Shown here: piece after piece, positions 1 to 64,000 of the stretch
Numbering within the stretch: position 1 is the stretch's first letter
How the letters are laid out: every line of letters starts with the position of its first letter
Source of the DNA: Desulfobacteraceae bacterium
GTDB taxonomy: Bacteria > Desulfobacterota > Desulfobacteria > Desulfobacterales > Desulfobacteraceae
Length of the DNA: 64,000 nt
Assembly (NCBI GenBank): GCA_024226935.1
Contig: JAAELK010000505.1
Location: forward strand, 1-64,000
Reading direction: 5' to 3'
Program-made: the position numbers and the translations under genes
The notes under the pieces: generated by a model
Database searches by the model: none
What the model saw: the letters and a program-made list of their open reading frames with translations, nothing else
Told to the model about the DNA's origin: nothing

Positions 1-24
1 TAGGGATTTCATTTTGGGAATATC

Positions 25-744
25 TCATAGATCGTATTGAAAACAAGAACCAAATACCGCTATTGCCAAATCTGATAAAAATGAAGATGGAAGGCCAATT
101 TTCAATATAGTTCCTTCCCTGCACTTATTGAGAAGTTGCTCGTTTTTGTCATAATACGCTGCAACAATGGGATATTCTATTGTGTAATCAACTCTTCCGG
201 TTGCCACCATTTTAATCAGTGATTCAGGACTTTCCGCCACACGTGTCAGATTTGAACCCGATTCATGTTTTTGCAGAACATTATCCACTATTGCGGTAAA
301 AGATCTTGATTTTTCTACATATCCTTTAAATCTTTTGTCCTGCAATAATTCTACAATGGAATATGTATCCGGATTTCCCAATCGTTTTATATCTGTTTTT
401 CTCATTATGATTGCATTGGGTAAAACAAAGGTGTGGGGTATTGAAAAATAAACAATTTCCTCTCTTTTGGCAGTTTTTAATACAAATGGGGAGCAAATAT
501 TATTGTTATTTTTTACTTCGTACCAAAATCTTGCCCAATTCATTTTTTCGGTTACATGGTCATATTGGGGTAAATTTTTACGAGCCTCTCTGAGAATATA
601 ATCAAATTGCCCCTTTCCCTGATCTTTCCCTTCTAAAATCATCCACGGTGGCCAGTTTAATGTTAGCCAGGTTAATTTATCCTTTGCGAAAAGCTGCGGG
701 GAACAAGAAAAAAATATAAGAATTCCTATCAATAGTGATTTCAT
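25..744 (-). CDS. Exported solute-binding-like protein (SBP_bac_3 type)
   Basis: A 239-residue protein with a clear N-terminal signal peptide (MKSLLIGILIFF, cleavage near FAK-D). Its mature start (LTWLTLNWPPWMI) resembles periplasmic amino-acid-binding-like proteins of the SBP_bac_3 superfamily, which bind small solutes or serve as sensor inputs. A GGAG-type ribosome site lies just upstream of the ATG. The C-terminus is shorter than I expect for the family (usually about 260-300 residues) and ends in an unusual Cys/Phe-rich stretch, so a frameshift near the window edge is possible. No transporter membrane or ATPase genes are adjacent, so a solute and partner cannot be named. Confidence 0.6.
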   Translation of the reverse strand: MKSLLIGILIFFSCSPQLFAKDKLTWLTLNWPPWMILEGKDQGKGQFDYILREARKNLPQYDHVTEKMNWARFWYEVKNNNNICSPFVLKTAKREEIVYFSIPHTFVLPNAIIMRKTDIKRLGNPDTYSIVELLQDKRFKGYVEKSRSFTAIVDNVLQKHESGSNLTRVAESPESLIKMVATGRVDYTIEYPIVAAYYDKNEQLLNKCREGTILKIGLPSSFLSDLAIAVFGSCFQYDL

Positions 745-1096
745 CTTACCTTCTCCCTGAATTTGTTCTCTTTTTGCAAGAGGTCAAAATAGAATGTTTT
801 TCGTATCAAGGATACAATGTCTTTGAATCGGGGCGCTCAGATACATAAACAACCATCTAAGGTTCATCGGCGACAGATCTTTTATATCTATCCTTGTACG
901 ATTCTTGAATTTTTTATGGAGTAATTGGAAGTATGGTACAATAAAAATCCGGATAAGGCAAAAAAAATATCAATGTTGAATTGATTCGCGTTTATTTTAG
1001 TGATAGCGGTACCGGGTTCATACCGTTTCCGAACTGGATAAAAATATAATATTTAGTATCCTGGGAAAAGTATGCACCCGGTGCTGTATTTTTGTT
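745..1096. other. Intergenic stretch, no gene recognised
   Basis: About 350 bases between two minus-strand genes. The only open frames are short (about 35 codons) and none resembles a known protein. I see no tRNA-like fold. The right half presumably carries the promoter of the solute-binding-like gene's neighbours, but I cannot point to convincing -35/-10 boxes. Confidence 0.4.
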
Positions 1097-2245
1097 TTAC
1101 TCTTCAGCAAAAATTATAAATCCGCTTACCCATTCTGTGGCAAGTTGATATAGGCTCTCACAATAAATTTGAGCTAGGATTTTGTTGTTGGTTGCAAGCA
1201 TGTCATCCAGATTGTCAGCACTGGTAATACGTGTGAATTTATTAATTTTAAATACCGCAGGAGTTGTTCCTTGTCCATTAACACTGCCCGATGTTCCGGA
1301 TTCGTCTCCATCAATATTTTCAAGATAGTAGTAATCGGAATCTCCAGGGCATTCCCACCAGTCCGGATTGATTCCAATTCCCCATCCGATCCAATTATTA
1401 CCAACATCATCTATTACATATGAATCATTAACAAACCAGCCACCATCGTCATAGTGAACTCCGCCATCGGAATATGGAAACATTCTTTTCAGTTCGCTGT
1501 CAGGTTGACTGTCTCCATCTTCGTCAATAAGTGTTCCTCCATAGTAACTTGTCATGTAGTAGGTGCGCCATGCTACATTTTGGATGAAATTATCTGTTGA
1601 ATCCTCTGTCAGGTCTTCATGGTTTGAATCGGCTGGTAATCCGTCGCTTGCAGGTCTTCGGGGTATTTCGATGTTGATATTATAGGTGTTAAAGTAATAT
1701 TTGGAATAGATTTCCAGATCATCTCCATCGGTATGAATGTCAGCATTTGCATGGGCTGGGACAGCCATGTCTTCGATCAGATGGCAAAATCTTCCGATTT
1801 GGAAATATCTATTGGATGAATTGTTGATATCATCCCAAATTGTTCTTGAATATTCCAGTGTGTTTTGATTATCGGCAATTCCATCCCATGCCTGACCATT
1901 TTTGGGGTTGTAACCATGACCCAGCCATGAAAGAGAGGGGACTATGGTGTCCTGGCGGTTTCCCCAGGTATCGGCATCCCAGTCACTTGTATTCCAGTTA
2001 CTGCTTAATAGTGAATCCTCTTTAACGGATCCCTCGTCTATAAATGTTAATTGGGAATCTGTATCTATATTAAAGTTGGAATAATCTGAGAGATATGAGT
2101 AACTTGAATCAGTTGATATCAAATAGTCCACAGCCTTGTTGGTTATGTTTGGGTGGGTAATATTATTATCCCATGAAAAAACATTTGTAGGGAGAATGAG
2201 AATGATTGCCCAAAAAAAGGAGATTATAATGTTTGCTTTTTTCAT
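1097..2245 (-). CDS. Exported zinc-dependent phospholipase C / S1-P1 nuclease-fold protein
   Basis: Start set at the second ATG (382 residues) because GGAG lies 6 bases ahead of it. A signal peptide ends so that the mature protein begins with Trp25, as in Bacillus cereus phospholipase C and S1/P1 nuclease, where the N-terminal Trp is a zinc ligand. The remaining ligand pattern is visible: H31 (THPNIT), H110 (WLGHG), then H155-x3-D159-x5-H165 within HLIEDMAVPAH, the same spacing as the family's H118/D122/H128, followed by H171 and acidic residues. The protein should be secreted or periplasmic and hydrolyse phosphodiesters, either in phospholipids or nucleic acids. Asp-rich segments (e.g. DEDGDSQPDSE) could bind calcium. 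The HEAT-repeat gene lies directly upstream on the same strand. Confidence 0.72.
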   Translation of the reverse strand: MKKANIIISFFWAIILILPTNVFSWDNNITHPNITNKAVDYLISTDSSYSYLSDYSNFNIDTDSQLTFIDEGSVKEDSLLSSNWNTSDWDADTWGNRQDTIVPSLSWLGHGYNPKNGQAWDGIADNQNTLEYSRTIWDDINNSSNRYFQIGRFCHLIEDMAVPAHANADIHTDGDDLEIYSKYYFNTYNINIEIPRRPASDGLPADSNHEDLTEDSTDNFIQNVAWRTYYMTSYYGGTLIDEDGDSQPDSELKRMFPYSDGGVHYDDGGWFVNDSYVIDDVGNNWIGWGIGINPDWWECPGDSDYYYLENIDGDESGTSGSVNGQGTTPAVFKINKFTRITSADNLDDMLATNNKILAQIYCESLYQLATEWVSGFIIFAEE

Positions 2246-2325
2246 AATGTTCTCCATGTCTAAAGTAAAAATATTTTACAAATATTGATGGGTTGGTACA
2301 ATAAAGTTAGATATTTTACAGTCAT

Positions 2326-3324
2326 CTATTTTAAGGTTTTCAGTTTAATTTTTGCGGCATGCCTGAGCAGGGAATATTTCGGTGCCTCCAGCCTGGAAAA
2401 ATCTTGAAGAATTTCTCTTGATTTGTCGGTGTTCATTTTTTTTAATTTTCTGGTTCCCCATTGGATAAAGTCTGTTGTTTTGGGGTTTGAGGTTAGATAG
2501 TTCTGGATCATTTCGGCTTTTTTATCTTTGGAAGCTTTATTGCATTCAAGTTGTGCCATGGAAAGTCTTGCAGTTTTTTTGTATGTCATTTTTACATCGA
2601 AAAAAGTGAATGGTTCAATAAGTTTTTCCGAAGAAACAGTATCGATTATTCCAAGTGCTCGTATTGAGGAAAGCCTTATTCTTGGGGTTAATGATTTCAA
2701 ACCTTTTGCGGCAATATCGAAACCCTCATTTTCACCGAGTAATCCAAGGGAGCCTGCTGTATAGATTAATGTTATTTCACTATTATCGGGGTTATTAAGT
2801 TCTTTTCTTAATAGTTTTATCCCCCTTTTATCTCCACATAGCCCAATGGCTATTATGGAGGCTTGTTTTATCTTATTGCTTCTGGAATAGATCCCCTTGT
2901 TTGCACCCCGGAGGGCTTTTTTAAGAATTTTAAAGCTTTTTTTTCCACCGGTGTTGCCAATTGCCCTGGCAGAGTTGATAATCAGGCTTGGGTTATCAGA
3001 ATAGATTAAAATTTGTTCAAGGGTATCAAGGGCCGAAGCTGAGGCAATTTCTCCCAAAAGATTCAATGCAGTAACTTTGGCATTTCTATTTTTTCGAATC
3101 TGCTTTGCGCTTTTTGTCCAAGTCTTTTCATTTGCGAGTTCAATGAGCTCTAAAACAGCAGAATCCCCCTGATCTGCTATATCTTCAATCACATTACGGT
3201 ATTGTTCCAGGGATGAAAAATTTTCCTTAAGTCTTGAAACTTCTCCCTTTGCAAATGAAATCGGCGGCATGATGAATAATCCTAGAAGTAACAAAATAAC
3301 AATACTAAATGCTTTTTTGATCAT
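2326..3324 (-). CDS. Exported HEAT-repeat protein
   Basis: A 332-residue protein with a signal peptide (hydrophobic stretch to about residue 25, SFAKG). It then carries tandem alpha-helical repeats of HEAT/PBS-lyase type, for example ALDTLEQILIYSDNPSLI, AIGNTGGKKSFKILKKAL and AIGLCGDKRGIKLLRKEL. Such repeats form a curved solenoid used for protein binding; no catalytic motif is seen. The ATG follows a strong GAGGAGGG ribosome site. It lies 80 bases upstream of the phospholipase C-like gene on the same strand, so the two exported proteins may be co-expressed and may interact. Confidence 0.7.
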   Translation of the reverse strand: MIKKAFSIVILLLLGLFIMPPISFAKGEVSRLKENFSSLEQYRNVIEDIADQGDSAVLELIELANEKTWTKSAKQIRKNRNAKVTALNLLGEIASASALDTLEQILIYSDNPSLIINSARAIGNTGGKKSFKILKKALRGANKGIYSRSNKIKQASIIAIGLCGDKRGIKLLRKELNNPDNSEITLIYTAGSLGLLGENEGFDIAAKGLKSLTPRIRLSSIRALGIIDTVSSEKLIEPFTFFDVKMTYKKTARLSMAQLECNKASKDKKAEMIQNYLTSNPKTTDFIQWGTRKLKKMNTDKSREILQDFSRLEAPKYSLLRHAAKIKLKTLK

Positions 3325-3616
3325 GATTCCCTCCTCTTGTTGGTTTATTTGACGATCTAACCAGGTTTGAGACTAATCTTTGGAGAATAATTTGTCTACC
3401 CATGAAAATATTATAAATACAAATTGTATTGGAATTTGATCCCATGTATAGGATAGGGAAATGCTTTTTGTCAAGTCAATCGGATTAAAGTCAATAAAAG
3501 CACGGGGATATTAACCCAGCCAGTTGGAAAGTAGTAAACCATTAGCAATAAAATTATCATATACTTTGAAAAATTGAATAAAGAATAATATGAAATAATT
3601 CGAAAGGAGCTCTTTT

Positions 3617-5215
3617 ATGGACCCTCTCTGGATACTGGTTGCTTTCATCCTGGGTTTTGTAGTCAACCGCGTGGGACTGCCGCCGCTGGTCGGATATCTG
3701 ATCGCCGGGTTTGTACTCAAGGCGTTCGGCGTTGAAGGTGGTGAGACACTTGAAAAAATTGCTGATCTGGGTGTGACTCTATTGTTGTTTTCAATCGGGT
3801 TGAAATTGCGGCTCAGGACTCTGGTAAAACCTGAAATCTGGGCAGGTGCTTCTATTCATATGATGGTCACGGTCATCTTTTTCGGAGGCGGTATCTATAC
3901 ACTGAGTCTATTAAGGCTCCCGGTATTTGATACTCTGGATTTTAGGTTATCCTTGTTGATGGCCTTTGCATTGAGTTTTTGCAGTACAGTGTTTGCCGTT
4001 AAGGTATTGGAAGAACGGGGGGACATGTCTTCCCTCCACGGCCGTGTTTCTATTGGCATCCTGATCATGCAGGATATCTTTGCTGTACTTTTTTTGACTT
4101 TCTCAACGGGGCAAATCCCATCACCCTGGGCCATAGCATTGGTCTGTGGCCTTTTGATTGCCAGACCGGGTCTTTTTGCCATCTTAAATCGCGTTGGGCA
4201 TCGGGAGCTTTTGTTGCTTTTTAGCATATTTCTGGCCCTGGGATTGGGAACCGGCGGCTTTGGATATGTCGGGTTAAAACCTGATCTTGGGGCGCTGTTT
4301 ATCGGTATACTTGTAGCCGATCACCCAAAAGCAAAAGAAATGGCCAAAGAACTCTTAAATTTCAAGGATTTGTTTCTTGTTGGCTTTTTTCTCAGCATTG
4401 GCCTGGCAGGCGTACCCAGCTTGCAAGCCGTCGGCCTTGGCGGACTGCTGGCGGTGGGCGTAATTTTCAAGGTCGTTTTCTTTTTTTTCCTGCTCACCAG
4501 ATTTAAACTGCGGGTACGAACGTCCCTGTTGACCTCGTTTTGCCTTGCCAACTACAGTGAATTCGGTCTTCTGGTGGCCACCACCAGTTTTAAAAACGGA
4601 TGGATAGTAAGCGAGTGGCTCACCATTATTGCCATCTCCCTGTCGATCACCCTTGTACTGGCATCGCCCATGAATACTTATGCCCACTCAATTTATTCAC
4701 GACTTTCCAGACGATTGAAATCGTTTGAAACAAAAATGCGGCTGGCCGAAGACCAGCCCATCGATTCGGGTGATGCTGAAATTGCTATCTTTGGTATGGG
4801 ACGCGTTGGAATCGGCGTCTATGATGACATGCACCGGCGCTATGGTGAGGTAGTGATCGGGATCGACTTTGATGAAGAAATCGTCCAAAAGCAAATTGCC
4901 GCCGGTCGCAACGTCATATGCGGTGACCCCACAGATTATGACTTCTGGGTAAAAAGCAGCCAAGATAAGGGAAAGATACAGACGGTTTTACTTACCTTGC
5001 CGGAACATGCGGCGAATATGACCGCCGTGTCCCTTTTGACGGAACTCAAGTATACCGGTTCGATTGCGGCCACGGTAAAATTTGATGATGAGGTCGAAGC
5101 ATTAAAAGACGCCGGTGCGCACACAGTCTTTAATTTATATACCGAAGCCGGATACGGCTTTGCCAAACATGTATACGAAATAGTAGATTCCGTGGGTGGC
5201 AAAACACAGCATTGA
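3617..5215 (+). CDS. Kef/CPA2-type monovalent cation:proton antiporter with RCK domain
   Basis: A 532-residue inner-membrane protein starting after AAAGGAG. Residues 1 to about 380 form roughly 12 membrane segments of the Na_H_Exchanger fold. The rest is a cytoplasmic TrkA-N (RCK) domain with a Rossmann motif (IFGMGRVGIGVYDD) and an acidic residue at the end of strand two (GIDFDEE), typical of NAD(H) binding. Proteins of this family exchange K+ or Na+ for H+ and are gated by nucleotide or thiol adducts. No RCK_C domain follows, as in KefB/KefC-like members. It is flanked by opposite-strand genes and looks monocistronic. Confidence 0.85.
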   Translation: MDPLWILVAFILGFVVNRVGLPPLVGYLIAGFVLKAFGVEGGETLEKIADLGVTLLLFSIGLKLRLRTLVKPEIWAGASIHMMVTVIFFGGGIYTLSLLRLPVFDTLDFRLSLLMAFALSFCSTVFAVKVLEERGDMSSLHGRVSIGILIMQDIFAVLFLTFSTGQIPSPWAIALVCGLLIARPGLFAILNRVGHRELLLLFSIFLALGLGTGGFGYVGLKPDLGALFIGILVADHPKAKEMAKELLNFKDLFLVGFFLSIGLAGVPSLQAVGLGGLLAVGVIFKVVFFFFLLTRFKLRVRTSLLTSFCLANYSEFGLLVATTSFKNGWIVSEWLTIIAISLSITLVLASPMNTYAHSIYSRLSRRLKSFETKMRLAEDQPIDSGDAEIAIFGMGRVGIGVYDDMHRRYGEVVIGIDFDEEIVQKQIAAGRNVICGDPTDYDFWVKSSQDKGKIQTVLLTLPEHAANMTAVSLLTELKYTGSIAATVKFDDEVEALKDAGAHTVFNLYTEAGYGFAKHVYEIVDSVGGKTQH

Positions 5216-5462
5216 ACCCTGGTTAACAGTTTTCCTTACTTTTGAGATTTGATTCACCTCAATCTATTGTAAAAAATGACTGTATAGTTCAAATTTAGAA
5301 CAAATACTGGCTATTTGCTTGGACTGATGCGTAACGAATCCAACGCCTCAAGGCTGCTATTGAAACAAGTCACGTTGTAACCTGATCATTCTAAATTTTT
5401 TTAGCAAAATTTACAATCGATTCTTTATCATTCACAAACAAAATATGCCCATTCCCAGTCTT

Positions 5463-6611
5463 TCATGGCATTTTGCTTTCATCACTACTATCAACAACAT
5501 CCGAAACAATTCGTGGCAGATATATATCAAATGTAGTGCCTTTTTTAAGTTTACTTCTACATACAATTTTACCATTATATGTTTTTACTATTCCATCCAC
5601 AACAGAAAGTCCCAGGCCAGTACCTTTGTGTTTTTCTTTAGTGGAGAAATACGGGTCAAATATTTTTTCTTTTGTATCGGAGTTTATACCAACGCCTGTA
5701 TCAGACACGGTTAAACAAATATAAGGACCAGGAGACAAGTTTAAATTAAAATTGCATTCCGTGCTTAGATCGATCTGTCTAAGCGAGAATGATAAGGCAC
5801 CACCATCTGTTTCCATGGCATGAAAGGCATTGGTGGTCAAATTCATTATCATTTGATGAATTTGTGTTGGATCAGCCATTATCATACCACAATCGGCACT
5901 AATATCCTGCTTTATCTGTATTGAAGCCGGTAGGATAGATCTCGATAATTTCAAAACTTCCTCAAGAATTGATTGAATCCGCAACGGTTTTGATTCATTA
6001 TGGGTATGTTGACTAATCGTAAGAATTTGCTTTACAAGTTCACTTGCCCGTTCCGTTCCAATTAATATTTCATCAATATACTCTTGCAATGGACTATCTG
6101 AGGAGATCTCCTCTTTCAAAATTTCGGCAAATCCCATTACCGGATAGAGAATATTGTTAAAATCATGGGCAATGCCTCCTGCGAGGATGCCAATAGCTTT
6201 CAATTTTTGATCTTGTAAAAGTTTGGCTTCCATTTCCTGTTTATAAAAGGCTATCTCGATTGCGGTATGAAGTTCTGACTCCTTGAAAGGTTTGGTAATA
6301 TATCCATATGGGCCTGTTGTTCTAACTCGTTCCATTAAGTTCTCATCTGCAAATGCAGTTACATATATAATGGGAATATTATGGTTTGTATTAATCTTTT
6401 GAGCCGCTTGAACACCATCGATTTCTCCCTTAAGGATAATATCCATTAAAATCAAATCTGGAGGATCATTTTCGACTGCTTTAATGGCCTCCTCTCCGCT
6501 TGGCTCAATTCCAGACACAGTATACCCTAAGTTCTCCACCCTTCTTTTTGTATCATCAGCTATGAACCAGTCATCTTCCACAATCATGACTTTTTTCTTT
6601 GATTTCAACAT
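5463..6611 (-). CDS. Hybrid protein: N-terminal receiver plus histidine kinase
   Basis: A 382-residue cytoplasmic protein. Residues 5-125 are a receiver domain (acidic EDD at 12-14, phospho-acceptor D57 in LILMDII, K107 in TKPF). Residues 140-205 are the dimerisation/phosphotransfer domain with H149 in AGGIAHDFNNIL. Residues 250-375 are the ATPase domain with N box (MNLTTNAFHAM), G1 (VSDTGVGI) and G2 (GTGLGLSVV). It overlaps the upstream MASE1 kinase by one base (TAATG), so translation is coupled and the two probably form a phosphorelay in which the membrane kinase phosphorylates or controls D57. No DNA-binding output is present. Confidence 0.85.
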   Translation of the reverse strand: MLKSKKKVMIVEDDWFIADDTKRRVENLGYTVSGIEPSGEEAIKAVENDPPDLILMDIILKGEIDGVQAAQKINTNHNIPIIYVTAFADENLMERVRTTGPYGYITKPFKESELHTAIEIAFYKQEMEAKLLQDQKLKAIGILAGGIAHDFNNILYPVMGFAEILKEEISSDSPLQEYIDEILIGTERASELVKQILTISQHTHNESKPLRIQSILEEVLKLSRSILPASIQIKQDISADCGMIMADPTQIHQMIMNLTTNAFHAMETDGGALSFSLRQIDLSTECNFNLNLSPGPYICLTVSDTGVGINSDTKEKIFDPYFSTKEKHKGTGLGLSVVDGIVKTYNGKIVCRSKLKKGTTFDIYLPRIVSDVVDSSDESKMP

Positions 6612-8317
6612 TATGCCCTCTCTTTGTCTGATGATTCTTTAAAGGTAATATGAAATTTTGTTCCATTATTGATGACAACTTTAGCTGAACCTGGAAGTTG
6701 GTGTTCAGCTAATGCGACAATAGACTTAAGTCCCATAGTATCAACAGTTCTAATATCCAAATCATCGGAAAGGCCGATTCCATTATCACCGACAACAAAC
6801 TCTATTTTCTGATCATCCAGCATTTTCAGACTGATATTTATTTCACCCTGTTGAACGTCCAAGAATGCATGTTTAAAGGCATTTGAAATCAATTCATTCA
6901 TTATCAGACCACATGGAATTGCTGAATCAATTGAAACCATGATCCTGTCCATATCTGTTGTTATCTTTATACTTTTTGATATATTCTGGTAGCTATCTGC
7001 AATGAGAGCTACCAGATCGATAAAATAATCTTTTAAATTAATTCTGGAAAGGTTTTTCGTTTGATAGAGCTTCTCATGAACCAGTACCATTGAATTTATT
7101 CTGTTATTAGTCTCTTTAAATATTCCCAAAACGGTTTCATTTTCAATATTCTGAGTCTGAAGGTTAATCATGGCTATGATCGTCTGCATATTATTTTTAG
7201 TTCTATGATAAAGCTCACGTAATAGGACTTCTTTCTCGATAAGGGCAGATTTTATTTTTTTTTCACCCTTCTTGCGCTCGGTGATTTCTCGTTCTAACTT
7301 TTTATTTGTATCAAAGAGATCAGTGGTTCTTAAATTAACACGCAATTCCAATTTGTTATGAGCATCTTGCAATGCATTCATTGATGAAAATAGTTCATTT
7401 ATTACTCCACCCATTATGAAAATGGTAATTGACATAACCGCTATAAACCATTGAAGCTCAGTAAGCGATACATTCAATGCTTTCCCGGAAAATGGACCTT
7501 GACCTGCCGCAGTGACTACGATTGTAATTGTTGATATAAAAAAAACTGCTAAAAAAGTAACCCTTTGCCCAAGACGAAAGGAGGACCAAATTAAAATTGG
7601 AGCAAGTGAAAACATGGGAAGATGAAATATCATTTTAATGGGGATCAGTTGTAAACAATATGCCGCTGTAACGAGTAAAATTACCCAAAAAAGGGAGTTC
7701 TCAAAAACATGGGTTTTCCAAGTTTTTTTCTTTACATCTAAAATCCAAACGATTAGTGCCGGTGCAATTATCAAAGCACCAACACCGTCACCTGTCCACC
7801 ACGTTATTAATGTGTATAGATAATTGTTCCATTGAATTATTTCGACAATACAAAGAGATGTAACACCAAAAACAGCACTTATCGCCGGGCCTGCAATAAC
7901 ACCGAATAAAATGAATTTAATGATGTGACTACTTCGCTTAAAAGGATTTTTCGTTCCTGTTGTTTTTTCAATAATATATGCTGCACCGGCAGTACTTAAA
8001 ACATCTCCAATGCCATTCATTGATCCAGTGAAAAAACATTTTAAAATGATAGGAAAAGAGCTAAAATCAATATACGCCCAAACGTTTCCAACAAACGCCC
8101 CTAAAAAAATTCCTGGCCAAATATGATACCCTCGAATAAGAACGGCTGCGAGCATAACACCCGATGGTATCCACACAGGAGTTATATTACCTGGCGGAAT
8201 CGCAAGTGTCTGCCCCAGTCTTGCAGTGCTATAATAAATAGCAGCTACAATAATGATTTCAAAACATCGAATCAATAAAGATTTTGGCTTTGATGAACCT
8301 ACTTTAATCGTATCCAT
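6611..8317 (-). CDS. MASE1-domain membrane sensor histidine kinase (HisKA_2 type)
   Basis: A 568-residue protein. Residues 15-310 contain about eight membrane segments of MASE1 type (motifs such as PPGNITPVWIPSG and WWTGDGVGALIIAPAL). A coiled-coil linker rich in charged residues follows, then a HisKA_2 phosphorylation site with H371 in ELYHRTKNNMQ, then an HATPase domain with LIMNELISNAFKHAF and VVGDNGIGL. HisKA_2 kinases often phosphorylate stand-alone receivers. The next gene begins inside this gene's stop codon and starts with a receiver domain, so it is the likely partner. The ligand sensed by MASE1 is unknown. Confidence 0.85.
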   Translation of the reverse strand: MDTIKVGSSKPKSLLIRCFEIIIVAAIYYSTARLGQTLAIPPGNITPVWIPSGVMLAAVLIRGYHIWPGIFLGAFVGNVWAYIDFSSFPIILKCFFTGSMNGIGDVLSTAGAAYIIEKTTGTKNPFKRSSHIIKFILFGVIAGPAISAVFGVTSLCIVEIIQWNNYLYTLITWWTGDGVGALIIAPALIVWILDVKKKTWKTHVFENSLFWVILLVTAAYCLQLIPIKMIFHLPMFSLAPILIWSSFRLGQRVTFLAVFFISTITIVVTAAGQGPFSGKALNVSLTELQWFIAVMSITIFIMGGVINELFSSMNALQDAHNKLELRVNLRTTDLFDTNKKLEREITERKKGEKKIKSALIEKEVLLRELYHRTKNNMQTIIAMINLQTQNIENETVLGIFKETNNRINSMVLVHEKLYQTKNLSRINLKDYFIDLVALIADSYQNISKSIKITTDMDRIMVSIDSAIPCGLIMNELISNAFKHAFLDVQQGEINISLKMLDDQKIEFVVGDNGIGLSDDLDIRTVDTMGLKSIVALAEHQLPGSAKVVINNGTKFHITFKESSDKERA

Positions 8318-8786
8318 ATTTTTTTATTTATATTTAAAAATTTGAACGATTCATAAAAAAACTATACAAAAGACGAACTGAATTGAATTAAAGGCAGAAT
8401 ACTATAAAGTTAGCCAAAATGCAAAAAAATATCTGGTGAGTAATCATGGTATTTATAGTCAGGAGTAAAATTTTCTATAGAGCTATAACTTCCAAAAGAT
8501 ATACGTGAAAATCAGGACCTGGGTGGTAGCTACTTTTTTAAAATGCATAGGCTCTCTCGGGGTCCCAGACAGCATCGAGCTTGACAACGACAGTGGAGTA
8601 ATCAAGCGAGCATCGGAAAGAACCCAAAGGCTCTTGGTTAATTATCCCAGATCGATGGGAGAGTAACCGTCCTCAAAAATTTGAATCCACATCGGAGATT
8701 GGGGGCTTTTTGAATAATTATTCGTGCCTGCTGAAAACTGAAAGTTACAACCTTATAGTTAGAGTTTGTGTCGTATTCTGGTAAAA
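8318..8786. other. Intergenic stretch with possible transposase scrap
   Basis: About 470 bases between the MASE1 kinase start and the SpoU methyltransferase end. The left part is AT-rich and should hold the kinase promoter. The only item of note is the short frame at 8505-8666, listed separately. Small hairpins occur around 8630-8660 (e.g. TCCCA pairing with TGGGA) without a following T-run. Confidence 0.35.
8505..8666 (+). pseudogene. Possible remnant of an integrase-core (rve) transposase
   Basis: A 53-codon frame beginning with GTG reads through LKCIGSLGVPDSIELDND. This resembles the stretch around the second catalytic Asp in integrase-core transposases (pattern G-x-P-x3-I-x2-DN). Nothing recognisable precedes or follows it, and no terminal inverted repeats are visible. 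It would be only a decayed fragment if real, and the match could be chance. Confidence 0.22.
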
Positions 8787-9593
8787 TCAGTGTTGTAGGC
8801 TAAGGGCAAAAATTGCTTGGAAAAGAACGGTTGCCATGGCATTTGCTACATTTAAAGAGTTTTTTTTTCCGAACATTGGAATATGGACGATATCATCCAA
8901 CACCGGCATAACATGGGAGGAGATACCATATTCTTCATTGCCAAATACCACCACGCACTTTGAAGGCCAGGCAAATTTGTGGCAGGGGATAGATCCTGGA
9001 ACTGTTTCCATGCCGATGATTCGAAAGCCCTGCTCTTTTTTGGTTACCAGGGTTTTGGCAAGGTCAGATGTTTTTTCCTGGGGGACCCATTCTTGAGCAC
9101 CCATGGCGGTTTTTTGGACCTGGGGATGTTCCTTGCCCAGGGTGTTGCCAAGGATGAGTGTTCGGACGCCTGTAGCATCACAGGTTCGAAAAATAGATCC
9201 CACATTAAAAAGACTTCTAAGTCCGTCCAGGGCAACCTGGTATTCCATATCAGGTAATTGTATGGTAGATGTTGTTCTATCCTGGAAGGTTGTAGGTTCA
9301 AGAAGTGTGTCATCTCGAAGAGTGATTCCCGATGCCAGGCGGTGGGATTGGATGGCATTGGAAATATACTCAATTTGTGGTCTTGTTCCCTGGTCGGGTC
9401 GTAGGGGTAATGGAAGATTTGTCCATTTTAAGATGGTTTCATATCGGGAGCAAAAATCATCAAAGACAGTTTTTTTTATTCGGTTTGCGGCAAGTTTTTG
9501 ATAAAAAGCCGACAACCAGTCAATTATATGCCGATGCCGGTTTTTTTCGGAAAGGGATAAAATTTTTTTTTTGGTAAATCCAAAGGTATCCAT
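8787..9593 (-). CDS. SpoU/TrmH-family RNA 2'-O-methyltransferase
   Basis: A 268-residue protein of the SPOUT (knotted) methyltransferase class, which uses S-adenosylmethionine to methylate ribose 2'-OH in tRNA or rRNA. The three SpoU motifs are visible in order: NVGSIFRTC (motif 1), VVVFGNEEYGIS (motif 2) and IPMFGKKNSLNVANA (motif 3). The N-terminal 100 residues are basic and specific to this protein, perhaps for RNA binding. Neither the RNA nor the position methylated can be told from sequence. It stands alone on the minus strand. Confidence 0.85.
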   Translation of the reverse strand: MDTFGFTKKKILSLSEKNRHRHIIDWLSAFYQKLAANRIKKTVFDDFCSRYETILKWTNLPLPLRPDQGTRPQIEYISNAIQSHRLASGITLRDDTLLEPTTFQDRTTSTIQLPDMEYQVALDGLRSLFNVGSIFRTCDATGVRTLILGNTLGKEHPQVQKTAMGAQEWVPQEKTSDLAKTLVTKKEQGFRIIGMETVPGSIPCHKFAWPSKCVVVFGNEEYGISSHVMPVLDDIVHIPMFGKKNSLNVANAMATVLFQAIFALSLQH

Positions 9594-9813
9594 GCTGCAT
9601 CTTATAGCAGTCTTTTAATCCAGGGCAAATCAAAATTTTTTCTTATTTTGTTTTGGGATATTGTAATCCAGGCTCCAAGGTGAAAAATATGGTAAATAGT
9701 GCTTGAATGGACCAGGTGATTTGTTTATAAATTAAGGTTTTTTTCGTATCTGCCGATTTGTAGTTTTATATGGAACCTAGGGTTTTTACCCTTTAAATTA
9801 AAGGAGATATCAA

Positions 9814-10626
9814 ATGAACAGCATATCTGATAAATTTTCCCCAGGTTTGCTACAGGATCGGGCTAATTTACCGAATAGCCAGCTTTCAAGTTATGCCAGG
9901 AGGCAATCTGTCAACTCTGCTGAAAGTCTCGATACAGCCCTGACCATAAAGACCAGGGAGGGGGATATTGTTACCTTGTCTTCAAATAGTTTTTCAGAAC
10001 TCAATGCTTTTGAATATGACAGCCAGGGGCAGATGTCGACCGATAACGGTAATGTTCTGGTCAACAGGCATATCCGGGAAATTTCCCTGACGACAGGAGA
10101 GCAGTTTTCTTTTTCCGTTCAGGGGGATTTAAATGAGCAGGAACTTGCAGATATAGAAGCAATTGTAAAGGGAGTGGATGCAATTGCTGCACAAATGGTT
10201 GAAGGTGATATGGATGAGGCTTTTGAAAAGGCCATGTCCATGGGCAGTTATTCGTCTGTTTCTATGTATTCGGCCGATATCTCCTATGAGCGTTCCTACT
10301 CCATGATCGAAGAAACACGTTCTACTTCCCGTGGGTCACTGCCTGCTTTTGAATCGGAGGCCGGTATGCTAAATCACCCCGAGCCCAAGGCTTATTTTAT
10401 TGATCAAATGGCCCAGTTTTTAGACAAACAGGAAGAAAAAATGTTGGCAAAGGCCCAGCATCCCCTTAGCGCATTATTTGAGCACCTTCTGGAAAATGCA
10501 TCGGAGGCTGATCAAGAAGAAACTCCTGCTTATAAGGCCATTCAAACCGTGGGAGAACAGCTTGACCAGATAATCAGTGAGATGCTTAAAAAAGCCTTTG
10601 AAACAACCTTGAATGGTGTGGTTTAA
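9814..10626 (+). CDS. Conserved-looking hypothetical protein
   Basis: A 270-residue protein preceded by AAAGGAG. I do not recognise the family. It has no signal peptide or membrane segment. It is Ser/Glu-rich: residues 45-110 look beta-rich (TREGDIVTLSS, REISLTTGEQFSFSV), residues 110-150 are acidic helices (LNEQELADIEAIVKGVDAI), residues 150-185 are Ser/Tyr-rich (MYSADISYERSYSM), and the C-terminus is helical. The middle resembles uncharacterised proteins often found in flagellated Proteobacteria and Desulfobacterota, but that is recollection, not proof. It converges on alr with a 19-base gap. Confidence 0.6.
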   Translation: MNSISDKFSPGLLQDRANLPNSQLSSYARRQSVNSAESLDTALTIKTREGDIVTLSSNSFSELNAFEYDSQGQMSTDNGNVLVNRHIREISLTTGEQFSFSVQGDLNEQELADIEAIVKGVDAIAAQMVEGDMDEAFEKAMSMGSYSSVSMYSADISYERSYSMIEETRSTSRGSLPAFESEAGMLNHPEPKAYFIDQMAQFLDKQEEKMLAKAQHPLSALFEHLLENASEADQEETPAYKAIQTVGEQLDQIISEMLKKAFETTLNGVV

Positions 10627-10645
10627 TCTGTTGTAGAAGGCGGAT

Positions 10646-11872
10646 CTATTGTTTTACTCTGTTCCCGGTTAAAAGAGGCAACGGGCAGCCCTGTTTTTTT
10701 GCCGGATGGATGTAGCGGATGGGCATCCGTTTAGTTAAAGATGCTGTAACTTCATAATTGATGGTGCCGATGGTCCTGGCAATATCGTTGGCGGAAATTT
10801 GCTCATTGTTTTGGGTGCCCATGATCACAACCTCATCTCCCAGGCAACAGTCGGGTATATGCCCCACATCAATCATCGTAAAATCCATACAGATCCTGCC
10901 GATAATGGGTGCTTTTATTCCTCTGACAAGCATCTGCCCCTGATTGGATAATTGACGACTGTAACCATCGGCATATCCTATTGGGATTGTGGCAATCCGG
11001 GTGGGATTTTGGGTAATATGGGTGGATCCATAGCTGATTTTAAAGCCCTTGGGTACATCTTTTAAGTGGATAATCTTTGAGTGGATTGACATGATAGGTT
11101 TCAGGCTGATTTTATTGCGGTTTGTTTTTGCTGAGGGCCAGAGTCCGTACATGGCAATACCCGGTCGCACCATTTTTAAATGGGAATCTGGCATATCTAT
11201 TATAGCTGCAGAATTAGCTGCATGGCAGATAGCCGGAGTCAACTTTTGTTCCTTTAGTTTCTTGAGAAGAAGTTTGAATCGGGTCAATTGGGCCTGGGGA
11301 TGGGCTTTATCATCGGCATCTGCATTGGCCAGATGGGTGTATATTCCTTCGATGGTCAGGCCCTTTAACTTGTGAATGGCCTGTATCTCTTCAAGACTTT
11401 TCCAGGCTGTATGGGGCTTGGGTGTGATAAGCTGGTCATGGAGAACTCCCAGACGGCCCATGCCCGTGTCCACTTTGATATGAACTTTTATGGGATTTTT
11501 TTGTTTTGCTGCTATGTCTGTAATAGTTTTGGCAGTTTCAAGGCAGGTCAGGGTAATACGGATATCATGGGCAGCAAGATAGGGTATCTGTTCGGCAAGT
11601 ACATCTCCAAGTAGGAGAATGGGAGCACAAAGTCCTGCTTGCTGTAATTCAACCACTTCGGTAATCCGACCAACTGCCAGGCTGTCAGCTCCATTGTCAA
11701 GGGCGGTTTTGGCGGTTTGAACGGCGCCGTGTCCATAGGCATCTGCCTTCACTACGGCCATGAGTTTGGTCTCTTGGGGCAAAAGGCTTTTCAATGCCCT
11801 GACATTATGGGCCAAGGCTTCAAGATCTATTTCAATTCTGGTCTGGGGTAGTAATGTATGGGGTTGTATCAT
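10646..11872 (-). CDS. alr: Alanine racemase
   Basis: A 408-residue PLP enzyme interconverting L- and D-alanine for peptidoglycan. The PLP lysine lies in VVKADAYGHG near residue 43. The barrel motif DTGMGRLGV, the PLP-phosphate region (MVRPGIAMYG) and the catalytic Tyr region (ISYGSTH) are present. It is somewhat longer than typical Alr (about 360-380) because of a 20-residue basic C-terminal extension. Its ATG overlaps the stop of the upstream class IV aminotransferase by four bases (ATGA), so the two are translationally coupled, probably as a D-amino-acid supply unit. Confidence 0.93.
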   Translation of the reverse strand: MIQPHTLLPQTRIEIDLEALAHNVRALKSLLPQETKLMAVVKADAYGHGAVQTAKTALDNGADSLAVGRITEVVELQQAGLCAPILLLGDVLAEQIPYLAAHDIRITLTCLETAKTITDIAAKQKNPIKVHIKVDTGMGRLGVLHDQLITPKPHTAWKSLEEIQAIHKLKGLTIEGIYTHLANADADDKAHPQAQLTRFKLLLKKLKEQKLTPAICHAANSAAIIDMPDSHLKMVRPGIAMYGLWPSAKTNRNKISLKPIMSIHSKIIHLKDVPKGFKISYGSTHITQNPTRIATIPIGYADGYSRQLSNQGQMLVRGIKAPIIGRICMDFTMIDVGHIPDCCLGDEVVIMGTQNNEQISANDIARTIGTINYEVTASLTKRMPIRYIHPAKKQGCPLPLLTGNRVKQ

Positions 11873-12717
11873 GCTGTTTTACCCTGGCCATAGGCCTGGG
11901 TATACTTTCTAAATAATTTTATTATGTTGCAGGTTTTGTCACCGGGTTTTTTATTGCCGATCTTCAAGTCATTCACCTGGATTACGGGAACTATCTCTTT
12001 ATTGGATGCAGTGATAAAGATTTCATCCATTTGATTTAATTCATCCGCATTTATGTGGCGCAATTGGTGTTCATAATGATCCTTTGTCAGCTCCAGAACC
12101 ACTTTTCTTGTGATGCCCGGTAGAATATCATCGGGGGGGGTGATGAGTTTGTTACCTTTAAAACAGAATAGGTTGCTGGTGGTGCCCTCCAATACTCGAT
12201 TTTCACGGTCTTTGTAAATGGCCTCCACAGCCTTTGCTTTGTTGGCTTTTTGCTGGGCAAACACGGCGGACAGGTAATTGGTGCTTTTTGTACTTGGCAT
12301 GAACCTCTCTATATCAACGGTTATAACTTTGATGCCGTCTGTGTACCACCATGGGGGTAGTTCCAGCTTCGGAGTTACCATGACCATGAGTATTCCGTTG
12401 CCCTGGGGGGTAACCCCGTCGGGACTGATTCCGCCTGTATAAACTATTCTGATATTGGATTCATTGTGATGGGGGTTTTTTGCAATGGTTTGGACCACAA
12501 TATTGCAGATTTCTTCTTTGGAGTGTTGTAGGGTCAGACCGATCTGTCTTGCTGAATTTTCAAGTCTGGTTACATGTTCCTCAACTAGGAAGGGGCGTTT
12601 GTTATAGGTAACTAAAAAATCAAAGACACCATATCCCCGCAAAACTGTAATATCTTTTACGCAAATCAGCGCATTATCATCAGTTACAAATTTTTTGTCG
12701 ATATAATAAGTATCCAT
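11869..12717 (-). CDS. Class IV aminotransferase (D-amino-acid or branched-chain type)
   Basis: Start placed at MDTYYIDKKF because AAGGAGA precedes it; an in-frame ATG 12 codons upstream lacks such a site. The product is 282 residues of fold-type IV PLP transaminase: RGYGVFDFLVTY near the N-terminus, the PLP lysine in MPSTKSTNYLS, EGTTSNLF, and LPGITRKVVLEL. The GITRKV form and the overlap with alr favour a D-alanine or D-glutamate aminotransferase over IlvE, although branched-chain activity cannot be excluded. Two clear IlvE genes lie near the right end of the window, so this one probably has another role. Confidence 0.78.
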   Translation of the reverse strand: MDTYYIDKKFVTDDNALICVKDITVLRGYGVFDFLVTYNKRPFLVEEHVTRLENSARQIGLTLQHSKEEICNIVVQTIAKNPHHNESNIRIVYTGGISPDGVTPQGNGILMVMVTPKLELPPWWYTDGIKVITVDIERFMPSTKSTNYLSAVFAQQKANKAKAVEAIYKDRENRVLEGTTSNLFCFKGNKLITPPDDILPGITRKVVLELTKDHYEHQLRHINADELNQMDEIFITASNKEIVPVIQVNDLKIGNKKPGDKTCNIIKLFRKYTQAYGQGKTA

Positions 12718-12740
12718 GGGTGTCTCCTTTTCCATGAAGC

Positions 12741-12787
12741 CCATAAAGAACACGAAGTTCGATCTTTTTTTTTCATGTTCTTTATGG
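12741..12787. terminator. Hairpin between ferritin and aminotransferase genes
   Basis: A perfect 12-base inverted repeat, CCATAAAGAACA (12741-12752) and TGTTCTTTATGG (12776-12787). The loop contains a run of nine T on the plus strand. The T-run sits inside the loop rather than after the stem, so this is not a classic intrinsic terminator. It may be an RNA-stability or boundary hairpin. Confidence 0.45.
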
Positions 12788-12824
12788 TGGATTAATTACT
12801 TAAAACTATAATCAGGTTAGCTAA

Positions 12825-13331
12825 TTATTGTATAGGCGGGGTAAAGACGCGCTTGGTCAATTCATTGTCCATCATGAGCAGACCATGGCCTTCTCCTTTA
12901 ACCAGTTTGAGTTTGTTGAGGGTGGTTTCCATGGAGGCTTCTTCTTCCACCTGCTCTTCCACAAACCAGTCAAAATGTCTTCTTGCGGCATGATCATTTT
13001 CCTGGATGGCAAGATTCATGAGATTGTTGATCATTTTGGAAACCAGTTTTTCATGGTTATAGGCCAACTCAAATACCTCCAAGGGGGAGTTGAACTCTGT
13101 CTTGGGAGCTTCAATCTCTTTGAGAGAAACCCGGCCGCCTCGTTCGTTGAGAAACCGATACATTTTCATGGCATGAAACCGTTCTTCCTCTACTTGTACC
13201 AGGAAGAAATTTTCAAATCCGCTCAATCCCGTGGAGCTGAAATAAGATGCCATGGAAAGATAATAATATTCTGAAAAAAGTTCCCGGTTTATCTGTTTGT
13301 TAATAGCTTCTTCTAATTTTTTTGATATCAT
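12825..13331 (-). CDS. ftnA: Ferritin (non-haem, bacterial FtnA type)
   Basis: A 168-residue four-helix-bundle protein of the usual FtnA length. Ferroxidase residues are visible: Glu in NRELFSEYYY, E and H in VEEERFHAMKM, and the Glu cluster in VEEQVEEEASM. It oxidises Fe(II) and stores Fe(III) in a 24-mer cytoplasmic shell, limiting iron-driven oxidative damage. No haem-binding Met of bacterioferritin is evident. It starts after an AGGA-type site and appears to be its own unit. Confidence 0.93.
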   Translation of the reverse strand: MISKKLEEAINKQINRELFSEYYYLSMASYFSSTGLSGFENFFLVQVEEERFHAMKMYRFLNERGGRVSLKEIEAPKTEFNSPLEVFELAYNHEKLVSKMINNLMNLAIQENDHAARRHFDWFVEEQVEEEASMETTLNKLKLVKGEGHGLLMMDNELTKRVFTPPIQ

Positions 13332-13378
13332 ATGGTCCTCCAGTGTGTGAAGTGAGTAAAATAATTGTTTTGTCTATA

Positions 13379-14200
13379 TTAGCTTTTTTTAAAGACAGCT
13401 TCAATACATTGGATGGTTTTATTTTGAAAATTGTTTTGCATATTGGTGGCAAAAAAGGTGGCATTTGAGCCGAAGACGAGGTGGGGGCCTAAGGGTCGGG
13501 GGTTTTTGTTTTTAGTTGCAGCATCCACCATTTGCCACCAGGCCAATGCTGTTTTGGTTTCATCTGAAAAAAAATCTTGTGTGAAGCCTGTGGTAGTAAG
13601 GAGAAAATTAAATTTTTCCCAGGGCAAAAGAAAGGAAATTTCATGGTTGCCTGCCCAGGGAACAGGCAAGGCTATCGGCTTATTTTCTCCCTGGAAAATT
13701 TCGTGGATGATGAGATTTGCGCCGGGTTTTAAGACCCGATAAAATTCTTTCAAGGCGGCTTGTTTGTCTTGGATGTTCATGAGAATGTGCTGGCATAAAA
13801 TTGCATCAAAGGTGTCGGTTTTAAATGGCATGTCCAGAACAGAACCCTGCTCAAAGTTGATGTAATGATCAAGTGCGCACCATCGGGTCAGATCTTTTGC
13901 GGTTTCAATAAAGGATTCTGCAAGGTCAATGCCTGTGACCTGGCATTGGAAGGTTTTGGCCAAAAGCCTGGAAGATCCGCCAATCCCGCATCCTGCATCT
14001 AAAATAAGGCTGTTTTTTGTTATCCTGGTTTTTTGGGTCAGAGCAAGGGTGGCCTTGGCACCACCGGTGTGAAGCTGATCCACCGATGATAGATCTTTTG
14101 GTGCCAGAACACTTGCATCCCTGCCCGATTTTTTTAAGGCACTATGGATTTTTTGGGAGAGATTGTCGGAATGATAATGGTTTTCTACGTGGGATTTCAT
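13379..14200 (-). CDS. Class I SAM-dependent methyltransferase
   Basis: A 273-residue protein with a Methyltransf_11/UbiE-like core: motif I LILDAGCGIGGSSRLLA near residue 70, acidic residue after strand two (VTGIDLAESF), and motif IV region FDAILCQHILMNI. The substrate is unknown; sarcosine/sterol/quinone-type methyltransferases share this layout. A UbiE role is not supported, since the C-terminal part (AWWQMVDAATKNKNP) differs. It lies downstream of the acetoacetyl-CoA synthetase on the same strand but beyond a strong hairpin. Confidence 0.75.
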   Translation of the reverse strand: MKSHVENHYHSDNLSQKIHSALKKSGRDASVLAPKDLSSVDQLHTGGAKATLALTQKTRITKNSLILDAGCGIGGSSRLLAKTFQCQVTGIDLAESFIETAKDLTRWCALDHYINFEQGSVLDMPFKTDTFDAILCQHILMNIQDKQAALKEFYRVLKPGANLIIHEIFQGENKPIALPVPWAGNHEISFLLPWEKFNFLLTTTGFTQDFFSDETKTALAWWQMVDAATKNKNPRPLGPHLVFGSNATFFATNMQNNFQNKTIQCIEAVFKKS

Positions 14201-14228
14201 GGTACGCCTTTGGGTTTATTGAATATAT

Positions 14229-14266
14229 AATGGCCGGGACTGGAAAATTTCCTAGTTCCGGCCATT
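14229..14266. terminator. Strong hairpin ending the acyl-CoA oxidation operon
   Basis: AATGGCCGGGACT (from 14229) pairs with AGTTCCGGCCATT (to 14266), thirteen pairs with one G-U. The loop can pair further (GGAAA with TTTCC). It lies between aacS and the methyltransferase, both on the minus strand, and is AT-rich on both sides. It probably ends aacS operon transcription or stabilises its 3' end. Confidence 0.6.
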
Positions 14267-14277
14267 TGTAATTTATA

Positions 14278-16227
14278 TTAGTTTTTCAGTTCGGAAATAT
14301 TTGCAAAAAAAGCAAGGGCTTCCGGATTTTTAAGGGCATCTTTGTTTTTAACCTCCTTGCCTTCAATCATTTTTTTGACCGCCAGTTCTACTTTTTTCAT
14401 ATTTAATGTATAGGGTACGTCCGGGGTCTTGATGATCTTGGCCGGTACATGGCGGGGGGATGCATTGATCCTTATATCCGATCTGATTTTATTTTTCAGA
14501 TCCGGGGTAAGTTCAAACCCCCGGGCCATTTTGACAAAGAGGATCACCCTTACATCGTTCTTCCAGGACTGGCCTACCACCACCGAGTCTTCAAGTTCTT
14601 CCATGGCATCCAGGCGCCTGTATATTTCAGCCGTTCCGATCCGGACTCCCCCTGGGTTTAATGTGGTATCCGAGCGGCCGAACATGATTACCCCGCCCCG
14701 GGGTGTGATCTTAATAAAATCTCCATGGGCCCAGATGCCGGGGTATTGATCAAAATAGGCCGAGTGGTATTTTGCACCATTGGTGTCCCCCCAAAAATAA
14801 ATGGGCATGGAGGGGAAGGGGGCGCAACAGACAAGTTCCGCCTGTTGGTTTATAACCGGTGTCCCGGCGTCGTCGTAGGCAAAAACCTTCATGCCAAGAC
14901 CCCGGCATTGGAGTTCTCCCGGGTAAACAGCTCCCATGGGATTGCCCAAGGCAAAACATCCATTGAGATCGGATCCGCCGGAAATAGATGCCAGCAGCAG
15001 GTCCTTTTTTACATGGGTATAGATGAATTTAAAGTTTTCCTCTGACAGGGGAGAACCTGTGGAAAGAACCGATTTTAGAGAGGAAAGATCAAATTGTTCC
15101 CCGGGGCGAACTCCTGCATTTTTCAAGGCTTCAATATAGCCTGCACTGGTACCGAAGATTGTAATCTTTTCCTCCTGGGCTATTTTCCACAGGGCATCGG
15201 TTTCAGGATGAAAGGGGTTGCCGTCAAAGAGCACCAGGGTGGCGCCTGTGCTTAACGAACAGGTCAGCCAGTTCCACATCATCCATCCGCAGGTGGTAAA
15301 ATAAAAAATTGTGTCCTCTTCTTTTAAATCCGTGTGGAGCACCAATTCTTTTTTCTGGTGTAAAAGTACTCCGCCTACGCTTTGGACCATGCATTTTGGA
15401 AGGCCGGTGGTACCGGAAGAGTACATGATATACAGGGGATCATCAAAATCCATCTGGGTAAATTCTATCTTTCTAGCATTTGGATCCTTGAAGTCGGCAA
15501 AGTGAACGGCATGGGGTAAGCTTGAAATATCAGGGGCTGTTTTTGTATAGGGAATGACCACAATTTTTTCAATGGAGGGCAGTTCCTTTACTATCCCTGC
15601 TATGCGTTTGATGCTGTCCAGGGGTTTGCCTTTAAAATAATAGCCGTCTGCCGTGAAGAGCACCTTGGGCTGGGTTTGACCGAATCGGTCCAGGACTCCT
15701 TTAATCCCAAAATCCGGGGAGCAGGAGGACCAGATGGCCCCGCAACTTGTGGCTGCCAGCATGGCAATGATGCTTTCAGGCATATTGGGTACAAAACCCA
15801 CCACCCGGTCTCCCTTTGAAATACCCATGGCTTTCAGGGCGGCGGCTGTTTTTGCTACCTGTTCATAGAGCTGGTTGTAGGTAAGAGTTTGCCTGACTAA
15901 ATTTTCACCCCTGAAAATCAGGGCCGGTTTGTCATTTCGATATTGCAAAAGGTTTTGGGCAAAGTTGAGTCTGCTTTTGACAAAGAACTTTGCTCCGGGC
16001 ATGTTCTCTTTGTTTTCAATGGCGCGATCATAGGGAACAGAGGCCTTGATATCCAGAAAATCCCAGGCTGTCGCCCAGAAATCTTCAAGGTTTTCAACTG
16101 ACCATTTCCAAAGCCCTGTGTATTCTTGAAAATCCTTATCAAATTTTTCATTCACAAGAGCCATAAAACGATACATATTGGTGTTTTTAATTCTTTTTTC
16201 AGATGGTTCCCATAATGGTTGTCTCAT
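14278..16227 (-). CDS. aacS: Acetoacetyl-CoA synthetase
   Basis: A 649-residue AMP-forming ligase that activates acetoacetate to acetoacetyl-CoA with ATP. The length and N-terminal block (LWEPSEKRIKNTNMYRFM, YTGLWKWSVENLEDFW) are specific to acetoacetate-CoA ligases. The adenylation P-loop (MYSSGTTGLPKCMV), GRSDTTLNPGGVRIG and the C-terminal catalytic Lys region (YTLNMKKVELAVKKM) are present. In the operon it follows an HMG-CoA lyase-like gene, which would release acetoacetate. It would therefore rescue that product for thiolysis to two acetyl-CoA. One copy of a repeated structured element lies in its 5' leader (16242-16335). Confidence 0.93.
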   Translation of the reverse strand: MRQPLWEPSEKRIKNTNMYRFMALVNEKFDKDFQEYTGLWKWSVENLEDFWATAWDFLDIKASVPYDRAIENKENMPGAKFFVKSRLNFAQNLLQYRNDKPALIFRGENLVRQTLTYNQLYEQVAKTAAALKAMGISKGDRVVGFVPNMPESIIAMLAATSCGAIWSSCSPDFGIKGVLDRFGQTQPKVLFTADGYYFKGKPLDSIKRIAGIVKELPSIEKIVVIPYTKTAPDISSLPHAVHFADFKDPNARKIEFTQMDFDDPLYIMYSSGTTGLPKCMVQSVGGVLLHQKKELVLHTDLKEEDTIFYFTTCGWMMWNWLTCSLSTGATLVLFDGNPFHPETDALWKIAQEEKITIFGTSAGYIEALKNAGVRPGEQFDLSSLKSVLSTGSPLSEENFKFIYTHVKKDLLLASISGGSDLNGCFALGNPMGAVYPGELQCRGLGMKVFAYDDAGTPVINQQAELVCCAPFPSMPIYFWGDTNGAKYHSAYFDQYPGIWAHGDFIKITPRGGVIMFGRSDTTLNPGGVRIGTAEIYRRLDAMEELEDSVVVGQSWKNDVRVILFVKMARGFELTPDLKNKIRSDIRINASPRHVPAKIIKTPDVPYTLNMKKVELAVKKMIEGKEVKNKDALKNPEALAFFANISELKN

Positions 16228-16241
16228 TGGTATTTTCCTTC

Positions 16242-16335
16242 TTTATATGAAAGAATTAACCAACTTATCGGATTCTTCCATGTTTTATTGTGGGCAAGCC
16301 GATGTAACTTCCTGGGCGGCCCATGGCCGTTATTC
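16242..16335 (-). repeat. Structured intergenic element, copy A
   Basis: A 94-base stretch running from the stop codon of the XRE-cupin gene to the ribosome site of aacS. It matches copy B (27123-27217, plus strand) with about 11 differences and one single-base gap by hand alignment. In transcript sense it contains CGGCCATGGGCCG (5-bp hairpin), TGGGC pairing with GCCCA about 30 bases later, and a terminal stem ATGGAAGAAT/ATTCTTTCAT with one G-U. The transcript is in sense with the flanking genes in both copies. Confidence 0.8.
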
Positions 16336-16965
16336 ATACAAAACGGCAAGTATGGTGGCTTTTTGTGTTTTTGCCGTGATGTAATGGGATGTGGTGGAAA
16401 GATAATAGGCAGAATCTCCCGGTTCAAGGTCATGGGATTTGTTTGCAATGGTCAGGTTGGCGACCCCCTCAAGAACAAAGATAAATTCTTCTCCATTATG
16501 TACGGAAAATTCTTTTTCTTGGGTTTTCTCCAATTGTATAATCAGTGCTTCCATGTGTCGGCCCTGGACTTCCGGGGCCAGACTCATATAGGAGTAGACA
16601 TTTTTTTTGTTGGCTTTACAAGTCGCTCTGACCACCTGTTTTCTTTCATTTTTCCGGGTAATGGAATAAAGTTTGGTGCCCTTGCCGGAAACAAGGCGTC
16701 CCACTGCTGCGTCCAGAGCTTTTGAAAGTTTCATGACCGTGCCAAGTTGTGGCTGTTCTTTTCCGCTTTCAATATCTTTGAGCCGGGAGACTTCAAATCC
16801 GGTCAGGCTGGATAGGCTCCCAAGGGATATACCCCTTTCTTGTCTTAGTTGCCGGATACGGTTTCCTACTTCATCCACTTCCCAGGCTTTGTCATTTTCA
16901 ATGTTTCCTGTGAGGTCTTCAAAATAGTCTAGATTGATATGGGGAATCTTGTTTTTTTCTTCCAT
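16330..16965 (-). CDS. XRE-family regulator with C-terminal cupin
   Basis: A 211-residue regulator. Residues 30-90 are a helix-turn-helix of Cro/C1 type (RIRQLRQERGISLGSLSS, VSRLKDIESGKEQP). Residues 130-205 form a cupin barrel (HNGEEFIFVLEGVANLTI, LEPGDSAYYLSTTSHYI) that probably binds a small effector. Such proteins commonly control catabolic genes. It sits inside the acyl-CoA operon between the lyase and aacS, so it probably controls that operon or part of it. It starts after AAAGGAG. Its stop codon lies inside the repeated structured element. Confidence 0.85.
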   Translation of the reverse strand: MEEKNKIPHINLDYFEDLTGNIENDKAWEVDEVGNRIRQLRQERGISLGSLSSLTGFEVSRLKDIESGKEQPQLGTVMKLSKALDAAVGRLVSGKGTKLYSITRKNERKQVVRATCKANKKNVYSYMSLAPEVQGRHMEALIIQLEKTQEKEFSVHNGEEFIFVLEGVANLTIANKSHDLEPGDSAYYLSTTSHYITAKTQKATILAVLYE

Positions 16966-16997
16966 GATATCTCCTTTGATAGCTCCCTGGATCCGAT

Positions 16998-18125
16998 CTA
17001 AATTTTGGGAAAGTTTTGATCCGGTGCTTCACCCAGTTTCTCTTTAAGTTTGGCAAGCCCTGGCCTGGCATAATGCATATGCCCTTTTTTCAGGGTGCGA
17101 CCGTTGATCATGGCCTCACTTCTAAGTCTCGTCCCCACTGTTTTTTCCAGTTGTCGGCCAAGCCATAGTATCCTGTCAATATCATATCCATGTTTTATAC
17201 CCATTTCATCAATTTGTACAAGGGTATCTTCCAGGCAGACCAGACCTACGTAGCGTTCATCATCGTAATAATACTCCCCGGTTCCCTTGATGGGCCGGTC
17301 ATCCATGAAGTTGGCAGGCTGGCCGCCAAGTCCTCCAAGGGTGGCTTCAAAATGGCAGATTCCTGCCTGAAGAGCTGCCAGGATAGAGGCAGATGCAACC
17401 CGTTTGGTTTCATGGAAATGGGCAATATGGAGAGTTGTATCCGGAATTTCATCTAAAATCATGGAAAAATACCGGTAGACATCGGCGGCGGATGCCGATC
17501 CATCATGGTCTGCATGTTCTATATCGGAAGCTCCCAGGGAAAGCCAGTGTTTGGTAAATTCAACGGCGTCGGCCATGTCGGTGGCTCCTCCGATGGGGCT
17601 GCCCCAGATGGTGGATACAGTGCCGCACATTTTTAAGCCTGCAGCCGTGCTTTTTTTGATGCACCGGGCGGCTTCTTCCCAATAATCTGGCAGGGTTGTG
17701 CCGGAATTGGCAAAATGATGTTGTTCTTCTGTGGATACCATCATCAATAATCGGTCGGGACCCACTCCTCGGTTTGCAAGTTCAATGGCCCGGTCCACGG
17801 CAGATTCCCTGATGGTGATGGCCGTGAGAACCACATCTTTTATATCAACTCCCTTTTTGGCAGCCCGGGATACAAAATTATCCGATCTTAAATGGGTTAA
17901 AAGCTCTTCAGCATCGGAGAATTGGGGCATAAGGCGTGGGTTTCCAAGATTTGTCACCTCAATATTTTTACACCCGGCAAAAATTAACTCTTCAAGATAG
18001 GTGATCTTTGCCTGGGTGGAAATAAATTTTTCCAGGTGCTGGAAGCCGTCTCTTATTGTAATATCGCCCACAATCACTTTTTTGGGCATTCTTGGGAAAA
18101 TTTTCCAATAATCATATTCTGTCAT
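16998..18125 (-). CDS. HMG-CoA lyase-like DRE-TIM metallolyase
   Basis: A 375-residue TIM-barrel enzyme. The metal/catalytic residues of DRE-TIM lyases are present: R25-D26 in DITIRDG and H236/H238 in HIAHFHET. Genuine HMG-CoA lyases have GGCPYA with a catalytic Cys after the second His pair; here the loop reads GGLGGQPANF with Gln269, and the protein is about 70 residues longer. The neighbours (carboxyltransferase and hydratase upstream, acetoacetyl-CoA synthetase downstream) argue that it cleaves HMG-CoA, or a close homologue, to acetyl-CoA and acetoacetate. The reaction remains inferred. It starts after AAGGAG. Confidence 0.75.
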   Translation of the reverse strand: MTEYDYWKIFPRMPKKVIVGDITIRDGFQHLEKFISTQAKITYLEELIFAGCKNIEVTNLGNPRLMPQFSDAEELLTHLRSDNFVSRAAKKGVDIKDVVLTAITIRESAVDRAIELANRGVGPDRLLMMVSTEEQHHFANSGTTLPDYWEEAARCIKKSTAAGLKMCGTVSTIWGSPIGGATDMADAVEFTKHWLSLGASDIEHADHDGSASAADVYRYFSMILDEIPDTTLHIAHFHETKRVASASILAALQAGICHFEATLGGLGGQPANFMDDRPIKGTGEYYYDDERYVGLVCLEDTLVQIDEMGIKHGYDIDRILWLGRQLEKTVGTRLRSEAMINGRTLKKGHMHYARPGLAKLKEKLGEAPDQNFPKI

Positions 18126-18166
18126 GGTATCTCCTTAATATATTTAATATCCGGTTTAATATCTGG

Positions 18167-19756
18167 CTAAAATCTAAAGTTTCCAAAGCCGGTATCACCA
18201 ATGGGTTTTATAAGGCTGACTTCAAAAGCCATGGCAAGCCAATCCCTGATTTCACTAAACTTAAGGACCCTGTCATTTAAAAGCCTGGATGCACAGAAAA
18301 AGGGATGGGCTTCTCCATCATATTTTTCAATTATTTTTTGTTGGAAGGCTGCTACCTCTTCCTGGGTCATGGGGTTATTTGCGGCATTTCGTTTGGCCTG
18401 TTCAATATGGAGCAAAACTCCTCCGGCACTCTTGCCGCTCATGACCGATGTTCTGGCCCTCATGGTGGAAAAAAGGAAATGGGGTTTATAGGCCCGACCG
18501 CACATACCGTAGTTGGCAGCTCCATTGTCAGGGCCAAGTACCAATTGAATTTTTGGCACCTGGGCACAGGAAACAGCTCTCACCATATCAGCCCCGAACT
18601 TACCGATACCGGCATGTTCAGATTCTGATCCCACCATATATCCAGGAGAACTCTGGATGAAGAGCAGGGGGATTTTTTCATGGGAGCACCTGACCACCCA
18701 TTCGGCTACTTTTTTGGCGGCTTCGTGGAAGATGATGCCAGCTGCGTTGGAGCAGACCACCCCTATGGGCAGACCTTTTATTCTGATTTTTCCCGTGAGG
18801 ATATTGGTTCCCCGGCCCGGGGCAAAGTTTTTCTTGGCCTCTATAAATTGGGACCCGTCGGCAATGGATTGGATCACCTTATATCCATTGATTCCTTTAT
18901 GGGGCGATGGTGGTAAAGTTTCATAGATTGATTCTTTGGGGTTTTGGGGTTCTTGTTCCGGATACCTGTGCAGGTTGACAGATTGTGGACGGCTTAATGA
19001 GAGCAGTTCCCTGACACGATTAATGGCCTGGGTCTGGTCGGAGCATAGATGATCAGCTCCTCCGGACACTTGGGTGTGCACCCTGGCACCTCCTAAGTCT
19101 TCGGCAGAAATTTCTTCTCCCGTGGCCATCTTCACCAGGGGGGGGCCACCTAAAAAGGAAAAGGACTGCTTATCTATCATAATGGATTCACAGGCCATGA
19201 AGACAAGATAGGCACCCCCGGCGGTATTGCCACCGGTGCTTAAGGTTACCTGGCGAAGTCCCGAAGCTGACATTTTGGCCATATTGTAAAAAATGGAGCC
19301 AAAATGCTGGTCATCGGGAAATACATCTGCCTGCATGGGTAGAAAAACCCCGCCGGAATCAGCGATATAGATACAATTGAGACCACATTTTTTCGCAATG
19401 GCCTGGGCACGCATATGTTTTTTCAGGGTGATGGGAAAATAGGTGCCTGCTTTGACTCTGGAATCATTGGCCATGATCATGGTCCAATTGCCATGGATTT
19501 TACCGATTCCTGTGACAATGCCGGCACAGGGTACATCTTTTACTCCGGGATAATCCATGTCGAATCCTGCCAGCATGGATAGTTCAAAAAATGGAGTGTC
19601 AGGATCAAGAAGATTGGTGATCAATTGCCTGACGGGTAGTTTATTTCGTTTGGCCAAAGTGTCAACGGCCTTTTGACCGCCGGGCCAGATGGCTTCTTGC
19701 TGACGGGTCAAAAGGTTTGCTTCTTGATTTTCCCAGAATGTACTTATTTCAGTCAT
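18167..19756 (-). CDS. Acyl-CoA carboxylase carboxyltransferase (beta) subunit, methylcrotonyl-CoA type
   Basis: A 529-residue protein close in length to 3-methylcrotonyl-CoA carboxylase beta (about 535). Typical segments are ITGIG-like IVTGIGKIHG, VKAGTYFPITLKKHMRAQ, DSGGVFLPMQADVFPD, NTAGGAY and FLGGPPLVKMATGEEIS. These place it with MCC/geranyl-CoA carboxylase beta rather than propionyl-CoA carboxylase. It transfers carboxyl between biotin and the acyl-CoA. No biotin carboxylase or biotin-carrier gene occurs anywhere in the window, so the partner must be encoded elsewhere, or the subunit works in another context. The C-terminal end (CASRLLNDRVLKFSE) is divergent. Confidence 0.85.
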   Translation of the reverse strand: MTEISTFWENQEANLLTRQQEAIWPGGQKAVDTLAKRNKLPVRQLITNLLDPDTPFFELSMLAGFDMDYPGVKDVPCAGIVTGIGKIHGNWTMIMANDSRVKAGTYFPITLKKHMRAQAIAKKCGLNCIYIADSGGVFLPMQADVFPDDQHFGSIFYNMAKMSASGLRQVTLSTGGNTAGGAYLVFMACESIMIDKQSFSFLGGPPLVKMATGEEISAEDLGGARVHTQVSGGADHLCSDQTQAINRVRELLSLSRPQSVNLHRYPEQEPQNPKESIYETLPPSPHKGINGYKVIQSIADGSQFIEAKKNFAPGRGTNILTGKIRIKGLPIGVVCSNAAGIIFHEAAKKVAEWVVRCSHEKIPLLFIQSSPGYMVGSESEHAGIGKFGADMVRAVSCAQVPKIQLVLGPDNGAANYGMCGRAYKPHFLFSTMRARTSVMSGKSAGGVLLHIEQAKRNAANNPMTQEEVAAFQQKIIEKYDGEAHPFFCASRLLNDRVLKFSEIRDWLAMAFEVSLIKPIGDTGFGNFRF

Positions 19757-19764
19757 GGATTATT

Positions 19765-20550
19765 TTATCTCCCTTTATATACAGGTTTTCTTTTTTCTCT
19801 GAATGCGGTGAGTCCTTCTATCCTGTCTTCGGTGGGAATTGTCACCCTATAGGCATTGGATTCAATGGCAAGGCCCGTGGCAAGGTCGGTTTCAATACCT
19901 TTGTCAATGGCATACTTGGCCATTTCCACGGCAATGGGTCCGGTTTGAGCGATCATATCTGCCATTTCCATGCAGGTATCCAAGAGATTTTGCCGGGGAA
20001 CAACCTGATTGACAAGGCCGATTTCAAGGGCTTCATCTGCATCCACTCTCCTGCCGGTAAAAATGAGTTCCTTTGCCTTTGCTACCCCGATGATCCTTGG
20101 TAGCCGTTGGGTACCACCACCTCCCGGAATAATGGCAAGCCTGGTTTCGGTCAGGCCCATGGAGGCGGTGCTTGCCGCAATCCGGATATCCGATGCCAGG
20201 GCCACCTCTGTTCCCCCGCCGAGAGCTATCCCGTTAATGGCTGCGATTACAGGTAGAGGAAGGTTCTGGATGGAAGTTAAAAGATTACGGATGGTAAAAA
20301 TGAACTCTTTTACCTTGTCCGGGGGCAGGGTGGCTCTTTCCTTCAGGTCGGCCCCGGCGCAAAAGGATTTTTCTCCGAACCCTGTGATGATGACACACCG
20401 GATATCTGTTCTGTACTGAATGGTGTCGATTTGATTCTGGAGTGCATATAATAGATCAAAATTCAGGCAATTCATAACTTGGGGCCGGTTCAGGGTCAGG
20501 AGCATGGCCTGGTTTTTTTCTTCCACCAATAAAAGATTTTCGTTGTTCAT
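19765..20550 (-). CDS. Enoyl-CoA hydratase, methylglutaconyl-CoA hydratase-like
   Basis: Start set at MNNENLL (261 residues) because GGAG lies five bases upstream; an in-frame ATG four codons earlier overlaps that site. This is a crotonase-fold enzyme with the oxyanion loop (FCAGADLKERA) and both catalytic Glu residues (GGGTEVALASD and GLTETRLAIIPGGGG). The ADLKERA and LTETRLAIIPGGGGTQRLPR segments resemble AUH-type methylglutaconyl-CoA hydratases. That fits a leucine route in which it hydrates 3-methylglutaconyl-CoA to HMG-CoA. Crotonyl-CoA hydration for the icmF branch is also possible. It ends 8 bases before the carboxyltransferase start. Confidence 0.88.
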   Translation of the reverse strand: MNNENLLLVEEKNQAMLLTLNRPQVMNCLNFDLLYALQNQIDTIQYRTDIRCVIITGFGEKSFCAGADLKERATLPPDKVKEFIFTIRNLLTSIQNLPLPVIAAINGIALGGGTEVALASDIRIAASTASMGLTETRLAIIPGGGGTQRLPRIIGVAKAKELIFTGRRVDADEALEIGLVNQVVPRQNLLDTCMEMADMIAQTGPIAVEMAKYAIDKGIETDLATGLAIESNAYRVTIPTEDRIEGLTAFREKRKPVYKGR

Positions 20551-20571
20551 AGTAGTCTCCATTAAAACATC

Positions 20572-21720
20572 CTAACATCCGATATATCTTGAAATGACAA
20601 GACGTTGTATTTCCGAGGTTCCTTCTCCTATATCGAGAAGTTTTTGATCCCGGTAGAATCTTTCCACATTGTATTCTTTCATCAGGCCATAGCCCCCGTG
20701 GATCTGGACCGCATGGTTCGTAACCCGTCCCATGACTTCAGAGCAATACAGTTTGCCCATGGCAGCCTCTTTTTCATAGGGTCGTTTATTATTCTTGAGC
20801 CAGCAGGCTTTATAAAGGAGGTTTCTGGCGCATTCGATCTCCATGGCAGAGTCGGCCAGTTTGAATGCAATTGCCTGGAATTTAGAAATGGGCTGGTTAA
20901 ATTGCTGTCTTTCTTTGGCATATTGAAGGGCCAGATCGTAGGCGCCCTGGGCGCCTCCCAAGCCCATGGCTCCGATGGAAAGTCGACCTCCATCCAGGGT
21001 GGACAGCATCTGGTGGAAGCCATCTCCTTTTTTTCCTAGAATATTAGATTTTGGGACTCTCACATCATCAAAATAGAGTTCTGCAGTGTTGGAAGCCCGC
21101 CACATCATTTTTTTGTGCATGGGAATCGCTTTAAATCCAGGAGTGTCTGATTCAACCAGGATGCAGGAGTATTCAGGTTTCCCGTTGTCCCGGGTGCCGG
21201 TAATGGCCTGGACTGTAACACCCATGCTTAAATCACAGGCCGCATTGGTGATAAATATTTTGGATCCGTTGATCACCCATTCATTTGCGTCCAGAACTGC
21301 TGTGGTTTTACTGCCCCCGGCATCGGATCCGGCTGTGGGTTCGGTGAGTCCAAATCCCCATAATCCTTCACCGCTGCATAGCTTTGGCAGGTATTTTTCT
21401 TTTTGCTCCCGGGTGCCAAAATAATAGATTGGACCGATCCCGAGGGAGTTGCCCGCTGCAATGGTGGCGGCCTGGGAACCGTCTATTCTTGCGATTTCTT
21501 CCACGGCAATTATATAGGATATATAATCCATTGCCTGGCCCTCATATTGTTCTGAAACAAAGATGCCGAAAAGACCGATTTCTCCCATTTTGCGAGTAAG
21601 CGTTTCTGAAAATTCTTCTTTTTCATCAAGCTCGCTTGCAATGGGGGCAATCTCTTTTTGGGCAAACTTTCTGACTTCCTTACGGATCATTTCCTGCTCT
21701 TTGGTAAGGTCAAAATCCAC
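20572..21720 (-). CDS. Acyl-CoA dehydrogenase, short-chain type
   Basis: Start set at a GTG (VDFDLTKEQ) with a perfect AAGGAGG seven bases ahead, giving 382 residues, the normal length. A longer frame from 21795 overlaps the operator and has no ribosome site. FAD-binding and substrate motifs (GFGLTEPTAGSD, WVINGSKIFITNA, QIHGGYGLMKEY) are clear. The catalytic base is E366 in IGEGTSEIQ, as in butyryl-CoA dehydrogenases. Isovaleryl-CoA dehydrogenases instead have Ala/Gly there and a Glu in LDLER, which here is LDGGR. So by motif it is a short-chain or methyl-branched dehydrogenase. No ETF genes lie nearby. It is the first gene of the minus-strand operon. Confidence 0.88.
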   Translation of the reverse strand: MDFDLTKEQEMIRKEVRKFAQKEIAPIASELDEKEEFSETLTRKMGEIGLFGIFVSEQYEGQAMDYISYIIAVEEIARIDGSQAATIAAGNSLGIGPIYYFGTREQKEKYLPKLCSGEGLWGFGLTEPTAGSDAGGSKTTAVLDANEWVINGSKIFITNAACDLSMGVTVQAITGTRDNGKPEYSCILVESDTPGFKAIPMHKKMMWRASNTAELYFDDVRVPKSNILGKKGDGFHQMLSTLDGGRLSIGAMGLGGAQGAYDLALQYAKERQQFNQPISKFQAIAFKLADSAMEIECARNLLYKACWLKNNKRPYEKEAAMGKLYCSEVMGRVTNHAVQIHGGYGLMKEYNVERFYRDQKLLDIGEGTSEIQRLVISRYIGC

Positions 21721-21807
21721 CCTTTGCCTCCTTAGGTATTTATGGATTAACTGGTGCTTGCTCAAATACAGGTTCAGCTTTTGTGCTCGGGACATTGAAA
21801 GAAAACT

Positions 21808-21823
21808 GATCGAGCGCTCAGTC
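21808..21823. promoter_or_regulatory. Putative TetR operator, site 1
   Basis: A 16-base imperfect palindrome GATCGAGCGCTCAGTC centred on GAGCGCTC, placed about 12 bases downstream of the -10 box of the acyl-CoA dehydrogenase operon. Its reverse complement differs by one base from site 2 (23005-23020) in front of the tetR gene. Confidence 0.75.
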
Positions 21824-21835
21824 TATCTTTAAGAT

Positions 21836-21863
21836 ACTATATTTAAAGCAATTATTTTGTCAA
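21836..21863 (-). promoter_or_regulatory. Promoter of the acyl-CoA dehydrogenase operon
   Basis: Reading the minus strand, -35 TTGACA (21863-21858), 16-base spacer, -10 TATAGT (21841-21836). The putative operator overlaps or directly follows the expected start of transcription, a position suited to repression. Confidence 0.6.
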
Positions 21864-22122
21864 ACAATTTTTATCCCCCGGGGAAATAAAAAAAATATCA
21901 GGGACCCAAAACCCTTTTGGCAGGTGTTCCCCATTATTTTTTTAAGAAAGTAATTTAAATCATTTCGGGAAAAAGGTATAATATTGGTGGTTGAGATGAT
22001 TTCTTATGTAGATTTTTTGCATAGATATAAATTATGGCACTGGATTTAAAGTGATTTGTACAGAGAGTTTGGGTGTCAAACCAGCAAAATCCGGTTGATA
22101 GTGAGACCGGAAAAGGGAGGGC

Positions 22123-22548
22123 GTGATGAAGTTTGAAAAAATATTAAATCCGGTTGATGGGTCAGAACACTCCATACATGCAACCAAGTCTGCCATTGAA
22201 CTGGCGAAGCAGTTTAACTCCAAGGTTGTACTTTTACATTGTCATAGTCGGTTTCCGGTGGTATTGTCCGAGCCCTATTTCCAACAGGCAATTAATGAGA
22301 TTATGAAAACATCCGAAGAGCTGGTAGAACCCTTTGAAAACATTCTGAAAGAAAGTGGGGTGGATTATGAGGTTAGAATTATAGAAGGTCTTCCGGGAAC
22401 TAGTATTGCCGATATTGCCCGGCTGGAAAAAATGGATCTGATTGTCATGGGATCCCGGGGGGTTTCAAATTTTGAAGGATTATTCCTGGGCAGTGTAGCC
22501 CACCAGGTGTTGCATAAATCTGAATGTCCTGTGTTCATTGTGAAATGA
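22123..22548 (+). CDS. Universal stress protein, UspA family
   Basis: A 141-residue single-domain protein. It has the N-terminal beta strand and Asp of nucleotide-binding Usp proteins (ILNPVDGSEHS) and the C-terminal ATP loop G-2x-G-9x-G(S) in MGSRGVSNFEGLFLGSVAH. It should bind ATP or AMP in the cytoplasm and modulate stress or metabolic state. GTG at 22123 or the next codon ATG could start it; GGGAGG precedes both. It lies between the two acyl-CoA operons but has its own leader. Confidence 0.88.
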   Translation: MMKFEKILNPVDGSEHSIHATKSAIELAKQFNSKVVLLHCHSRFPVVLSEPYFQQAINEIMKTSEELVEPFENILKESGVDYEVRIIEGLPGTSIADIARLEKMDLIVMGSRGVSNFEGLFLGSVAHQVLHKSECPVFIVK

Positions 22549-23004
22549 TCTTATACACCTGGGTTTTAATCGTCAGGCCTGACAAGAGCCCAGGTTATCT
22601 GCTTTAAGATCCTTAGGTAAGTGTGGGAGGGTAATGAAAGAGATTCTTTTCACGGTGTAAAAACAGACCTACACCGACGTCATTGAATATAAATTTGGCC
22701 CGGTTGCTATGACCAATTCTCTATATTTTTGCATGGGCGGAATCTGCCCGGTTAAGTTTTCCAGGATCACTGCCACCAATCAACCAGCCATCGTCACTGG
22801 TTTTCAATATGAACTCCTGGAAACAATCGGTCAATTGATCGAGATCTTATTTTTCTTTCAAAAATACAACGATAATTATCTTGTGATTAGCTGGGGAAAA
22901 TGGTGGATAGATTATCCGTATCAGGGTATTAAAACCATCGGTCCGGACCGTTCCAGGCTCATATTGTCCTTGACAACCCATTGAATAGATGTCAAAAAAT
23001 ATAT
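22549..23004. other. Intergenic stretch upstream of tetR, no gene recognised
   Basis: About 450 bases. One 91-codon frame (22709-22984) has no recognisable domain, no good ribosome site and odd composition (Trp/Tyr/Phe-rich), so I do not call it. The stretch ends in the putative TetR operator. Confidence 0.4.
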
Positions 23005-23020
23005 GACTGAGCGCTCGTTC
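23005..23020. promoter_or_regulatory. Putative TetR operator, site 2
   Basis: GACTGAGCGCTCGTTC, an imperfect palindrome around GAGCGCTC. It lies about 60 bases upstream of the TetR gene and matches the operator at 21808-21823 in inverted orientation (15 of 16 bases). It suggests autoregulation plus control of the divergent acyl-CoA operon. Confidence 0.75.
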
Positions 23021-23080
23021 AAGAGCCTTGGAAATAAGAGAAACAGGCAAATAGAACCAAGGTGGTAAAGGAGTGTGAAT

Positions 23081-23731
23081 TTGGTAAAAAATAGTGATAA
23101 CTCGACTCCAGCGGCCGATGGTGAGGTCCCCACCCAGATAAAGAATCTTCAACTTGTCCGGGAGCGTCGTCGTCATATTATTGATTCAACGGTAACCCTG
23201 TTCATAGAACATGGTTACCATAAGACAACTACTCGCATGATTGCCAAGGCGGCTGATTTTTCCATCGGATCTTTATATGAATATGTCAGCTCCAAGGAAG
23301 ACTTGCTGTACCTGGTTTGCAAAGCTATTCATGAAGAGGTTCAGGATGCGGTGGAAGATGCACTATCTAATAGTGCAGAGGAAAAAGAGCAGCTGGCAGA
23401 GGTGATCAGAAAATACTTTTATGTGTGTGATAAGATGGCTGCCCATATTTTAATGATGTATCAGGTCACCCAGTTTTTGCCCCAGAAATGGAAGCAACAA
23501 GTGCTGGTTAACGAATTGAACATTACAGATATTTTTATTAAGGCCCTGGGGCAGTTATCGGGGGAGAATGATTTTCCAAAATTGGATGGGAAAACCTTGA
23601 ATCTCGTGGGGCATAATATTTCTGTTCTGGGTCAGATGTGGGCGTTTCGAAGTTGGCATTTGAAAAAAGAATTTACCATTGATGAGTACATCTCCATTCA
23701 AACCGATTTTATTTTGGGACTCATATTCTAA
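23081..23731 (+). CDS. TetR-family transcriptional regulator
   Basis: Start placed at TTG (VKNSDNS) because AAAGGAG lies seven bases ahead; a GTG two codons earlier is only one base from that site. Residues 28-75 form the TetR helix-turn-helix (ERRRHIIDSTVTLFIEHGYH, TTTRMIAKAADFSIGSLYEY). The remainder is a helical ligand-binding domain. The two GAGCGCTC palindromes flanking the locus and the acyl-CoA genes on both sides suggest that it senses an acyl-CoA and represses both operons. It is followed by icmF after about 100 AT-rich bases on the same strand. Confidence 0.88.
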   Translation: MVKNSDNSTPAADGEVPTQIKNLQLVRERRRHIIDSTVTLFIEHGYHKTTTRMIAKAADFSIGSLYEYVSSKEDLLYLVCKAIHEEVQDAVEDALSNSAEEKEQLAEVIRKYFYVCDKMAAHILMMYQVTQFLPQKWKQQVLVNELNITDIFIKALGQLSGENDFPKLDGKTLNLVGHNISVLGQMWAFRSWHLKKEFTIDEYISIQTDFILGLIF

Positions 23732-23837
23732 CAAATAAAATTTTTTATTTATTTTATTTATTTTATATGCCACTACAATAGAACATAAACTCTGTTTAGT
23801 TTAATTGAACTCTCGGTTTTTTTGAAAAGGAGAAGTA

Positions 23838-26800
23838 ATGAACGCAGATTCTGAAGTATATAAACCTATCAATTCAGTTAAAATCGTCACTGCCACCTCT
23901 CTATTTGATGGCCATGATGCCTCCATTAATATCATGCGCCGAATTTTACAGGATTCAGGGGTTGAGGTTATTCATATAGGCCATAATCGATCTGCAAGGG
24001 AAGTGGTGGATGCGGCTATTGAAGAAGATGTCCAGGGAATTGCTGTTTCCAGCTACCAGGGAGGGCATGTTGAATATTTTAAATACATGGTTGACCTTTT
24101 AAAGGAGCGGGGGGCTTCTCGTATTAAGATTTTTGGTGGGGGAGGTGGTGTAATCATCCCGGAGGAAATGGATGAACTGCATGCCTATGGCGTCACCAGA
24201 ATTTATTCTCCCGAAGATGGTACCACCATGGGACTCCAGGGAATGATAAATGATATGATCCTGGCCATGGATGCCCCATCTGTGAATTTTGATTCTCTTG
24301 ATTATTCCCAGCTGACCATTGAGAACAAATACGTTACGGCCAATTTTATCTCTGCGGTCCAGGAAGCCTGTGCTTTTCATAAAGACAAATTAGAAAAAAT
24401 TATGGCAGGTATTGCTCCCCTTGCAGATGGCCGGGATATTCCGGTCATTGGTCTTACCGGGACAGGCGGTGCCGGTAAATCTTCTCTGACCGATGAATTG
24501 ATTATTCGTATTTTGCGGGATCTTAGTGATGTGAACATCGCTGTTATTTCCTGTGATCCCTCCCGTCGCAAAACCGGGGGGGCCTTGCTGGGTGACAGGA
24601 TCCGTATGAATTCCATTGAGACGGGGCGGGTCTATATGAGATCTCTTGCCACAAGGCGTTCCCAGACAGAATTGCCCGAGGCTCTTGTCCATGCCGTGGC
24701 CGTAGCCAAGGCAGCCGGCTATGATATTATTCTTGTGGAGACCGCCGGTATTGGGCAGGGAGATTCCCGGGTGGTGGATCTGGTGGATATGTCCCTTTAT
24801 GTGATGACCGCAGAGTTTGGTGCTCCCTCCCAGCTGGAAAAAATTGATATGCTGGATTATGCTGATATAGTTGTGGTTAATAAATATGAAAAAAAAGGAT
24901 CTGAAGATGCCCTGAGGGATGTGCGAAAACAGGTTCAGAGAAATAGGAAGGCCTGGGATCAAGACCCTAAAGAGATGCCGGTTTACGGGACCATTGCTTC
25001 AAAATTTAATGATGACGGCATCACAGCTCTCTACCATGGTCTTTTGGATCTTATTGCCCAAAAAAAACAAATTAGATATGAATCTGGTATTCTCAGACCC
25101 GATTCCAAGGAATCCTCATCCACGACCATTATCATTCCAGGAGAGAGAACCCGGTATCTGGCTGAAATTGCCGGTACCATCCGGGAATATCATAAGACCT
25201 CGGAGAGTCAATCCGAGGCTGTAAGGCATCGATGGCATTTGCTGGAGACGGTAAAGGTTCTTGGAGATGATGAGCTTTCCTCCCTGACCCAACTTGCGCA
25301 AGCTGTTAACCAGGCAAATCTGGCTGTGGATGAAGAGACCGATCAGGTTCTCATGGAATATGGGCATTGCGTAAATATCTATGAAAAAGATGAATTGGTT
25401 TATCATGTCAGGGGTAAAGAGTTCAGATTGCCCCTGTACAGCCAAAGCTTGTCCCATTCAAAAATTCCCAAGATTGCTCTGCCGCGTTTTAAGGATCCAG
25501 GAGAGCAATATATCTGGATGCGCAGGGAAAATTTTGCCGGTAGTTTTCCCTATACCGCCGGGGTATTCCCCTTGAAACGGGCGGATGAAGATCCCACACG
25601 AATGTTTGCAGGGGAGGGCGGCCCCGCCGATACCAATAAACGGTTTAAGCTTTTGTCCAGAGCTTATCCTGCTAAACGATTGTCCACAGCCTTTGATTCG
25701 GTGACTCTCTATGGGTTTGATCCTGCCCTGCGACCCGATATCTATGGAAAAATTGGGACTTCCGGGGTGAGTATTTGTACCTTGGATGATGTCAAACTGC
25801 TGTATGATGGGTTTGATCTTTGTGCTCTCAACACTTCGGTCTCCATGACCATTAATGGGCCGGCTCCCATAATGCTGGCCATGTTCATGAATACGGCTAT
25901 TTCCCAGCAGACGGACAAGTTTTTGGAAGAAAAGGGTAGAAAACCTTCGGAAAAAGAAGCCGCAGAGATTAAGCAATTTGCTCTGTCCAATGTCAGGGGA
26001 ACGGTCCAGGCTGATATTTTAAAGGAAGATCAGGGGCAAAATACCTGTATCTTTTCCATTGAATTTGCCTTGAAGATGATGGGAGATATTCAGCAGTATT
26101 TTATAGAGAATCAGGTAAGAAATTTTTATTCGGTTTCCATCTCCGGGTATCACATCGCCGAAGCCGGGGCTAACCCTATTACTCAATTGGCTTTGACCCT
26201 GGCCAATGGCTTTACCTATGTGGAATATTATTTGTCCCGGGGTATGGATATCAATAGTTTTGCCCCCTCCCTTTCTTTTTTCTTTTCCAATGGAATGGAT
26301 CCTGAATATACCGTGATAGGGAGAGTGGCACGTAGAATATGGGCCGTGGCCATGAAGTATAAATATGGGGCAAATGAGAAAGCCCAGAAGCTTAAGTATC
26401 ATATCCAGACATCGGGGCGGTCCCTTCATTCCCAGGATATTCAATTTAATGATATCAGAACCTCTCTCCAGGGTTTGTGTGCCATCTATGATAATTGCAA
26501 CAGTCTTCATACCAACGCCTTTGATGAGGCAATTACCACGCCTTCGGCAGAATCGGTACGACGGGCCCTTGCCATCCAGCTTATCATTAATCGGGAATGG
26601 GGACTTGCAAAGAATGAGAATCCTCTTCAGGGCAGTTTTATCGTGGATGAATTGACTGACCTTGTGGAAGAGGCTGTTCTCGTTGAATTTGAACGTATTA
26701 CGGAACGTGGTGGGGTTCTGGGTGCCATGGAAACTGGTTACCAGCGGGGCAAGATCCAAGAAGAGTCCATGTATTATGAGCATCAAAAACATTCAGGCAC

Positions 26801-27101
26801 ATTTCCCATTATCGGTGTAAACACATTTGAAGATCCGGATGCCGATTATGGGGAAATGACCAGCCATCTGGAATTGTCCCGGGCTACCAATGACCAGAAG
26901 GATGAGCAATTGGCAAGATTGGATGCTTTTAAAACCCTCCATGGCAATGAACCAGACCAGGCCCTTGAGGCACTTAAACAGACCGCTCTGAATGGTGGTA
27001 ACTTGTTTGCCCAGCTCATGGAGGCAGTCAAGTGCTGTTCCTTGGGTACTATTACCCAGGCATTGTATGAAGTGGGCGGTAAATATAGAAGGAATATGTG
27101 A
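23838..27101 (+). CDS. icmF: Fused isobutyryl-CoA mutase
   Basis: A 1087-residue three-part protein. Residues 15-145 are the B12-binding domain (DGHDAS with lower-ligand H26, SSYQGGH, GGGGG). Residues 200-400 are a MeaB-like G-protein chaperone (P-loop starting at G205, GTGGAGKSS; the base-recognition site reads NKYE rather than NKxD). Residues 560-1080 are the TIM-barrel mutase. Known Cupriavidus IcmF specificity residues F598 and Q742 align with F590 (RMFAGEG) and Q734 (GQNTCIF), so this is the isobutyryl/butyryl type rather than methylmalonyl- or pivalyl-CoA mutase. It starts after AAGGAG and precedes thiolase and hydroxyacyl-CoA dehydrogenase genes, placing it in valine/isobutyrate oxidation. 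Confidence 0.95.
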   Translation: MNADSEVYKPINSVKIVTATSLFDGHDASINIMRRILQDSGVEVIHIGHNRSAREVVDAAIEEDVQGIAVSSYQGGHVEYFKYMVDLLKERGASRIKIFGGGGGVIIPEEMDELHAYGVTRIYSPEDGTTMGLQGMINDMILAMDAPSVNFDSLDYSQLTIENKYVTANFISAVQEACAFHKDKLEKIMAGIAPLADGRDIPVIGLTGTGGAGKSSLTDELIIRILRDLSDVNIAVISCDPSRRKTGGALLGDRIRMNSIETGRVYMRSLATRRSQTELPEALVHAVAVAKAAGYDIILVETAGIGQGDSRVVDLVDMSLYVMTAEFGAPSQLEKIDMLDYADIVVVNKYEKKGSEDALRDVRKQVQRNRKAWDQDPKEMPVYGTIASKFNDDGITALYHGLLDLIAQKKQIRYESGILRPDSKESSSTTIIIPGERTRYLAEIAGTIREYHKTSESQSEAVRHRWHLLETVKVLGDDELSSLTQLAQAVNQANLAVDEETDQVLMEYGHCVNIYEKDELVYHVRGKEFRLPLYSQSLSHSKIPKIALPRFKDPGEQYIWMRRENFAGSFPYTAGVFPLKRADEDPTRMFAGEGGPADTNKRFKLLSRAYPAKRLSTAFDSVTLYGFDPALRPDIYGKIGTSGVSICTLDDVKLLYDGFDLCALNTSVSMTINGPAPIMLAMFMNTAISQQTDKFLEEKGRKPSEKEAAEIKQFALSNVRGTVQADILKEDQGQNTCIFSIEFALKMMGDIQQYFIENQVRNFYSVSISGYHIAEAGANPITQLALTLANGFTYVEYYLSRGMDINSFAPSLSFFFSNGMDPEYTVIGRVARRIWAVAMKYKYGANEKAQKLKYHIQTSGRSLHSQDIQFNDIRTSLQGLCAIYDNCNSLHTNAFDEAITTPSAESVRRALAIQLIINREWGLAKNENPLQGSFIVDELTDLVEEAVLVEFERITERGGVLGAMETGYQRGKIQEESMYYEHQKHSGTFPIIGVNTFEDPDADYGEMTSHLELSRATNDQKDEQLARLDAFKTLHGNEPDQALEALKQTALNGGNLFAQLMEAVKCCSLGTITQALYEVGGKYRRNM

Positions 27102-27122
27102 TAGGTTCGAATCGATTTATGA

Positions 27123-27217
27123 AAATAACGGCCATGGGCCGCCTAGGAAGTTCCATCGGCTTGCCCACAACAAAATATGAAAGAATTTAGATAAGTTGAT
27201 TGGTTCTTTCATATAAA
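27123..27217 (+). repeat. Structured intergenic element, copy B
   Basis: A 95-base stretch between icmF and the thiolase gene, sense with both. It is nearly the same as copy A at 16242-16335. It contains the CGGCC/GGCCG hairpin, the TGGGC/GCCCA long-range pair, and a perfect terminal stem TATGAAAGAA (27176-27185) with TTCTTTCATA (27204-27213). The bases that differ between copies in the terminal stem keep pairing through G-U or U-G. Confidence 0.8.
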
Positions 27218-27261
27218 CTCTATTGGTTTAAAACCAGCTTTAAATTGAGGAGAAAAATCCA

Positions 27262-28437
27262 ATGAATAAAGCAGTCATAGTAAGTGCAACACGCACCCCT
27301 CTGGGCAGTTTTGGTGGAACATTGAGTAAAATTGGTGCCACCGACCTTGGCGCCCACGTGATCAAAGAGGCTCTTTTTCGGGCAAATATAGACGGAAAAG
27401 AGGTGGATGAATGTATCATGGGGATGGTTCTGCCCTGTGGGTATGGGCAGAATCCTGCTAAACAGGCAGTCGTTAAGGCCGGGCTTCCCTGGGAAGTGGA
27501 AGCGATTACCATAAATAAGGTTTGCGGATCATCCCTTAAAGCTGTGATGCTGGCGGCCCAGGCAATCCAGTGCGGGGATGCCGATGTGGTGGTGGCCGGT
27601 GGTATGGAAAATATGAGCATGGCTCCCTATTATATGGACAAAGCCCGTTGGGGGCATCGCATGGGCCCTGGCCGGATCGAAGATCATATGATCCATGACG
27701 GGCTTTGGGATATCGTTAATGATTTTCATATGGGAATGTCCAATGAGCTTTGTTGCGGGCGTTGGGAAGTGAATCGGGAAGACCAGGACAGGTTCGCGGC
27801 CGAATCCTATAGAAGGGCTAATGCTGCCATGGCAGCCGGTCGGTTCAAAGAAGAGATTGTTCCGGTTGAGGTACCCCAGAGGAAAGGAGATCCCAAGCTT
27901 TTTGATAGAGATGAATGCCTCCAGGAGTCCAGTTATGAATTGTTGGCCGGGATGAAACCGGCTTTTAAAAAAGATGGTGTGGGAACCGCCGGCAATGCCT
28001 CTATTATTTCCGATGGTGCAGCGGCTCTTGTGATCATGAGTGAGCAAAAGGCCAGACAATTGGGTTGTACAATTATGGCCACAATCGGTGCCCAAGGTTC
28101 TTTTGGCATTGACATGAAGTATGTTTTGATGGCGCCTATTTATGCTATTCCCAAGGTGTTGAAAAAACAGGGTCTTAATCTTGCCGATATTGATCTGTTT
28201 GAGATTAATGAGGCTTTTTCCGGAACTTCTGTGGGGATCAACAAGGTCCTTGCCCTGGACCCTGAAAAAGTAAATGTCAACGGTGGCAGTGTGGCCTTGG
28301 GACATCCCATTGGTGGATCCGGTGCCAGGGTATTGACCACTTTGCTCCATGAAATGGAGAAGCGGGATGTGAAGACAGGGCTTGCATCTTTGTGCCTGGG
28401 TGGTGGAGAAGCGGTTGCCTTGATAGTTAATCGTTAA
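27262..28437 (+). CDS. Acetyl-CoA acetyltransferase (thiolase)
   Basis: A 391-residue thiolase of biosynthetic/acetoacetyl-CoA type. The acyl-accepting C88 (KVCGSSL), H348 (LGHPIGGSGAR) and C378 (LCLGGGEA) are all in place. It cleaves acetoacetyl-CoA to two acetyl-CoA (or 3-ketoacyl-CoA generally). It follows icmF and the structured element and precedes hbd by 71 bases, and starts after GAGGAG. It can serve both branches in the window, since aacS also yields acetoacetyl-CoA. A PHB-type condensing role is possible, but no phaB is nearby. Confidence 0.92.
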   Translation: MNKAVIVSATRTPLGSFGGTLSKIGATDLGAHVIKEALFRANIDGKEVDECIMGMVLPCGYGQNPAKQAVVKAGLPWEVEAITINKVCGSSLKAVMLAAQAIQCGDADVVVAGGMENMSMAPYYMDKARWGHRMGPGRIEDHMIHDGLWDIVNDFHMGMSNELCCGRWEVNREDQDRFAAESYRRANAAMAAGRFKEEIVPVEVPQRKGDPKLFDRDECLQESSYELLAGMKPAFKKDGVGTAGNASIISDGAAALVIMSEQKARQLGCTIMATIGAQGSFGIDMKYVLMAPIYAIPKVLKKQGLNLADIDLFEINEAFSGTSVGINKVLALDPEKVNVNGGSVALGHPIGGSGARVLTTLLHEMEKRDVKTGLASLCLGGGEAVALIVNR

Positions 28438-28508
28438 TCAGTAAATGAATAAATAGTATGCCCTTTAATATAAAAGAGTGAGAAGGGTATGGGATAAGGA
28501 GAAAAAAA

Positions 28509-29363
28509 ATGAGTATCGAAAAATTTGGTGTTATTGGTGCAGGTCAGATGGGTAATGGGATTGCCCAGGTAGCGGCTACCAGCGGACTTAATGTTTTGAT
28601 GAGTGATATTGAGCAAAATTTTTGTGATAAAGGCATGGCCACCATCACAAAAAATCTGGATAGAATGATCTCCAAGGGTAAAATGGATGGGGGACAAAAA
28701 GAACAAATCCTGGATAGAATTGAGACCACCACCGATCTTGGTGATATGGCAGGAGTTGATTTTGTTGTTGAAGCTGCCGTTGAGCGGGAAGATTTGAAAT
28801 TTAAAATTTTTGAACAGCTGGATAAAATTTGTTCTCCCCATGTTATCTTATCCACTAACACCTCTTCCATTCCCATTGGCAGGATTGCCGCCAGAACCAG
28901 CCGGCCGGAAAAAATCATTGGTATGCATTTTATGAATCCTGTACCGGTGATGAAACTTGTGGAGGTTATAAGGAGTCTTGCCACTTCCCAGGAGACCTTT
29001 GATTTGACCTGGAAATTGTGTGAAAAATTTAACAAAACTCCGGCCCAGGCCAACGATTTTCCGGGTTTTATTGCCAACAGGATTCTCATGCCCATGATTA
29101 ATGAAGCCATTTTTTGTCTCTATCAGAGTGTGGGAAAACCAGAAGATATAGATACGGTTATGAAACTTGGTATGAACCATCCTATGGGACCTTTGGCCCT
29201 GGCAGATCTTATTGGTCTGGATACCTGCCTTGCCATCATGGAAACCCTTTATGACGGGTTTAAAGATTCTAAATACAGACCCTGTCCTCTATTGAGAAAA
29301 TATGTTGAAGTCGGTTGGCTTGGACGCAAAACTGGAAAAGGCTTCTATGATTATAATAGCTGA
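28509..29363 (+). CDS. hbd: 3-hydroxybutyryl-CoA dehydrogenase
   Basis: A 284-residue NAD(P)-dependent dehydrogenase of the usual Hbd length. The Rossmann motif is GVIGAGQMGNGIAQ, the catalytic His lies in GMHFMNPVPVMK, and the C-terminal domain (DFPGFIANRILMPMINEA, MNHPMGPLALADLIGLD) is typical. It oxidises (S)-3-hydroxybutyryl-CoA to acetoacetyl-CoA. With icmF, the thiolase and the divergent dehydrogenase/hydratase it completes isobutyryl-CoA oxidation to acetyl-CoA. AAGGAG precedes the ATG. It is the last gene of the plus-strand operon. Confidence 0.94.
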   Translation: MSIEKFGVIGAGQMGNGIAQVAATSGLNVLMSDIEQNFCDKGMATITKNLDRMISKGKMDGGQKEQILDRIETTTDLGDMAGVDFVVEAAVEREDLKFKIFEQLDKICSPHVILSTNTSSIPIGRIAARTSRPEKIIGMHFMNPVPVMKLVEVIRSLATSQETFDLTWKLCEKFNKTPAQANDFPGFIANRILMPMINEAIFCLYQSVGKPEDIDTVMKLGMNHPMGPLALADLIGLDTCLAIMETLYDGFKDSKYRPCPLLRKYVEVGWLGRKTGKGFYDYNS

Positions 29364-29386
29364 GTAGATCGTTTTGGATGGATTTT

Positions 29387-29421
29387 TTTTATCAAGGGCC
29401 GGGGTTTGGCCCTTGATAAAA
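29387..29421. terminator. Strong hairpin after hbd
   Basis: TTTTATCAAGGGCC (29387-29400) and GGCCCTTGATAAAA (29408-29421) form a perfect 14-bp stem with a 7-base loop, between convergent hbd and the permease gene. The T-run is on the 5' side rather than the 3' side, unlike a classic intrinsic terminator. It still probably marks the end of both transcripts. Confidence 0.6.
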
Positions 29422-29500
29422 GGTTCGGTCCATTGCCTGGAGCCCACAAGGTGGTTACTCCGGGTAAGGCCGGATTTTTTTCGGTTTGTTTAAAACTTTT

Positions 29501-30760
29501 TTACATTTGTAATGGTGGAGGATTTAAGGTAAAAAATCCAAATTTCTGCCCGAGGACAAAACACATGACTCCGATGCCTATAAAGGTCATCATATAACCT
29601 ATGATCTTTAAAGTAAGATGATTCTGGATTGTTTTTGAACGGGAAATTTTAACCATAATTAATCCCGGAAGGATTGCAAACAAAATAGTTTCCCCTACAC
29701 CACCCACAATGGCAAGGGCTTTTAAAAAAAGATTAGGATAGATAAGGGTGACTACCATGGGCGGAAGAAAAGAAAGTGTTCCCACAAGGAGTTTATTATC
29801 TGTTTTTGCATAGTTGAAACAAAGATCTTTGATAAAACCAAATAACCCGGCTCCGTTTGTCATAAAGGATGAAGTTACAGCAAAAACGGCAAAGATCAAC
29901 GCTGATATGGTAAAAAATTGATTATGCAACACCTGTGACAAAGGGACATTGGCGGTAAGGTTGTGTATCTGTGCATAGATTATGCTGTGGGTTCCTGCAT
30001 GGTTTTCAGGCAGAGATCCCAGGACAACAATAATCCATAAAAGGTTTATGATGAGTCCGAGAAAAACCCCGATAAATATTGCCTTGTAAGTGGCGGGTTT
30101 ATCGAATTTTAAAGAGCTGCATACCGTTGGGATTATATTGTGAAAGTGAAATGCAGAAACCGCTATGGGCAGGCAGATAGGCAGATATTTCCAGTCCGTG
30201 AAAGTGAGCAGTTTAGGATGGAATTTTTCTGCACTCGTTACAAGCATGATTATAAAGCAGGTCCAAAGGATGATCATAACAAATGACATTCCCTTGTGAA
30301 GTGCTCCCAGCCCGAAGAGGATGAGGCCCATAAGAATTAAGCCGTATAAGACTATAATGAGGTGTTGATGGTTGGCAAGGGATGGGAAAAGATTTGCCAG
30401 CATTGTAGCCATGCCACTTAAATATGCAACCAGCACTCCATAGAGGATTATAAGGTTGCAGATGATAGCTATCCATTTGCCGCTGTTTCCAAGTTCAGCT
30501 TGATAAAAAGAGGGCAGGTCAAAGTTCTTTTTTGATCCGTCGATCCTGTAGGTAATGAGGAAGGCGGAGAAAAGCATCATTAGCCATATTGTAAAAATTC
30601 CGATAAGGGCAGGGAAAAATCCTCCTAGTCCCGCTGAAATGGGCAAGGCAAGGACTCCAACTCCCAATACATTCCCCAGGACAAGAAGAGAGGATTGAAA
30701 TATTGCTTTTTTTGAAGTTATGTTTGAAGTTATGTTTGAAGTTATGATTGTTTCATTCAT
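29501..30760 (-). CDS. Aromatic amino-acid permease (HAAAP family, TyrP/Mtr-like)
   Basis: A 419-residue inner-membrane protein with about 11 hydrophobic segments. It opens with the HAAAP signature LLVLGNVLGVGVLALPISAG near residue 25. The family imports tryptophan, tyrosine or phenylalanine with protons. It lies downstream of an aromatic amino-acid decarboxylase on the same strand, so it may import that enzyme's substrate or exchange substrate for amine. The N-terminus carries a short ITSN repeat encoded by three identical 12-base units. Confidence 0.85.
   Translation of the reverse strand: MNETIITSNITSNITSKKAIFQSSLLVLGNVLGVGVLALPISAGLGGFFPALIGIFTIWLMMLFSAFLITYRIDGSKKNFDLPSFYQAELGNSGKWIAIICNLIILYGVLVAYLSGMATMLANLFPSLANHQHLIIVLYGLILMGLILFGLGALHKGMSFVMIILWTCFIIMLVTSAEKFHPKLLTFTDWKYLPICLPIAVSAFHFHNIIPTVCSSLKFDKPATYKAIFIGVFLGLIINLLWIIVVLGSLPENHAGTHSIIYAQIHNLTANVPLSQVLHNQFFTISALIFAVFAVTSSFMTNGAGLFGFIKDLCFNYAKTDNKLLVGTLSFLPPMVVTLIYPNLFLKALAIVGGVGETILFAILPGLIMVKISRSKTIQNHLTLKIIGYMMTFIGIGVMCFVLGQKFGFFTLNPPPLQM
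30711..30746. repeat. Three perfect 12-bp tandem repeats in the permease N-terminus
   Basis: TTTGAAGTTATG repeated three times without change. The repeats encode four residues per unit (SNIT) at residues about 6-17 of the permease, ahead of the first membrane segment. Copy-number change would keep frame. Confidence 0.85.
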
Positions 30761-30911
30761 ATAATTTCTCAGTTCATCTTTTAAGTTTAAATGTTATTGA
30801 TAAAACGGCCATAATATATCTTTATGGTCATAATTAAAAGATAAAATTGAGTTTCTAAATCTTTTAGTCGGCAATATTTGATAAATCATATTATTTTTTG
30901 TGGTTGAATTT

Positions 30912-30932
30912 ACTATCCATTGCATGGATAGT
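30912..30932. promoter_or_regulatory. Inverted repeat between decarboxylase and permease genes
   Basis: ACTATCCAT, three bases, ATGGATAGT: a perfect 9-bp inverted repeat about 45 bases past the decarboxylase stop in the minus-strand sense. No T-run follows, so it may be an operator or RNA hairpin setting the relative level of the permease. Confidence 0.45.
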
Positions 30933-30976
30933 TTTGTCCATGGCAAGTTTTTTTAATTGGGGATATTTCCTTTTTT

Positions 30977-32422
30977 CTATGACCCTGTCAATCGTTTGGC
31001 CGTTCTGGTTATTAAATCCCATGCCTTTTTAACATGGCTTAATTTTGTATTGGTTTGCCCGATGCACAGGCGTAAATAATATTTGTCATTTAATATTGTA
31101 TGGCTCATGAAAATTTTTCCACTTTTATTCAATTTATCCAATAGTATTTTATTAAAATCATCGTCTTTTTTGTGCCTGAAGCAAATAAGATTTAATGAAA
31201 CCGGTGATATGAGTTCATATTCACTATCATTTTTTATCAACTCTTCCAACTGCCCGGTGATTTCGATATGTTTTTTTACATGGTAGCGCAGTCCGTTCAG
31301 GCCATAATACCTTATAACAAACCATAATTTTAAAGCTCTGAATCTTCGACCGAGAGGTATCTGCCAGTCCCTGTAGTCAATAACATCCTTGGAGTCACTG
31401 TATTTGTTTTTTAAATATTCAGGGTTGACACTAAGCGCTTTGATCAACTCATTTTTATTTGCAACATAAAAACAATTGCAGTCAAAGTTAGTAAAGAGCC
31501 ATTTGTGTGGGTTGAAAGAAAAACTGTCAGCAAGTTCTATACCATTTAATAAATAACGATATTCCGGGCAGATCGCAGCAGAGCCTGCCATGGCTGCATC
31601 AATATGAAACCAGACGTTTTCAGTTTTGCAAATATTTCCGATTTTCAAAATCGGATCAATAGCCAGAGAGGAAGTGGTGCCCACGGTACCGCATACAAAC
31701 GTGGGGATAAACTTATTCAATCTATCCTGGCGTATCTTGCTGAGAAGTTCGTCCGATTGCATGGAAAAATTTTTGTTTACAGGGATATATCGAATATTAT
31801 CATCACCGATTCCGGCAATTATACACGCCTTTTTTAGAGAGGAATGTGTCTGGTTACTGATATATACGGTACATCGGCTCAGTTTGTCATGATAATCGCT
31901 GGAACAATTATTAACTTGCCGCTCCCTGGCTGCTAACAAAGCACACAGGGCGGCAGATGAAGCGGAATCTTCTATTACCCCTCCTCCAAAAGAATTTGAG
32001 AAAAATTTTTTTGGAAGTTGCAGTGCCTCGGCCAGCCAGTTCATGACATGGGTTTCAAGTTCAGTACATGCAGGGCTGGTGCTCCATAACATCCCCTGTA
32101 CACCAAATCCTGCAGATAATAATTCTCCTAAAATTGACGGGCCTGAGGTGTTTGCCGGAAAGTATGCGAAAAAATTTGGAGACTGCCAATGTGTTATTCC
32201 TTTGACAATAATATTTGAGACATCTTTCAATATATCATCAAAAGTTTCGCCTTCCAGGGGAGGATGATCAGGCAGACTATCTCTTATTTCATTGGGGGAT
32301 ACCTGGGATAAAACCGGATAGTCTTCAATGTTTTCATAATAATCTGCCAGCCAGTCAATAACTTGCTTTCCATGCTTTCTAAATTTTTCTATATCCATAT
32401 GATAATTTTTATCTTTTTCCAT
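30977..32422 (-). CDS. Aromatic-L-amino-acid decarboxylase-like PLP enzyme (group II)
   Basis: A 481-residue PLP decarboxylase of the usual 470-500 length. The PLP lysine is in FNPHKWLFTNFDCN, the Asp pairing the pyridine N is in HIDAAMAGSA, and the stacking His is in THSSLKKA. The opening (MDIEKFRKHGKQVIDWLADYYE) and PNFFAYFPANTS match DOPA/tryptophan/tyrosine decarboxylases. It would form tryptamine, tyramine or phenethylamine. It lies between an ABC substrate-binding protein gene and the aromatic permease, all minus strand. The exact substrate is not decidable here. Confidence 0.88.
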   Translation of the reverse strand: MEKDKNYHMDIEKFRKHGKQVIDWLADYYENIEDYPVLSQVSPNEIRDSLPDHPPLEGETFDDILKDVSNIIVKGITHWQSPNFFAYFPANTSGPSILGELLSAGFGVQGMLWSTSPACTELETHVMNWLAEALQLPKKFFSNSFGGGVIEDSASSAALCALLAARERQVNNCSSDYHDKLSRCTVYISNQTHSSLKKACIIAGIGDDNIRYIPVNKNFSMQSDELLSKIRQDRLNKFIPTFVCGTVGTTSSLAIDPILKIGNICKTENVWFHIDAAMAGSAAICPEYRYLLNGIELADSFSFNPHKWLFTNFDCNCFYVANKNELIKALSVNPEYLKNKYSDSKDVIDYRDWQIPLGRRFRALKLWFVIRYYGLNGLRYHVKKHIEITGQLEELIKNDSEYELISPVSLNLICFRHKKDDDFNKILLDKLNKSGKIFMSHTILNDKYYLRLCIGQTNTKLSHVKKAWDLITRTAKRLTGS

Positions 32423-32465
32423 GCAATTCCATCCGGTCAGGTTGTTTATTATCGTTTAAGATTTT

Positions 32466-33488
32466 TTATCTGACGATATTGTCTTTTGCAAGTTCCAAAA
32501 TTTCAGGTGTTAATTTAATTTTGAATTTTTTTGCTTTTTTAAGATCGATGGCCACCTGGCTTTTTGGCCATACCGGTATGATTTTTTTGATGGATTTCCC
32601 TTCAAATAAATCTTTTATCATTCGTGCTACAGTGTCTCCTGCCAGGATCAGGGAGGGGAAAATTGAAATAGTTGCTCCCCAGTTATCTGTTACCTCGTTT
32701 TTGCCTATTCCAACTAAAGGTTTGCTGGCCGTAGTGTAAACCATTTTGGCAAAAGGTTCCTGGGCCCCCATCATGTCACTTGGGGCAACAAAGACATCAA
32801 CTTTTTTATCGAGTTCTACTATGAACTTTTTTGCAAGAAGGGCCATCCTTTTGTGCCCTCCCTCTCCCTTGACAAAAGCTACAGTTCTGAAAATAATATT
32901 GATATCCTTAAATTCCGGTTCCTTTAACATCTTTTCAAGCCAGATTCTATAGCTGCGGGACTGGGGCATATCTGCATATACCATCCCGAAATTTCTGGCT
33001 TCGGGGAATATTTTTTTTATGAATCTAAATCGTGTGTTGACCTTGACCGGATAGCATATTCCTGTGAAATTTGCCTTGGGGGGATTTATGAAATCATCAA
33101 TAACTCCGACTCCGACAGGATCAGTAACATTCCCAAAAACCGCATTGATGTTCTTGTCTCCATAAATGAGTTTTTTAAAGGCAAGAGCTGCTATTGTTCC
33201 GTTCAAGAATACAACTTCGTGATCGTTTTTTTTTTCAATCTCCCAGATATTAATTGCCTTTTTTTCGTGATGGCCAAGTGAATAATAGGTGATTTTAAGA
33301 TTTTTACCATCTTCATAGCCAAGTCTCTTGAGTTCTCTCACCATTTCTTCTCTTAAAATGCGATATAATTTAGCTTTTTGAGAATCGATGATCAATAGTT
33401 TATGGATTTTTTGATTTCCAAATGCCAAAGAAGATGTGCAACAAAGAATCATTGAAATTAGAAAAAAAACCCATCTTGCCTTTTGCAT
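32466..33488 (-). CDS. ABC transporter substrate-binding protein (ABC_sub_bind / TrpX-like family)
   Basis: A 340-residue exported protein with a signal peptide (cleavage near LAFGN). The two-lobed fold of PF04392 is suggested by REEMVRELKRLGYEDGKN, AVFGNVTDPVGVGVID and GMVYADMPQSRS. Relatives bind aromatic amino acids (TrpX) or other solutes. No permease or ATPase gene is adjacent, so it is an orphan that either feeds a remote transporter or acts as a sensor. Its position 43 bases upstream of the decarboxylase suggests an aromatic ligand, by inference. Confidence 0.75.
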   Translation of the reverse strand: MQKARWVFFLISMILCCTSSLAFGNQKIHKLLIIDSQKAKLYRILREEMVRELKRLGYEDGKNLKITYYSLGHHEKKAINIWEIEKKNDHEVVFLNGTIAALAFKKLIYGDKNINAVFGNVTDPVGVGVIDDFINPPKANFTGICYPVKVNTRFRFIKKIFPEARNFGMVYADMPQSRSYRIWLEKMLKEPEFKDINIIFRTVAFVKGEGGHKRMALLAKKFIVELDKKVDVFVAPSDMMGAQEPFAKMVYTTASKPLVGIGKNEVTDNWGATISIFPSLILAGDTVARMIKDLFEGKSIKKIIPVWPKSQVAIDLKKAKKFKIKLTPEILELAKDNIVR

Positions 33489-33587
33489 GAAGATTCTCCT
33501 GTTTTATGGTAATATTTAAATTATTAAGGGTCTGTAAAAAAAAATCAATTAAACTAAATTTTTTTCGTAAAGGGCCGTTTTTTTAAG

Positions 33588-34490
33588 TTATCTCCCGTAC
33601 TTGTCATCAAAGGAGTTCCAGAAAGATCGGTCCTTATTGCGCCAGCCCTTGCCAAATGATTTATCAAAGAAGGGTTTAAGATTGGAAAACCATGACCCGT
33701 AGCCCTGTTTATCTGTTATTTTGGCTCGAATTACGTTTGCCGCATGGGTGGACAGATTTGCCAGTTCATCCTTTGGAATATAGGAGTCTGCTCCTTTTTG
33801 AATGGATTCCTTGAGATTTTCCGGGGTCAGGGCATGGGCGGTGAGCATGAGTGCCGGTACTTTTTTTTTTCTGGCAAGTTCTAAGATGTCATAACCGTTG
33901 ACTCCCATGATATCAAGGATGGCCAGGTCATAGTTATTGTTTTTAATCAGTTTTTTGGCCGCCTTAAAGGAGCCTGCCATTTCAAGGGTACACATATCTA
34001 AAAGTTCTTCAATGGTTTCAAGAATATCCGGTTCATCATCCACCACCAGAACTCTTCTGTCCTTTAAAAGATCATCGGATAAAATAGTGTCAATGTCAAA
34101 CTTGACCGTGGTGACGGGACATGGGGCTTTTAAAATCACATATCTTGCTGTGGAGCCGAGAATAGCTTTCTGGGCCCGGGATTTTTTTTTGATTCCAAGA
34201 AAGATATGGTCAATATTATTTTCCTTGGCAAATTTTACCAGGTCTTCACCGGCGGAAAGTCCCCTGACGCTTTGCTGGGTATCGCACTTGATACCGGAGT
34301 TTTCCATGAGTTGCCTGGCAAACTCAAGGCTTTGTTCGGATTTGGTGATATCCTCCTGTTTTTCAGAACTTCCTCCTTTCATGGATGTGACAACATGGAC
34401 AAAGGCACTATGAATGCCTGCTGTGTCCCTTGCAAGGGATAATGCGACTCTGCCGACTTCTCCACCATTATATCCAACCAGTATCTTCAT
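33588..34490 (-). CDS. Fusion of a Usp domain and a receiver domain with a novel C-terminal tail
   Basis: A 300-residue protein. Residues 1-130 are a UspA-like nucleotide-binding domain (ILVGYNGGE, LGSTARYVILKAPCPV). Residues 145-250 are a receiver (D151/D152, phospho-acceptor D193 in AILDIMG, T217, K240). Residues 267-297 form a tail (WFSNLKPFFDKSF then GKGWR and FW-FDDK) with 20 of 31 residues identical to the tail of the receiver protein at 46449-46970. It follows livF by 41 bases and probably belongs to the liv operon, linking energy state and phosphorylation to transport or CoA activation. No DNA-binding domain is present. Confidence 0.85.
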   Translation of the reverse strand: MKILVGYNGGEVGRVALSLARDTAGIHSAFVHVVTSMKGGSSEKQEDITKSEQSLEFARQLMENSGIKCDTQQSVRGLSAGEDLVKFAKENNIDHIFLGIKKKSRAQKAILGSTARYVILKAPCPVTTVKFDIDTILSDDLLKDRRVLVVDDEPDILETIEELLDMCTLEMAGSFKAAKKLIKNNNYDLAILDIMGVNGYDILELARKKKVPALMLTAHALTPENLKESIQKGADSYIPKDELANLSTHAANVIRAKITDKQGYGSWFSNLKPFFDKSFGKGWRNKDRSFWNSFDDKYGR

Positions 34491-34531
34491 TTTGAACTCC
34501 TATGATTTGCAGTCTACATCCAGCAGAAGGA

Positions 34532-35335
34532 TCACATCCATCGTTTGCGTCTCTTGTAAGATTTAACATCCTTAAAGGATTTTCTGCCCCCGCCCTTGGT
34601 TATACCCATGTAAAACTCTTTGACATCCGGGTTGTTTTGTAGTTCTTTTGAAGGGCCTTCAAGAACGATTTTACCAGATTCCATGATATATGCATAATCG
34701 GAAACGGCAAGGGCAACCTTGGCATTTTGCTCCACCACCAGAATGGTAGTGTTGAGATCTTTATTGATTTGTTGAATATTGTTAAATATTTCTTTTACTA
34801 AAAGGGGGGCAAGGCCCAGGGAAGGTTCATCAAGCATGAGCATTTTCGGGGATGCCATGAGTGCCCTTGCAATGGCAATCATCTGTTGTTCTCCTCCTGA
34901 GCTGTAGCCGGCCATGCGGTTGCTGACCTTGGAAAGTCTGGGAAAATGTGTGTACATCAGCTCAACGTCCTTTTTTATGGCTACAGATCCATCCCTACGC
35001 GTAATGGAACCTACTACAATATTTTCATTTACGGTCAAATGCTTGAATACTCTCCGGCCTTCAGGAACCATGATCGCCCCCAGTTTGACCACATCTGTGC
35101 CCATTTTCTGGGTGATATTTGTGCCGTTAAATTTTATTATCCCTTCCTTGATGGCACCATTTTCCGGTTTTAAAAGCCCGCTGATTGCCCGCAAGGTGGT
35201 GGTTTTGCCTGCACCATTTGTTCCGAGCAATGATACTATACTGCCCCTTGGCACATTTAAACTGACTCCGCGTAAAACTTGAATAATATCATTGTAGACC
35301 ACTTCAATATTGTTCACTTCAAGCAGATTTTTCAT
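34532..35335 (-). CDS. livF: Branched-chain amino-acid-type ABC transporter ATPase LivF
   Basis: A 267-residue ABC ATPase with Walker A (LLGTNGAGKTTTLRAIS), signature (YSSGGEQQMIAIARAL) and Walker B (MLMLDEPSLGLAP). Its length and MVPEGRRVFKHLTVNENI are LivF-like. It pairs with LivG on the LivH/LivM membrane pair. It has a basic C-terminal extension (about 20 residues, ending KRRKRWM), longer than usual LivF (about 235). It is separated from livK by two hairpins. Confidence 0.92.
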   Translation of the reverse strand: MKNLLEVNNIEVVYNDIIQVLRGVSLNVPRGSIVSLLGTNGAGKTTTLRAISGLLKPENGAIKEGIIKFNGTNITQKMGTDVVKLGAIMVPEGRRVFKHLTVNENIVVGSITRRDGSVAIKKDVELMYTHFPRLSKVSNRMAGYSSGGEQQMIAIARALMASPKMLMLDEPSLGLAPLLVKEIFNNIQQINKDLNTTILVVEQNAKVALAVSDYAYIMESGKIVLEGPSKELQNNPDVKEFYMGITKGGGRKSFKDVKSYKRRKRWM

Positions 35336-35373
35336 ATGTCCTTTTTTCTATATTGTCTTTTTTTCTATATTTC

Positions 35374-35442
35374 CCCGGTACTGCCCGGGAAAGTTAATTT
35401 TGTACCGATTAGTTTTGCAGGGGGCGCTCCCTTATGGCCCCC
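35374..35442. terminator. Two hairpins between livK and livF
   Basis: GGGGGC (35420-35425) pairs with GCCCCC (35437-35442), and CCCGG (35374-35378) pairs with CCGGG (35385-35389); a T-rich (A-rich in sense) stretch lies next to the second. In the minus-strand sense they lie directly after livK. Such hairpins commonly protect or partly end the transcript so the binding protein is made in excess. Confidence 0.5.
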
Positions 35443-35453
35443 GTCCGAAGTTT

Positions 35454-36680
35454 TTATTCGATTTTTTTCATGTATTCCGATTGGATGGGGGTGCCAACTT
35501 TTTTGAAGGTGCCGTCTTGAACTGAATAAATTTGGAGCATGTCGACTCCTGCCCGGTCTGTATCGGAATAAGTTACAGGTCCTATGGTGGTATATGGCTG
35601 GTATGCATAGTTTCCGTTCATTGCATTCATCTCTTTGTAGAGGTTTTTCTTGTTGACCTCAAAACCTTTGGCTTTTGTCCGTTTGATGGCTTCTGTGACA
35701 ACCTGGGCCACCATGATACCGGCGGCATAATTGTGGGAATTGGCTGCCTTGTTATCCCTGCCATAGCGTTTGGCCAGGGCCAATTGTTTATCCGTGCCTT
35801 TACCCGGTTCAGAAGTTAAGTTAAAAGAACAGGTCCAGAAAAAACCCTCGGACGCATCTCCTGCGAGGGCAATCAGATCGTTACCGCCGGTGTAATGGAC
35901 ACCCAGAAAAGTAAGTTTGCCTTTTTCACCATAGGATTTGGCTGTCATCCCCAGGCGGGTGGAATCCTTGAGCATGGTTGAAACCGGGGATTGAACTGTA
36001 TGACAGAGCACATACTGGACTCCTTTGTTTGAAAGACGCTTGAGCATGGCGGAGTTATCAAGGTTTTTCCCGTGTTCAACCACTTCCACGATTTCCATGT
36101 TCAGGCCTGCTTTGATTGCTTTTTGGGCATCTTCTACTGGACCCCTGCCAAAGGCGGAAGGGTGGATGAACATGGCTACTTTTGCTTTGCCGCCCTTATG
36201 ATTTTTAACTACATATTCTGACAGGGCTACCAATTGTTCCGAATAGGAGGCAACGGGCAGGAAAATATAATTGGAATCATCCAGGTTTCCGGCATGGTAG
36301 GAGGCAGGTAGTACGGCGATTTGCTCTTCTTCAAAATCTCTCTTGAGTCCCAGGGTGGAACCTGTGGAATAGTTCAGGTACATGACAATACCCTTATCCA
36401 GATATTCTTCGAAATTACGTTTGGTGACATCTGTTTTGTATTGGTCATCCCGGATCATGCATTCAATTTTATCGTCTCCCAGGACCCGGGTTTCATTAAC
36501 AAATCTGAAATAGTCTTCAACCCCTTTGGAATAGGGGTTGCCGGCATCAGAAGTTGGACCTGTTATGGCAAGGGACATACCGAGTTTGTGAATCTTTCCC
36601 TCTGCATTGACCGATGGGGTAAATGTAAAAAACATGATAAGAATTAATCCGGTTAAGCTTAAACATCTTTTGTTTTTCAT
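35454..36680 (-). CDS. livK: Branched-chain amino-acid-type ABC substrate-binding protein
   Basis: A 408-residue exported protein of the Peripla_BP_6 family. A signal peptide (to about SVNAEG) is followed by KLGMSLAITGPTSDAGNPYSKGVEDYFRFVNE, i.e. the usual LivJ/LivK first strand, here split by me: LGMSLAITGPTSDAG then YSKGVEDYF. It delivers a solute to LivHMGF. The CoA ligase inside the operon raises the possibility that the solute is a carboxylic acid rather than, or in addition to, leucine/isoleucine/valine. Confidence 0.88.
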   Translation of the reverse strand: MKNKRCLSLTGLILIMFFTFTPSVNAEGKIHKLGMSLAITGPTSDAGNPYSKGVEDYFRFVNETRVLGDDKIECMIRDDQYKTDVTKRNFEEYLDKGIVMYLNYSTGSTLGLKRDFEEEQIAVLPASYHAGNLDDSNYIFLPVASYSEQLVALSEYVVKNHKGGKAKVAMFIHPSAFGRGPVEDAQKAIKAGLNMEIVEVVEHGKNLDNSAMLKRLSNKGVQYVLCHTVQSPVSTMLKDSTRLGMTAKSYGEKGKLTFLGVHYTGGNDLIALAGDASEGFFWTCSFNLTSEPGKGTDKQLALAKRYGRDNKAANSHNYAAGIMVAQVVTEAIKRTKAKGFEVNKKNLYKEMNAMNGNYAYQPYTTIGPVTYSDTDRAGVDMLQIYSVQDGTFKKVGTPIQSEYMKKIE

Positions 36681-36767
36681 TTCTTTCTCCTCTTTGGTTT
36701 AGGTTGTATAAAGAAACGATAAGTTTAATATACGATTTGATTACTTTAGTGTCGTAACAGCTTCTTT

Positions 36768-37862
36768 CTAATATCTGAAGGGCCATAACTTAGTATATGA
36801 TTTTACGATCCGCCACCAATTGGCAATTCCCCTGGGTTCAAACATTAAAAATAAAACAATGACAAGACCGAAGGTAAAAGGGCGTAATGCCGTTGCAAGG
36901 TTCATGCTGGAGGGTAGATATCGTCCTGCCAGCTCTGCTAATTGTTCCACATTAAGGTCAAGCAACTTGATGGCAACCGGTCCCCAGAAGGATCCATTCA
37001 GGGTGCCTAAGCCTCCGACAATGGCCATGGCAAGATAGGATATCGATTCGTGGAGGGTAAAGGATTCAAACCCGACACCCCGGTAAAGGTAGGCATGCAA
37101 GGCTCCTGCAACTCCGGCGAAAAAACCGGCCAGTGCGAAGGCATAAACTTTGGTAAGGCCTGGATGTATTCCCATGGCATCGGCTGCCCGGTCATTATCG
37201 CGTACCGCTACAAGGCTGCGACCATACTTGGTTTTGAGCAGGTTTCTGATTCCAAATCCCAGGAGTACGACAAAGATTAAAATTACATAATACCAGAAAA
37301 GGTAATGGTCTTTCCTTCCCACCGTTCCAGTGAACCAGGTTACTCTTCCTACAAATATGGTCTGGCCCTGGTTAAAAAAGCTCATGAAATTGATTACCCA
37401 TTGAAAAATCATCTGAAAGGAGAGGGTGGCAATGGCAAGATAGAGATGCTTGAGTCTCAGGGCCGGCAAGCCCACAATGCCGCCAAACAATGCCCCCATA
37501 AGACCTGCCATAATGATGAGTACCGGCCAGAAATGGGTGACAAAAATATGGGAATCTCCCATGATCCGGCAGAAGGAGGCCACGGTATAGGCCCCGATTC
37601 CCACAAATGCGGCATGGCCGATGGATATGAGTCCTGCAAATCCGGTCACAAGATTTAAGCCCATGACTGCAACTATGGCGATGAGAATATTATCAATTAC
37701 AAGCATATACTTGTTGCCCATGGGAAAGAAAACCGGCCAGGCAAAAAGCAGGAATAAAAACAGGGTAAACACCGACCGGTCCAGATGGGTATGAAATGTT
37801 GCCTGTTCTTGTTTGTAGGAGGTGAAATAATTACCCGTTGCTAACCATGGATTTGTTGACAT
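36768..37862 (-). CDS. livM: Branched-chain amino-acid-type ABC permease LivM
   Basis: A 364-residue inner-membrane protein with about nine hydrophobic segments. The LivM/LivH loop (LNLVTGFAGLISIGHAAFVG) is conserved, as is the coupling segment (AVRDNDRAADAMGI, IVGGLGTLNGSFWGPV). It forms the channel with LivH. Its start is three bases from the livH stop, indicating coupled expression. The N-terminal 35 residues are hydrophilic and specific. Confidence 0.93.
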   Translation of the reverse strand: MSTNPWLATGNYFTSYKQEQATFHTHLDRSVFTLFLFLLFAWPVFFPMGNKYMLVIDNILIAIVAVMGLNLVTGFAGLISIGHAAFVGIGAYTVASFCRIMGDSHIFVTHFWPVLIIMAGLMGALFGGIVGLPALRLKHLYLAIATLSFQMIFQWVINFMSFFNQGQTIFVGRVTWFTGTVGRKDHYLFWYYVILIFVVLLGFGIRNLLKTKYGRSLVAVRDNDRAADAMGIHPGLTKVYAFALAGFFAGVAGALHAYLYRGVGFESFTLHESISYLAMAIVGGLGTLNGSFWGPVAIKLLDLNVEQLAELAGRYLPSSMNLATALRPFTFGLVIVLFLMFEPRGIANWWRIVKSYTKLWPFRY

Positions 37863-37865
37863 AGG

Positions 37866-38759
37866 TTACACCCGCTCAATTTCATGAATTCCAAATAAAC
37901 CATGGGGTTTAAATAGGAGTATGATTAATAAAATGATATAGGGCATGACTTCCCCTGTACCGGAAAGGCCCCAGTTGCCGTCCAGATATCCGGAAGCAAG
38001 CTGCTGGATTAAACCCATTATTATACCTGCCACCACAGCCCCCAGGATGGAGTCAAGGCCGCCTAAAATAAGCACGGGGAAAACTACTATGCCAAAGGCA
38101 TGGAGGGTATCAAAGTTTAACCCCGTGATATTGCCGATGATGCAACCGGCAGCGGCAGCAGAAAGCCCTGCCGTGGCCCAGGCAAGTCCGAATACTTTGG
38201 GGACGGAAATACCCACGGACATGGCTCCGAACTGGTCATCGGATACGGCCCGCATGGAAATCCCCACCGTGGATTTTTTAAAAAACCAGGAAAATCCGCC
38301 GATAAGAATAAAGGTGATGATCACCCCAACAAGCTGGGTCCAGGAAATGGATACTCCGCCCAGGGTCAAGGGAGTCGTGGGTAAAAAGGCGGGAAAGGAA
38401 TAGTTTTCCGTACCAAAAGGGGTGAGATAAATCAGTCCGTCGATGATGGAGCCAAGCCCTATGGTGACCATGATTACCGAGATAATAGGTTCGCCGATGA
38501 GTCGTCGTAAAAAGATTCTTTCTACACTCATGGCTAGAAAAAATGTGATGATCATGCTGGCAAGAAAAGAAAAGAAAATAGGAATCCCAATGGTTATAGT
38601 TAAAAAATAGGTGATAAAGGCTCCGGCAGCAATGATCTGGCCGTGGGCAAAGTTTGCTACCCGGCTTGATTTATATATCAGTACCAGGCCCAGGGCTGCT
38701 AACGCATAGATGGAACCTACCACAACACCACTGACAACGATTTGAAAAAAATAACTCAT
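37866..38759 (-). CDS. livH: Branched-chain amino-acid-type ABC permease LivH
   Basis: A 297-residue inner-membrane protein with about eight hydrophobic segments. It has the LivH hallmarks ALAALGLVLIYKSSRVANFAHG-like (ALGLVLIYKSSRVANFAHG), AVSDDQFGAMSVGI and ILGGLDSILGAVVAGIIMG. It partners LivM. It begins nine bases after the CoA ligase stop in the same operon. Confidence 0.93.
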   Translation of the reverse strand: MSYFFQIVVSGVVVGSIYALAALGLVLIYKSSRVANFAHGQIIAAGAFITYFLTITIGIPIFFSFLASMIITFFLAMSVERIFLRRLIGEPIISVIMVTIGLGSIIDGLIYLTPFGTENYSFPAFLPTTPLTLGGVSISWTQLVGVIITFILIGGFSWFFKKSTVGISMRAVSDDQFGAMSVGISVPKVFGLAWATAGLSAAAAGCIIGNITGLNFDTLHAFGIVVFPVLILGGLDSILGAVVAGIIMGLIQQLASGYLDGNWGLSGTGEVMPYIILLIILLFKPHGLFGIHEIERV

Positions 38760-38768
38760 CAGATTTTT

Positions 38769-40703
38769 TTAGGCTCCTTTCACTGTGTAAAACGCAATGC
38801 TTGTTTTAACCGAAGTGGATTGCCCATCCTGGTATTCATAGGATGCCTCAACCTTTCGTTTATCTATTGTCTCGTCATAAAGCCAATCATAAAGATTCTG
38901 GTATTTTTCCTGGACAAATTTACGGCGGATTTTACCGGTTTTGGTCAACTCTCCGTCATCCATATCCAATAGTTTATAGAGCAGGGCAAACCGTTTGATT
39001 TTAAAATGCTCTTTTTCGGCACGACTGTTTACATCCAAAACCTGTTCCATCATAAGTTGAGCCACTTCCGGCTTGCTGGAAAGATCCATAAAAGTGGAGT
39101 AGGATATTCCCCTGTCTTCAGCCCATTTCCCCACAACAATGGGGTCCACATTGATCAGACAGGCAACAAAATCTTCTTTGTTTCCATAGATGACCGCCTC
39201 CTTAATATAGGGAGAAAATTTCATGGCATTTTCCAGGAACATGGGGGAGAACATTTCTCCCTTGTTGTTATGCATGACATCGGATAGCCGGTCAATAACC
39301 ACCAGATGTCCGTATTCATCAATAAATCCGGCATCCCCGGAATGTAGCCATCCGTCTTTTAGGGCTTCTTCGCTTTTTTCCGGCAGATCATAATATCCCG
39401 GGGAAACCGAATCCGATTTTGAAAGAATTTCCCCGTTTTCGGCAATTTTGCATTGGGTCCCCGGCAGGGGTTTTCCAACGGTTTCCGGCCGGACATCTCC
39501 GTCCCTGTGCATGTAAGCGATTCCGGTTATTTCTGTCTGTCCATAGATTTGTTTTAAATTGACGCCAATGGCCTGGTAAAAGGTGAAAAGTTCAGGCCCC
39601 AGGGCTGCCCCTCCTGTATATGCCCGTCTCAGTCGCAAGAATCCTATCTGATTGATGAGAGGTCGAATGACCATCTGTGTTCCCAGCCAGGATTTTATCT
39701 TCAACCCCAAGGGCATGGATTTGCCTGTCATCTTATAGTCCGCAGCCCTAATGCCAATTTTGATAAAATAGTTATAAAACAGCTTGTTCAGCCAATATGA
39801 CTGGTCAATTTTAAGCCAGATTTCGCTTCTAATGGTTTCATAAATTCTGGGGGCACCGAACATGAAGTGGGGGCCGATCTCCTTTAAATCAGCCATGGCG
39901 GTTTCAACGGATTCGGGAAAATTAATGGTGATCCCACTGGCCATGGCTACCCCAAAGGAGTTCATCTGTTCTCCGATCCAGGCAAAGGGTAAAAAAGAAA
40001 CATATTCGTCCGTGGATTCCAAAGGATCCACCTGGGTGATTTTTACCCCCATGTTGATATAGTTTTTATGGGTCATCATGGTGCCCTTGGGCAGCCCTGT
40101 GGTACCGGAAGTGAGACAGAGATGACAGACATCGTTCGCAGATCCCATGTCCACGAAATTCTCAAAAAGAGTTGAATCCTTTTGGTGTTCTTTCTCACCT
40201 ATTTTGTATAGATCCCTGATATTAATGAACCAGTCATCGGACATGTATTCCCGCATTCCCCTTGGGTCTTCAAAAATAACCTTTTTAACCCTGGGAATCT
40301 TATCTCTAACTTCCAATACCTTGTCCACCTGTTCCTGGTTATCACAGAACACGGCAGAAACCTTGAGGTAGTTTAATATCTGGGAGATTTCAGCCGGCAT
40401 ACTGGTCTGATAAATTCCGGCGGATATAGCACCCAGGGCATGACTGCCAATGGCTATAAAGAGCAGCTCGGGTATATTGTCTGAGATGATGGCAATGGTA
40501 TTACTTTTGTTAAGCCCGATGGCTTTTAAGCCCAGGGAGGTTTTTCGGACATGATCATAATAATCTTCCCAGGAATAGGTGTTCCATATGCCAAAATCCT
40601 TTTCTCTCAAAGCCGGGCGTTTGGGACTTGTTTTTACCCGCCAGCGGAGAAGTTGAGGAATGGTGTATTCAAGCAGTTGATCATTTTTGTTCATCTGATG
40701 CAT
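38769..40703 (-). CDS. AMP-forming long-chain acyl-CoA synthetase in the liv operon
   Basis: About 644 residues, FAA1-like length. The start is taken at ATG 40703 (GGAG three bases ahead) or ATG 40694; a TTG further up is less likely. It overlaps the end of livG. Motifs: adenylation P-loop LTSGTTGLPKGTMM, IYGQTEITG, WLHSGDAGFIDE and the C-terminal KTGKIRRKFV region with the catalytic Lys. It activates a fatty, branched or aromatic acid to its CoA thioester. Its location between livG and livH suggests import-linked activation, an arrangement I recall from other Desulfobacterota. Confidence 0.9.
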   Translation of the reverse strand: MHQMNKNDQLLEYTIPQLLRWRVKTSPKRPALREKDFGIWNTYSWEDYYDHVRKTSLGLKAIGLNKSNTIAIISDNIPELLFIAIGSHALGAISAGIYQTSMPAEISQILNYLKVSAVFCDNQEQVDKVLEVRDKIPRVKKVIFEDPRGMREYMSDDWFINIRDLYKIGEKEHQKDSTLFENFVDMGSANDVCHLCLTSGTTGLPKGTMMTHKNYINMGVKITQVDPLESTDEYVSFLPFAWIGEQMNSFGVAMASGITINFPESVETAMADLKEIGPHFMFGAPRIYETIRSEIWLKIDQSYWLNKLFYNYFIKIGIRAADYKMTGKSMPLGLKIKSWLGTQMVIRPLINQIGFLRLRRAYTGGAALGPELFTFYQAIGVNLKQIYGQTEITGIAYMHRDGDVRPETVGKPLPGTQCKIAENGEILSKSDSVSPGYYDLPEKSEEALKDGWLHSGDAGFIDEYGHLVVIDRLSDVMHNNKGEMFSPMFLENAMKFSPYIKEAVIYGNKEDFVACLINVDPIVVGKWAEDRGISYSTFMDLSSKPEVAQLMMEQVLDVNSRAEKEHFKIKRFALLYKLLDMDDGELTKTGKIRRKFVQEKYQNLYDWLYDETIDKRKVEASYEYQDGQSTSVKTSIAFYTVKGA

Positions 40704-41460
40704 CTTCTCCAATATAGGCTTCAATAACTTTTGGATCCTGGGCGATCTCTTCGGGGGTGCCGGAACCTATAAGCTGACCGAAATCCAGTACATAGATTCT
40801 ATCGGAAATATCCATGACAACACCTAGGTCATGCTCTACCAGTACCACCGTGATGTTGCGCTCCTTTTGAATATCAATCACAAACCGGACAATATCTTCT
40901 TTTTCTTCGATGTTCATTCCAGCCATGGGTTCGTCTAAAAGTAATATGTCCGGTGCCAATGTCATGGCCCTGGCCACTTCTACTTTTTTCTGGATACCAT
41001 AACTCAGGTTGCCAACCAGGCTTTTACGATAGGGTTCAAGTTCCATAAAATCGATGACCTCTTCCACGTAGGCCCTGTTTTCTGCTTCAATTCTGGAGGC
41101 TTTTCCATAAAAGAAAATAGCATGGAGAATAGAGTAGTTTAAATTTTGATGGCGGGCCAGTAGTAGATTATCTAAGACCGAGAGCCCCGAAAATAGTTCC
41201 AGGTTCTGAAAGGCTCTGGCAATGCCCAGGTTGGAGATCTGGTGGGGGGATGCATGGGTTAATTTTTTATTTTTGTAGAAAATATCCCCCCTGGTGGGGT
41301 GATAAAAACCGGAGATACAATTGAGCATGCTTGTTTTGCCGGCCCCATTAGGGCCGATAATGGAGGTGATAAGACCTGGTTCAATTTTCATATCTACGTT
41401 GGACAATGCTTTGAGTCCGCCAAAAGAGAGTGTTACATCTGAAATATTTAAATGTGTCAT
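40681..41460 (-). CDS. livG: Branched-chain amino-acid-type ABC transporter ATPase LivG
   Basis: A 259-residue ABC ATPase with Walker A (IGPNGAGKTSMLNCISG), signature (LSYGIQKKVEVARAM) and Walker B (ILLLDEPMAGMN). LIGSGTPEEIAQDPKVIEAYIG is the standard LivG C-terminus. It is the first gene of the liv operon, and its end overlaps the start of the acyl-CoA synthetase, implying coupled translation. Confidence 0.93.
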   Translation of the reverse strand: MTHLNISDVTLSFGGLKALSNVDMKIEPGLITSIIGPNGAGKTSMLNCISGFYHPTRGDIFYKNKKLTHASPHQISNLGIARAFQNLELFSGLSVLDNLLLARHQNLNYSILHAIFFYGKASRIEAENRAYVEEVIDFMELEPYRKSLVGNLSYGIQKKVEVARAMTLAPDILLLDEPMAGMNIEEKEDIVRFVIDIQKERNITVVLVEHDLGVVMDISDRIYVLDFGQLIGSGTPEEIAQDPKVIEAYIGEDASDEQK

Positions 41461-41528
41461 CTCAAATCCAAACTTTTTATGTTAGATTGACAAAAAACTT
41501 CCGGTTTATTACTTAAATTTTTGGTCCT

Positions 41529-41567
41529 AAATAAAGGCAAATTTTTAAGAAAAAGTTGCCTTTATTT
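41529..41567. terminator. Terminator-like hairpin overlapping the end of the CoA ligase gene
   Basis: AAATAAAGGCAA (41529-41540) and TTGCCTTTATTT (41556-41567) form a perfect 12-bp stem. It includes the last codons and stop of the minus-strand ligase gene. It probably separates that gene from the liv operon below it. Confidence 0.65.
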
Positions 41568-43035
41568 TTATTCGGTCAATGGTGCCATCATCTGTTTTGG
41601 GCAATTTATCAATGAATTCTACGTATTTGGGTTTTTTGTAACCGGCAATCAGGGACCCGGTAAAAGAGATGAGTTCTTCTTTTGTCACTTTCATTCCGGG
41701 GCTGAGGGCGATAAGTGCTTTGATGCCTTCTCCAAATTTTGGATCAGGGACTCCAAAGACACACACATTTTTTACTGCCTTGTGTTGTAGTATCGCTTTT
41801 TCCACTTCTGCGGGAAATACGTTTTCTCCTCCTGATTTTATGAGCTCTTTTTCCGGTTTTCTATCCTTGAAAAATAAAAAGCCTTCGGAATCAATCATTC
41901 CTATATCTCCGGTATGATGCCAGCCTTTTCTAAAGGTTATTTTATTTAATTGGGGTGTATTCCAATATCCTTGGAATACAAGTGGCCCTTTAACAAGGAT
42001 TTCCCCCGGGGTGTTAATGGGTAATTCATTGTCAAAGTCGTCGGCAATTTGAATGTAGGCAAGTAAGGAGATTTCGCCGGCCGACCCTGGTCGTTTAAGA
42101 TATTCAGAAAAACAGATCAGTCCTGATGTCTCGGTCTGTCCATACAGGGTCCAGAATTTGGAATCAGTTTTACTTTCCCATTGTCTTATCGTGTCAAAAT
42201 TTTCAATTCCTGCTACAATCTCAAGGCTGGACAGGTCATCTTTTTTTTCCATGTGGTCTAAAAGGTGGGTCAGTATCGGGGAGAAAGCACCTAAAATTGT
42301 TATTCTTTGTTCCTGGATAAGATTAATACTCTGCCGGGGATTAAATTTTTCCACCATGACATTTTTACCTCCGGCCATGAGAGTTCCCAATCCTAAATTA
42401 ACTCCCATGATATGAAATAATGGAAGGATATTTAAATAGGTTTTTGTTTGGTTCAGGCCAAAGGCATGTATAAGTTGCAGGTTGGATAAAATTATATTTT
42501 CCTGGCTTAATACGGCTCCTCTCAGGGTTCCCTGGACTGCTGCCGTATGGATGATTACAAAGGGGTCATTGGGTTTGCCTTCGATGGTTTGGGTAAGGGG
42601 AGGAGATTGATATAGGGCAGCAATATTTTTGTCGATGATAAAACAATGATTCAGACAGGGATGTGTTGATACCAGATTTTGGGCCTGGTCGGCCATACCA
42701 TCGTCGCTGAAAATCACCGAAGGGGTGGTGTCGGAAATTATCTGGGAAATCTCATCCGGGTTTAATCGCCTGTTAATCAGGACTATACAGAGGTTAAGGG
42801 CAGCAATCGCACCAAAAAGATGGAAAAAAAATGGATGGTTGTAACTTAATATGGCTATTCTTTCGCCGGGTTTAAGATTAAGATTTGATAGTCCTTTTGC
42901 AAGCTTGGAGGTTTGCAAGAAGAGATCTATATAGGATATATCTTTTCTATTCCAATGAATGGCACAATGGTTTTGTCTTCGCAGGCTGTTTTTTCTATAG
43001 ATGTCAAAAAAATTTAAATTATACTGACTGCTCAT
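41545..43035 (-). CDS. AMP-forming acyl-CoA ligase, class I
   Basis: A 496-residue ligase, shorter than the liv-operon one. Motifs: a diverged P-loop (VIIHTAAVQGTLRGAVLS instead of the usual TSGTTGxPKG), LYGQTETSGLI, WHHTGDIGMIDSEGFLFFKDR, KSGGENVFPAEVE, and the C-terminal Lys near RIKIKATF. The changed P-loop is notable: Ser/Thr/Gly residues that hold ATP phosphates are largely replaced (TAAVQGTLRG). The substrate is unknown; fatty-acid or aryl acids are typical for this subgroup. It has its own promoter-like sequence upstream and a terminator-like hairpin at its end. Confidence 0.85.
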   Translation of the reverse strand: MSSQYNLNFFDIYRKNSLRRQNHCAIHWNRKDISYIDLFLQTSKLAKGLSNLNLKPGERIAILSYNHPFFFHLFGAIAALNLCIVLINRRLNPDEISQIISDTTPSVIFSDDGMADQAQNLVSTHPCLNHCFIIDKNIAALYQSPPLTQTIEGKPNDPFVIIHTAAVQGTLRGAVLSQENIILSNLQLIHAFGLNQTKTYLNILPLFHIMGVNLGLGTLMAGGKNVMVEKFNPRQSINLIQEQRITILGAFSPILTHLLDHMEKKDDLSSLEIVAGIENFDTIRQWESKTDSKFWTLYGQTETSGLICFSEYLKRPGSAGEISLLAYIQIADDFDNELPINTPGEILVKGPLVFQGYWNTPQLNKITFRKGWHHTGDIGMIDSEGFLFFKDRKPEKELIKSGGENVFPAEVEKAILQHKAVKNVCVFGVPDPKFGEGIKALIALSPGMKVTKEELISFTGSLIAGYKKPKYVEFIDKLPKTDDGTIDRIKIKATFS

Positions 43036-43154
43036 GAATCTTTACTCCTTAGGACAGGACAGATTAAAAGATTTATTTCATGTTTAGGTCATTATCTGTT
43101 TTAGATCACTAACACAAATTTTAGAACTATTTCTTAGTTTCAGTATGCCTTAAG

Positions 43155-43183
43155 TAATAATTCAATTTGTTTAGATTTGTCAA
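43155..43183 (-). promoter_or_regulatory. Promoter-like sequence upstream of the CoA ligase gene
   Basis: Minus strand: TTGACA (43183-43178), 17-base spacer, TTATTA (43160-43155). It is about 120 bases upstream of the ligase ATG and just downstream of the sensor kinase stop. Confidence 0.4.
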
Positions 43184-43199
43184 AGATTTTCTTTTGTTA

Positions 43200-45524
43200 C
43201 TATTTTTTATTTGGAAAAAATACTGAAAATATTGTGTGTCCTGAATTTAAGCAATCTTTTTGATTGGTGCAAAATTTACATTTGAGAATGTCCCCCGGAC
43301 AGTTTTCTTTTTTGTTTTTAACTAGAAAACAGCATCGTTTGGATTCTACTTTAATGGTAAATCCCAGGCGATGTGAAAAGAGTTTCATTCGTAATAGATC
43401 GGCTCCTTTTCCTCCGGCATTGAAATAAAAGGGGTTTTTGGTGGAATAGAGCAGGGTTTCCTGGGTGGTGAAGAATCCATCAAAAATTCGTTTCTGGTCA
43501 TCTGTTTCAATGCCCACGCCAAAATCATGAACTTTAAAAAGGATTCCTTTATCCAGGGTCTGGGCGAATATGTCGATTCGGCCCCGGTCCGGTGTGTTTT
43601 CGATGGCATTTCTAATCAGTCCCCCCATGATCTTGTTCAATACATCCGGTGGTATCAGGAGGGATAAAGGCTTTTCCTGGATGTTAATATTTATTTTGAT
43701 ATGCCTGAAATGAAACTCTGGTATCATTTTATGGTAGATATCTTTGAACGCCTTTGAAAGGTCAATTGTTTTATGATTTTGTGGTCTGTGGCCGAATTTT
43801 TCATCAATGAGTTTTTTGATGGATTCGCTTAGAAGGTTTGGATTAAAATTGTCATTATGAAGGTATGTTTCAATAAGTGTTTCCAGCTCATCTTGGCAGG
43901 CCGTAAGCATTTTTAGTAATAATAGTCTGGCAGAGTAAGTTTTATTTTCCATTATATCTGCCACTTCATTCTGGATATCCACAATACGGCTCAGGTTTCT
44001 TTCAATTCGATTCAAGGTGGTATCTATTTTGATATGGGGAAGGCCGGTGAGTTTTTTTCTTAAAATATGCAAGGAGCCTGTGAGGATGGCTACCGGAGTT
44101 TTGAGTTCGTGGGACAGATGATTGATGGCTTTGCTTTTTGCCCGGTTCAGGGAAGCTACATTTCGGTAAGCATCTTTCAGGGCATCGGAAAATCGAGCAT
44201 TTTCAATGGATATGGCAGCGGTTCCGCCAATCATGGTCAAAAGCTCCATATCATTGTCATTAAAGAGATTGAGTTTTTTGTTAATGGCACAGAGAACGCC
44301 AATGATACGGCCATCACTTTTAATGGGAACTCCCATGATACTTCGGGTTTGATACCCAAGTTTTTTGTCTCGTTCCGGATAGTTAGCAAGGGATGCATCG
44401 GCATGGTTTACCAGGACCGCCTGACCGGTTTTTATGACCTTGCCGGCAAAAACTTCGTCCAGGGTGAATCTTATTTCCTTGGCCCGTTCCTGGGTGGTGG
44501 AATCATCATAGGATGCCCCGATAAAAAAGAGGTCTTCTTTGATTTCATCATAGAGTAATACAACTGCGCCTTCTGTGTTCAGCAGTTCCTTTATCTCCTT
44601 TGAAATATAGTCCATCAACTCTTCCAAGTCTGGATATTCCGGCAGTGCCGAAGAGATTTTCATGATGGTCTTGTTGTTGGCTGCCAGTCTTTTTTCTTTA
44701 GTTATATCTCTTAAAATAACAAAATTTTCTGTTTTGTTTTCTTTAAATCTGGTATGGGATGCCGCCCAGATCACCACATCCAGAATTTTGCCGTCCTGGG
44801 TAAGTCTCTTGGTTTCATACCGGCTAAGTTGTTTGTCTTTTTGTAATTGAGTCAGAATATCATGGGTTTCGGCTTCTAAAAATTGGGGAACAAAAGGAAG
44901 GGGTTTGCCAAAAAGGTTTTCCAGGGTCCAACCAAAAATTGTTGTAAATGCGGGGTTTACATAGGAGACTAGGTTATTATCATTGTAGACGATAATCGGG
45001 TAGGGAATAAATTCCAGAATTTTTCTATAGATTCTATAAAGTTCATTGATTTTTCGTTCATTGATTTTTTCTTCGGTCACATCCTGTAGGGTCTCGACGG
45101 CGCTTGTAATGTCTCCTTTATTGTTTGTAATGGTTGCGGCGGTAAAAAAAAGCCATTTTCCTTCGGGTGGGAGATCCGGAAAAAAATCTGTGGCGGCAAA
45201 CCTCTTTTTGTCAAAAACAGCTGGATCATATTTAAATCCATAATATTCTATGATTTTGCGATCCGAGGACTTATCGATGATAAGATCGGCCATGACCGGC
45301 CGTTTATTGGCGTAAAAGGATTTCCATTGGGAATCGGTGCCAACCATCTTTTTTGAACTTAATCCGGTTAATTCTTCGAGGGCCTGGTTGAAATGGGTGA
45401 TTTTATGGTTCTTGTCCAGAACAAAAAGTGGAATCGGAGCCTTGGAAATAATCTTGTTCAATTTCTGGTTTTCCTCTTCCAGTGCTTTGATTTTTTTTAG
45501 TAAGTTGGTTTCGTTAGTACCCAT
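43200..45524 (-). CDS. PAS-PAS-GAF sensor histidine kinase with C-terminal Cys cluster
   Basis: Start set at MGTNETNLL (774 residues; GGAG five bases ahead). The open frame extends to 46040 but that part is antisense to a plus-strand kinase gene. Order: coiled coil 1-25, PAS 28-130, PAS 150-260, GAF 285-430 (AVVLLYDEIKEDLFFIGASY, GVPIKSDGRIIGVLCAI), phosphotransfer domain (NHLSHELKTPVAILTGSL), long helical linker, ATPase domain (IMGGLIRNAIENTPDRG, VHDFGVGIETDDQ). The end carries C742-x6-C749-x2-C752-x5-C758, a spacing that could hold zinc or an iron-sulphur cluster. It is cytoplasmic, with no membrane segment. It probably signals to the receiver protein at 46449-46970. Confidence 0.85.
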   Translation of the reverse strand: MGTNETNLLKKIKALEEENQKLNKIISKAPIPLFVLDKNHKITHFNQALEELTGLSSKKMVGTDSQWKSFYANKRPVMADLIIDKSSDRKIIEYYGFKYDPAVFDKKRFAATDFFPDLPPEGKWLFFTAATITNNKGDITSAVETLQDVTEEKINERKINELYRIYRKILEFIPYPIIVYNDNNLVSYVNPAFTTIFGWTLENLFGKPLPFVPQFLEAETHDILTQLQKDKQLSRYETKRLTQDGKILDVVIWAASHTRFKENKTENFVILRDITKEKRLAANNKTIMKISSALPEYPDLEELMDYISKEIKELLNTEGAVVLLYDEIKEDLFFIGASYDDSTTQERAKEIRFTLDEVFAGKVIKTGQAVLVNHADASLANYPERDKKLGYQTRSIMGVPIKSDGRIIGVLCAINKKLNLFNDNDMELLTMIGGTAAISIENARFSDALKDAYRNVASLNRAKSKAINHLSHELKTPVAILTGSLHILRKKLTGLPHIKIDTTLNRIERNLSRIVDIQNEVADIMENKTYSARLLLLKMLTACQDELETLIETYLHNDNFNPNLLSESIKKLIDEKFGHRPQNHKTIDLSKAFKDIYHKMIPEFHFRHIKININIQEKPLSLLIPPDVLNKIMGGLIRNAIENTPDRGRIDIFAQTLDKGILFKVHDFGVGIETDDQKRIFDGFFTTQETLLYSTKNPFYFNAGGKGADLLRMKLFSHRLGFTIKVESKRCCFLVKNKKENCPGDILKCKFCTNQKDCLNSGHTIFSVFFPNKK

Positions 45525-45692
45525 AAAAACTCCAAAAGACTTTACAAGATTGAAGGATCCCCGTATAACAATTGATGATTTCAGCGTTCTTAAATGAGGG
45601 CCAACGCACAGAATGGGCCCTTTGCAACAATTGTCATCAATATATAGAATCATTGATCTAAATTGCAAGGATTTTAAGGGGTGGAAAAAAGT

Positions 45693-46433
45693 ATGTCCGA
45701 TACCACGATTAAAACTGAAATTTTGATTCACGATCTTAAAGGACCGATTTGTGTCATTGATGCCGGGGCAAAATCCCTTTTGAACCATCAGGATTCCTAT
45801 GGGCCGCTGACAAAAAAGCAGAGCAAGGTGATAAAGCGTATTATCAGGAATACCCTGGTCGCCCAGCGGCTCGTTAATGATGTCCTGGAACTTGGTCGAT
45901 CCAGGGAAGGGGTGATGATAACCTCCGATTTTAGTATTTGTACCCTTGTGGTTGAGGTGCTGGTGGAAATCTTTGATATATTCGATCCCGGGATTGTTGA
46001 TATTATCCGGAAGGTGAAATCCTATGCCGAGCTTGAACAAGTGTTAAATCCCGCAGGCATCAGGCTGGACTTTGACAGCAAAATGTGGAAAACCATTGTT
46101 CATCTGGATGCTGCCAAGATGAAACAGATATTGAGAAACCTTGTGACCAATGCTTTTAAGCATCGTGTTTGTCTGGTAGAAATTTGGGGTCGTATTGAAA
46201 AAAAACAGATGATCTTAAGGGTTATCGATGATGGCCGGGGCGTACCATCGGTAAATCATCAACGGATTTTTGAAAGCTATTTTACCACAGAAGAGTCTGT
46301 TGAGACTGCCGTCGAAAGTCATGGTTTGGGTCTTGCCGGTGCTATGGTGCTGCTTAAGAATATGGGGGGGGGGCTTACGCTTAGGTCCAACGATGGAAAA
46401 GGGACTGAGTTTATAGTGACAGTCCCATTATAA
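45693..46433 (+). CDS. Small stand-alone histidine kinase
   Basis: Start taken at MSDTTIKTEI (246 residues), eight bases after AAGGGGTGG; GTG four codons earlier is possible. It has a phosphotransfer His in EILIHDLKGPICVID, a helical dimerisation region, and an ATPase domain with LRNLVTNAFKHR, VIDDGRGVPS and SHGLGLAGAMVLLKNMGGGL. No sensor domain is present, so it may respond to a partner protein. It diverges from the large PAS kinase (169-base gap) and converges on the receiver gene (15-base gap), forming a compact signalling cluster. Confidence 0.82.
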   Translation: MSDTTIKTEILIHDLKGPICVIDAGAKSLLNHQDSYGPLTKKQSKVIKRIIRNTLVAQRLVNDVLELGRSREGVMITSDFSICTLVVEVLVEIFDIFDPGIVDIIRKVKSYAELEQVLNPAGIRLDFDSKMWKTIVHLDAAKMKQILRNLVTNAFKHRVCLVEIWGRIEKKQMILRVIDDGRGVPSVNHQRIFESYFTTEESVETAVESHGLGLAGAMVLLKNMGGGLTLRSNDGKGTEFIVTVPL

Positions 46434-46448
46434 AAAGTGGCTGGTAAA

Positions 46449-46970
46449 TTAAAATTTTTGAATATCATCCCTGGCAGCCATCTGCTTATCATCAAATTCA
46501 TCCCAAAAATCTTGATTTTGTTTTCGCCACCCTTCTCCAAACAGCTTGTCAAATACAGGCTTTAGCAGTGAAAACCAGGTGACATGGGTTTTTTTTCCCT
46601 GCTCCTTTGCTGTGAGCACATCTGCTATAAATAGTGAAATATTCAACAGCTTGTCCTTGGGTACATAGGCATCGGCTCCTTGTTCAATGGATAATTTGAG
46701 GTTATCCGGGGTCAGGGCGTGGGCGGTCAGCATGATGGCGGGGATATCCAGTTTATGCGTGATTTTTAAAAGTGCATGGCCCCGCACACCCATGATGTCC
46801 AGAATGGCGACATCATAGGTGTTATTTTTAAGGCAAATCACGGCTGATTCAAAGGTGGAGGCTAAATCTGTTTTGCAGCAATATAGCAGCTCTTCAAGGG
46901 TCTCAAGGATATCTGATTCATCGTCTACCAGAAGTATCCTTTTGTTTTTAAGAATGCGTTGATGATTCAT
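46449..46970 (-). CDS. Receiver protein with the same novel C-terminal tail
   Basis: A 173-residue response regulator without DNA-binding domain. The receiver has D16/D17, phospho-acceptor D58 (AILDIMGV), T82 and K105 (VPKDKL). Residues 132-162 (WFSLLKPVFDKLF, GEGWR, FWDEFDDK) match the tail of the Usp-REC fusion at 33588-34490. The receiver domains are also alike (AILDIMGV-G, MLTAHALTP-NL). The partners are probably the two kinases next to it. Output is by protein interaction, perhaps through the tail. Confidence 0.85.
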   Translation of the reverse strand: MNHQRILKNKRILLVDDESDILETLEELLYCCKTDLASTFESAVICLKNNTYDVAILDIMGVRGHALLKITHKLDIPAIMLTAHALTPDNLKLSIEQGADAYVPKDKLLNISLFIADVLTAKEQGKKTHVTWFSLLKPVFDKLFGEGWRKQNQDFWDEFDDKQMAARDDIQKF

Positions 46971-47011
46971 TCTTCCCCCCTTATTATTGCATCGTTAGGT
47001 TTGAATACGAC

Positions 47012-48244
47012 TTATTTATTGTATTCAAATTTTCCTAATAATTCAATAACATAATCAATATCAGACCTTGTATGGGCTGCATTGATCTGGAAGCGTATGG
47101 TTTCATCACCCTTGGGCACTACGGGGAAGGTCAGACCCACCACCAGGACTCCATTATCATATAAATATTTTACAAGAGCATGGGTTTTGGCGGTATCCCG
47201 GACCATGAGGGGAACTACAGGATGGGGGCCTGCAATTGATTCCAGGCCTAATCTGTCAAGCCCCTGCCGAAATTGGCTGGTCCTTTCTTTCAGGTGTTTT
47301 AATAATTTCTGGCCTTCCAGGGAGTCGCAGATATCCAACGCTTTTACAGCAGCGGCACAGTCGGCTACACTCAAGGGGTTGGTGTAAATATAGGTATCAG
47401 CTTTTTGCCTCACCGATTCAATTAATATCTTACTTCCGGCAATAAAGCCGCCATTGACCCCAAACGCCTTACCAAAGGTCCCCACGATAATATCTGGAAC
47501 AGCTCCACAATGATCTTGGGTACCCCTTCCGGTATTCCCGTAGGCGCCCATGCCGTGGGAATCATCCACCACCGAGATCACCCCGTCTGTGAATTTGTCA
47601 TCATAGGCCTTGCAGATTTCCACAATTTTATCGATGGGCGCATGGTCTCCCCTCATGCTGAAGATGCCGTCAAAGATTACCACTACCCGCTCAATCTCAG
47701 GTCCCACTTCATCCAAGCAGCGGACAAGATCTGCCATGTCATTGTGCTTGAAAATCCCCTTGTTTGTCCTGGGAATATTGCTGATGCGCATGGCTCTTAT
47801 GATGCTGTTGTGGTTGAGTTGGTCACCTATCCAATGGGTTTTTTTGTCGGAAATGGACAGGGCCAGGCCGCAATTAGCCGTGTAGGCGGAATTGAAAATT
47901 TTGGAGGAGGGTTTTCCCAAAAATTCAGAGATCCGCTGTTCCAGTCTTTGATGGTGGATAAAAGTTCCGTCGATGAATCGAACTGCTCCCGGCCCTACGC
48001 CGAATTGGTGGGTGGCTCTGTCTGCTGCCTCAATCAGTTCCGGGTGGTTTGAAAGGGATAAATAGGAATTTGAGTTGAGTCGGATAAACTCTTTGTTACT
48101 TCCTGAAAGTTTATATCTTGGGCCCCTATCTTCCGTGGGTGGGATATAGTTTTGTATTACCCGTTCGCAAGATTTGGCGCGGCCTTCTTTCTCCAGGGCT
48201 TTAAGTTCTTTTTCTAAGCTTTTGTCAAGTTTTGTTGTGGTCAT
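47012..48244 (-). CDS. kbl: 2-amino-3-ketobutyrate CoA ligase / glycine C-acetyltransferase family
   Basis: A 410-residue alpha-oxoamine synthase. The PLP lysine lies in DIIVGTFGKAFGVNGG; other motifs are NSNSYLSLSNHP, GPGAVRFIDGT, NHNSIIRAMR and DDSHGMGAYGNTGRG. Because tdh lies directly upstream (29-base gap) it most likely cleaves 2-amino-3-ketobutyrate with CoA to glycine and acetyl-CoA, completing threonine degradation. The sequence alone would also allow related acyltransferases (8-amino-7-oxononanoate synthase-like). Confidence 0.9.
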   Translation of the reverse strand: MTTTKLDKSLEKELKALEKEGRAKSCERVIQNYIPPTEDRGPRYKLSGSNKEFIRLNSNSYLSLSNHPELIEAADRATHQFGVGPGAVRFIDGTFIHHQRLEQRISEFLGKPSSKIFNSAYTANCGLALSISDKKTHWIGDQLNHNSIIRAMRISNIPRTNKGIFKHNDMADLVRCLDEVGPEIERVVVIFDGIFSMRGDHAPIDKIVEICKAYDDKFTDGVISVVDDSHGMGAYGNTGRGTQDHCGAVPDIIVGTFGKAFGVNGGFIAGSKILIESVRQKADTYIYTNPLSVADCAAAVKALDICDSLEGQKLLKHLKERTSQFRQGLDRLGLESIAGPHPVVPLMVRDTAKTHALVKYLYDNGVLVVGLTFPVVPKGDETIRFQINAAHTRSDIDYVIELLGKFEYNK

Positions 48245-48273
48245 TTGTTCGCTCCATAAAAAAAATAATCGTT

Positions 48274-49323
48274 TTAATCCCAGTCCAATATTACTTTCCC
48301 CGATTGTCCGGACCCCATGATCTCAAATCCTTTTTGAAAGTCTGAGTAGTGAAAATTATGGGTGATTAAGGGAGATATATCAAGCCCTGTCTGGATCATG
48401 GCGCTCATTTTGTACCAGGTTTCATACATTTCTCTGCCGTATATGCCCTTGATGGTCAGCATGTTAAAAACTATTTTGTTCCAATCGATTGCTGTGTTGT
48501 CCGGCATGATACCGAGCATGGCAATTTTCCCGCCGTGGCACATATTGTCTAAAATGGATTTCAGGGCCATGGGACTTCCAGACATCTCCATGGCAACGTC
48601 AAACCCTTCTTTCATCCCAAGTGTTTTCTGGGCATCTTCAATTGTCTGTTTGCCTACATCAATGGCCAGGGATGCACCTGCTTTTTTTGCCAACTCCAGG
48701 CGGTAGGGGTTGATGTCTGTTACTACAATATGTCTGGCGCCGGAATGTCTGGCAATGGCGGCTGCCATGCAGCCGATGGGTCCGGCACCTGTAATTAAAA
48801 CATCTTCTCCCAGGACATCAAAGGAAAGGGCTGTGTGGGTGGCGTTGCCCAGGGGATCAAAACAGGCCAGAACATCCAGGGGGATTTTTTCATCGCAATA
48901 CCAGACATTGGTCACGGGAATGGCAAGGTATTGGGCAAAGGCTCCGGCACGGTTTACTCCAATACCTTTGGTTCCATTGCATAGGTGTCGGCGACCGGCA
49001 AGGCAGTTGCGGCAGCGCCCGCAGACAATGTGACCTTCACCCGAGACCAGATCTCCTTTTTTGAAATCAACCACATGGGAACCAATTTTTTCAATTTCCC
49101 CGACAAATTCGTGACCCACATGCATGGGGACGGGAATGGTTTGCTGGGACCATTTATCCCAGTTGTAGATATGAATATCCGTACCGCAGATGGCGGTTTT
49201 AATGATTTTGATCAGCACTTCATTGTGTCCGATCTCAGGAATCGGTACTTCTTCCAACCATAGTCCCGGTTCTGGTTTTGACTTTACTAATGCTTTCATT
49301 GTTTTCATGTCATATATATCCAT
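48274..49323 (-). CDS. tdh: L-threonine 3-dehydrogenase
   Basis: A 349-residue zinc alcohol dehydrogenase-like enzyme oxidising L-threonine to 2-amino-3-ketobutyrate with NAD+. Catalytic zinc residues are seen in [13 protein letters not shown] and HVGHEFVGE; the structural zinc Cys residues are in [15 protein letters not shown]; the NAD site is [15 protein letters not shown]-type ends ([20 protein letters not shown]) are conserved. Starts at 49323 or at the ATG six codons in (MKTMKAL); no strong ribosome site decides. It is the first gene of tdh-kbl. Confidence 0.93.
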
Positions 49324-49563
49324 TTGATTGAAATAAATGTTAGAATTATGTCACAAAATTTCTAATAACATAAATACTTTGAAAATACTATCTTCTATCT
49401 ATGGCAAGAAAACATTTTAGTGAATTTATAATGTAATTTGTTTCTGGCTGTATAGATGCGGTACTGGTAAAGGAACCGGGGAGCTGTGTGGTTAATCTCG
49501 ATGTGGGACAAGAATATACGGGGATAAATTATATTGGTATAACTTTGGTAATCATGCTTGCAA
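49324..49563. other. Leader region upstream of tdh
   Basis: About 240 bases without a recognisable gene, followed to the right by the nested inverted repeat at 49564-49658. It presumably carries the tdh promoter; I cannot name -35/-10 boxes with confidence. A short open stretch (49440-49600) has no start codon and matches nothing I know. Confidence 0.35.
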
Positions 49564-49658
49564 CATCACCAGATGTTTCAAAAACTGCAACCGGCCGTTA
49601 AAAGATCTAATTATTTTTTTAACGGCCGGTCCATGGTTCTACATCTCATCTGGTGATG
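49564..49658. terminator. Nested inverted repeats ending the PHA operon
   Basis: Outer pair: CATCACCAGATG (49564-49575) and CATCTGGTGATG (49647-49658), perfect 12 bp. Inner pair: ACCGGCCGTTAAAA (49590-49603) and TTTTAACGGCCGGT (49617-49630), perfect 14 bp with a T-run. The inner stem looks like a bidirectional terminator between phaJ (ending at 49707) and tdh. The outer stem is unusual. Confidence 0.75.
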
Positions 49659-49706
49659 GAGTATTGCCTTTATGAAAAGGATAGAATTTTGGGTCCGGTT
49701 ATTTTT

Positions 49707-50135
49707 TTAAGTTTTTTCCATTCTGGGAGGGAGTACCAGGGCCGTTCCTGTTAGCACCATTGTGCCATCCTGTTTTGTGCAGGTGGTCTTTAAGGATATT
49801 CTGTTTTTCACTTTATCAATTTCAATTATTTCAACCCTTGCTTTAACGGTATCACCAAATAGGACAGGTGCCAAAAACTTTAAATCCTGGCCCATATAGA
49901 TGGTGCCTGGTCCTGGCAGCTTTGTACCAATCACGGTAGAGATAAATCCGGCCAAAAGTATGCCGTGGGCAATTCTTTCTTTGAATATGGTCTGTTTTGC
50001 ATACTCTTTGTCGATATGGGCAGGGTTTAAATCACCTGTGATTCCTGCAAAAGTATAGACATCGGATTCAGAAATTGTTTTTGTGAACTCAGCCCAATTA
50101 CCGATTTCTAATTCATTAATACTTTTTCCAATCAT
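49707..50135 (-). CDS. phaJ: (R)-specific enoyl-CoA hydratase, MaoC/PhaJ type
   Basis: A 142-residue hot-dog-fold hydratase of normal PhaJ length. The hydratase-2 motif with catalytic Asp and His is present (TGDLNPAHIDKEYA, then RIAHGILLAGFISTVIG). It converts trans-2-enoyl-CoA into (R)-3-hydroxyacyl-CoA, the substrate of PHA synthase. Its start lies 17 bases after the phaC stop. This supplies PHA monomers straight from the beta-oxidation intermediates produced by genes elsewhere in the window, with no need for PhaB. Confidence 0.92.
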   Translation of the reverse strand: MIGKSINELEIGNWAEFTKTISESDVYTFAGITGDLNPAHIDKEYAKQTIFKERIAHGILLAGFISTVIGTKLPGPGTIYMGQDLKFLAPVLFGDTVKARVEIIEIDKVKNRISLKTTCTKQDGTMVLTGTALVLPPRMEKT

Positions 50136-50152
50136 GGTAGATTCCTTTTTAA

Positions 50153-51211
50153 TTAATTTTCCCTTTGTTTGAGCCAGCTTGCAATTTTAGGAGCAAAGGC
50201 TTTCTGGCATTTGGAACTGACATAAATACCGATATGCCCGGTGTTTAAACAGACATTGCTGGCGTCTTCAGAAGCTACTTTTTTAATTAGTTGGTCACAG
50301 GCTTCGGGCGGTACAAGGTGATCATATTTGCCAAAAAAGTTTAAAAGCGGCATGGTGATATTATTCAGATCTATCCTTTTACCATCAACCTCCATTTTAC
50401 TTTGAATAAGAAGATTGTTTTTATAACAATCGTTTATAAATTGTTCAAAAGTGGCCCCGGGAAGATCTGGACTGTCAAAAATCCACTGTTCCATTCTGAC
50501 AAAATTCTCAACAAAATCAGTGTCCTCTATATTGTTGATAAAACCCACATATTTATCGATCATCAAACGTGCAGGATTTAGGAGGAGAAAACCAAGATTC
50601 ATTATATCTCCAGGCATATTTTTGTAGTGTTTTCCCAGTAATTCAGCACCGATATTTTTCATCCAGATGTGGAGTAATCCCTTATCTGTATCAAAACTTG
50701 TGGGGGTTACGCTTGTCACAAGATTTTTAACTTTTTCTGGATAAAGTGCCGCATATATTGTTGAGAAAGTTCCACCCATGCAGATTCCCATGAGATTAAT
50801 TTTGGGTATTTGATCATGGCGCGCCCGGATAAAATCGACAAAGGTATCCATATAACCATTTACATGGTCCCCGATGGTCTGAAATTGATCTTTTCTAGTT
50901 GGATATCCCCATTCAACCATATATATTTCAATACCCAGTTCAAGCAAGGTTGCGATCACACTTCTTTCTGGCTGTAGATCCAGCATTGTTTCTCTGTTTA
51001 TTAATGCGTATGTTATTAAAAGTGGAATTTTGTGGGTAATCTTGTGAGGTTTATAATACTTGAGTTTTACCCTGTCCATTTCATAAACAATTTCGTGGGG
51101 CGTAACAGCAATGTCTGGCTTAAGAGGTGTGTTTAAAATGTTTGACGAATTCTGAAATTCTTCAAGTCTTGTCAAGGTATCATTGATGTGATTTTCCATT
51201 ACCTTAAGCAT
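50153..51211 (-). CDS. phaC: Class III PHA synthase, PhaC subunit
   Basis: A 352-residue alpha/beta-hydrolase-fold polymerase of the length typical for class III. The triad is C144 in MGICMGGTFS, D297 in FFGKYDHLVP and H326 in NTGHIGIYV, each five residues lower than in Allochromatium PhaC (C149/D302/H331). It polymerises (R)-3-hydroxyacyl-CoA on granules together with PhaE, whose gene lies 30 bases upstream. Confidence 0.95.
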   Translation of the reverse strand: MLKVMENHINDTLTRLEEFQNSSNILNTPLKPDIAVTPHEIVYEMDRVKLKYYKPHKITHKIPLLITYALINRETMLDLQPERSVIATLLELGIEIYMVEWGYPTRKDQFQTIGDHVNGYMDTFVDFIRARHDQIPKINLMGICMGGTFSTIYAALYPEKVKNLVTSVTPTSFDTDKGLLHIWMKNIGAELLGKHYKNMPGDIMNLGFLLLNPARLMIDKYVGFINNIEDTDFVENFVRMEQWIFDSPDLPGATFEQFINDCYKNNLLIQSKMEVDGKRIDLNNITMPLLNFFGKYDHLVPPEACDQLIKKVASEDASNVCLNTGHIGIYVSSKCQKAFAPKIASWLKQREN

Positions 51212-51241
51212 GGCTTTCCTTTCTTTTTAAGGTTTTTCTAT

Positions 51242-52375
51242 CTATTTTTTCTTTAATGCCGGTGCTGTTTTTTTTGTGGGGGCAAGCTTGTTTTCTTTTT
51301 TAATTTCAGTATTTTTGTCTGCGTACATCTTTTTAAGAAGTTCTATCTCTTTGGAAAGCTGACTTACTTTTTTAATTTCAGTATTTTTGTCTGCGTACAT
51401 CTTTTTAAGAAGTTCTATCTCCTTGGAAAGCTGACTTACTTTTTTAATTTCAGTATTTTTGTCTGCGTATACCTTTTTAAGAAGTTCTATCTCTTTGGAA
51501 AGCTGACTTACTTTTTTAATTTCAGTATTTTTGTCTGCGTACATCTTTTTAAGAAGTTCTATCTCTTTGGAAAGCTGACTTATTTTTTTAATTTCAGTAT
51601 TTTTTTCATCGTGCATCTTTCTAAGAAGTTTTATCTCTTTTGAAAGTTGACTTATCTTTTTGATTTCAGCATCTTTGTCCGGGGTCATACCTTTGTGAAG
51701 TTTGATCTCTTTGGAAAGATTTGCCAACTCTTTTTTTGTTTTATACAGATCTTTATAGACTTCATCCATTTCCTTGGCAGTGGCTATGGGCAGCCTGTCC
51801 AAGATAAGGGTGAGCACTTCGTCCCTTGCTTCCCTGGAACAAACCAGTGAATCAAGGACTTTTTTTAAGGATGTGGTGTATTCCCTTGATTTGAGCACCT
51901 CATTAAAGTGTTTCTCAAGTTGGGCAATCCAGATATCGTAATTGTCTTTTGAATTTGAATTTACCCCTTCCTTAAGTACTTTTTTTTGGATAAACAACCC
52001 TGCTTTTTCAAAGGGGATATAAAAAAGACCAAGAAGTTCCGATAGATGGGATTGAAATTGAATATTTTTATCAATTAAAGAGTTTGCTTTTTCTGTATGA
52101 AATTTAAAAAGACCCAGTTGGGGAATATTCAAAAATTTATGCAAATGTTTTATATTGTGCTCACGGAAGGAGTTGAATATATTTTTGTTAAAACCTGATG
52201 ATTTTTCATGGGCCTGGGACAAATTATCTGACATCATATTTTGAAAACTAAACATGTCTTGGATGGGAAATGCACCTGCCTGCCCGGTCATTTCAAGAAA
52301 GGGTTTCATCGTCAAATCAACCCAGGAAAAAAGGTTGTTTTTTTCATCTGTTTTTTGTTTTGCATCTTGGGTCAT
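51242..52375 (-). CDS. phaE: Class III PHA synthase, PhaE subunit, with extended repeat domain
   Basis: Start set at MTQDAKQKTDEKNN (377 residues) after AGGAGAG. Residues 1-210 are the PhaE domain (LFSWVDLTMKPFLEM, WIAQLEKHFNEVLKSREYT). Residues 215-359 consist of six tandem 24-residue units of the form KKVSQLSKEIELLKKMYAD plus KNTEI, predicted as a long coiled coil. The end (KLAPTKKTAPALKKK) is Lys/Ala/Pro-rich like histone-H1-type tails of granule-nucleoid linkers such as PhaM and PhaF. PhaE is needed for PhaC activity. The repeats could enlarge the granule surface scaffold. Known PhaE proteins vary in length at this end. Confidence 0.88.
   Translation of the reverse strand: MTQDAKQKTDEKNNLFSWVDLTMKPFLEMTGQAGAFPIQDMFSFQNMMSDNLSQAHEKSSGFNKNIFNSFREHNIKHLHKFLNIPQLGLFKFHTEKANSLIDKNIQFQSHLSELLGLFYIPFEKAGLFIQKKVLKEGVNSNSKDNYDIWIAQLEKHFNEVLKSREYTTSLKKVLDSLVCSREARDEVLTLILDRLPIATAKEMDEVYKDLYKTKKELANLSKEIKLHKGMTPDKDAEIKKISQLSKEIKLLRKMHDEKNTEIKKISQLSKEIELLKKMYADKNTEIKKVSQLSKEIELLKKVYADKNTEIKKVSQLSKEIELLKKMYADKNTEIKKVSQLSKEIELLKKMYADKNTEIKKENKLAPTKKTAPALKKK
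51301..51732. repeat. Six 72-bp tandem repeats inside phaE
   Basis: The period is exactly 72 bases (the shared TAATTTCAG start recurs at 51301, 51373, 51445, 51517, 51589, and as TGATTTCAG at 51661). The first four units from the left are nearly identical; the two rightmost (N-terminal in the protein) are progressively diverged. This points to recent expansion from one side by slippage or unequal exchange. Confidence 0.95.
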
Positions 52376-52717
52376 AATTTCTCTCCTTTTTTTGATTTGT
52401 GAATTTGGCAATCTGCATATGATGCATGGTAATGCGCAATAAATAAAACAAGGAAAACATACTATTGAAAAGATCAAAAGAAAATCAGCCGACATATATA
52501 AAAATCAAACAAATCCAATCTGAAGATAAAAGAGCAGATTGAAATAAAAACTAAAAAAAATCATAAGAATGGGGTCGACGTTTATAATTTATCTTGTCGA
52601 GGAAATAAAGAATATATAACTTGAGAAATATTTTCCTGGACCTGACCCCAAAATCATCCATATCGAAAATAGAAATAATTTTATTACAAGGTTTCTATCA
52701 TGGTATTAATTAATAAG
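52376..52717. other. Intergenic stretch upstream of phaE
   Basis: About 340 bases between phaE and the second synthase-like gene, both minus strand. It contains the GGGGTC...GACCCC-bounded element at 52571-52649, listed separately, and AT-rich sequence that may hold the phaE promoter. No gene is seen. Confidence 0.4.
52571..52649. repeat. Possible REP-like element bounded by GGGGTC/GACCCC
   Basis: GGGGTCGACG (52571) and CCTGACCCCA (to 52650) face each other as inverted ends about 80 bases apart, with an AT-rich interior. The CTGACCCC/GGGGTCAG end recalls short palindromic repeats associated with RAYT transposases in Deltaproteobacteria. A related GGGGTCAGG occurs at about 57690. No transposase is nearby. 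Confidence 0.35.
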
Positions 52718-54283
52718 CTATAATTTTTTTTTATTTATTTGATCATTGAGATCAAGGTGAAATTTGACCGGTCCTCGGCAATTATTATTTGGGAATGTTT
52801 TATCCAATGCATATTCCGAATCCGGATGGGAAAAGGATGTGGCAATTGCCAAATGTCCTTTGGGAAAAGGAGTCACCTCAATATCAAGGAAATCCATTGG
52901 TGCTAATGCTGCTTCTTTTTCGACCAATTGGTCGTCTTCGCCATAACAGACCAACCAGGGAATTTTTTTTTCTTTTATTTTTTTAAAATTTAATTTTTTG
53001 CCAAATAATTTTACCGGTAAAGTTCCGTCATCCTTGACCGGAATAGTATAGGAGTCAAAGCTCATCTTCGCGACAGACAATGGGATGTCAGTGCGCTCAT
53101 ATTTGAGCCAATAATTTAATGCCGCAGCGGTTTTACTGATTTTAACAGGTTTATTTTTTTTAGGAGTCACCATAAAAAGATCCCGGATCAAATAAACCAT
53201 GGGTCCCTCTTCTTCAATACTTTTCAAGCGATACACCCATCCCATTAAATTTCCATCTGCTATCTTGTTTCCGTTGGGAAGCATTTTAGTACCATAGACA
53301 AGGTTGTTAAATCTGGTTGGCAAAGAGTTTAAAAAACCATGAAGTCTTTTGCTTCTTGTGCCATCCATCGGTGATACACAGGTTATAAGGCCATCTACTA
53401 ACCCGTCAAGCTTATCAGATAAAATATTGCATACTGCTGAAAATCCACCCTGGCAATATCCGTTTAATGTGATCATCTTTCCATGTTTGAGTTTTATTTT
53501 TTCACAAAAAAACCGGGTATCAAGGGCATCGTCTTCCATGGTTAGAACCTGAAATGCCGGGGTCGTATGAATGTCTTTATTGATACGTATATAGGTTGGA
53601 ATACCCATGTTTGCAAAAAAATGAGCATAACTTTTATTTTCCCTGGGAAGGAAGGCAAGGACATTAGGTCCAAGAACGTAGGGAGGAAGCATGAGCACTG
53701 GTTTGCAGCTGTTATCAATTTTGATTTTCTTATCTGTCGGCATTATCTGATATAGAAAAAATCGATCTGTTTCTGCAATTTTAATATTTTTATTTTTTTC
53801 AAAGTGAAATCCAAACTCAGGTTCTATATCCAAAATAGCTTGGGGATAAAGCGATGCTAAAACATGTAACATCTCTGATTGACGCTTGAGAAATTCATCG
53901 TAGGATTCGTCACCGGGATCAAATATTTTTTTATACAGGGATTGAAAGCCTGTAATTAATTCTTTTTCGTTATATTCATTAAGGGCGTTCATGCTTCCCG
54001 AGGCCATTTTTGAATAAAGATCAAGATTGAATTTTAAAAGCTCCATATACGAATTGTAGCTGTCCAAGGGAGGTTCGTTTATAATCCTTTCTATTTCAAT
54101 ATCTCTGAAATATTCAGTGGAAACTAAAAATGGGAAAATAAAATCGGTATTATATTGTGAGATGGAGGTAAATAAATTTGCAACTGCATTTGACTGGTTT
54201 ACAGAAAACTTCATATGTGACATCAGATAGTTTATCTGTTCTTTAAAAGCAAAAAGTTTTATTCCTGAATTCCATTGATTCAT
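52718..54283 (-). CDS. Second PHA synthase-like alpha/beta hydrolase
   Basis: A 521-residue protein with the PHA-synthase-type nucleophile elbow LNGYCQGGFSAV (C277), acid D450/D451 in CYGEDDQLV and H477 in FPKGHLAIATS. It is longer than class III PhaC and unlike class I/II PhaC at both ends: the N-terminal 190 residues are helical. It lies in the PHA cluster between phaE and the phasin-like gene. It may be a divergent synthase, a depolymerase using Cys, or an accessory granule protein. I do not know a characterised relative. Confidence 0.75.
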   Translation of the reverse strand: MNQWNSGIKLFAFKEQINYLMSHMKFSVNQSNAVANLFTSISQYNTDFIFPFLVSTEYFRDIEIERIINEPPLDSYNSYMELLKFNLDLYSKMASGSMNALNEYNEKELITGFQSLYKKIFDPGDESYDEFLKRQSEMLHVLASLYPQAILDIEPEFGFHFEKNKNIKIAETDRFFLYQIMPTDKKIKIDNSCKPVLMLPPYVLGPNVLAFLPRENKSYAHFFANMGIPTYIRINKDIHTTPAFQVLTMEDDALDTRFFCEKIKLKHGKMITLNGYCQGGFSAVCNILSDKLDGLVDGLITCVSPMDGTRSKRLHGFLNSLPTRFNNLVYGTKMLPNGNKIADGNLMGWVYRLKSIEEEGPMVYLIRDLFMVTPKKNKPVKISKTAAALNYWLKYERTDIPLSVAKMSFDSYTIPVKDDGTLPVKLFGKKLNFKKIKEKKIPWLVCYGEDDQLVEKEAALAPMDFLDIEVTPFPKGHLAIATSFSHPDSEYALDKTFPNNNCRGPVKFHLDLNDQINKKKL

Positions 54284-54309
54284 TTTAATTTCTCCTGCCA
54301 GAACAACTA

Positions 54310-54342
54310 AAAATGCCGGGGGATAATTCCCACCGGCATTTT
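54310..54342 (-). terminator. Intrinsic terminator after the phasin-like gene
   Basis: AAAATGCCGG (54310-54319) and CCGGCATTTT (54333-54342), perfect 10-bp stem, extended inside by GGG/CCC. In the minus-strand sense it ends in TTTT and lies 15 bases past the phasin-like stop. It also precedes the second synthase-like gene, so read-through would allow weaker expression of that gene. Confidence 0.75.
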
Positions 54343-54356
54343 AAAATTTAATTAAT

Positions 54357-54650
54357 TTAACTGTGTTTTCCCTTTGGGGTCGGTTTTGTTCCATCTTTTC
54401 CAACAAGACCTTGGAGCATTTCAAAATTAGCATCAACAGCTTCTTTTAAATTTTGTCTGTTGGTCTTATATGTTTCTGTCCAGTCGGACATAATTTTTTT
54501 TTGGTCCTTGGGGATTAACTGGTTTTGTTCCAGGGAGGCACTTAAAAGTTTTTCCCCTTGCTCTTGAAGGCCTACGACTGCATCAAAAGTATTGGTAAAA
54601 GCAGTTTTCTGAAAATTGATCATTTGTCCAAAGATTTTCTGGTGTTCCAT
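54357..54650 (-). CDS. Phasin-like granule protein
   Basis: Start set at MEHQKIFGQM (97 residues), after AAAGGAGAAG. It is all helical, without Cys, amphipathic, with FQKTAFTNTFDAVVGLQEQG and VDANFEMLQGL typical of phasin_2/PhaP-like proteins that coat PHA granules. The end is basic (KPTPKGKHS). It is divergent from phaR, as phaP often is, with a promoter that carries a TGC-rich motif. Family membership rests on these general features and on context. Confidence 0.75.
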   Translation of the reverse strand: MEHQKIFGQMINFQKTAFTNTFDAVVGLQEQGEKLLSASLEQNQLIPKDQKKIMSDWTETYKTNRQNLKEAVDANFEMLQGLVGKDGTKPTPKGKHS

Positions 54651-54713
54651 GATTCTTCTCCTTTCGATTTTAAAGAAATAGGTGGGGGAATCCCACACTG
54701 TATTACGCCGCTA

Positions 54714-54765
54714 AGAATAAACATGGGAAAAATATTTGTCAACAAAAAAATGTTGCACTGCACAA
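54714..54765 (-). promoter_or_regulatory. Phasin promoter and putative PhaR site
   Basis: Minus strand: -35 TTGACA (54742-54737), 17-base spacer, -10 TATTCT (54719-54714). Upstream lies TTGCACTGCACAA (54753-54765). A related TGCTGCACT (54816-54824) sits between the -35 (TTGACA, 54803-54808) and -10 (TATAAC, 54824-54829) of the divergent phaR promoter. TGC-rich repeats of this kind are bound by PhaR in other bacteria. Confidence 0.55.
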
Positions 54766-54860
54766 ATAAAAAAAATGTTTGATATAGGTAATACTCAATA
54801 TGTTGACATTTAAGATGCTGCACTATAACATATATTTAATTCAAATCTTAAAAGGAAAAT

Positions 54861-55313
54861 ATACCCATTAAAAGATATATTAAAAAATATCCCAACCGAC
54901 GGTTATACGATACGAAAAAAAGCACTTATATTTCGTTGATGGATCTGGCAGATCTCATAAGAAGCGGGGAGAAGGTAGAGGTGTTGGATATTAAAACAGG
55001 TGCGGACGTGACCTCCTTTGTTTTAACCCAGATTTTGATGAATAAGGCCAAAGATGCCAATGCTCTTTTGCCTGTTTCGTTACTTCATATAATTATACAA
55101 TTTGGAGAGAATGATCTCCATGATTTTTTTGAAAACTATCTTGAAAAGAGCATAGAAAATTATCTGTTATTCAGGAAAAAAATGGATGAGCAATTAACTA
55201 CTTATATGGAAATGGGAACAGAATTTTCAAATCTGACGGAAAAAATATTCAAGAGTTTTGATCTTTCCAATTCGACATCAGATGTTTCGGGACAAAAGGA
55301 TGGGGGTACTTAA
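54861..55313 (+). CDS. phaR: PHA accumulation regulator PhaR with non-standard start codon
   Basis: The PHB/PHA DNA-binding domain reads from KRYIKKYPNRRLYDTKKS to YISLMDLADLIRSG, with the remainder a helical PHB_acc domain (about 150 residues in all). The domain starts upstream of the first in-frame TTG/ATG (54936/54939). The only candidates between the stop at 54849 and the domain are ATA at 54861 and ATT at 54867, behind AAAAGGAAA. ATT initiation is known for infC. A point mutation in ATG is the alternative. PhaR binds PHA and its own and phasin promoters as a repressor. It is divergent from the phasin-like gene. Confidence 0.85.
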   Translation: MPIKRYIKKYPNRRLYDTKKSTYISLMDLADLIRSGEKVEVLDIKTGADVTSFVLTQILMNKAKDANALLPVSLLHIIIQFGENDLHDFFENYLEKSIENYLLFRKKMDEQLTTYMEMGTEFSNLTEKIFKSFDLSNSTSDVSGQKDGGT

Positions 55314-55354
55314 ATTGTAATTTCACCCAATATCAGGATTACACGGGGGAAAAG

Positions 55355-57571
55355 ATGATGGAGCAACAGCAATCTATTGCAGAGCTTTTCGGGGTCGGCA
55401 TTTTCAATAATGCCTGGGAATACCTTGATGACGTATGGCAGCGATCAATCTTGTTCATGGATATCTTAAGAAAGCGGGGAAACATTTATCATGAACAGAT
55501 TGCCAGGAATAATCCGCCGGTTCTTACCTTTGATTACAAAATTGTCATGGACGGAAGGGAATTTGACATACCTGTTAACTTTGCCCTGGTCAAGATTATA
55601 GATCGCAGGAAACAGGCGGTATTTAAAAAACAGGACAACGAAAATCGTAAAGTTGTTCAGGTGGAAGAACTGACCCGGGTGAGCAAATCAAAGCGCCGCC
55701 CCATTGTGATCATCGATCCAAGGGCTGGTCACGGTCCTGGGATTGGTGGTTCTAAAAGGGATTCTGAGATCGGTGTCGCACTGACTTTGGGTCATCCCGT
55801 TTATTTTTTCCTTTTCTTTCCCGATCCTGAACCCGGCCAGACCATGGCCGATGTTCAGCGCTGTCAGATTCGGTTCATCCAGGAAATAAACCGCCTTCAT
55901 CCGGATGCAGATAAACCGGCTCTCATTGGTAATTGTCAGGGTGGCTGGGCATCGGCCCTGATTGGAGCCGATCGGCCGGATATCATAGGTCCCCTTGTGT
56001 TTAACGGTTCTCCCCTTTCCTATTGGGCCGGCGTTGAAGGTGAAAACCCCATGCGTTATAAGGGGGGGCTTGTCGGAGGAACCTGGATGGCTTCTCTCTG
56101 GAGTGATCTGGGTGGTGGAAAATTTGACGGGGCAAATCTTGTGTCTGGGTTTGAAGACTTAAATCCTGCAAATACTTTATGGACTAAACAATATAACCTT
56201 TATTCCAAGGTGGATACCGAGGAGAAACGCTACCTTGAATTTGAGCGATGGTGGAATGGTTACTATTATATGACCAAAGAGGAGATCCGTTTTATAGTGG
56301 GTAACCTCTTTGTGGGTAACCGACTTGAACAAGGTTTGCTGGAACTGGATTCAGAGACGATAATCGACTTGAAAAATATTGAGGACCCAGTTCTTTTGTT
56401 TGCCTCCAGCGGTGACAATATTACACCTCCTCAACAGGCTTTTAATTGGATCTTTAAGGTGTGGGGGTCAGTGGAGGAGCTTAAACGTAAAAATCAGGTT
56501 GTGGTATATCTTCTCCACGATACAATAGGCCATCTTGGAATCTTTGTATCGAGTAAAGTTTCGAAAAAAGAGCATCACGAGATCATCAGCAGTATAGACT
56601 TAATGGAGTATCTTAACCCGGGTCTTTATGAGATGGTGATTGCTGAGGCAAAAACATCCATTGAAGGAGACTACAAAGTCACATTTGAGGAACGGAAAAT
56701 GGCCGATATCCTAGCCCTGGACGATGGCCAGCTAAACGAAGAGGATTTTCGTGTGGTAGCAGCGGTGTCGGATTTTAACGATAAATGTTATCAAAGCTTT
56801 GTAAGTCCCTGGGTAAAGTTTTGTGTCACCGATTTTTTTGCCGAAGGATTGAGGCAGGTTAATCCCCTTCGCTTGGCATGCTATACTTTTTCCGATAAAA
56901 ATCCCTGGATGGTTCCATTTAAGCTTTGGGCTCCGGTGATAAAGGATAACCGCCGAGAGGTTTCCAAGGATAATTTATTTTTCCCCCTGGAAAAAAATAA
57001 CTCAAAAATTTGGATAGGAATGCTTGATGATTTTCGAGATTTCAGGGACGATCTACAGGAGTTTTGCTTTAGAAATATTTATGGTAACCCTTCTCTTTAT
57101 GATATTTTTGAAAACAGTATTGTAAAGACCATGGCTAAAGAAAAGATAATGAAGAGGAAAATAAGAGATAAGAATAAAAAGGAGAATGAACAAAAAATGC
57201 TTGATGCCATGGAAAAAGGTGGTTTTGTCAAGGGTATCTTTCGTTTGATGGCCCTTCTGATGAAAGAGGAATACTCCATTGAGCAGGAAGAACTCGAATA
57301 TATACGTAAGCTTGTTGTCAGCCATAATATAATGACCAACACAAGTGAAGTTGATATGAAAGAGAAGATGCATGAGCAGATGAGGCTTATAAATTTTGAT
57401 GAACAACGGGCTATCGATGCCATTCCTAAATTGATAAAGAGTCCTGAACAAAGGTTGGCGGCCATTCAGATGGCCAAAGCCCTGGCCGAGATAGATTTTG
57501 TTGTCACCGGTGATGCGGCTAAGATTATAAAGAAGATCGAAGTTCTGCTGGATGATAAAAAAACATTGTAA
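55355..57571 (+). CDS. DUF3141 protein, PHA synthase-like hydrolase with TerB-like end
   Basis: A 738-residue protein. Residues 50-470 are an alpha/beta-hydrolase domain with nucleophile C194 in LIGNCQGGWAS, D354 in ASSGDNITPP and H393 in DTIGHLGIFVSS, the same triad layout as PhaC. Residues 470-620 are specific to DUF3141. Residues 625-738 are helical with a TerB-like look (GGFVKGIFRLMALLM, EQRLAAIQMAKALAEID). The function of DUF3141 proteins is not established to my knowledge. Linkage to phaR (41-base gap, same strand) and the PHA genes points to polymer synthesis, mobilisation or granule remodelling. Confidence 0.85.
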   Translation: MMEQQQSIAELFGVGIFNNAWEYLDDVWQRSILFMDILRKRGNIYHEQIARNNPPVLTFDYKIVMDGREFDIPVNFALVKIIDRRKQAVFKKQDNENRKVVQVEELTRVSKSKRRPIVIIDPRAGHGPGIGGSKRDSEIGVALTLGHPVYFFLFFPDPEPGQTMADVQRCQIRFIQEINRLHPDADKPALIGNCQGGWASALIGADRPDIIGPLVFNGSPLSYWAGVEGENPMRYKGGLVGGTWMASLWSDLGGGKFDGANLVSGFEDLNPANTLWTKQYNLYSKVDTEEKRYLEFERWWNGYYYMTKEEIRFIVGNLFVGNRLEQGLLELDSETIIDLKNIEDPVLLFASSGDNITPPQQAFNWIFKVWGSVEELKRKNQVVVYLLHDTIGHLGIFVSSKVSKKEHHEIISSIDLMEYLNPGLYEMVIAEAKTSIEGDYKVTFEERKMADILALDDGQLNEEDFRVVAAVSDFNDKCYQSFVSPWVKFCVTDFFAEGLRQVNPLRLACYTFSDKNPWMVPFKLWAPVIKDNRREVSKDNLFFPLEKNNSKIWIGMLDDFRDFRDDLQEFCFRNIYGNPSLYDIFENSIVKTMAKEKIMKRKIRDKNKKENEQKMLDAMEKGGFVKGIFRLMALLMKEEYSIEQEELEYIRKLVVSHNIMTNTSEVDMKEKMHEQMRLINFDEQRAIDAIPKLIKSPEQRLAAIQMAKALAEIDFVVTGDAAKIIKKIEVLLDDKKTL

Positions 57572-57680
57572 TAATTGTATGTCCTTTACTCATAATACAA
57601 TAAATTATCTTTTTTGTTGAAGATTTTTTCTTGTATTTCCTTTTGTTCCCCTGTCTGTGGATTTGTGATGTTTAAAGAAC

Positions 57681-57724
57681 TTGACACCGGGGTCAGGGTG
57701 CTGGTATAAGCTTGTATATACAAG
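57681..57724 (+). promoter_or_regulatory. hutU promoter with HutC-type operator
   Basis: -35 TTGACA (57681-57686), 18-base spacer, -10 TATAAG (57705-57710), immediately followed by the perfect 14-base palindrome CTTGTATATACAAG (57711-57724) over the expected transcription start. It contains TGTA-N2-TACA, the core described for the GntR-family histidine-utilisation repressor HutC. A small hairpin TCAAATG/CATTTGA (57771-57787) precedes the ribosome site. Confidence 0.75.
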
Positions 57725-57804
57725 TTGACCTGCAACCCTATCATGCTTTCATTGAGCGTTTATTTTCGTATCAAATGAATCATTTGACGATAAGGAGTAT
57801 TAAA

Positions 57805-59829
57805 ATGGTGTCAGTAAAAAATGTACAAGAATCCAGGAAGGTTTGTCTTGCCGATGAACTGCCCCCCAAGACAATATTTAAAGAGGGTATCAGGCGTGCG
57901 CCGGACAGAGGGTTTCGCCTGAGTCGGAACCAGACTGCAACGGCTTTGAAAAATGCTTTGCGTTACATACCCCAATCTCTTCATGAACTTTTGATTCCAG
58001 AGTTTTTAGAGGAACTCACGACCCATGGCAGGATTTACGGCTATCGGTTTCGCCCCGCAGGTGATATTGCAGCCAAACCCATCCATGAATATAAGGGAGT
58101 TTGTGAAGAGGCCAAGGCCATCCAGGTGATGATCGATAATAACCTGGATCTTGATGTGGCCTTATACCCCTATGAACTGGTGACCTATGGAGAAACAGGC
58201 AGTGTATGTCAAAATTGGATGCAATATGTTCTGATTAAAAAATACCTGGAGGTTATGACCTGTGACCAGACTTTGGTGATGCAGTCCGGACACCCCCTGG
58301 GACTTTTTAAGTCTTCTCCTGACAACCCCAGGGTGATCATTACCAATGGGCTTATGGTAGGACTTTATGATAATCCGGATGACTGGGAAATTGCTGCCCA
58401 GATGGGGGTTTCTTCCTATGGTCAGATGACAGCTGGCGGATGGATGTATATTGGTCCCCAGGGGATTGTCCACGGCACTTATAACACTCTTTTAAATGCC
58501 GGCCGTAAAATGTGCGGAGTTCAACCAGGTGATGATCTTGCCGGTTTGTTATTTGTAACATCCGGTCTCGGCGGTATGAGTGGAGCCCAGCCCAAGGCTG
58601 CTAAAATTGCAGGAGCAGTCTCCATCACGGCGGAGGTAGATTATTCTCGTATTAAGACCCGCCATAGCCAGGGGTGGGTTGATGTGGTTTCCGATGATCT
58701 TGAAACAGTCTATGCCACGGCAAAATCAGCAAAGTCAGCAAAGCAAAACACCTCTATTGCTTACCATGGTAATGTGGTGGATCTCATCGAATTTCTCAAC
58801 GGGAAGGATTTGAAAGTGGATCTGTTGTCTGATCAGACATCCTGCCACGTGGCCTACGACGGAGGTTATTGTCCTTGCGGTATTAGCTTTGAAGAAAGAA
58901 CCAGATTGTTAACCTCTGACCGGGCAAAATTTAAGGGTCTGGTGGATGAGAGTCTTAAAAAGCATTATTGTGTGATTGAGGCCATGGCAGCTAAGGGTAC
59001 CTATTTTTTCGATTATGGAAATGCCTTTCTCAAGGCGGTTTTTGATGCCGGTGTCATAGAAGTTGTCAAAAACGGAGTGGATGCCAAAGATGGTTTTGTC
59101 TATCCTTCCTATTTTGAGGATATCATGGGGCCTATTTTTGATTATGGCTATGGGCCCTTCCGCTGGGTTTGTCTCAGCTGTGACCCCCAGGATCTTGATA
59201 AGACGGATCAGGCTGCCATGGACTGTATTGATCCTAAAAGACGTCCCGAAGACAGGGATAATTATATCTGGATCAGGGATGCAAAGAAAAATAAACTGGT
59301 GGTGGGTAGTCAAGCCAGGATTCTTTATCAGGACGCTATAGGAAGGGTTTCCATTGCTCTAAAGTTTAATGAAATGGTGAGAAACAAGGAAGTATCCGCT
59401 CCCATTATGCTGGGTCGGGATCACCACGATCCCGGCGGAACCGATTCCCCCTTCAGAGAAACTGCCAATATTTATGATGGCAGTAATGTGTGCGCAGACA
59501 TGGCCACCCATTGTTTTGCTGGTAATGCAGCCAGGGGAATGACCATGGTAGCTTTGCATAATGGTGGGGGCACCGGCATTGGTAAAGCTATCAATGGCGG
59601 TTTTGGTCTGGTGTTGGATGGCAGTGATAGGGTAGATCAAATCATACAATCTGCCATGCTCTGGGATGTCATGGGCGGAGTTGCCAGAAGAAACTGGGCA
59701 GGAAATGAAAATGCCATCGAAGTAGCCACGGCATACAATGAAGAAAATGACAACGGGGATCAGGTTACTCTGCCCTATCTTTCTGATAATATTGCCATTG
59801 GAAAGGCGGTTGATCCATTGTTTGTTTAA
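57805..59829 (+). CDS. hutU: Urocanate hydratase
   Basis: Start set at MVSVKNVQES (674 residues) with AAGGAG seven bases ahead; an upstream extension to 57712 would overlap the operator. It converts urocanate to 4-imidazolone-5-propionate using tightly bound NAD+. Family blocks are evident: YGETGSVCQNWMQY, GWMYIGPQGIVHGT, DQTSCHVAYDGGYCP, GRDHHDPGGTDSPFRET and ALHNGGGTGIGKAINGG. It is of the longer (about 670-residue) type. No hutH, hutI or formiminotransferase gene is in the window, so the rest of the histidine pathway must be elsewhere. Confidence 0.95.
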   Translation: MVSVKNVQESRKVCLADELPPKTIFKEGIRRAPDRGFRLSRNQTATALKNALRYIPQSLHELLIPEFLEELTTHGRIYGYRFRPAGDIAAKPIHEYKGVCEEAKAIQVMIDNNLDLDVALYPYELVTYGETGSVCQNWMQYVLIKKYLEVMTCDQTLVMQSGHPLGLFKSSPDNPRVIITNGLMVGLYDNPDDWEIAAQMGVSSYGQMTAGGWMYIGPQGIVHGTYNTLLNAGRKMCGVQPGDDLAGLLFVTSGLGGMSGAQPKAAKIAGAVSITAEVDYSRIKTRHSQGWVDVVSDDLETVYATAKSAKSAKQNTSIAYHGNVVDLIEFLNGKDLKVDLLSDQTSCHVAYDGGYCPCGISFEERTRLLTSDRAKFKGLVDESLKKHYCVIEAMAAKGTYFFDYGNAFLKAVFDAGVIEVVKNGVDAKDGFVYPSYFEDIMGPIFDYGYGPFRWVCLSCDPQDLDKTDQAAMDCIDPKRRPEDRDNYIWIRDAKKNKLVVGSQARILYQDAIGRVSIALKFNEMVRNKEVSAPIMLGRDHHDPGGTDSPFRETANIYDGSNVCADMATHCFAGNAARGMTMVALHNGGGTGIGKAINGGFGLVLDGSDRVDQIIQSAMLWDVMGGVARRNWAGNENAIEVATAYNEENDNGDQVTLPYLSDNIAIGKAVDPLFV

Positions 59830-59874
59830 TCAAGATTTTTAGGAGGGGCTTGCTTTGTCTCCGGCAAAATTTTC

Positions 59875-59891
59875 TTGACAAACCGGTTTGT
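59875..59891 (+). promoter_or_regulatory. ilvE promoter with palindromic operator, copy 1
   Basis: TTGACA (59875-59880) overlaps the perfect palindrome ACAAACCGGTTTGT (59878-59891); a TATATA stretch follows at about 59900-59906. The same arrangement precedes the second aminotransferase gene. Confidence 0.6.
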
Positions 59892-59955
59892 AAAGTCCCA
59901 TATATACAGTTTAACCAAACAAGGTTAATTATAATTAAACTCAATGGAGGAAATA

Positions 59956-61017
59956 ATGAATATTCAAATAAGCCAGGCCGCCCAGACAGGTGTCCGCCCA
60001 GCGGATGCCGATCTGGGATTTGGCACGGCATTTACCGACCATATGTTTGTGATGGATTATTCGGTTGATGAGGGCTGGCATGACCCTCGTATTGAACCCT
60101 ATGCTAACTTTGAAATGTCTCCTGCGGCCATGGTTTTTCACTATGGTCAGGCGATATTTGAAGGTCTGAAAGCTTATAAAACACCTGATAATAAAATTCA
60201 ATTGTTTCGGCCCCGGGATAACTTTAAGCGAATGAATCGGTCTGCCAAGGGGCTTTGCATTCCTGAACTGGATATTGATTTTGTAGTGGATGCTCTGAAA
60301 AAATTGGTTAAGCTGGAAGAACAATGGATACCGGATACCCTTGGAACTGCTTTATATATCCGTCCTACCATTGTTGCCACCGATCCCTGCCTTGGGGTAA
60401 GAGCTTCTTATACCTTTAAATTTTTTATGATCCTTTGTTCCGTAGGAGCTTATTATAGTGAAGGATTTAACCCGGTAAAAATTTGGGTTTCCAAGGATCA
60501 TGTTCGGGCAGTTCGCGGGGGAGTAGGTGAATTTAAGACTGCTGGTAACTATGCGGCCAGTCTTAATGCAGGGGATAAGGCAAAAAAAGAGGGTTATGCC
60601 CAGGTTATGTGGCTGGATGCCCTTGAAATGAAATACATTGAAGAAGTCGGTGCCATGAACATCTTTTTTGTTATCAATGATGAGCTGGTAACCCCTAATC
60701 TCAGCGGCAGTATCCTGCCCGGCATCACCAGGGACTCCGTTATTACCCTGGCGCAAAAATGGGGGATGAAGGTATCGGAACGTAAAATCAGCATTGATGA
60801 AATTTTGTCTGCCGACGAGGATGGAAGTCTTACGGAAGTATTCGGGTCCGGTACGGCAGCGGTAATTTCTCCCGTGGGAGAGATCTGCTATGGTGATAAA
60901 ACCATCCATATCGGGGACGGCACTTCCGGCAAGATATCGATGAAATTATATGATGAATTGACCGGTATTCAATACGGAAAAGTAGAAGATACTGAAAATT
61001 GGGTTGAAGTCATCTAA
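59956..61017 (+). CDS. ilvE: Branched-chain amino-acid aminotransferase, copy 1
   Basis: Start set at the second ATG (MNIQISQAAQ, 353 residues), preceded by GGAGG and equal to the start of the paralogue. This is a fold-type IV PLP enzyme of the longer (about 350-residue) BCAT group. Motifs: HYGQAIFEGLKAYK, PTIVATDPCLGV, PLP lysine in GEFKTAGNYAAS, YIEEVGAMNIFFV, and LPGITRDSVI. It exchanges amino groups between leucine, isoleucine or valine and 2-oxoglutarate. Here it probably opens their degradation, feeding the acyl-CoA operons, though biosynthesis is equally possible. Confidence 0.95.
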   Translation: MNIQISQAAQTGVRPADADLGFGTAFTDHMFVMDYSVDEGWHDPRIEPYANFEMSPAAMVFHYGQAIFEGLKAYKTPDNKIQLFRPRDNFKRMNRSAKGLCIPELDIDFVVDALKKLVKLEEQWIPDTLGTALYIRPTIVATDPCLGVRASYTFKFFMILCSVGAYYSEGFNPVKIWVSKDHVRAVRGGVGEFKTAGNYAASLNAGDKAKKEGYAQVMWLDALEMKYIEEVGAMNIFFVINDELVTPNLSGSILPGITRDSVITLAQKWGMKVSERKISIDEILSADEDGSLTEVFGSGTAAVISPVGEICYGDKTIHIGDGTSGKISMKLYDELTGIQYGKVEDTENWVEVI

Positions 61018-61031
61018 GACGAATAAAAAAT

Positions 61032-61073
61032 AAGGACAGGTCGTGTGAACAAAATGAGCCACGACCTATCCTT
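61032..61073 (+). terminator. Terminator of ilvE copy 1
   Basis: AAGGACAGGTCGTG (61032-61045) pairs with CACGACCTATCCTT (61060-61073), one mismatch in 14, followed by TGTTTT. It lies 15 bases past the ilvE stop. Confidence 0.8.
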
Positions 61074-61154
61074 GTTTTATCAAATAGTTTCAAGCTTGTT
61101 TCCAAAGATTTTCTTAGCAAGGCGGGCCTGATGAATCAAGTCAGTTGAAGTTTT

Positions 61155-62570
61155 TTATTTTATCACCGCAAATCTTATTATAAATAAAATCGCCAGAATA
61201 TAGGTGATTATGTTTACTTCTTTTCCTTTGCCAACAGCAAGTTTCATGATTGGATAACTTATCATTCCCGCTGCAACGCCATTTGTGATGGAGTATGTAA
61301 AGGGCATAAGCGTTATTGTAAGAAAGCCGGGTATTGCTTCTGTGAGGTCTGTAAAATCTACATGCTTTATGGATTCCATCATGAGTATCCCCACCATTAT
61401 GAGTGCAGGTGCGGTTGCCTGTGATGGAACCATTCCAATGATTCCCCCCAGGAATGTGGCCACTAGAAAAAGTGATCCCACAACCAGAGTAGTAAGTCCG
61501 GTTCTTCCACCTTCCGCTATGCCTGCTGTGGATTCTATATATGTCGATGTTGTTGTCATTCCGAAGAATGATCCGAATGTTGTCGATACCGCATCGGTGA
61601 GCAACGCCTTTTTCATGCTTCTTATGCTTCCGTCGGGTCTGATCATTTCAGCTTTTTGGGCTGTTCCAATCAATGTTCCCAATGTATCAAAAAGATCCAC
61701 TAAGCTGAATGTGAGGATCACCATAATAATGCTGGTAATAGCTCCGATGACTCCCGCCCCCTCGTGGGAGAAAAGTCCATGGTAATCCATTTTCATGAAT
61801 ATTGGTGCAATTGATGCGGGTGCACTGATAAACTTAACTCCGCTTAGATGTGTGATTCCCATGGGGATGCCGATTATGGTAGTGAGAAGTATGGCAATGA
61901 GCATGGCGCCTTTAACTCTTCTAACCATAAGTATGCACATGAGGGTTAACCCTATTATTGTCAGGAGCACGTTATTATTTGTTAAATTTCCGAATCCCAC
62001 GAGAGTACTGGGGTCAGCGACAATTATTCCCCCGCTCTTAAGTCCAATCAGTGTAATAAACAGTCCTATTCCGGCTGTCATTGCTTTTTTTATATTGTCT
62101 GGCAGGCATTGGATTATTTTTTCCCTTAATGAGGTTAATGTTATTAAAATAAAAAGGGTTCCTGAAATGGATACTGCCGCCAATCCCTGCTGCCATGTAT
62201 ATCCCAATTTTAAGCATACGCTGTATGAAAAAAAAGCCGTTAATCCTATTCCGGGTGCCACTGCAAAGGGCAGATTGCTATATAAGGACATCATTAATGT
62301 TCCGGCTGCCGAGACCAGGCACATTGCAACAAAAGCCGCAGCTATCACCGAATCGTTCATGCTGTTCATTGCATTGGCGGCATCCCCCATAAGTCCAAGT
62401 CCATTCATTCCGGATACCTTGAGTATGTTTGGAATGACCAGTAAAGCGTATGCCATTGTTACGAATGTTGTAAAGCCTGCAAGTACTTCTGTTTTTATGT
62501 TGGTTCCGTGTTCATGGAGTTTAAAATAGCTATGGAAAAATTTTTTCCCTTTAATGCTTAGATTGTTCAT
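61155..62570 (-). CDS. Purine permease, NCS2/AzgA type
   Basis: A 471-residue inner-membrane protein with about 12-14 hydrophobic segments. The opening (TEVLAGFTTFVTMAYALLVIPN), APGIGLTAFFSYSV and the signature TTSTYIESTAGIAEGGRTGL are those of AzgA/PbuG/GhxP proteins, which import guanine, hypoxanthine or adenine with protons. A guanine-type riboswitch in its leader (62677-62741) supports guanine/hypoxanthine. GGAGG precedes the ATG. It lies between, and opposite to, the two ilvE copies, so it may have been inserted with or after their duplication. Confidence 0.93.
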   Translation of the reverse strand: MNNLSIKGKKFFHSYFKLHEHGTNIKTEVLAGFTTFVTMAYALLVIPNILKVSGMNGLGLMGDAANAMNSMNDSVIAAAFVAMCLVSAAGTLMMSLYSNLPFAVAPGIGLTAFFSYSVCLKLGYTWQQGLAAVSISGTLFILITLTSLREKIIQCLPDNIKKAMTAGIGLFITLIGLKSGGIIVADPSTLVGFGNLTNNNVLLTIIGLTLMCILMVRRVKGAMLIAILLTTIIGIPMGITHLSGVKFISAPASIAPIFMKMDYHGLFSHEGAGVIGAITSIIMVILTFSLVDLFDTLGTLIGTAQKAEMIRPDGSIRSMKKALLTDAVSTTFGSFFGMTTTSTYIESTAGIAEGGRTGLTTLVVGSLFLVATFLGGIIGMVPSQATAPALIMVGILMMESIKHVDFTDLTEAIPGFLTITLMPFTYSITNGVAAGMISYPIMKLAVGKGKEVNIITYILAILFIIRFAVIK

Positions 62571-62676
62571 ACTCCGTTCTTTCCTCCGATTCTTAAATTA
62601 AGATAAAAATTTTTTGTCATCAAGGTATAAGTAACCCCTGTCATGGGAATCATCTTAAAAAAATGATATCGGATTA

Positions 62677-62741
62677 CTCATAGTGAAATATTTACGGTAT
62701 CTCGTAGAAACTTCTGGACCATATTACCAGAAATATATAAG
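62677..62741 (-). ncRNA. Purine (guanine-type) riboswitch aptamer
   Basis: On the minus strand all parts of the purine aptamer can be read. P1 CTTATA (62741-62736) pairs with TATGAG (62682-62677). P2 TTCTGG/CCAGAA encloses loop TAATATGGT. The J2/3 segment is GTTTCTAC. P3 GAGATA/TATTTC encloses loop CCGTAAA, as in Bacillus xpt. J3/1 is ACTATG with C at the specificity position, meaning guanine/hypoxanthine rather than adenine. Downstream GGGGTTACTTATA (62638-62626) can pair with the 3' side of P1 and following bases (TATGAGTAATCC), giving an alternative fold as expression platform. Confidence 0.93.
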
Positions 62742-63046
62742 GGTGTTTGAATTGTCTGTGGCTTGTAAATGTCCTTTGTTTTTGATTCATTCCTTGGAAA
62801 ATATATATTCAAATAGAGAATTTCCAAGGTATCGGATTGATTTTATTATATTTGTTTGAAACGTGGGCTTGTATGCCATCTATGTGAGTTTGTTAATTAT
62901 ATTAATACAAAAAAAATATGAAATAATAAGGTTTTTTTATGGTTTTGTAAATGATTTAACATGGGTTATTATTCCGATCCATGGTTTTTTTGTATCGGTC
63001 GATTTTTATCAAGAATTTTTTCGATGCCGGGTGGTTGAAAATTTTC

Positions 63047-63063
63047 TTGACAAACTAATTTGT
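63047..63063 (+). promoter_or_regulatory. ilvE promoter with palindromic operator, copy 2
   Basis: TTGACA (63047-63052) overlaps ACAAACTAATTTGT (63050-63063), i.e. ACAAA-N4-TTTGT as in copy 1, followed by CATATAT. The outer halves of the palindrome are kept while the four central bases differ, which argues for a conserved protein-binding site. Confidence 0.6.
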
Positions 63064-63124
63064 ACAGGCCCATATATTGTTCGGTAAACAAAGTTAACTA
63101 TAATCAAACCTGACGGAGGAAACC

Positions 63125-64000
63125 ATGGATATAAAAGTGACCAGGACTATCCAGACAGGCAGTCGGCCAAAGGATGCTGATCTGGGATTTGGTACGTCAT
63201 TCACCGATCATATGTTTGTGATGGACTATTCGGTTGATAAGGGCTGGTATGATTTACGCATTGAACCCTATGGTGATTTTGCAATGTCTCCGGCTGCCAT
63301 GGTTTTTCATTATGGCCAGGCGATTTTTGAAGGATTGAAAGCTTATAAAACGCCTGATAATAAAATCCAGTTGTTCCGGCCCCGGGATAACTTAAAGCGA
63401 ATGAACAGGTCTGCCAGGGGACTTTGCATGCCTGAGTTTGATATTGATACCGTGATGGATGCCTTAAAACAATTGGTTAAACTTGAAGAAAAATGGATTC
63501 CCAAAACCCATGGTACTTCTTTATATATTCGTCCCACAATGATTGCCACCGATCCCTGTCTTGGGGTAAGATCTTCTTTTACCTTCAGGTTTTTCATCAT
63601 TCTTTGTCCTGTGGGTGCCTACTATTCCGAGGGATTTAACCCCATAAAAATTTGTGTTGCCAAGGATCATGTCCGGGCGGTTCTTGGGGGAGTTGGAGAG
63701 TTTAAAACCGCAGGAAATTATGCTGCCAGTCACCACGCTACGGAAAAGGCGAAAAAAGATGGTTATGCCCAGGTGATGTGGCTTGATGCTCTCGAAAGAA
63801 AATATATCGAAGAAGTTGGTTCCATGAATATCTTTTTTGTTATCAATGATGAATTGGTAACCCCCCATCTTAGCGGCAGCATCCTGCCTGGAATAACCAG
63901 GTACTCAGTTATTGCTCTGGCACAAAAATGGGGAATGAAGGTGTCTGAACGGCAAATCAGTATTGATGAGCTTTTTTTAGCCCATAAAGATGGGAGTCTT
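63125..64000 (+). CDS. ilvE: Branched-chain amino-acid aminotransferase, copy 2 (cut by window end)
   Basis: An open frame from ATG 63125 (MDIKVTRTIQTG, after GGAGG) runs 292 codons to the window edge without a stop. It is closely similar to copy 1 throughout: LGFGTSFTDHMFVMDYSVD, HYGQAIFEGLKAYK, PLP lysine in GEFKTAGNYAAS. Differences of note are VLGGVG for VRGGVG just before the lysine motif and GITRYSV for GITRDSV, where Asp is usual in BCATs. It may differ in substrate range or be drifting. About 60 residues are missing beyond the edge. Confidence 0.92.
   Translation, partial: MDIKVTRTIQTGSRPKDADLGFGTSFTDHMFVMDYSVDKGWYDLRIEPYGDFAMSPAAMVFHYGQAIFEGLKAYKTPDNKIQLFRPRDNLKRMNRSARGLCMPEFDIDTVMDALKQLVKLEEKWIPKTHGTSLYIRPTMIATDPCLGVRSSFTFRFFIILCPVGAYYSEGFNPIKICVAKDHVRAVLGGVGEFKTAGNYAASHHATEKAKKDGYAQVMWLDALERKYIEEVGSMNIFFVINDELVTPHLSGSILPGITRYSVIALAQKWGMKVSERQISIDELFLAHKDGSL

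Follow-up and report, generated by a model that had tools for sequence, protein, structure and literature searches.

Why would a single PHA locus in a sulfate-reducer genome carry, beside an ordinary synthase, two further proteins of the PhaC superfamily? The question arises from the window analyzed here, a stretch of 64,000 nucleotides from a Desulfobacteraceae bacterium. PHA storage is established in sulfate reducers, specifically in Desulfococcus multivorans (Hai et al. 2004, as cited in PMC9957297). The locus runs, on the minus strand, in the order phasin-like gene, X521, phaE, phaC, and phaJ, with phaR and the DUF3141 gene on the plus strand, and its genes are as follows:

49707 to 50135, minus strand: phaJ, a MaoC-type (R)-enoyl-CoA hydratase (PF01575, 1.3e-24, score 86.6 against a cut-off of 27).
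50153 to 51211, minus strand: phaC, the class III PHA synthase catalytic subunit (TIGR01836, 384.4 bits; cut-off, 365.3).
51242 to 52495, minus strand: phaE, the class III synthase partner subunit (PF09712, 6.4e-15, score 55.7 against 25.7).
52718 to 54283, minus strand: X521, a 521-residue PhaC-like alpha/beta hydrolase with a helical N-terminal region.
54357 to 54698, minus strand: a phasin-like granule protein gene.
54867 to 55313, plus strand: phaR, the PHA synthesis regulator (PF07879, 5e-10, score 39.8 against 25; TIGR01848, 3e-17; both taken on a shorter TTG-start ORF).
55355 to 57571, plus strand: the DUF3141 protein, 738 residues, PhaC superfamily (PF11339, 757 bits against 29.7).

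The first-pass annotation had described one PHA locus in which three CxGG-type hydrolases, each with a Cys-Asp-His triad, accompany phaE, phaJ, phaR, and a phasin-like gene, and the genes and residues lie where it placed them; X521 and the DUF3141 protein do fall, as it held, outside every textbook PHA step. The synthase itself belongs to class III PhaEC, with PhaC above the TIGR01836 cut-off and PhaE adjacent. The window PhaC has the elbow GICMGG and the triad C144, D297, and H326, and its PDB relatives are 5hz2, 5t6o, and 9knj. PhaE reaches 42.6 of 155 bits with TIGR01834, probably starts at Met41 (about 52375), and contains a 72-bp x 5.9 tandem repeat (51295-51718, TRF), while the best NCBIfam match of PhaJ is the MaoC half of the MaoC-phosphate acetyltransferase subfamily NF006045. 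Curated phasin models in Pfam and NCBIfam do not match the phasin-like gene, which is so labeled because of its length, its position, and its recurrence in relatives as one or two copies of 85-110 aa; its start is probably the internal Met of MEHQKIFGQMINFQK. For phaR, ATG, GTG, and TTG are all absent ahead of residue 24 of the PhaR domain, and the only possible starts are ATT at 54867 or ATA at 54861, with the in-frame upstream KRYIKKYPNRRLYDT read directly. The DUF3141 gene follows phaR after a gap of 41 bp.

Of the two additional proteins, X521 is the more elusive in simple searches. It passes no Pfam or NCBIfam cut-off (at best, 18 bits for Abhydrolase_1 and 24.4 of 365.3 bits for TIGR01836), has no match to PhaC_N (PF07167), and does not reach the PhaC class models (TIGR01836/1838/1839); phmmer and profile searches of PDB sequences returned nothing real for either X521 or DUF3141. 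Although such searches miss PhaC, the homology of X521 to PhaC is well supported, because fold and profile comparisons agree. Specifically, hhalign aligned X521 with PhaC over the entire catalytic domain when PhaC I and III were combined in one profile (97.2 percent, E 4.6e-11); against PhaC-III alone, X521 reached 57 percent and DUF3141 98.5 percent, making DUF3141 the closer of the two. All of the first 15 Foldseek ranks for the AlphaFold2 model of X521 (pLDDT 77, 19 sequences in the alignment) are PHA synthases, and by this search the model has the PhaC fold, including the CAP domain. Entries comprising only the catalytic domain gave TM scores of 0.53-0.56 by target length at about 6-9 A rmsd, and over its full length the model deviates by about 20 A rmsd, so the placement of its domains is uncertain.

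The active site tells the same story at the level of residues. In profile alignments, X521 C277 (codon 53453-53455), D451, and H477, with the elbow GYCQGG, pair with PhaC C144, D297, and H326; they are identical in 94/94 homologues, and the CAP-domain tryptophan, W392, is kept in 87/87. This conservation across homologues means that the observation is not due to chance. X521 is thus a PhaC-superfamily member with an intact Cys-Asp-His triad and, because that triad is invariant, is probably catalytic. Two features described around the PhaC active site and dimer interface (Chek et al., PMC5509742) are missing. First, in our reading of the alignments, the Asn-Lys/Arg pair after the beta4 Pro-Pro (PhaC_Cs N220-K221) is replaced by LG. 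Second, the His after the catalytic Asp (PhaC_Cs H448) is Asp in 83 of 87 homologues and Gln in the window. The notion of a phasin fused to PhaC was rejected for X521, its N-terminal region being unrelated by profile to PhaE, to phasins, or to Xp, a small protein considered below. As far as Pfam and NCBIfam go, X521 appears to be an undescribed family, an earlier description in the subscription literature being possible.

The distribution of X521 ties it to PHA storage across a phylum. A scan of 84,980 species genomes yielded 185 contigs or coding stretches with X521, and the best 80 of these 185 records are all titled Desulfobacterales, Desulfobulbales, Syntrophaceae, Deltaproteobacteria, or similar; none was found in the plasmids searched. 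The gene is present in 20 of the 86 genomes from the bacterial family and 19 of the 296 from the phylum. Rather than lying consistently away from PHA genes, X521 sits near a divergent phaR and usually with phaEC. Of the 88 X521 genes whose loci we inspected, 69 follow a same-strand phasin gene that lies no more than 500 bp upstream, and the loci include phaR in 65 cases, phaC in 60, phaE in 55, phaJ in 42, and DUF3141 in 14. The co-occurrence that the first-pass annotation had proposed as a check is borne out among the 86 family genomes, where X521 is accompanied by PhaC-III in 18/20 (Fisher 1.5e-13; the remaining two genomes are 69 and 72 percent complete) and by DUF3141 in 17/20, and DUF3141 by PhaC-III in 17/19 (Fisher 2e-12). 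Across the phylum, 17/19 X521 genomes have any PhaC (Fisher 5e-14). Shared ancestry of the genomes means that these p-values overstate independence; the pattern nonetheless recurs in several genera. X521 and DUF3141 are conserved parts of a Desulfobacterota PHA-granule locus.

DUF3141 brings more history with it. Its match to PF11339 is full-length (profile positions 1-576 of 582), and its triad, C194, D354, and H393 with the elbow GNCQGG, is identical in 9/9 homologues and pairs with that of PhaC (hhalign, 97 to 98.5 percent); the structure model had a pLDDT of 49.5, and the fold search based on it was disregarded. The first-pass annotation had treated the protein as unaccounted for, but its presence at PHA loci is not new (PMC8601165, PMC8050969, PMC8231600) and is already known from Pseudomonas, Burkholderiales, and rhizobia. 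In Pseudomonas umsongensis GO16, it adjoins phasin and phaR (PMC8601165), and in Jeongeupia, it is listed as a phaZ (PMC8050969). Arrangements reported as phaC-pta-ack-fabI in Burkholderia (PMC8231600) and phaC2-pta-ackA in Herbaspirillum (PMC8222739), together with a phosphate-starvation operon of Sinorhizobium (cited in PMC8222739), match the order that we found on a Sinorhizobium pSymA (DUF3141-phosphate acetyltransferase-fabI) and in the relative L126 (DUF3141, MaoC-phosphotransacylase, kinase, and two FabI-like reductases); from this gene order, we infer that the phaC genes of the Burkholderia and Herbaspirillum operons encode DUF3141 proteins. By gene order, PhbX of Pseudomonas extremaustralis is probably a DUF3141 homologue as well. 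Encoded in a phasin cluster, this 93.5-kDa protein binds to granules, shares 62 percent identity with a putative depolymerase, and failed to rescue PHA synthesis in a synthase mutant (PMC4041789). Nearer to the window, phaR, phaJ, and DUF3141 are contiguous in eight relatives.

How, then, is the stored polymer mobilized? The intracellular Cys-type PHB depolymerase PhaZ is a PhaC-related Cys hydrolase acting on granules. No PhaZ (TIGR01849) exceeded its cut-off in any of the 86 family genomes, nor did the short-chain intracellular depolymerase NF050089 in 10 genomes, and the mobilizing step is therefore without a known enzyme in the family genomes searched. X521 and DUF3141 themselves do not match these PhaZ models up to E 0.01. 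Because of this gap, and because PhaC is near-obligatory in X521 genomes, we favor, at a probability of roughly 45%, a reading in which X521 and DUF3141 serve polymer turnover as Cys-acyltransferases bound to the granule. They would work on chains that PhaEC has already polymerized: the active-site Cys would take over a polymer or oligomer as a thioester and pass it on either to CoA, in a thiolysis that reverses the synthase reaction, or to water, and the resulting 3-hydroxyacyl-CoA or acid would go to oxidation. That PHA synthases can cleave polymer is known from the alcoholysis carried out by PhaRC (PMC8878867). DUF3141 may feed PhaJ, because the two are contiguous with phaR in relatives. 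Other DUF3141 operons have a MaoC-phosphotransacylase fusion, acetate kinase, and FabI alongside, and a plausible chain there would run from 3-hydroxybutyryl-CoA through crotonyl-CoA, butyryl-CoA, and acyl phosphate to ATP. X521, beside phasins, could be a mobilizing or chain-length-controlling enzyme of the granule surface.

We counted several observations for turnover: X521 is nearly always additional to a synthase, with phasin, phaR, and phaC nearby; it is without the Asn-Lys/Arg pair and post-Asp His of PhaC; PhbX is granule-bound and non-complementing; and DUF3141 has the operon neighbors just described. Counted against it were that the structures closest to X521 are those of synthases, not depolymerases; that two genomes (G157 and G115) have X521 without a detectable PhaC, where a depolymerase with no synthase would be hard to explain; and that a small PhaE-like protein is encoded just behind X521 in many cases, which would suit a two-subunit synthase. 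Nor can X521 and DUF3141 be universal depolymerases, because 18 of the 32 PhaC-III genomes in the phylum sample are without X521 and 14 of those 18 are also without DUF3141.

Synthesis and turnover would share the same chemistry, a Cys-bound acyl chain, and it is possible, if doubtful, that X521 is instead a PHA synthase of an unrecognized class, acting alone or with Xp, such that PhaEC and X521 make different polymers or work under different conditions. Its profile and fold similarity to PhaC, including the CAP tryptophan and the full triad, would fit such a role, as would Xp itself. This protein of 156-240 residues (51 distinct sequences; consensus MDxxFLEFWG...GVVPKxEHLxLVxKYExLKxKVAxQEETIxHLR) is encoded closely downstream of X521 in about half of the named loci, at 0-120 bp in most of them and sometimes overlapping the X521 stop codon. 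Xp has no match in Pfam or NCBIfam, and its C-terminal half aligns weakly with the PhaE signature region, through the C-terminal motif only (hhalign, E 2.4e-4, probability 44 percent). Further, two models find no PhaC in G157 (99 percent complete), which does have X521, Xp, phasin, phaR, and thiolase; G115 (94 percent complete) resembles it, with X521, Xp, phasin, phaR, thiolase or phaJ, and no detectable PhaC. However, Xp is lacking both in the window, where phaE itself follows X521, and in most of the bacterial family; the N220-K221 and H448 equivalents are missing from X521; and a PhaC is already present in nearly all X521 genomes. Our estimate for a second synthase, raised after G157, was lowered again on finding that a PhaC model is matched in 20 of the 22 X521 genomes searched for one, the exceptions being G157 and the genome of L093, whose contig equals that of G115 in length. 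That X521, with or without Xp, forms such a class across Desulfobacterota and is the sole synthase in genomes like G157 strikes us as rather unlikely.

Compared with turnover by X521, a mainly structural role is improbable. Here, X521 would be a PhaC-derived granule organizer whose Lys/Ala/Pro-rich C-terminal tail binds the nucleoid like PhaF or PhaM, with catalysis secondary. In 32 of 87 homologues the tail extends to 25 residues or more, and many of these tails are Lys/Ala/Pro-rich; phasin genes adjoin X521, and PhaM attaches PHB granules to the nucleoid (PMC3556143). However, the tail is missing in most members, that of the window included, and a triad invariant in 94/94 homologues would be needless for a scaffold. 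Hardly credible is the proposal of the first-pass annotation that X521 and DUF3141 build or degrade polymers whose monomers are unusual, for example branched hydroxy acids from the amino-acid genes of the window: the idea draws on the threonine dehydrogenase, KBL, urocanase, and BCAT genes nearby, yet these and the permease, all in the query set, adjoin X521 at 0/19 and 0/80 related loci, the conserved neighbors being phaE, phaC, phaJ, phaR, and phasins, joined at a minority of loci by SDR or thiolase, and it is without support because those genes are never neighbors in relatives.

Sulfate reducers are known to store PHA, and none of the curated models for intracellular depolymerases is matched in the family genomes searched. 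Throughout a phylum, PHA loci are linked with X521, a PhaC relative that is uncatalogued and has its triad intact. Were X521 a synthase, the four known classes would gain another; were it a thiolytic depolymerase, it would explain anaerobic PHA reuse with the CoA bond kept. Under polymer turnover, DUF3141, sometimes annotated as a synthase, would also gain a coherent role with PhaJ. Because X521 is present in the cultivable Desulfocicer vacuolatum, Desulfonema magnum, and Desulforhopalus singaporensis, its role is directly testable.

Set against known systems, X521 shares with PhaC of classes I-IV (5hz2, 5t6o, 5xav, 6k3c, 9knj) the alpha/beta hydrolase core, helical N-terminal region, G-x-C-x-G-G elbow, Cys-Asp-His triad, CAP-domain Trp, and PHA-gene surroundings. 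It differs in falling below the synthase cut-offs, in being without PhaC_N, the Asn-Lys/Arg pair, and the post-Asp His, and in usually accompanying a normal PhaC. The likeness proposed for X521 and DUF3141 is to intracellular PhaZ (TIGR01849, PF06850), likewise a PhaC-related Cys hydrolase on granules, although neither protein has a match to that family. The window DUF3141 protein is a full-length member of a family (PF11339) variously annotated as PHA synthase or "phaZ", and it sits with phaR, as in Pseudomonas umsongensis GO16. In contrast to operons of the phaC-pta-ack-fabI type, the PHA locus here is that of a sulfate reducer and has phaJ as a gene of its own in place of the MaoC-phosphotransacylase fusion. 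Finally, the window phaC and phaE are of the same kind as the class III PhaEC of Desulfococcus multivorans (Hai et al. 2004, as cited in PMC9957297), relative to which X521 and DUF3141 are additional in the window locus.

Immediately 3' of X521, the 521-residue PhaC-like protein, a number of loci in relatives carry Xp, an uncatalogued family of 156-240 aa with a PhaE-like motif at its C-terminus. Examples, among others, are as follows:

L137:8018-8623, Xp, directly downstream of X521
L132:5572-6162, Xp, directly downstream of X521

Also recurrent near X521 is a protein of ~348 aa (35 of 80 loci, L042:3197-4249 and 34 others), which by eye looks like a GAF-domain protein; none was seen in the window region.

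The window's own phaE contains a tandem repeat at 51295-51718 (72-bp unit, 5.9 copies, 90 percent identity), which encodes about six coiled-coil-like repeats of 24 residues in a PhaE of 417 residues, compared with ~300 in relatives. For phaR, a reading of the sequence at 54861-54936 found no ATG, GTG or TTG ahead of domain residue 24, and the only possible starts for the conserved N-terminus, KRYIKKYPNRRLYDT, are ATT at 54867 or ATA at 54861, with AAGG upstream. Either phaR begins here with a seldom-used codon, or the sequence contains an error.

Two further loci lie beyond the window:

L122:2104-3894, on C507, a different contig of the window's own genome, a 597-aa protein that is the fourth PhaC-like one there and scores 91 bits against TIGR01836, the class III PhaC model
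L126:2375-8905, an operon in a relative, with DUF3141, a MaoC-phosphotransacylase, a gene resembling acetate kinase and a pair of FabI-like reductases

The latter operon possibly provides an ATP-yielding route starting at 3-hydroxybutyryl-CoA.

Finally, 32 of 87 X521 homologues have at least 25 extra C-terminal residues, and the long Lys/Ala/Pro-rich tails found in L023, L025, L034, L107, L111 and others may be likened to the nucleoid-binding tails of PhaF and PhaM.
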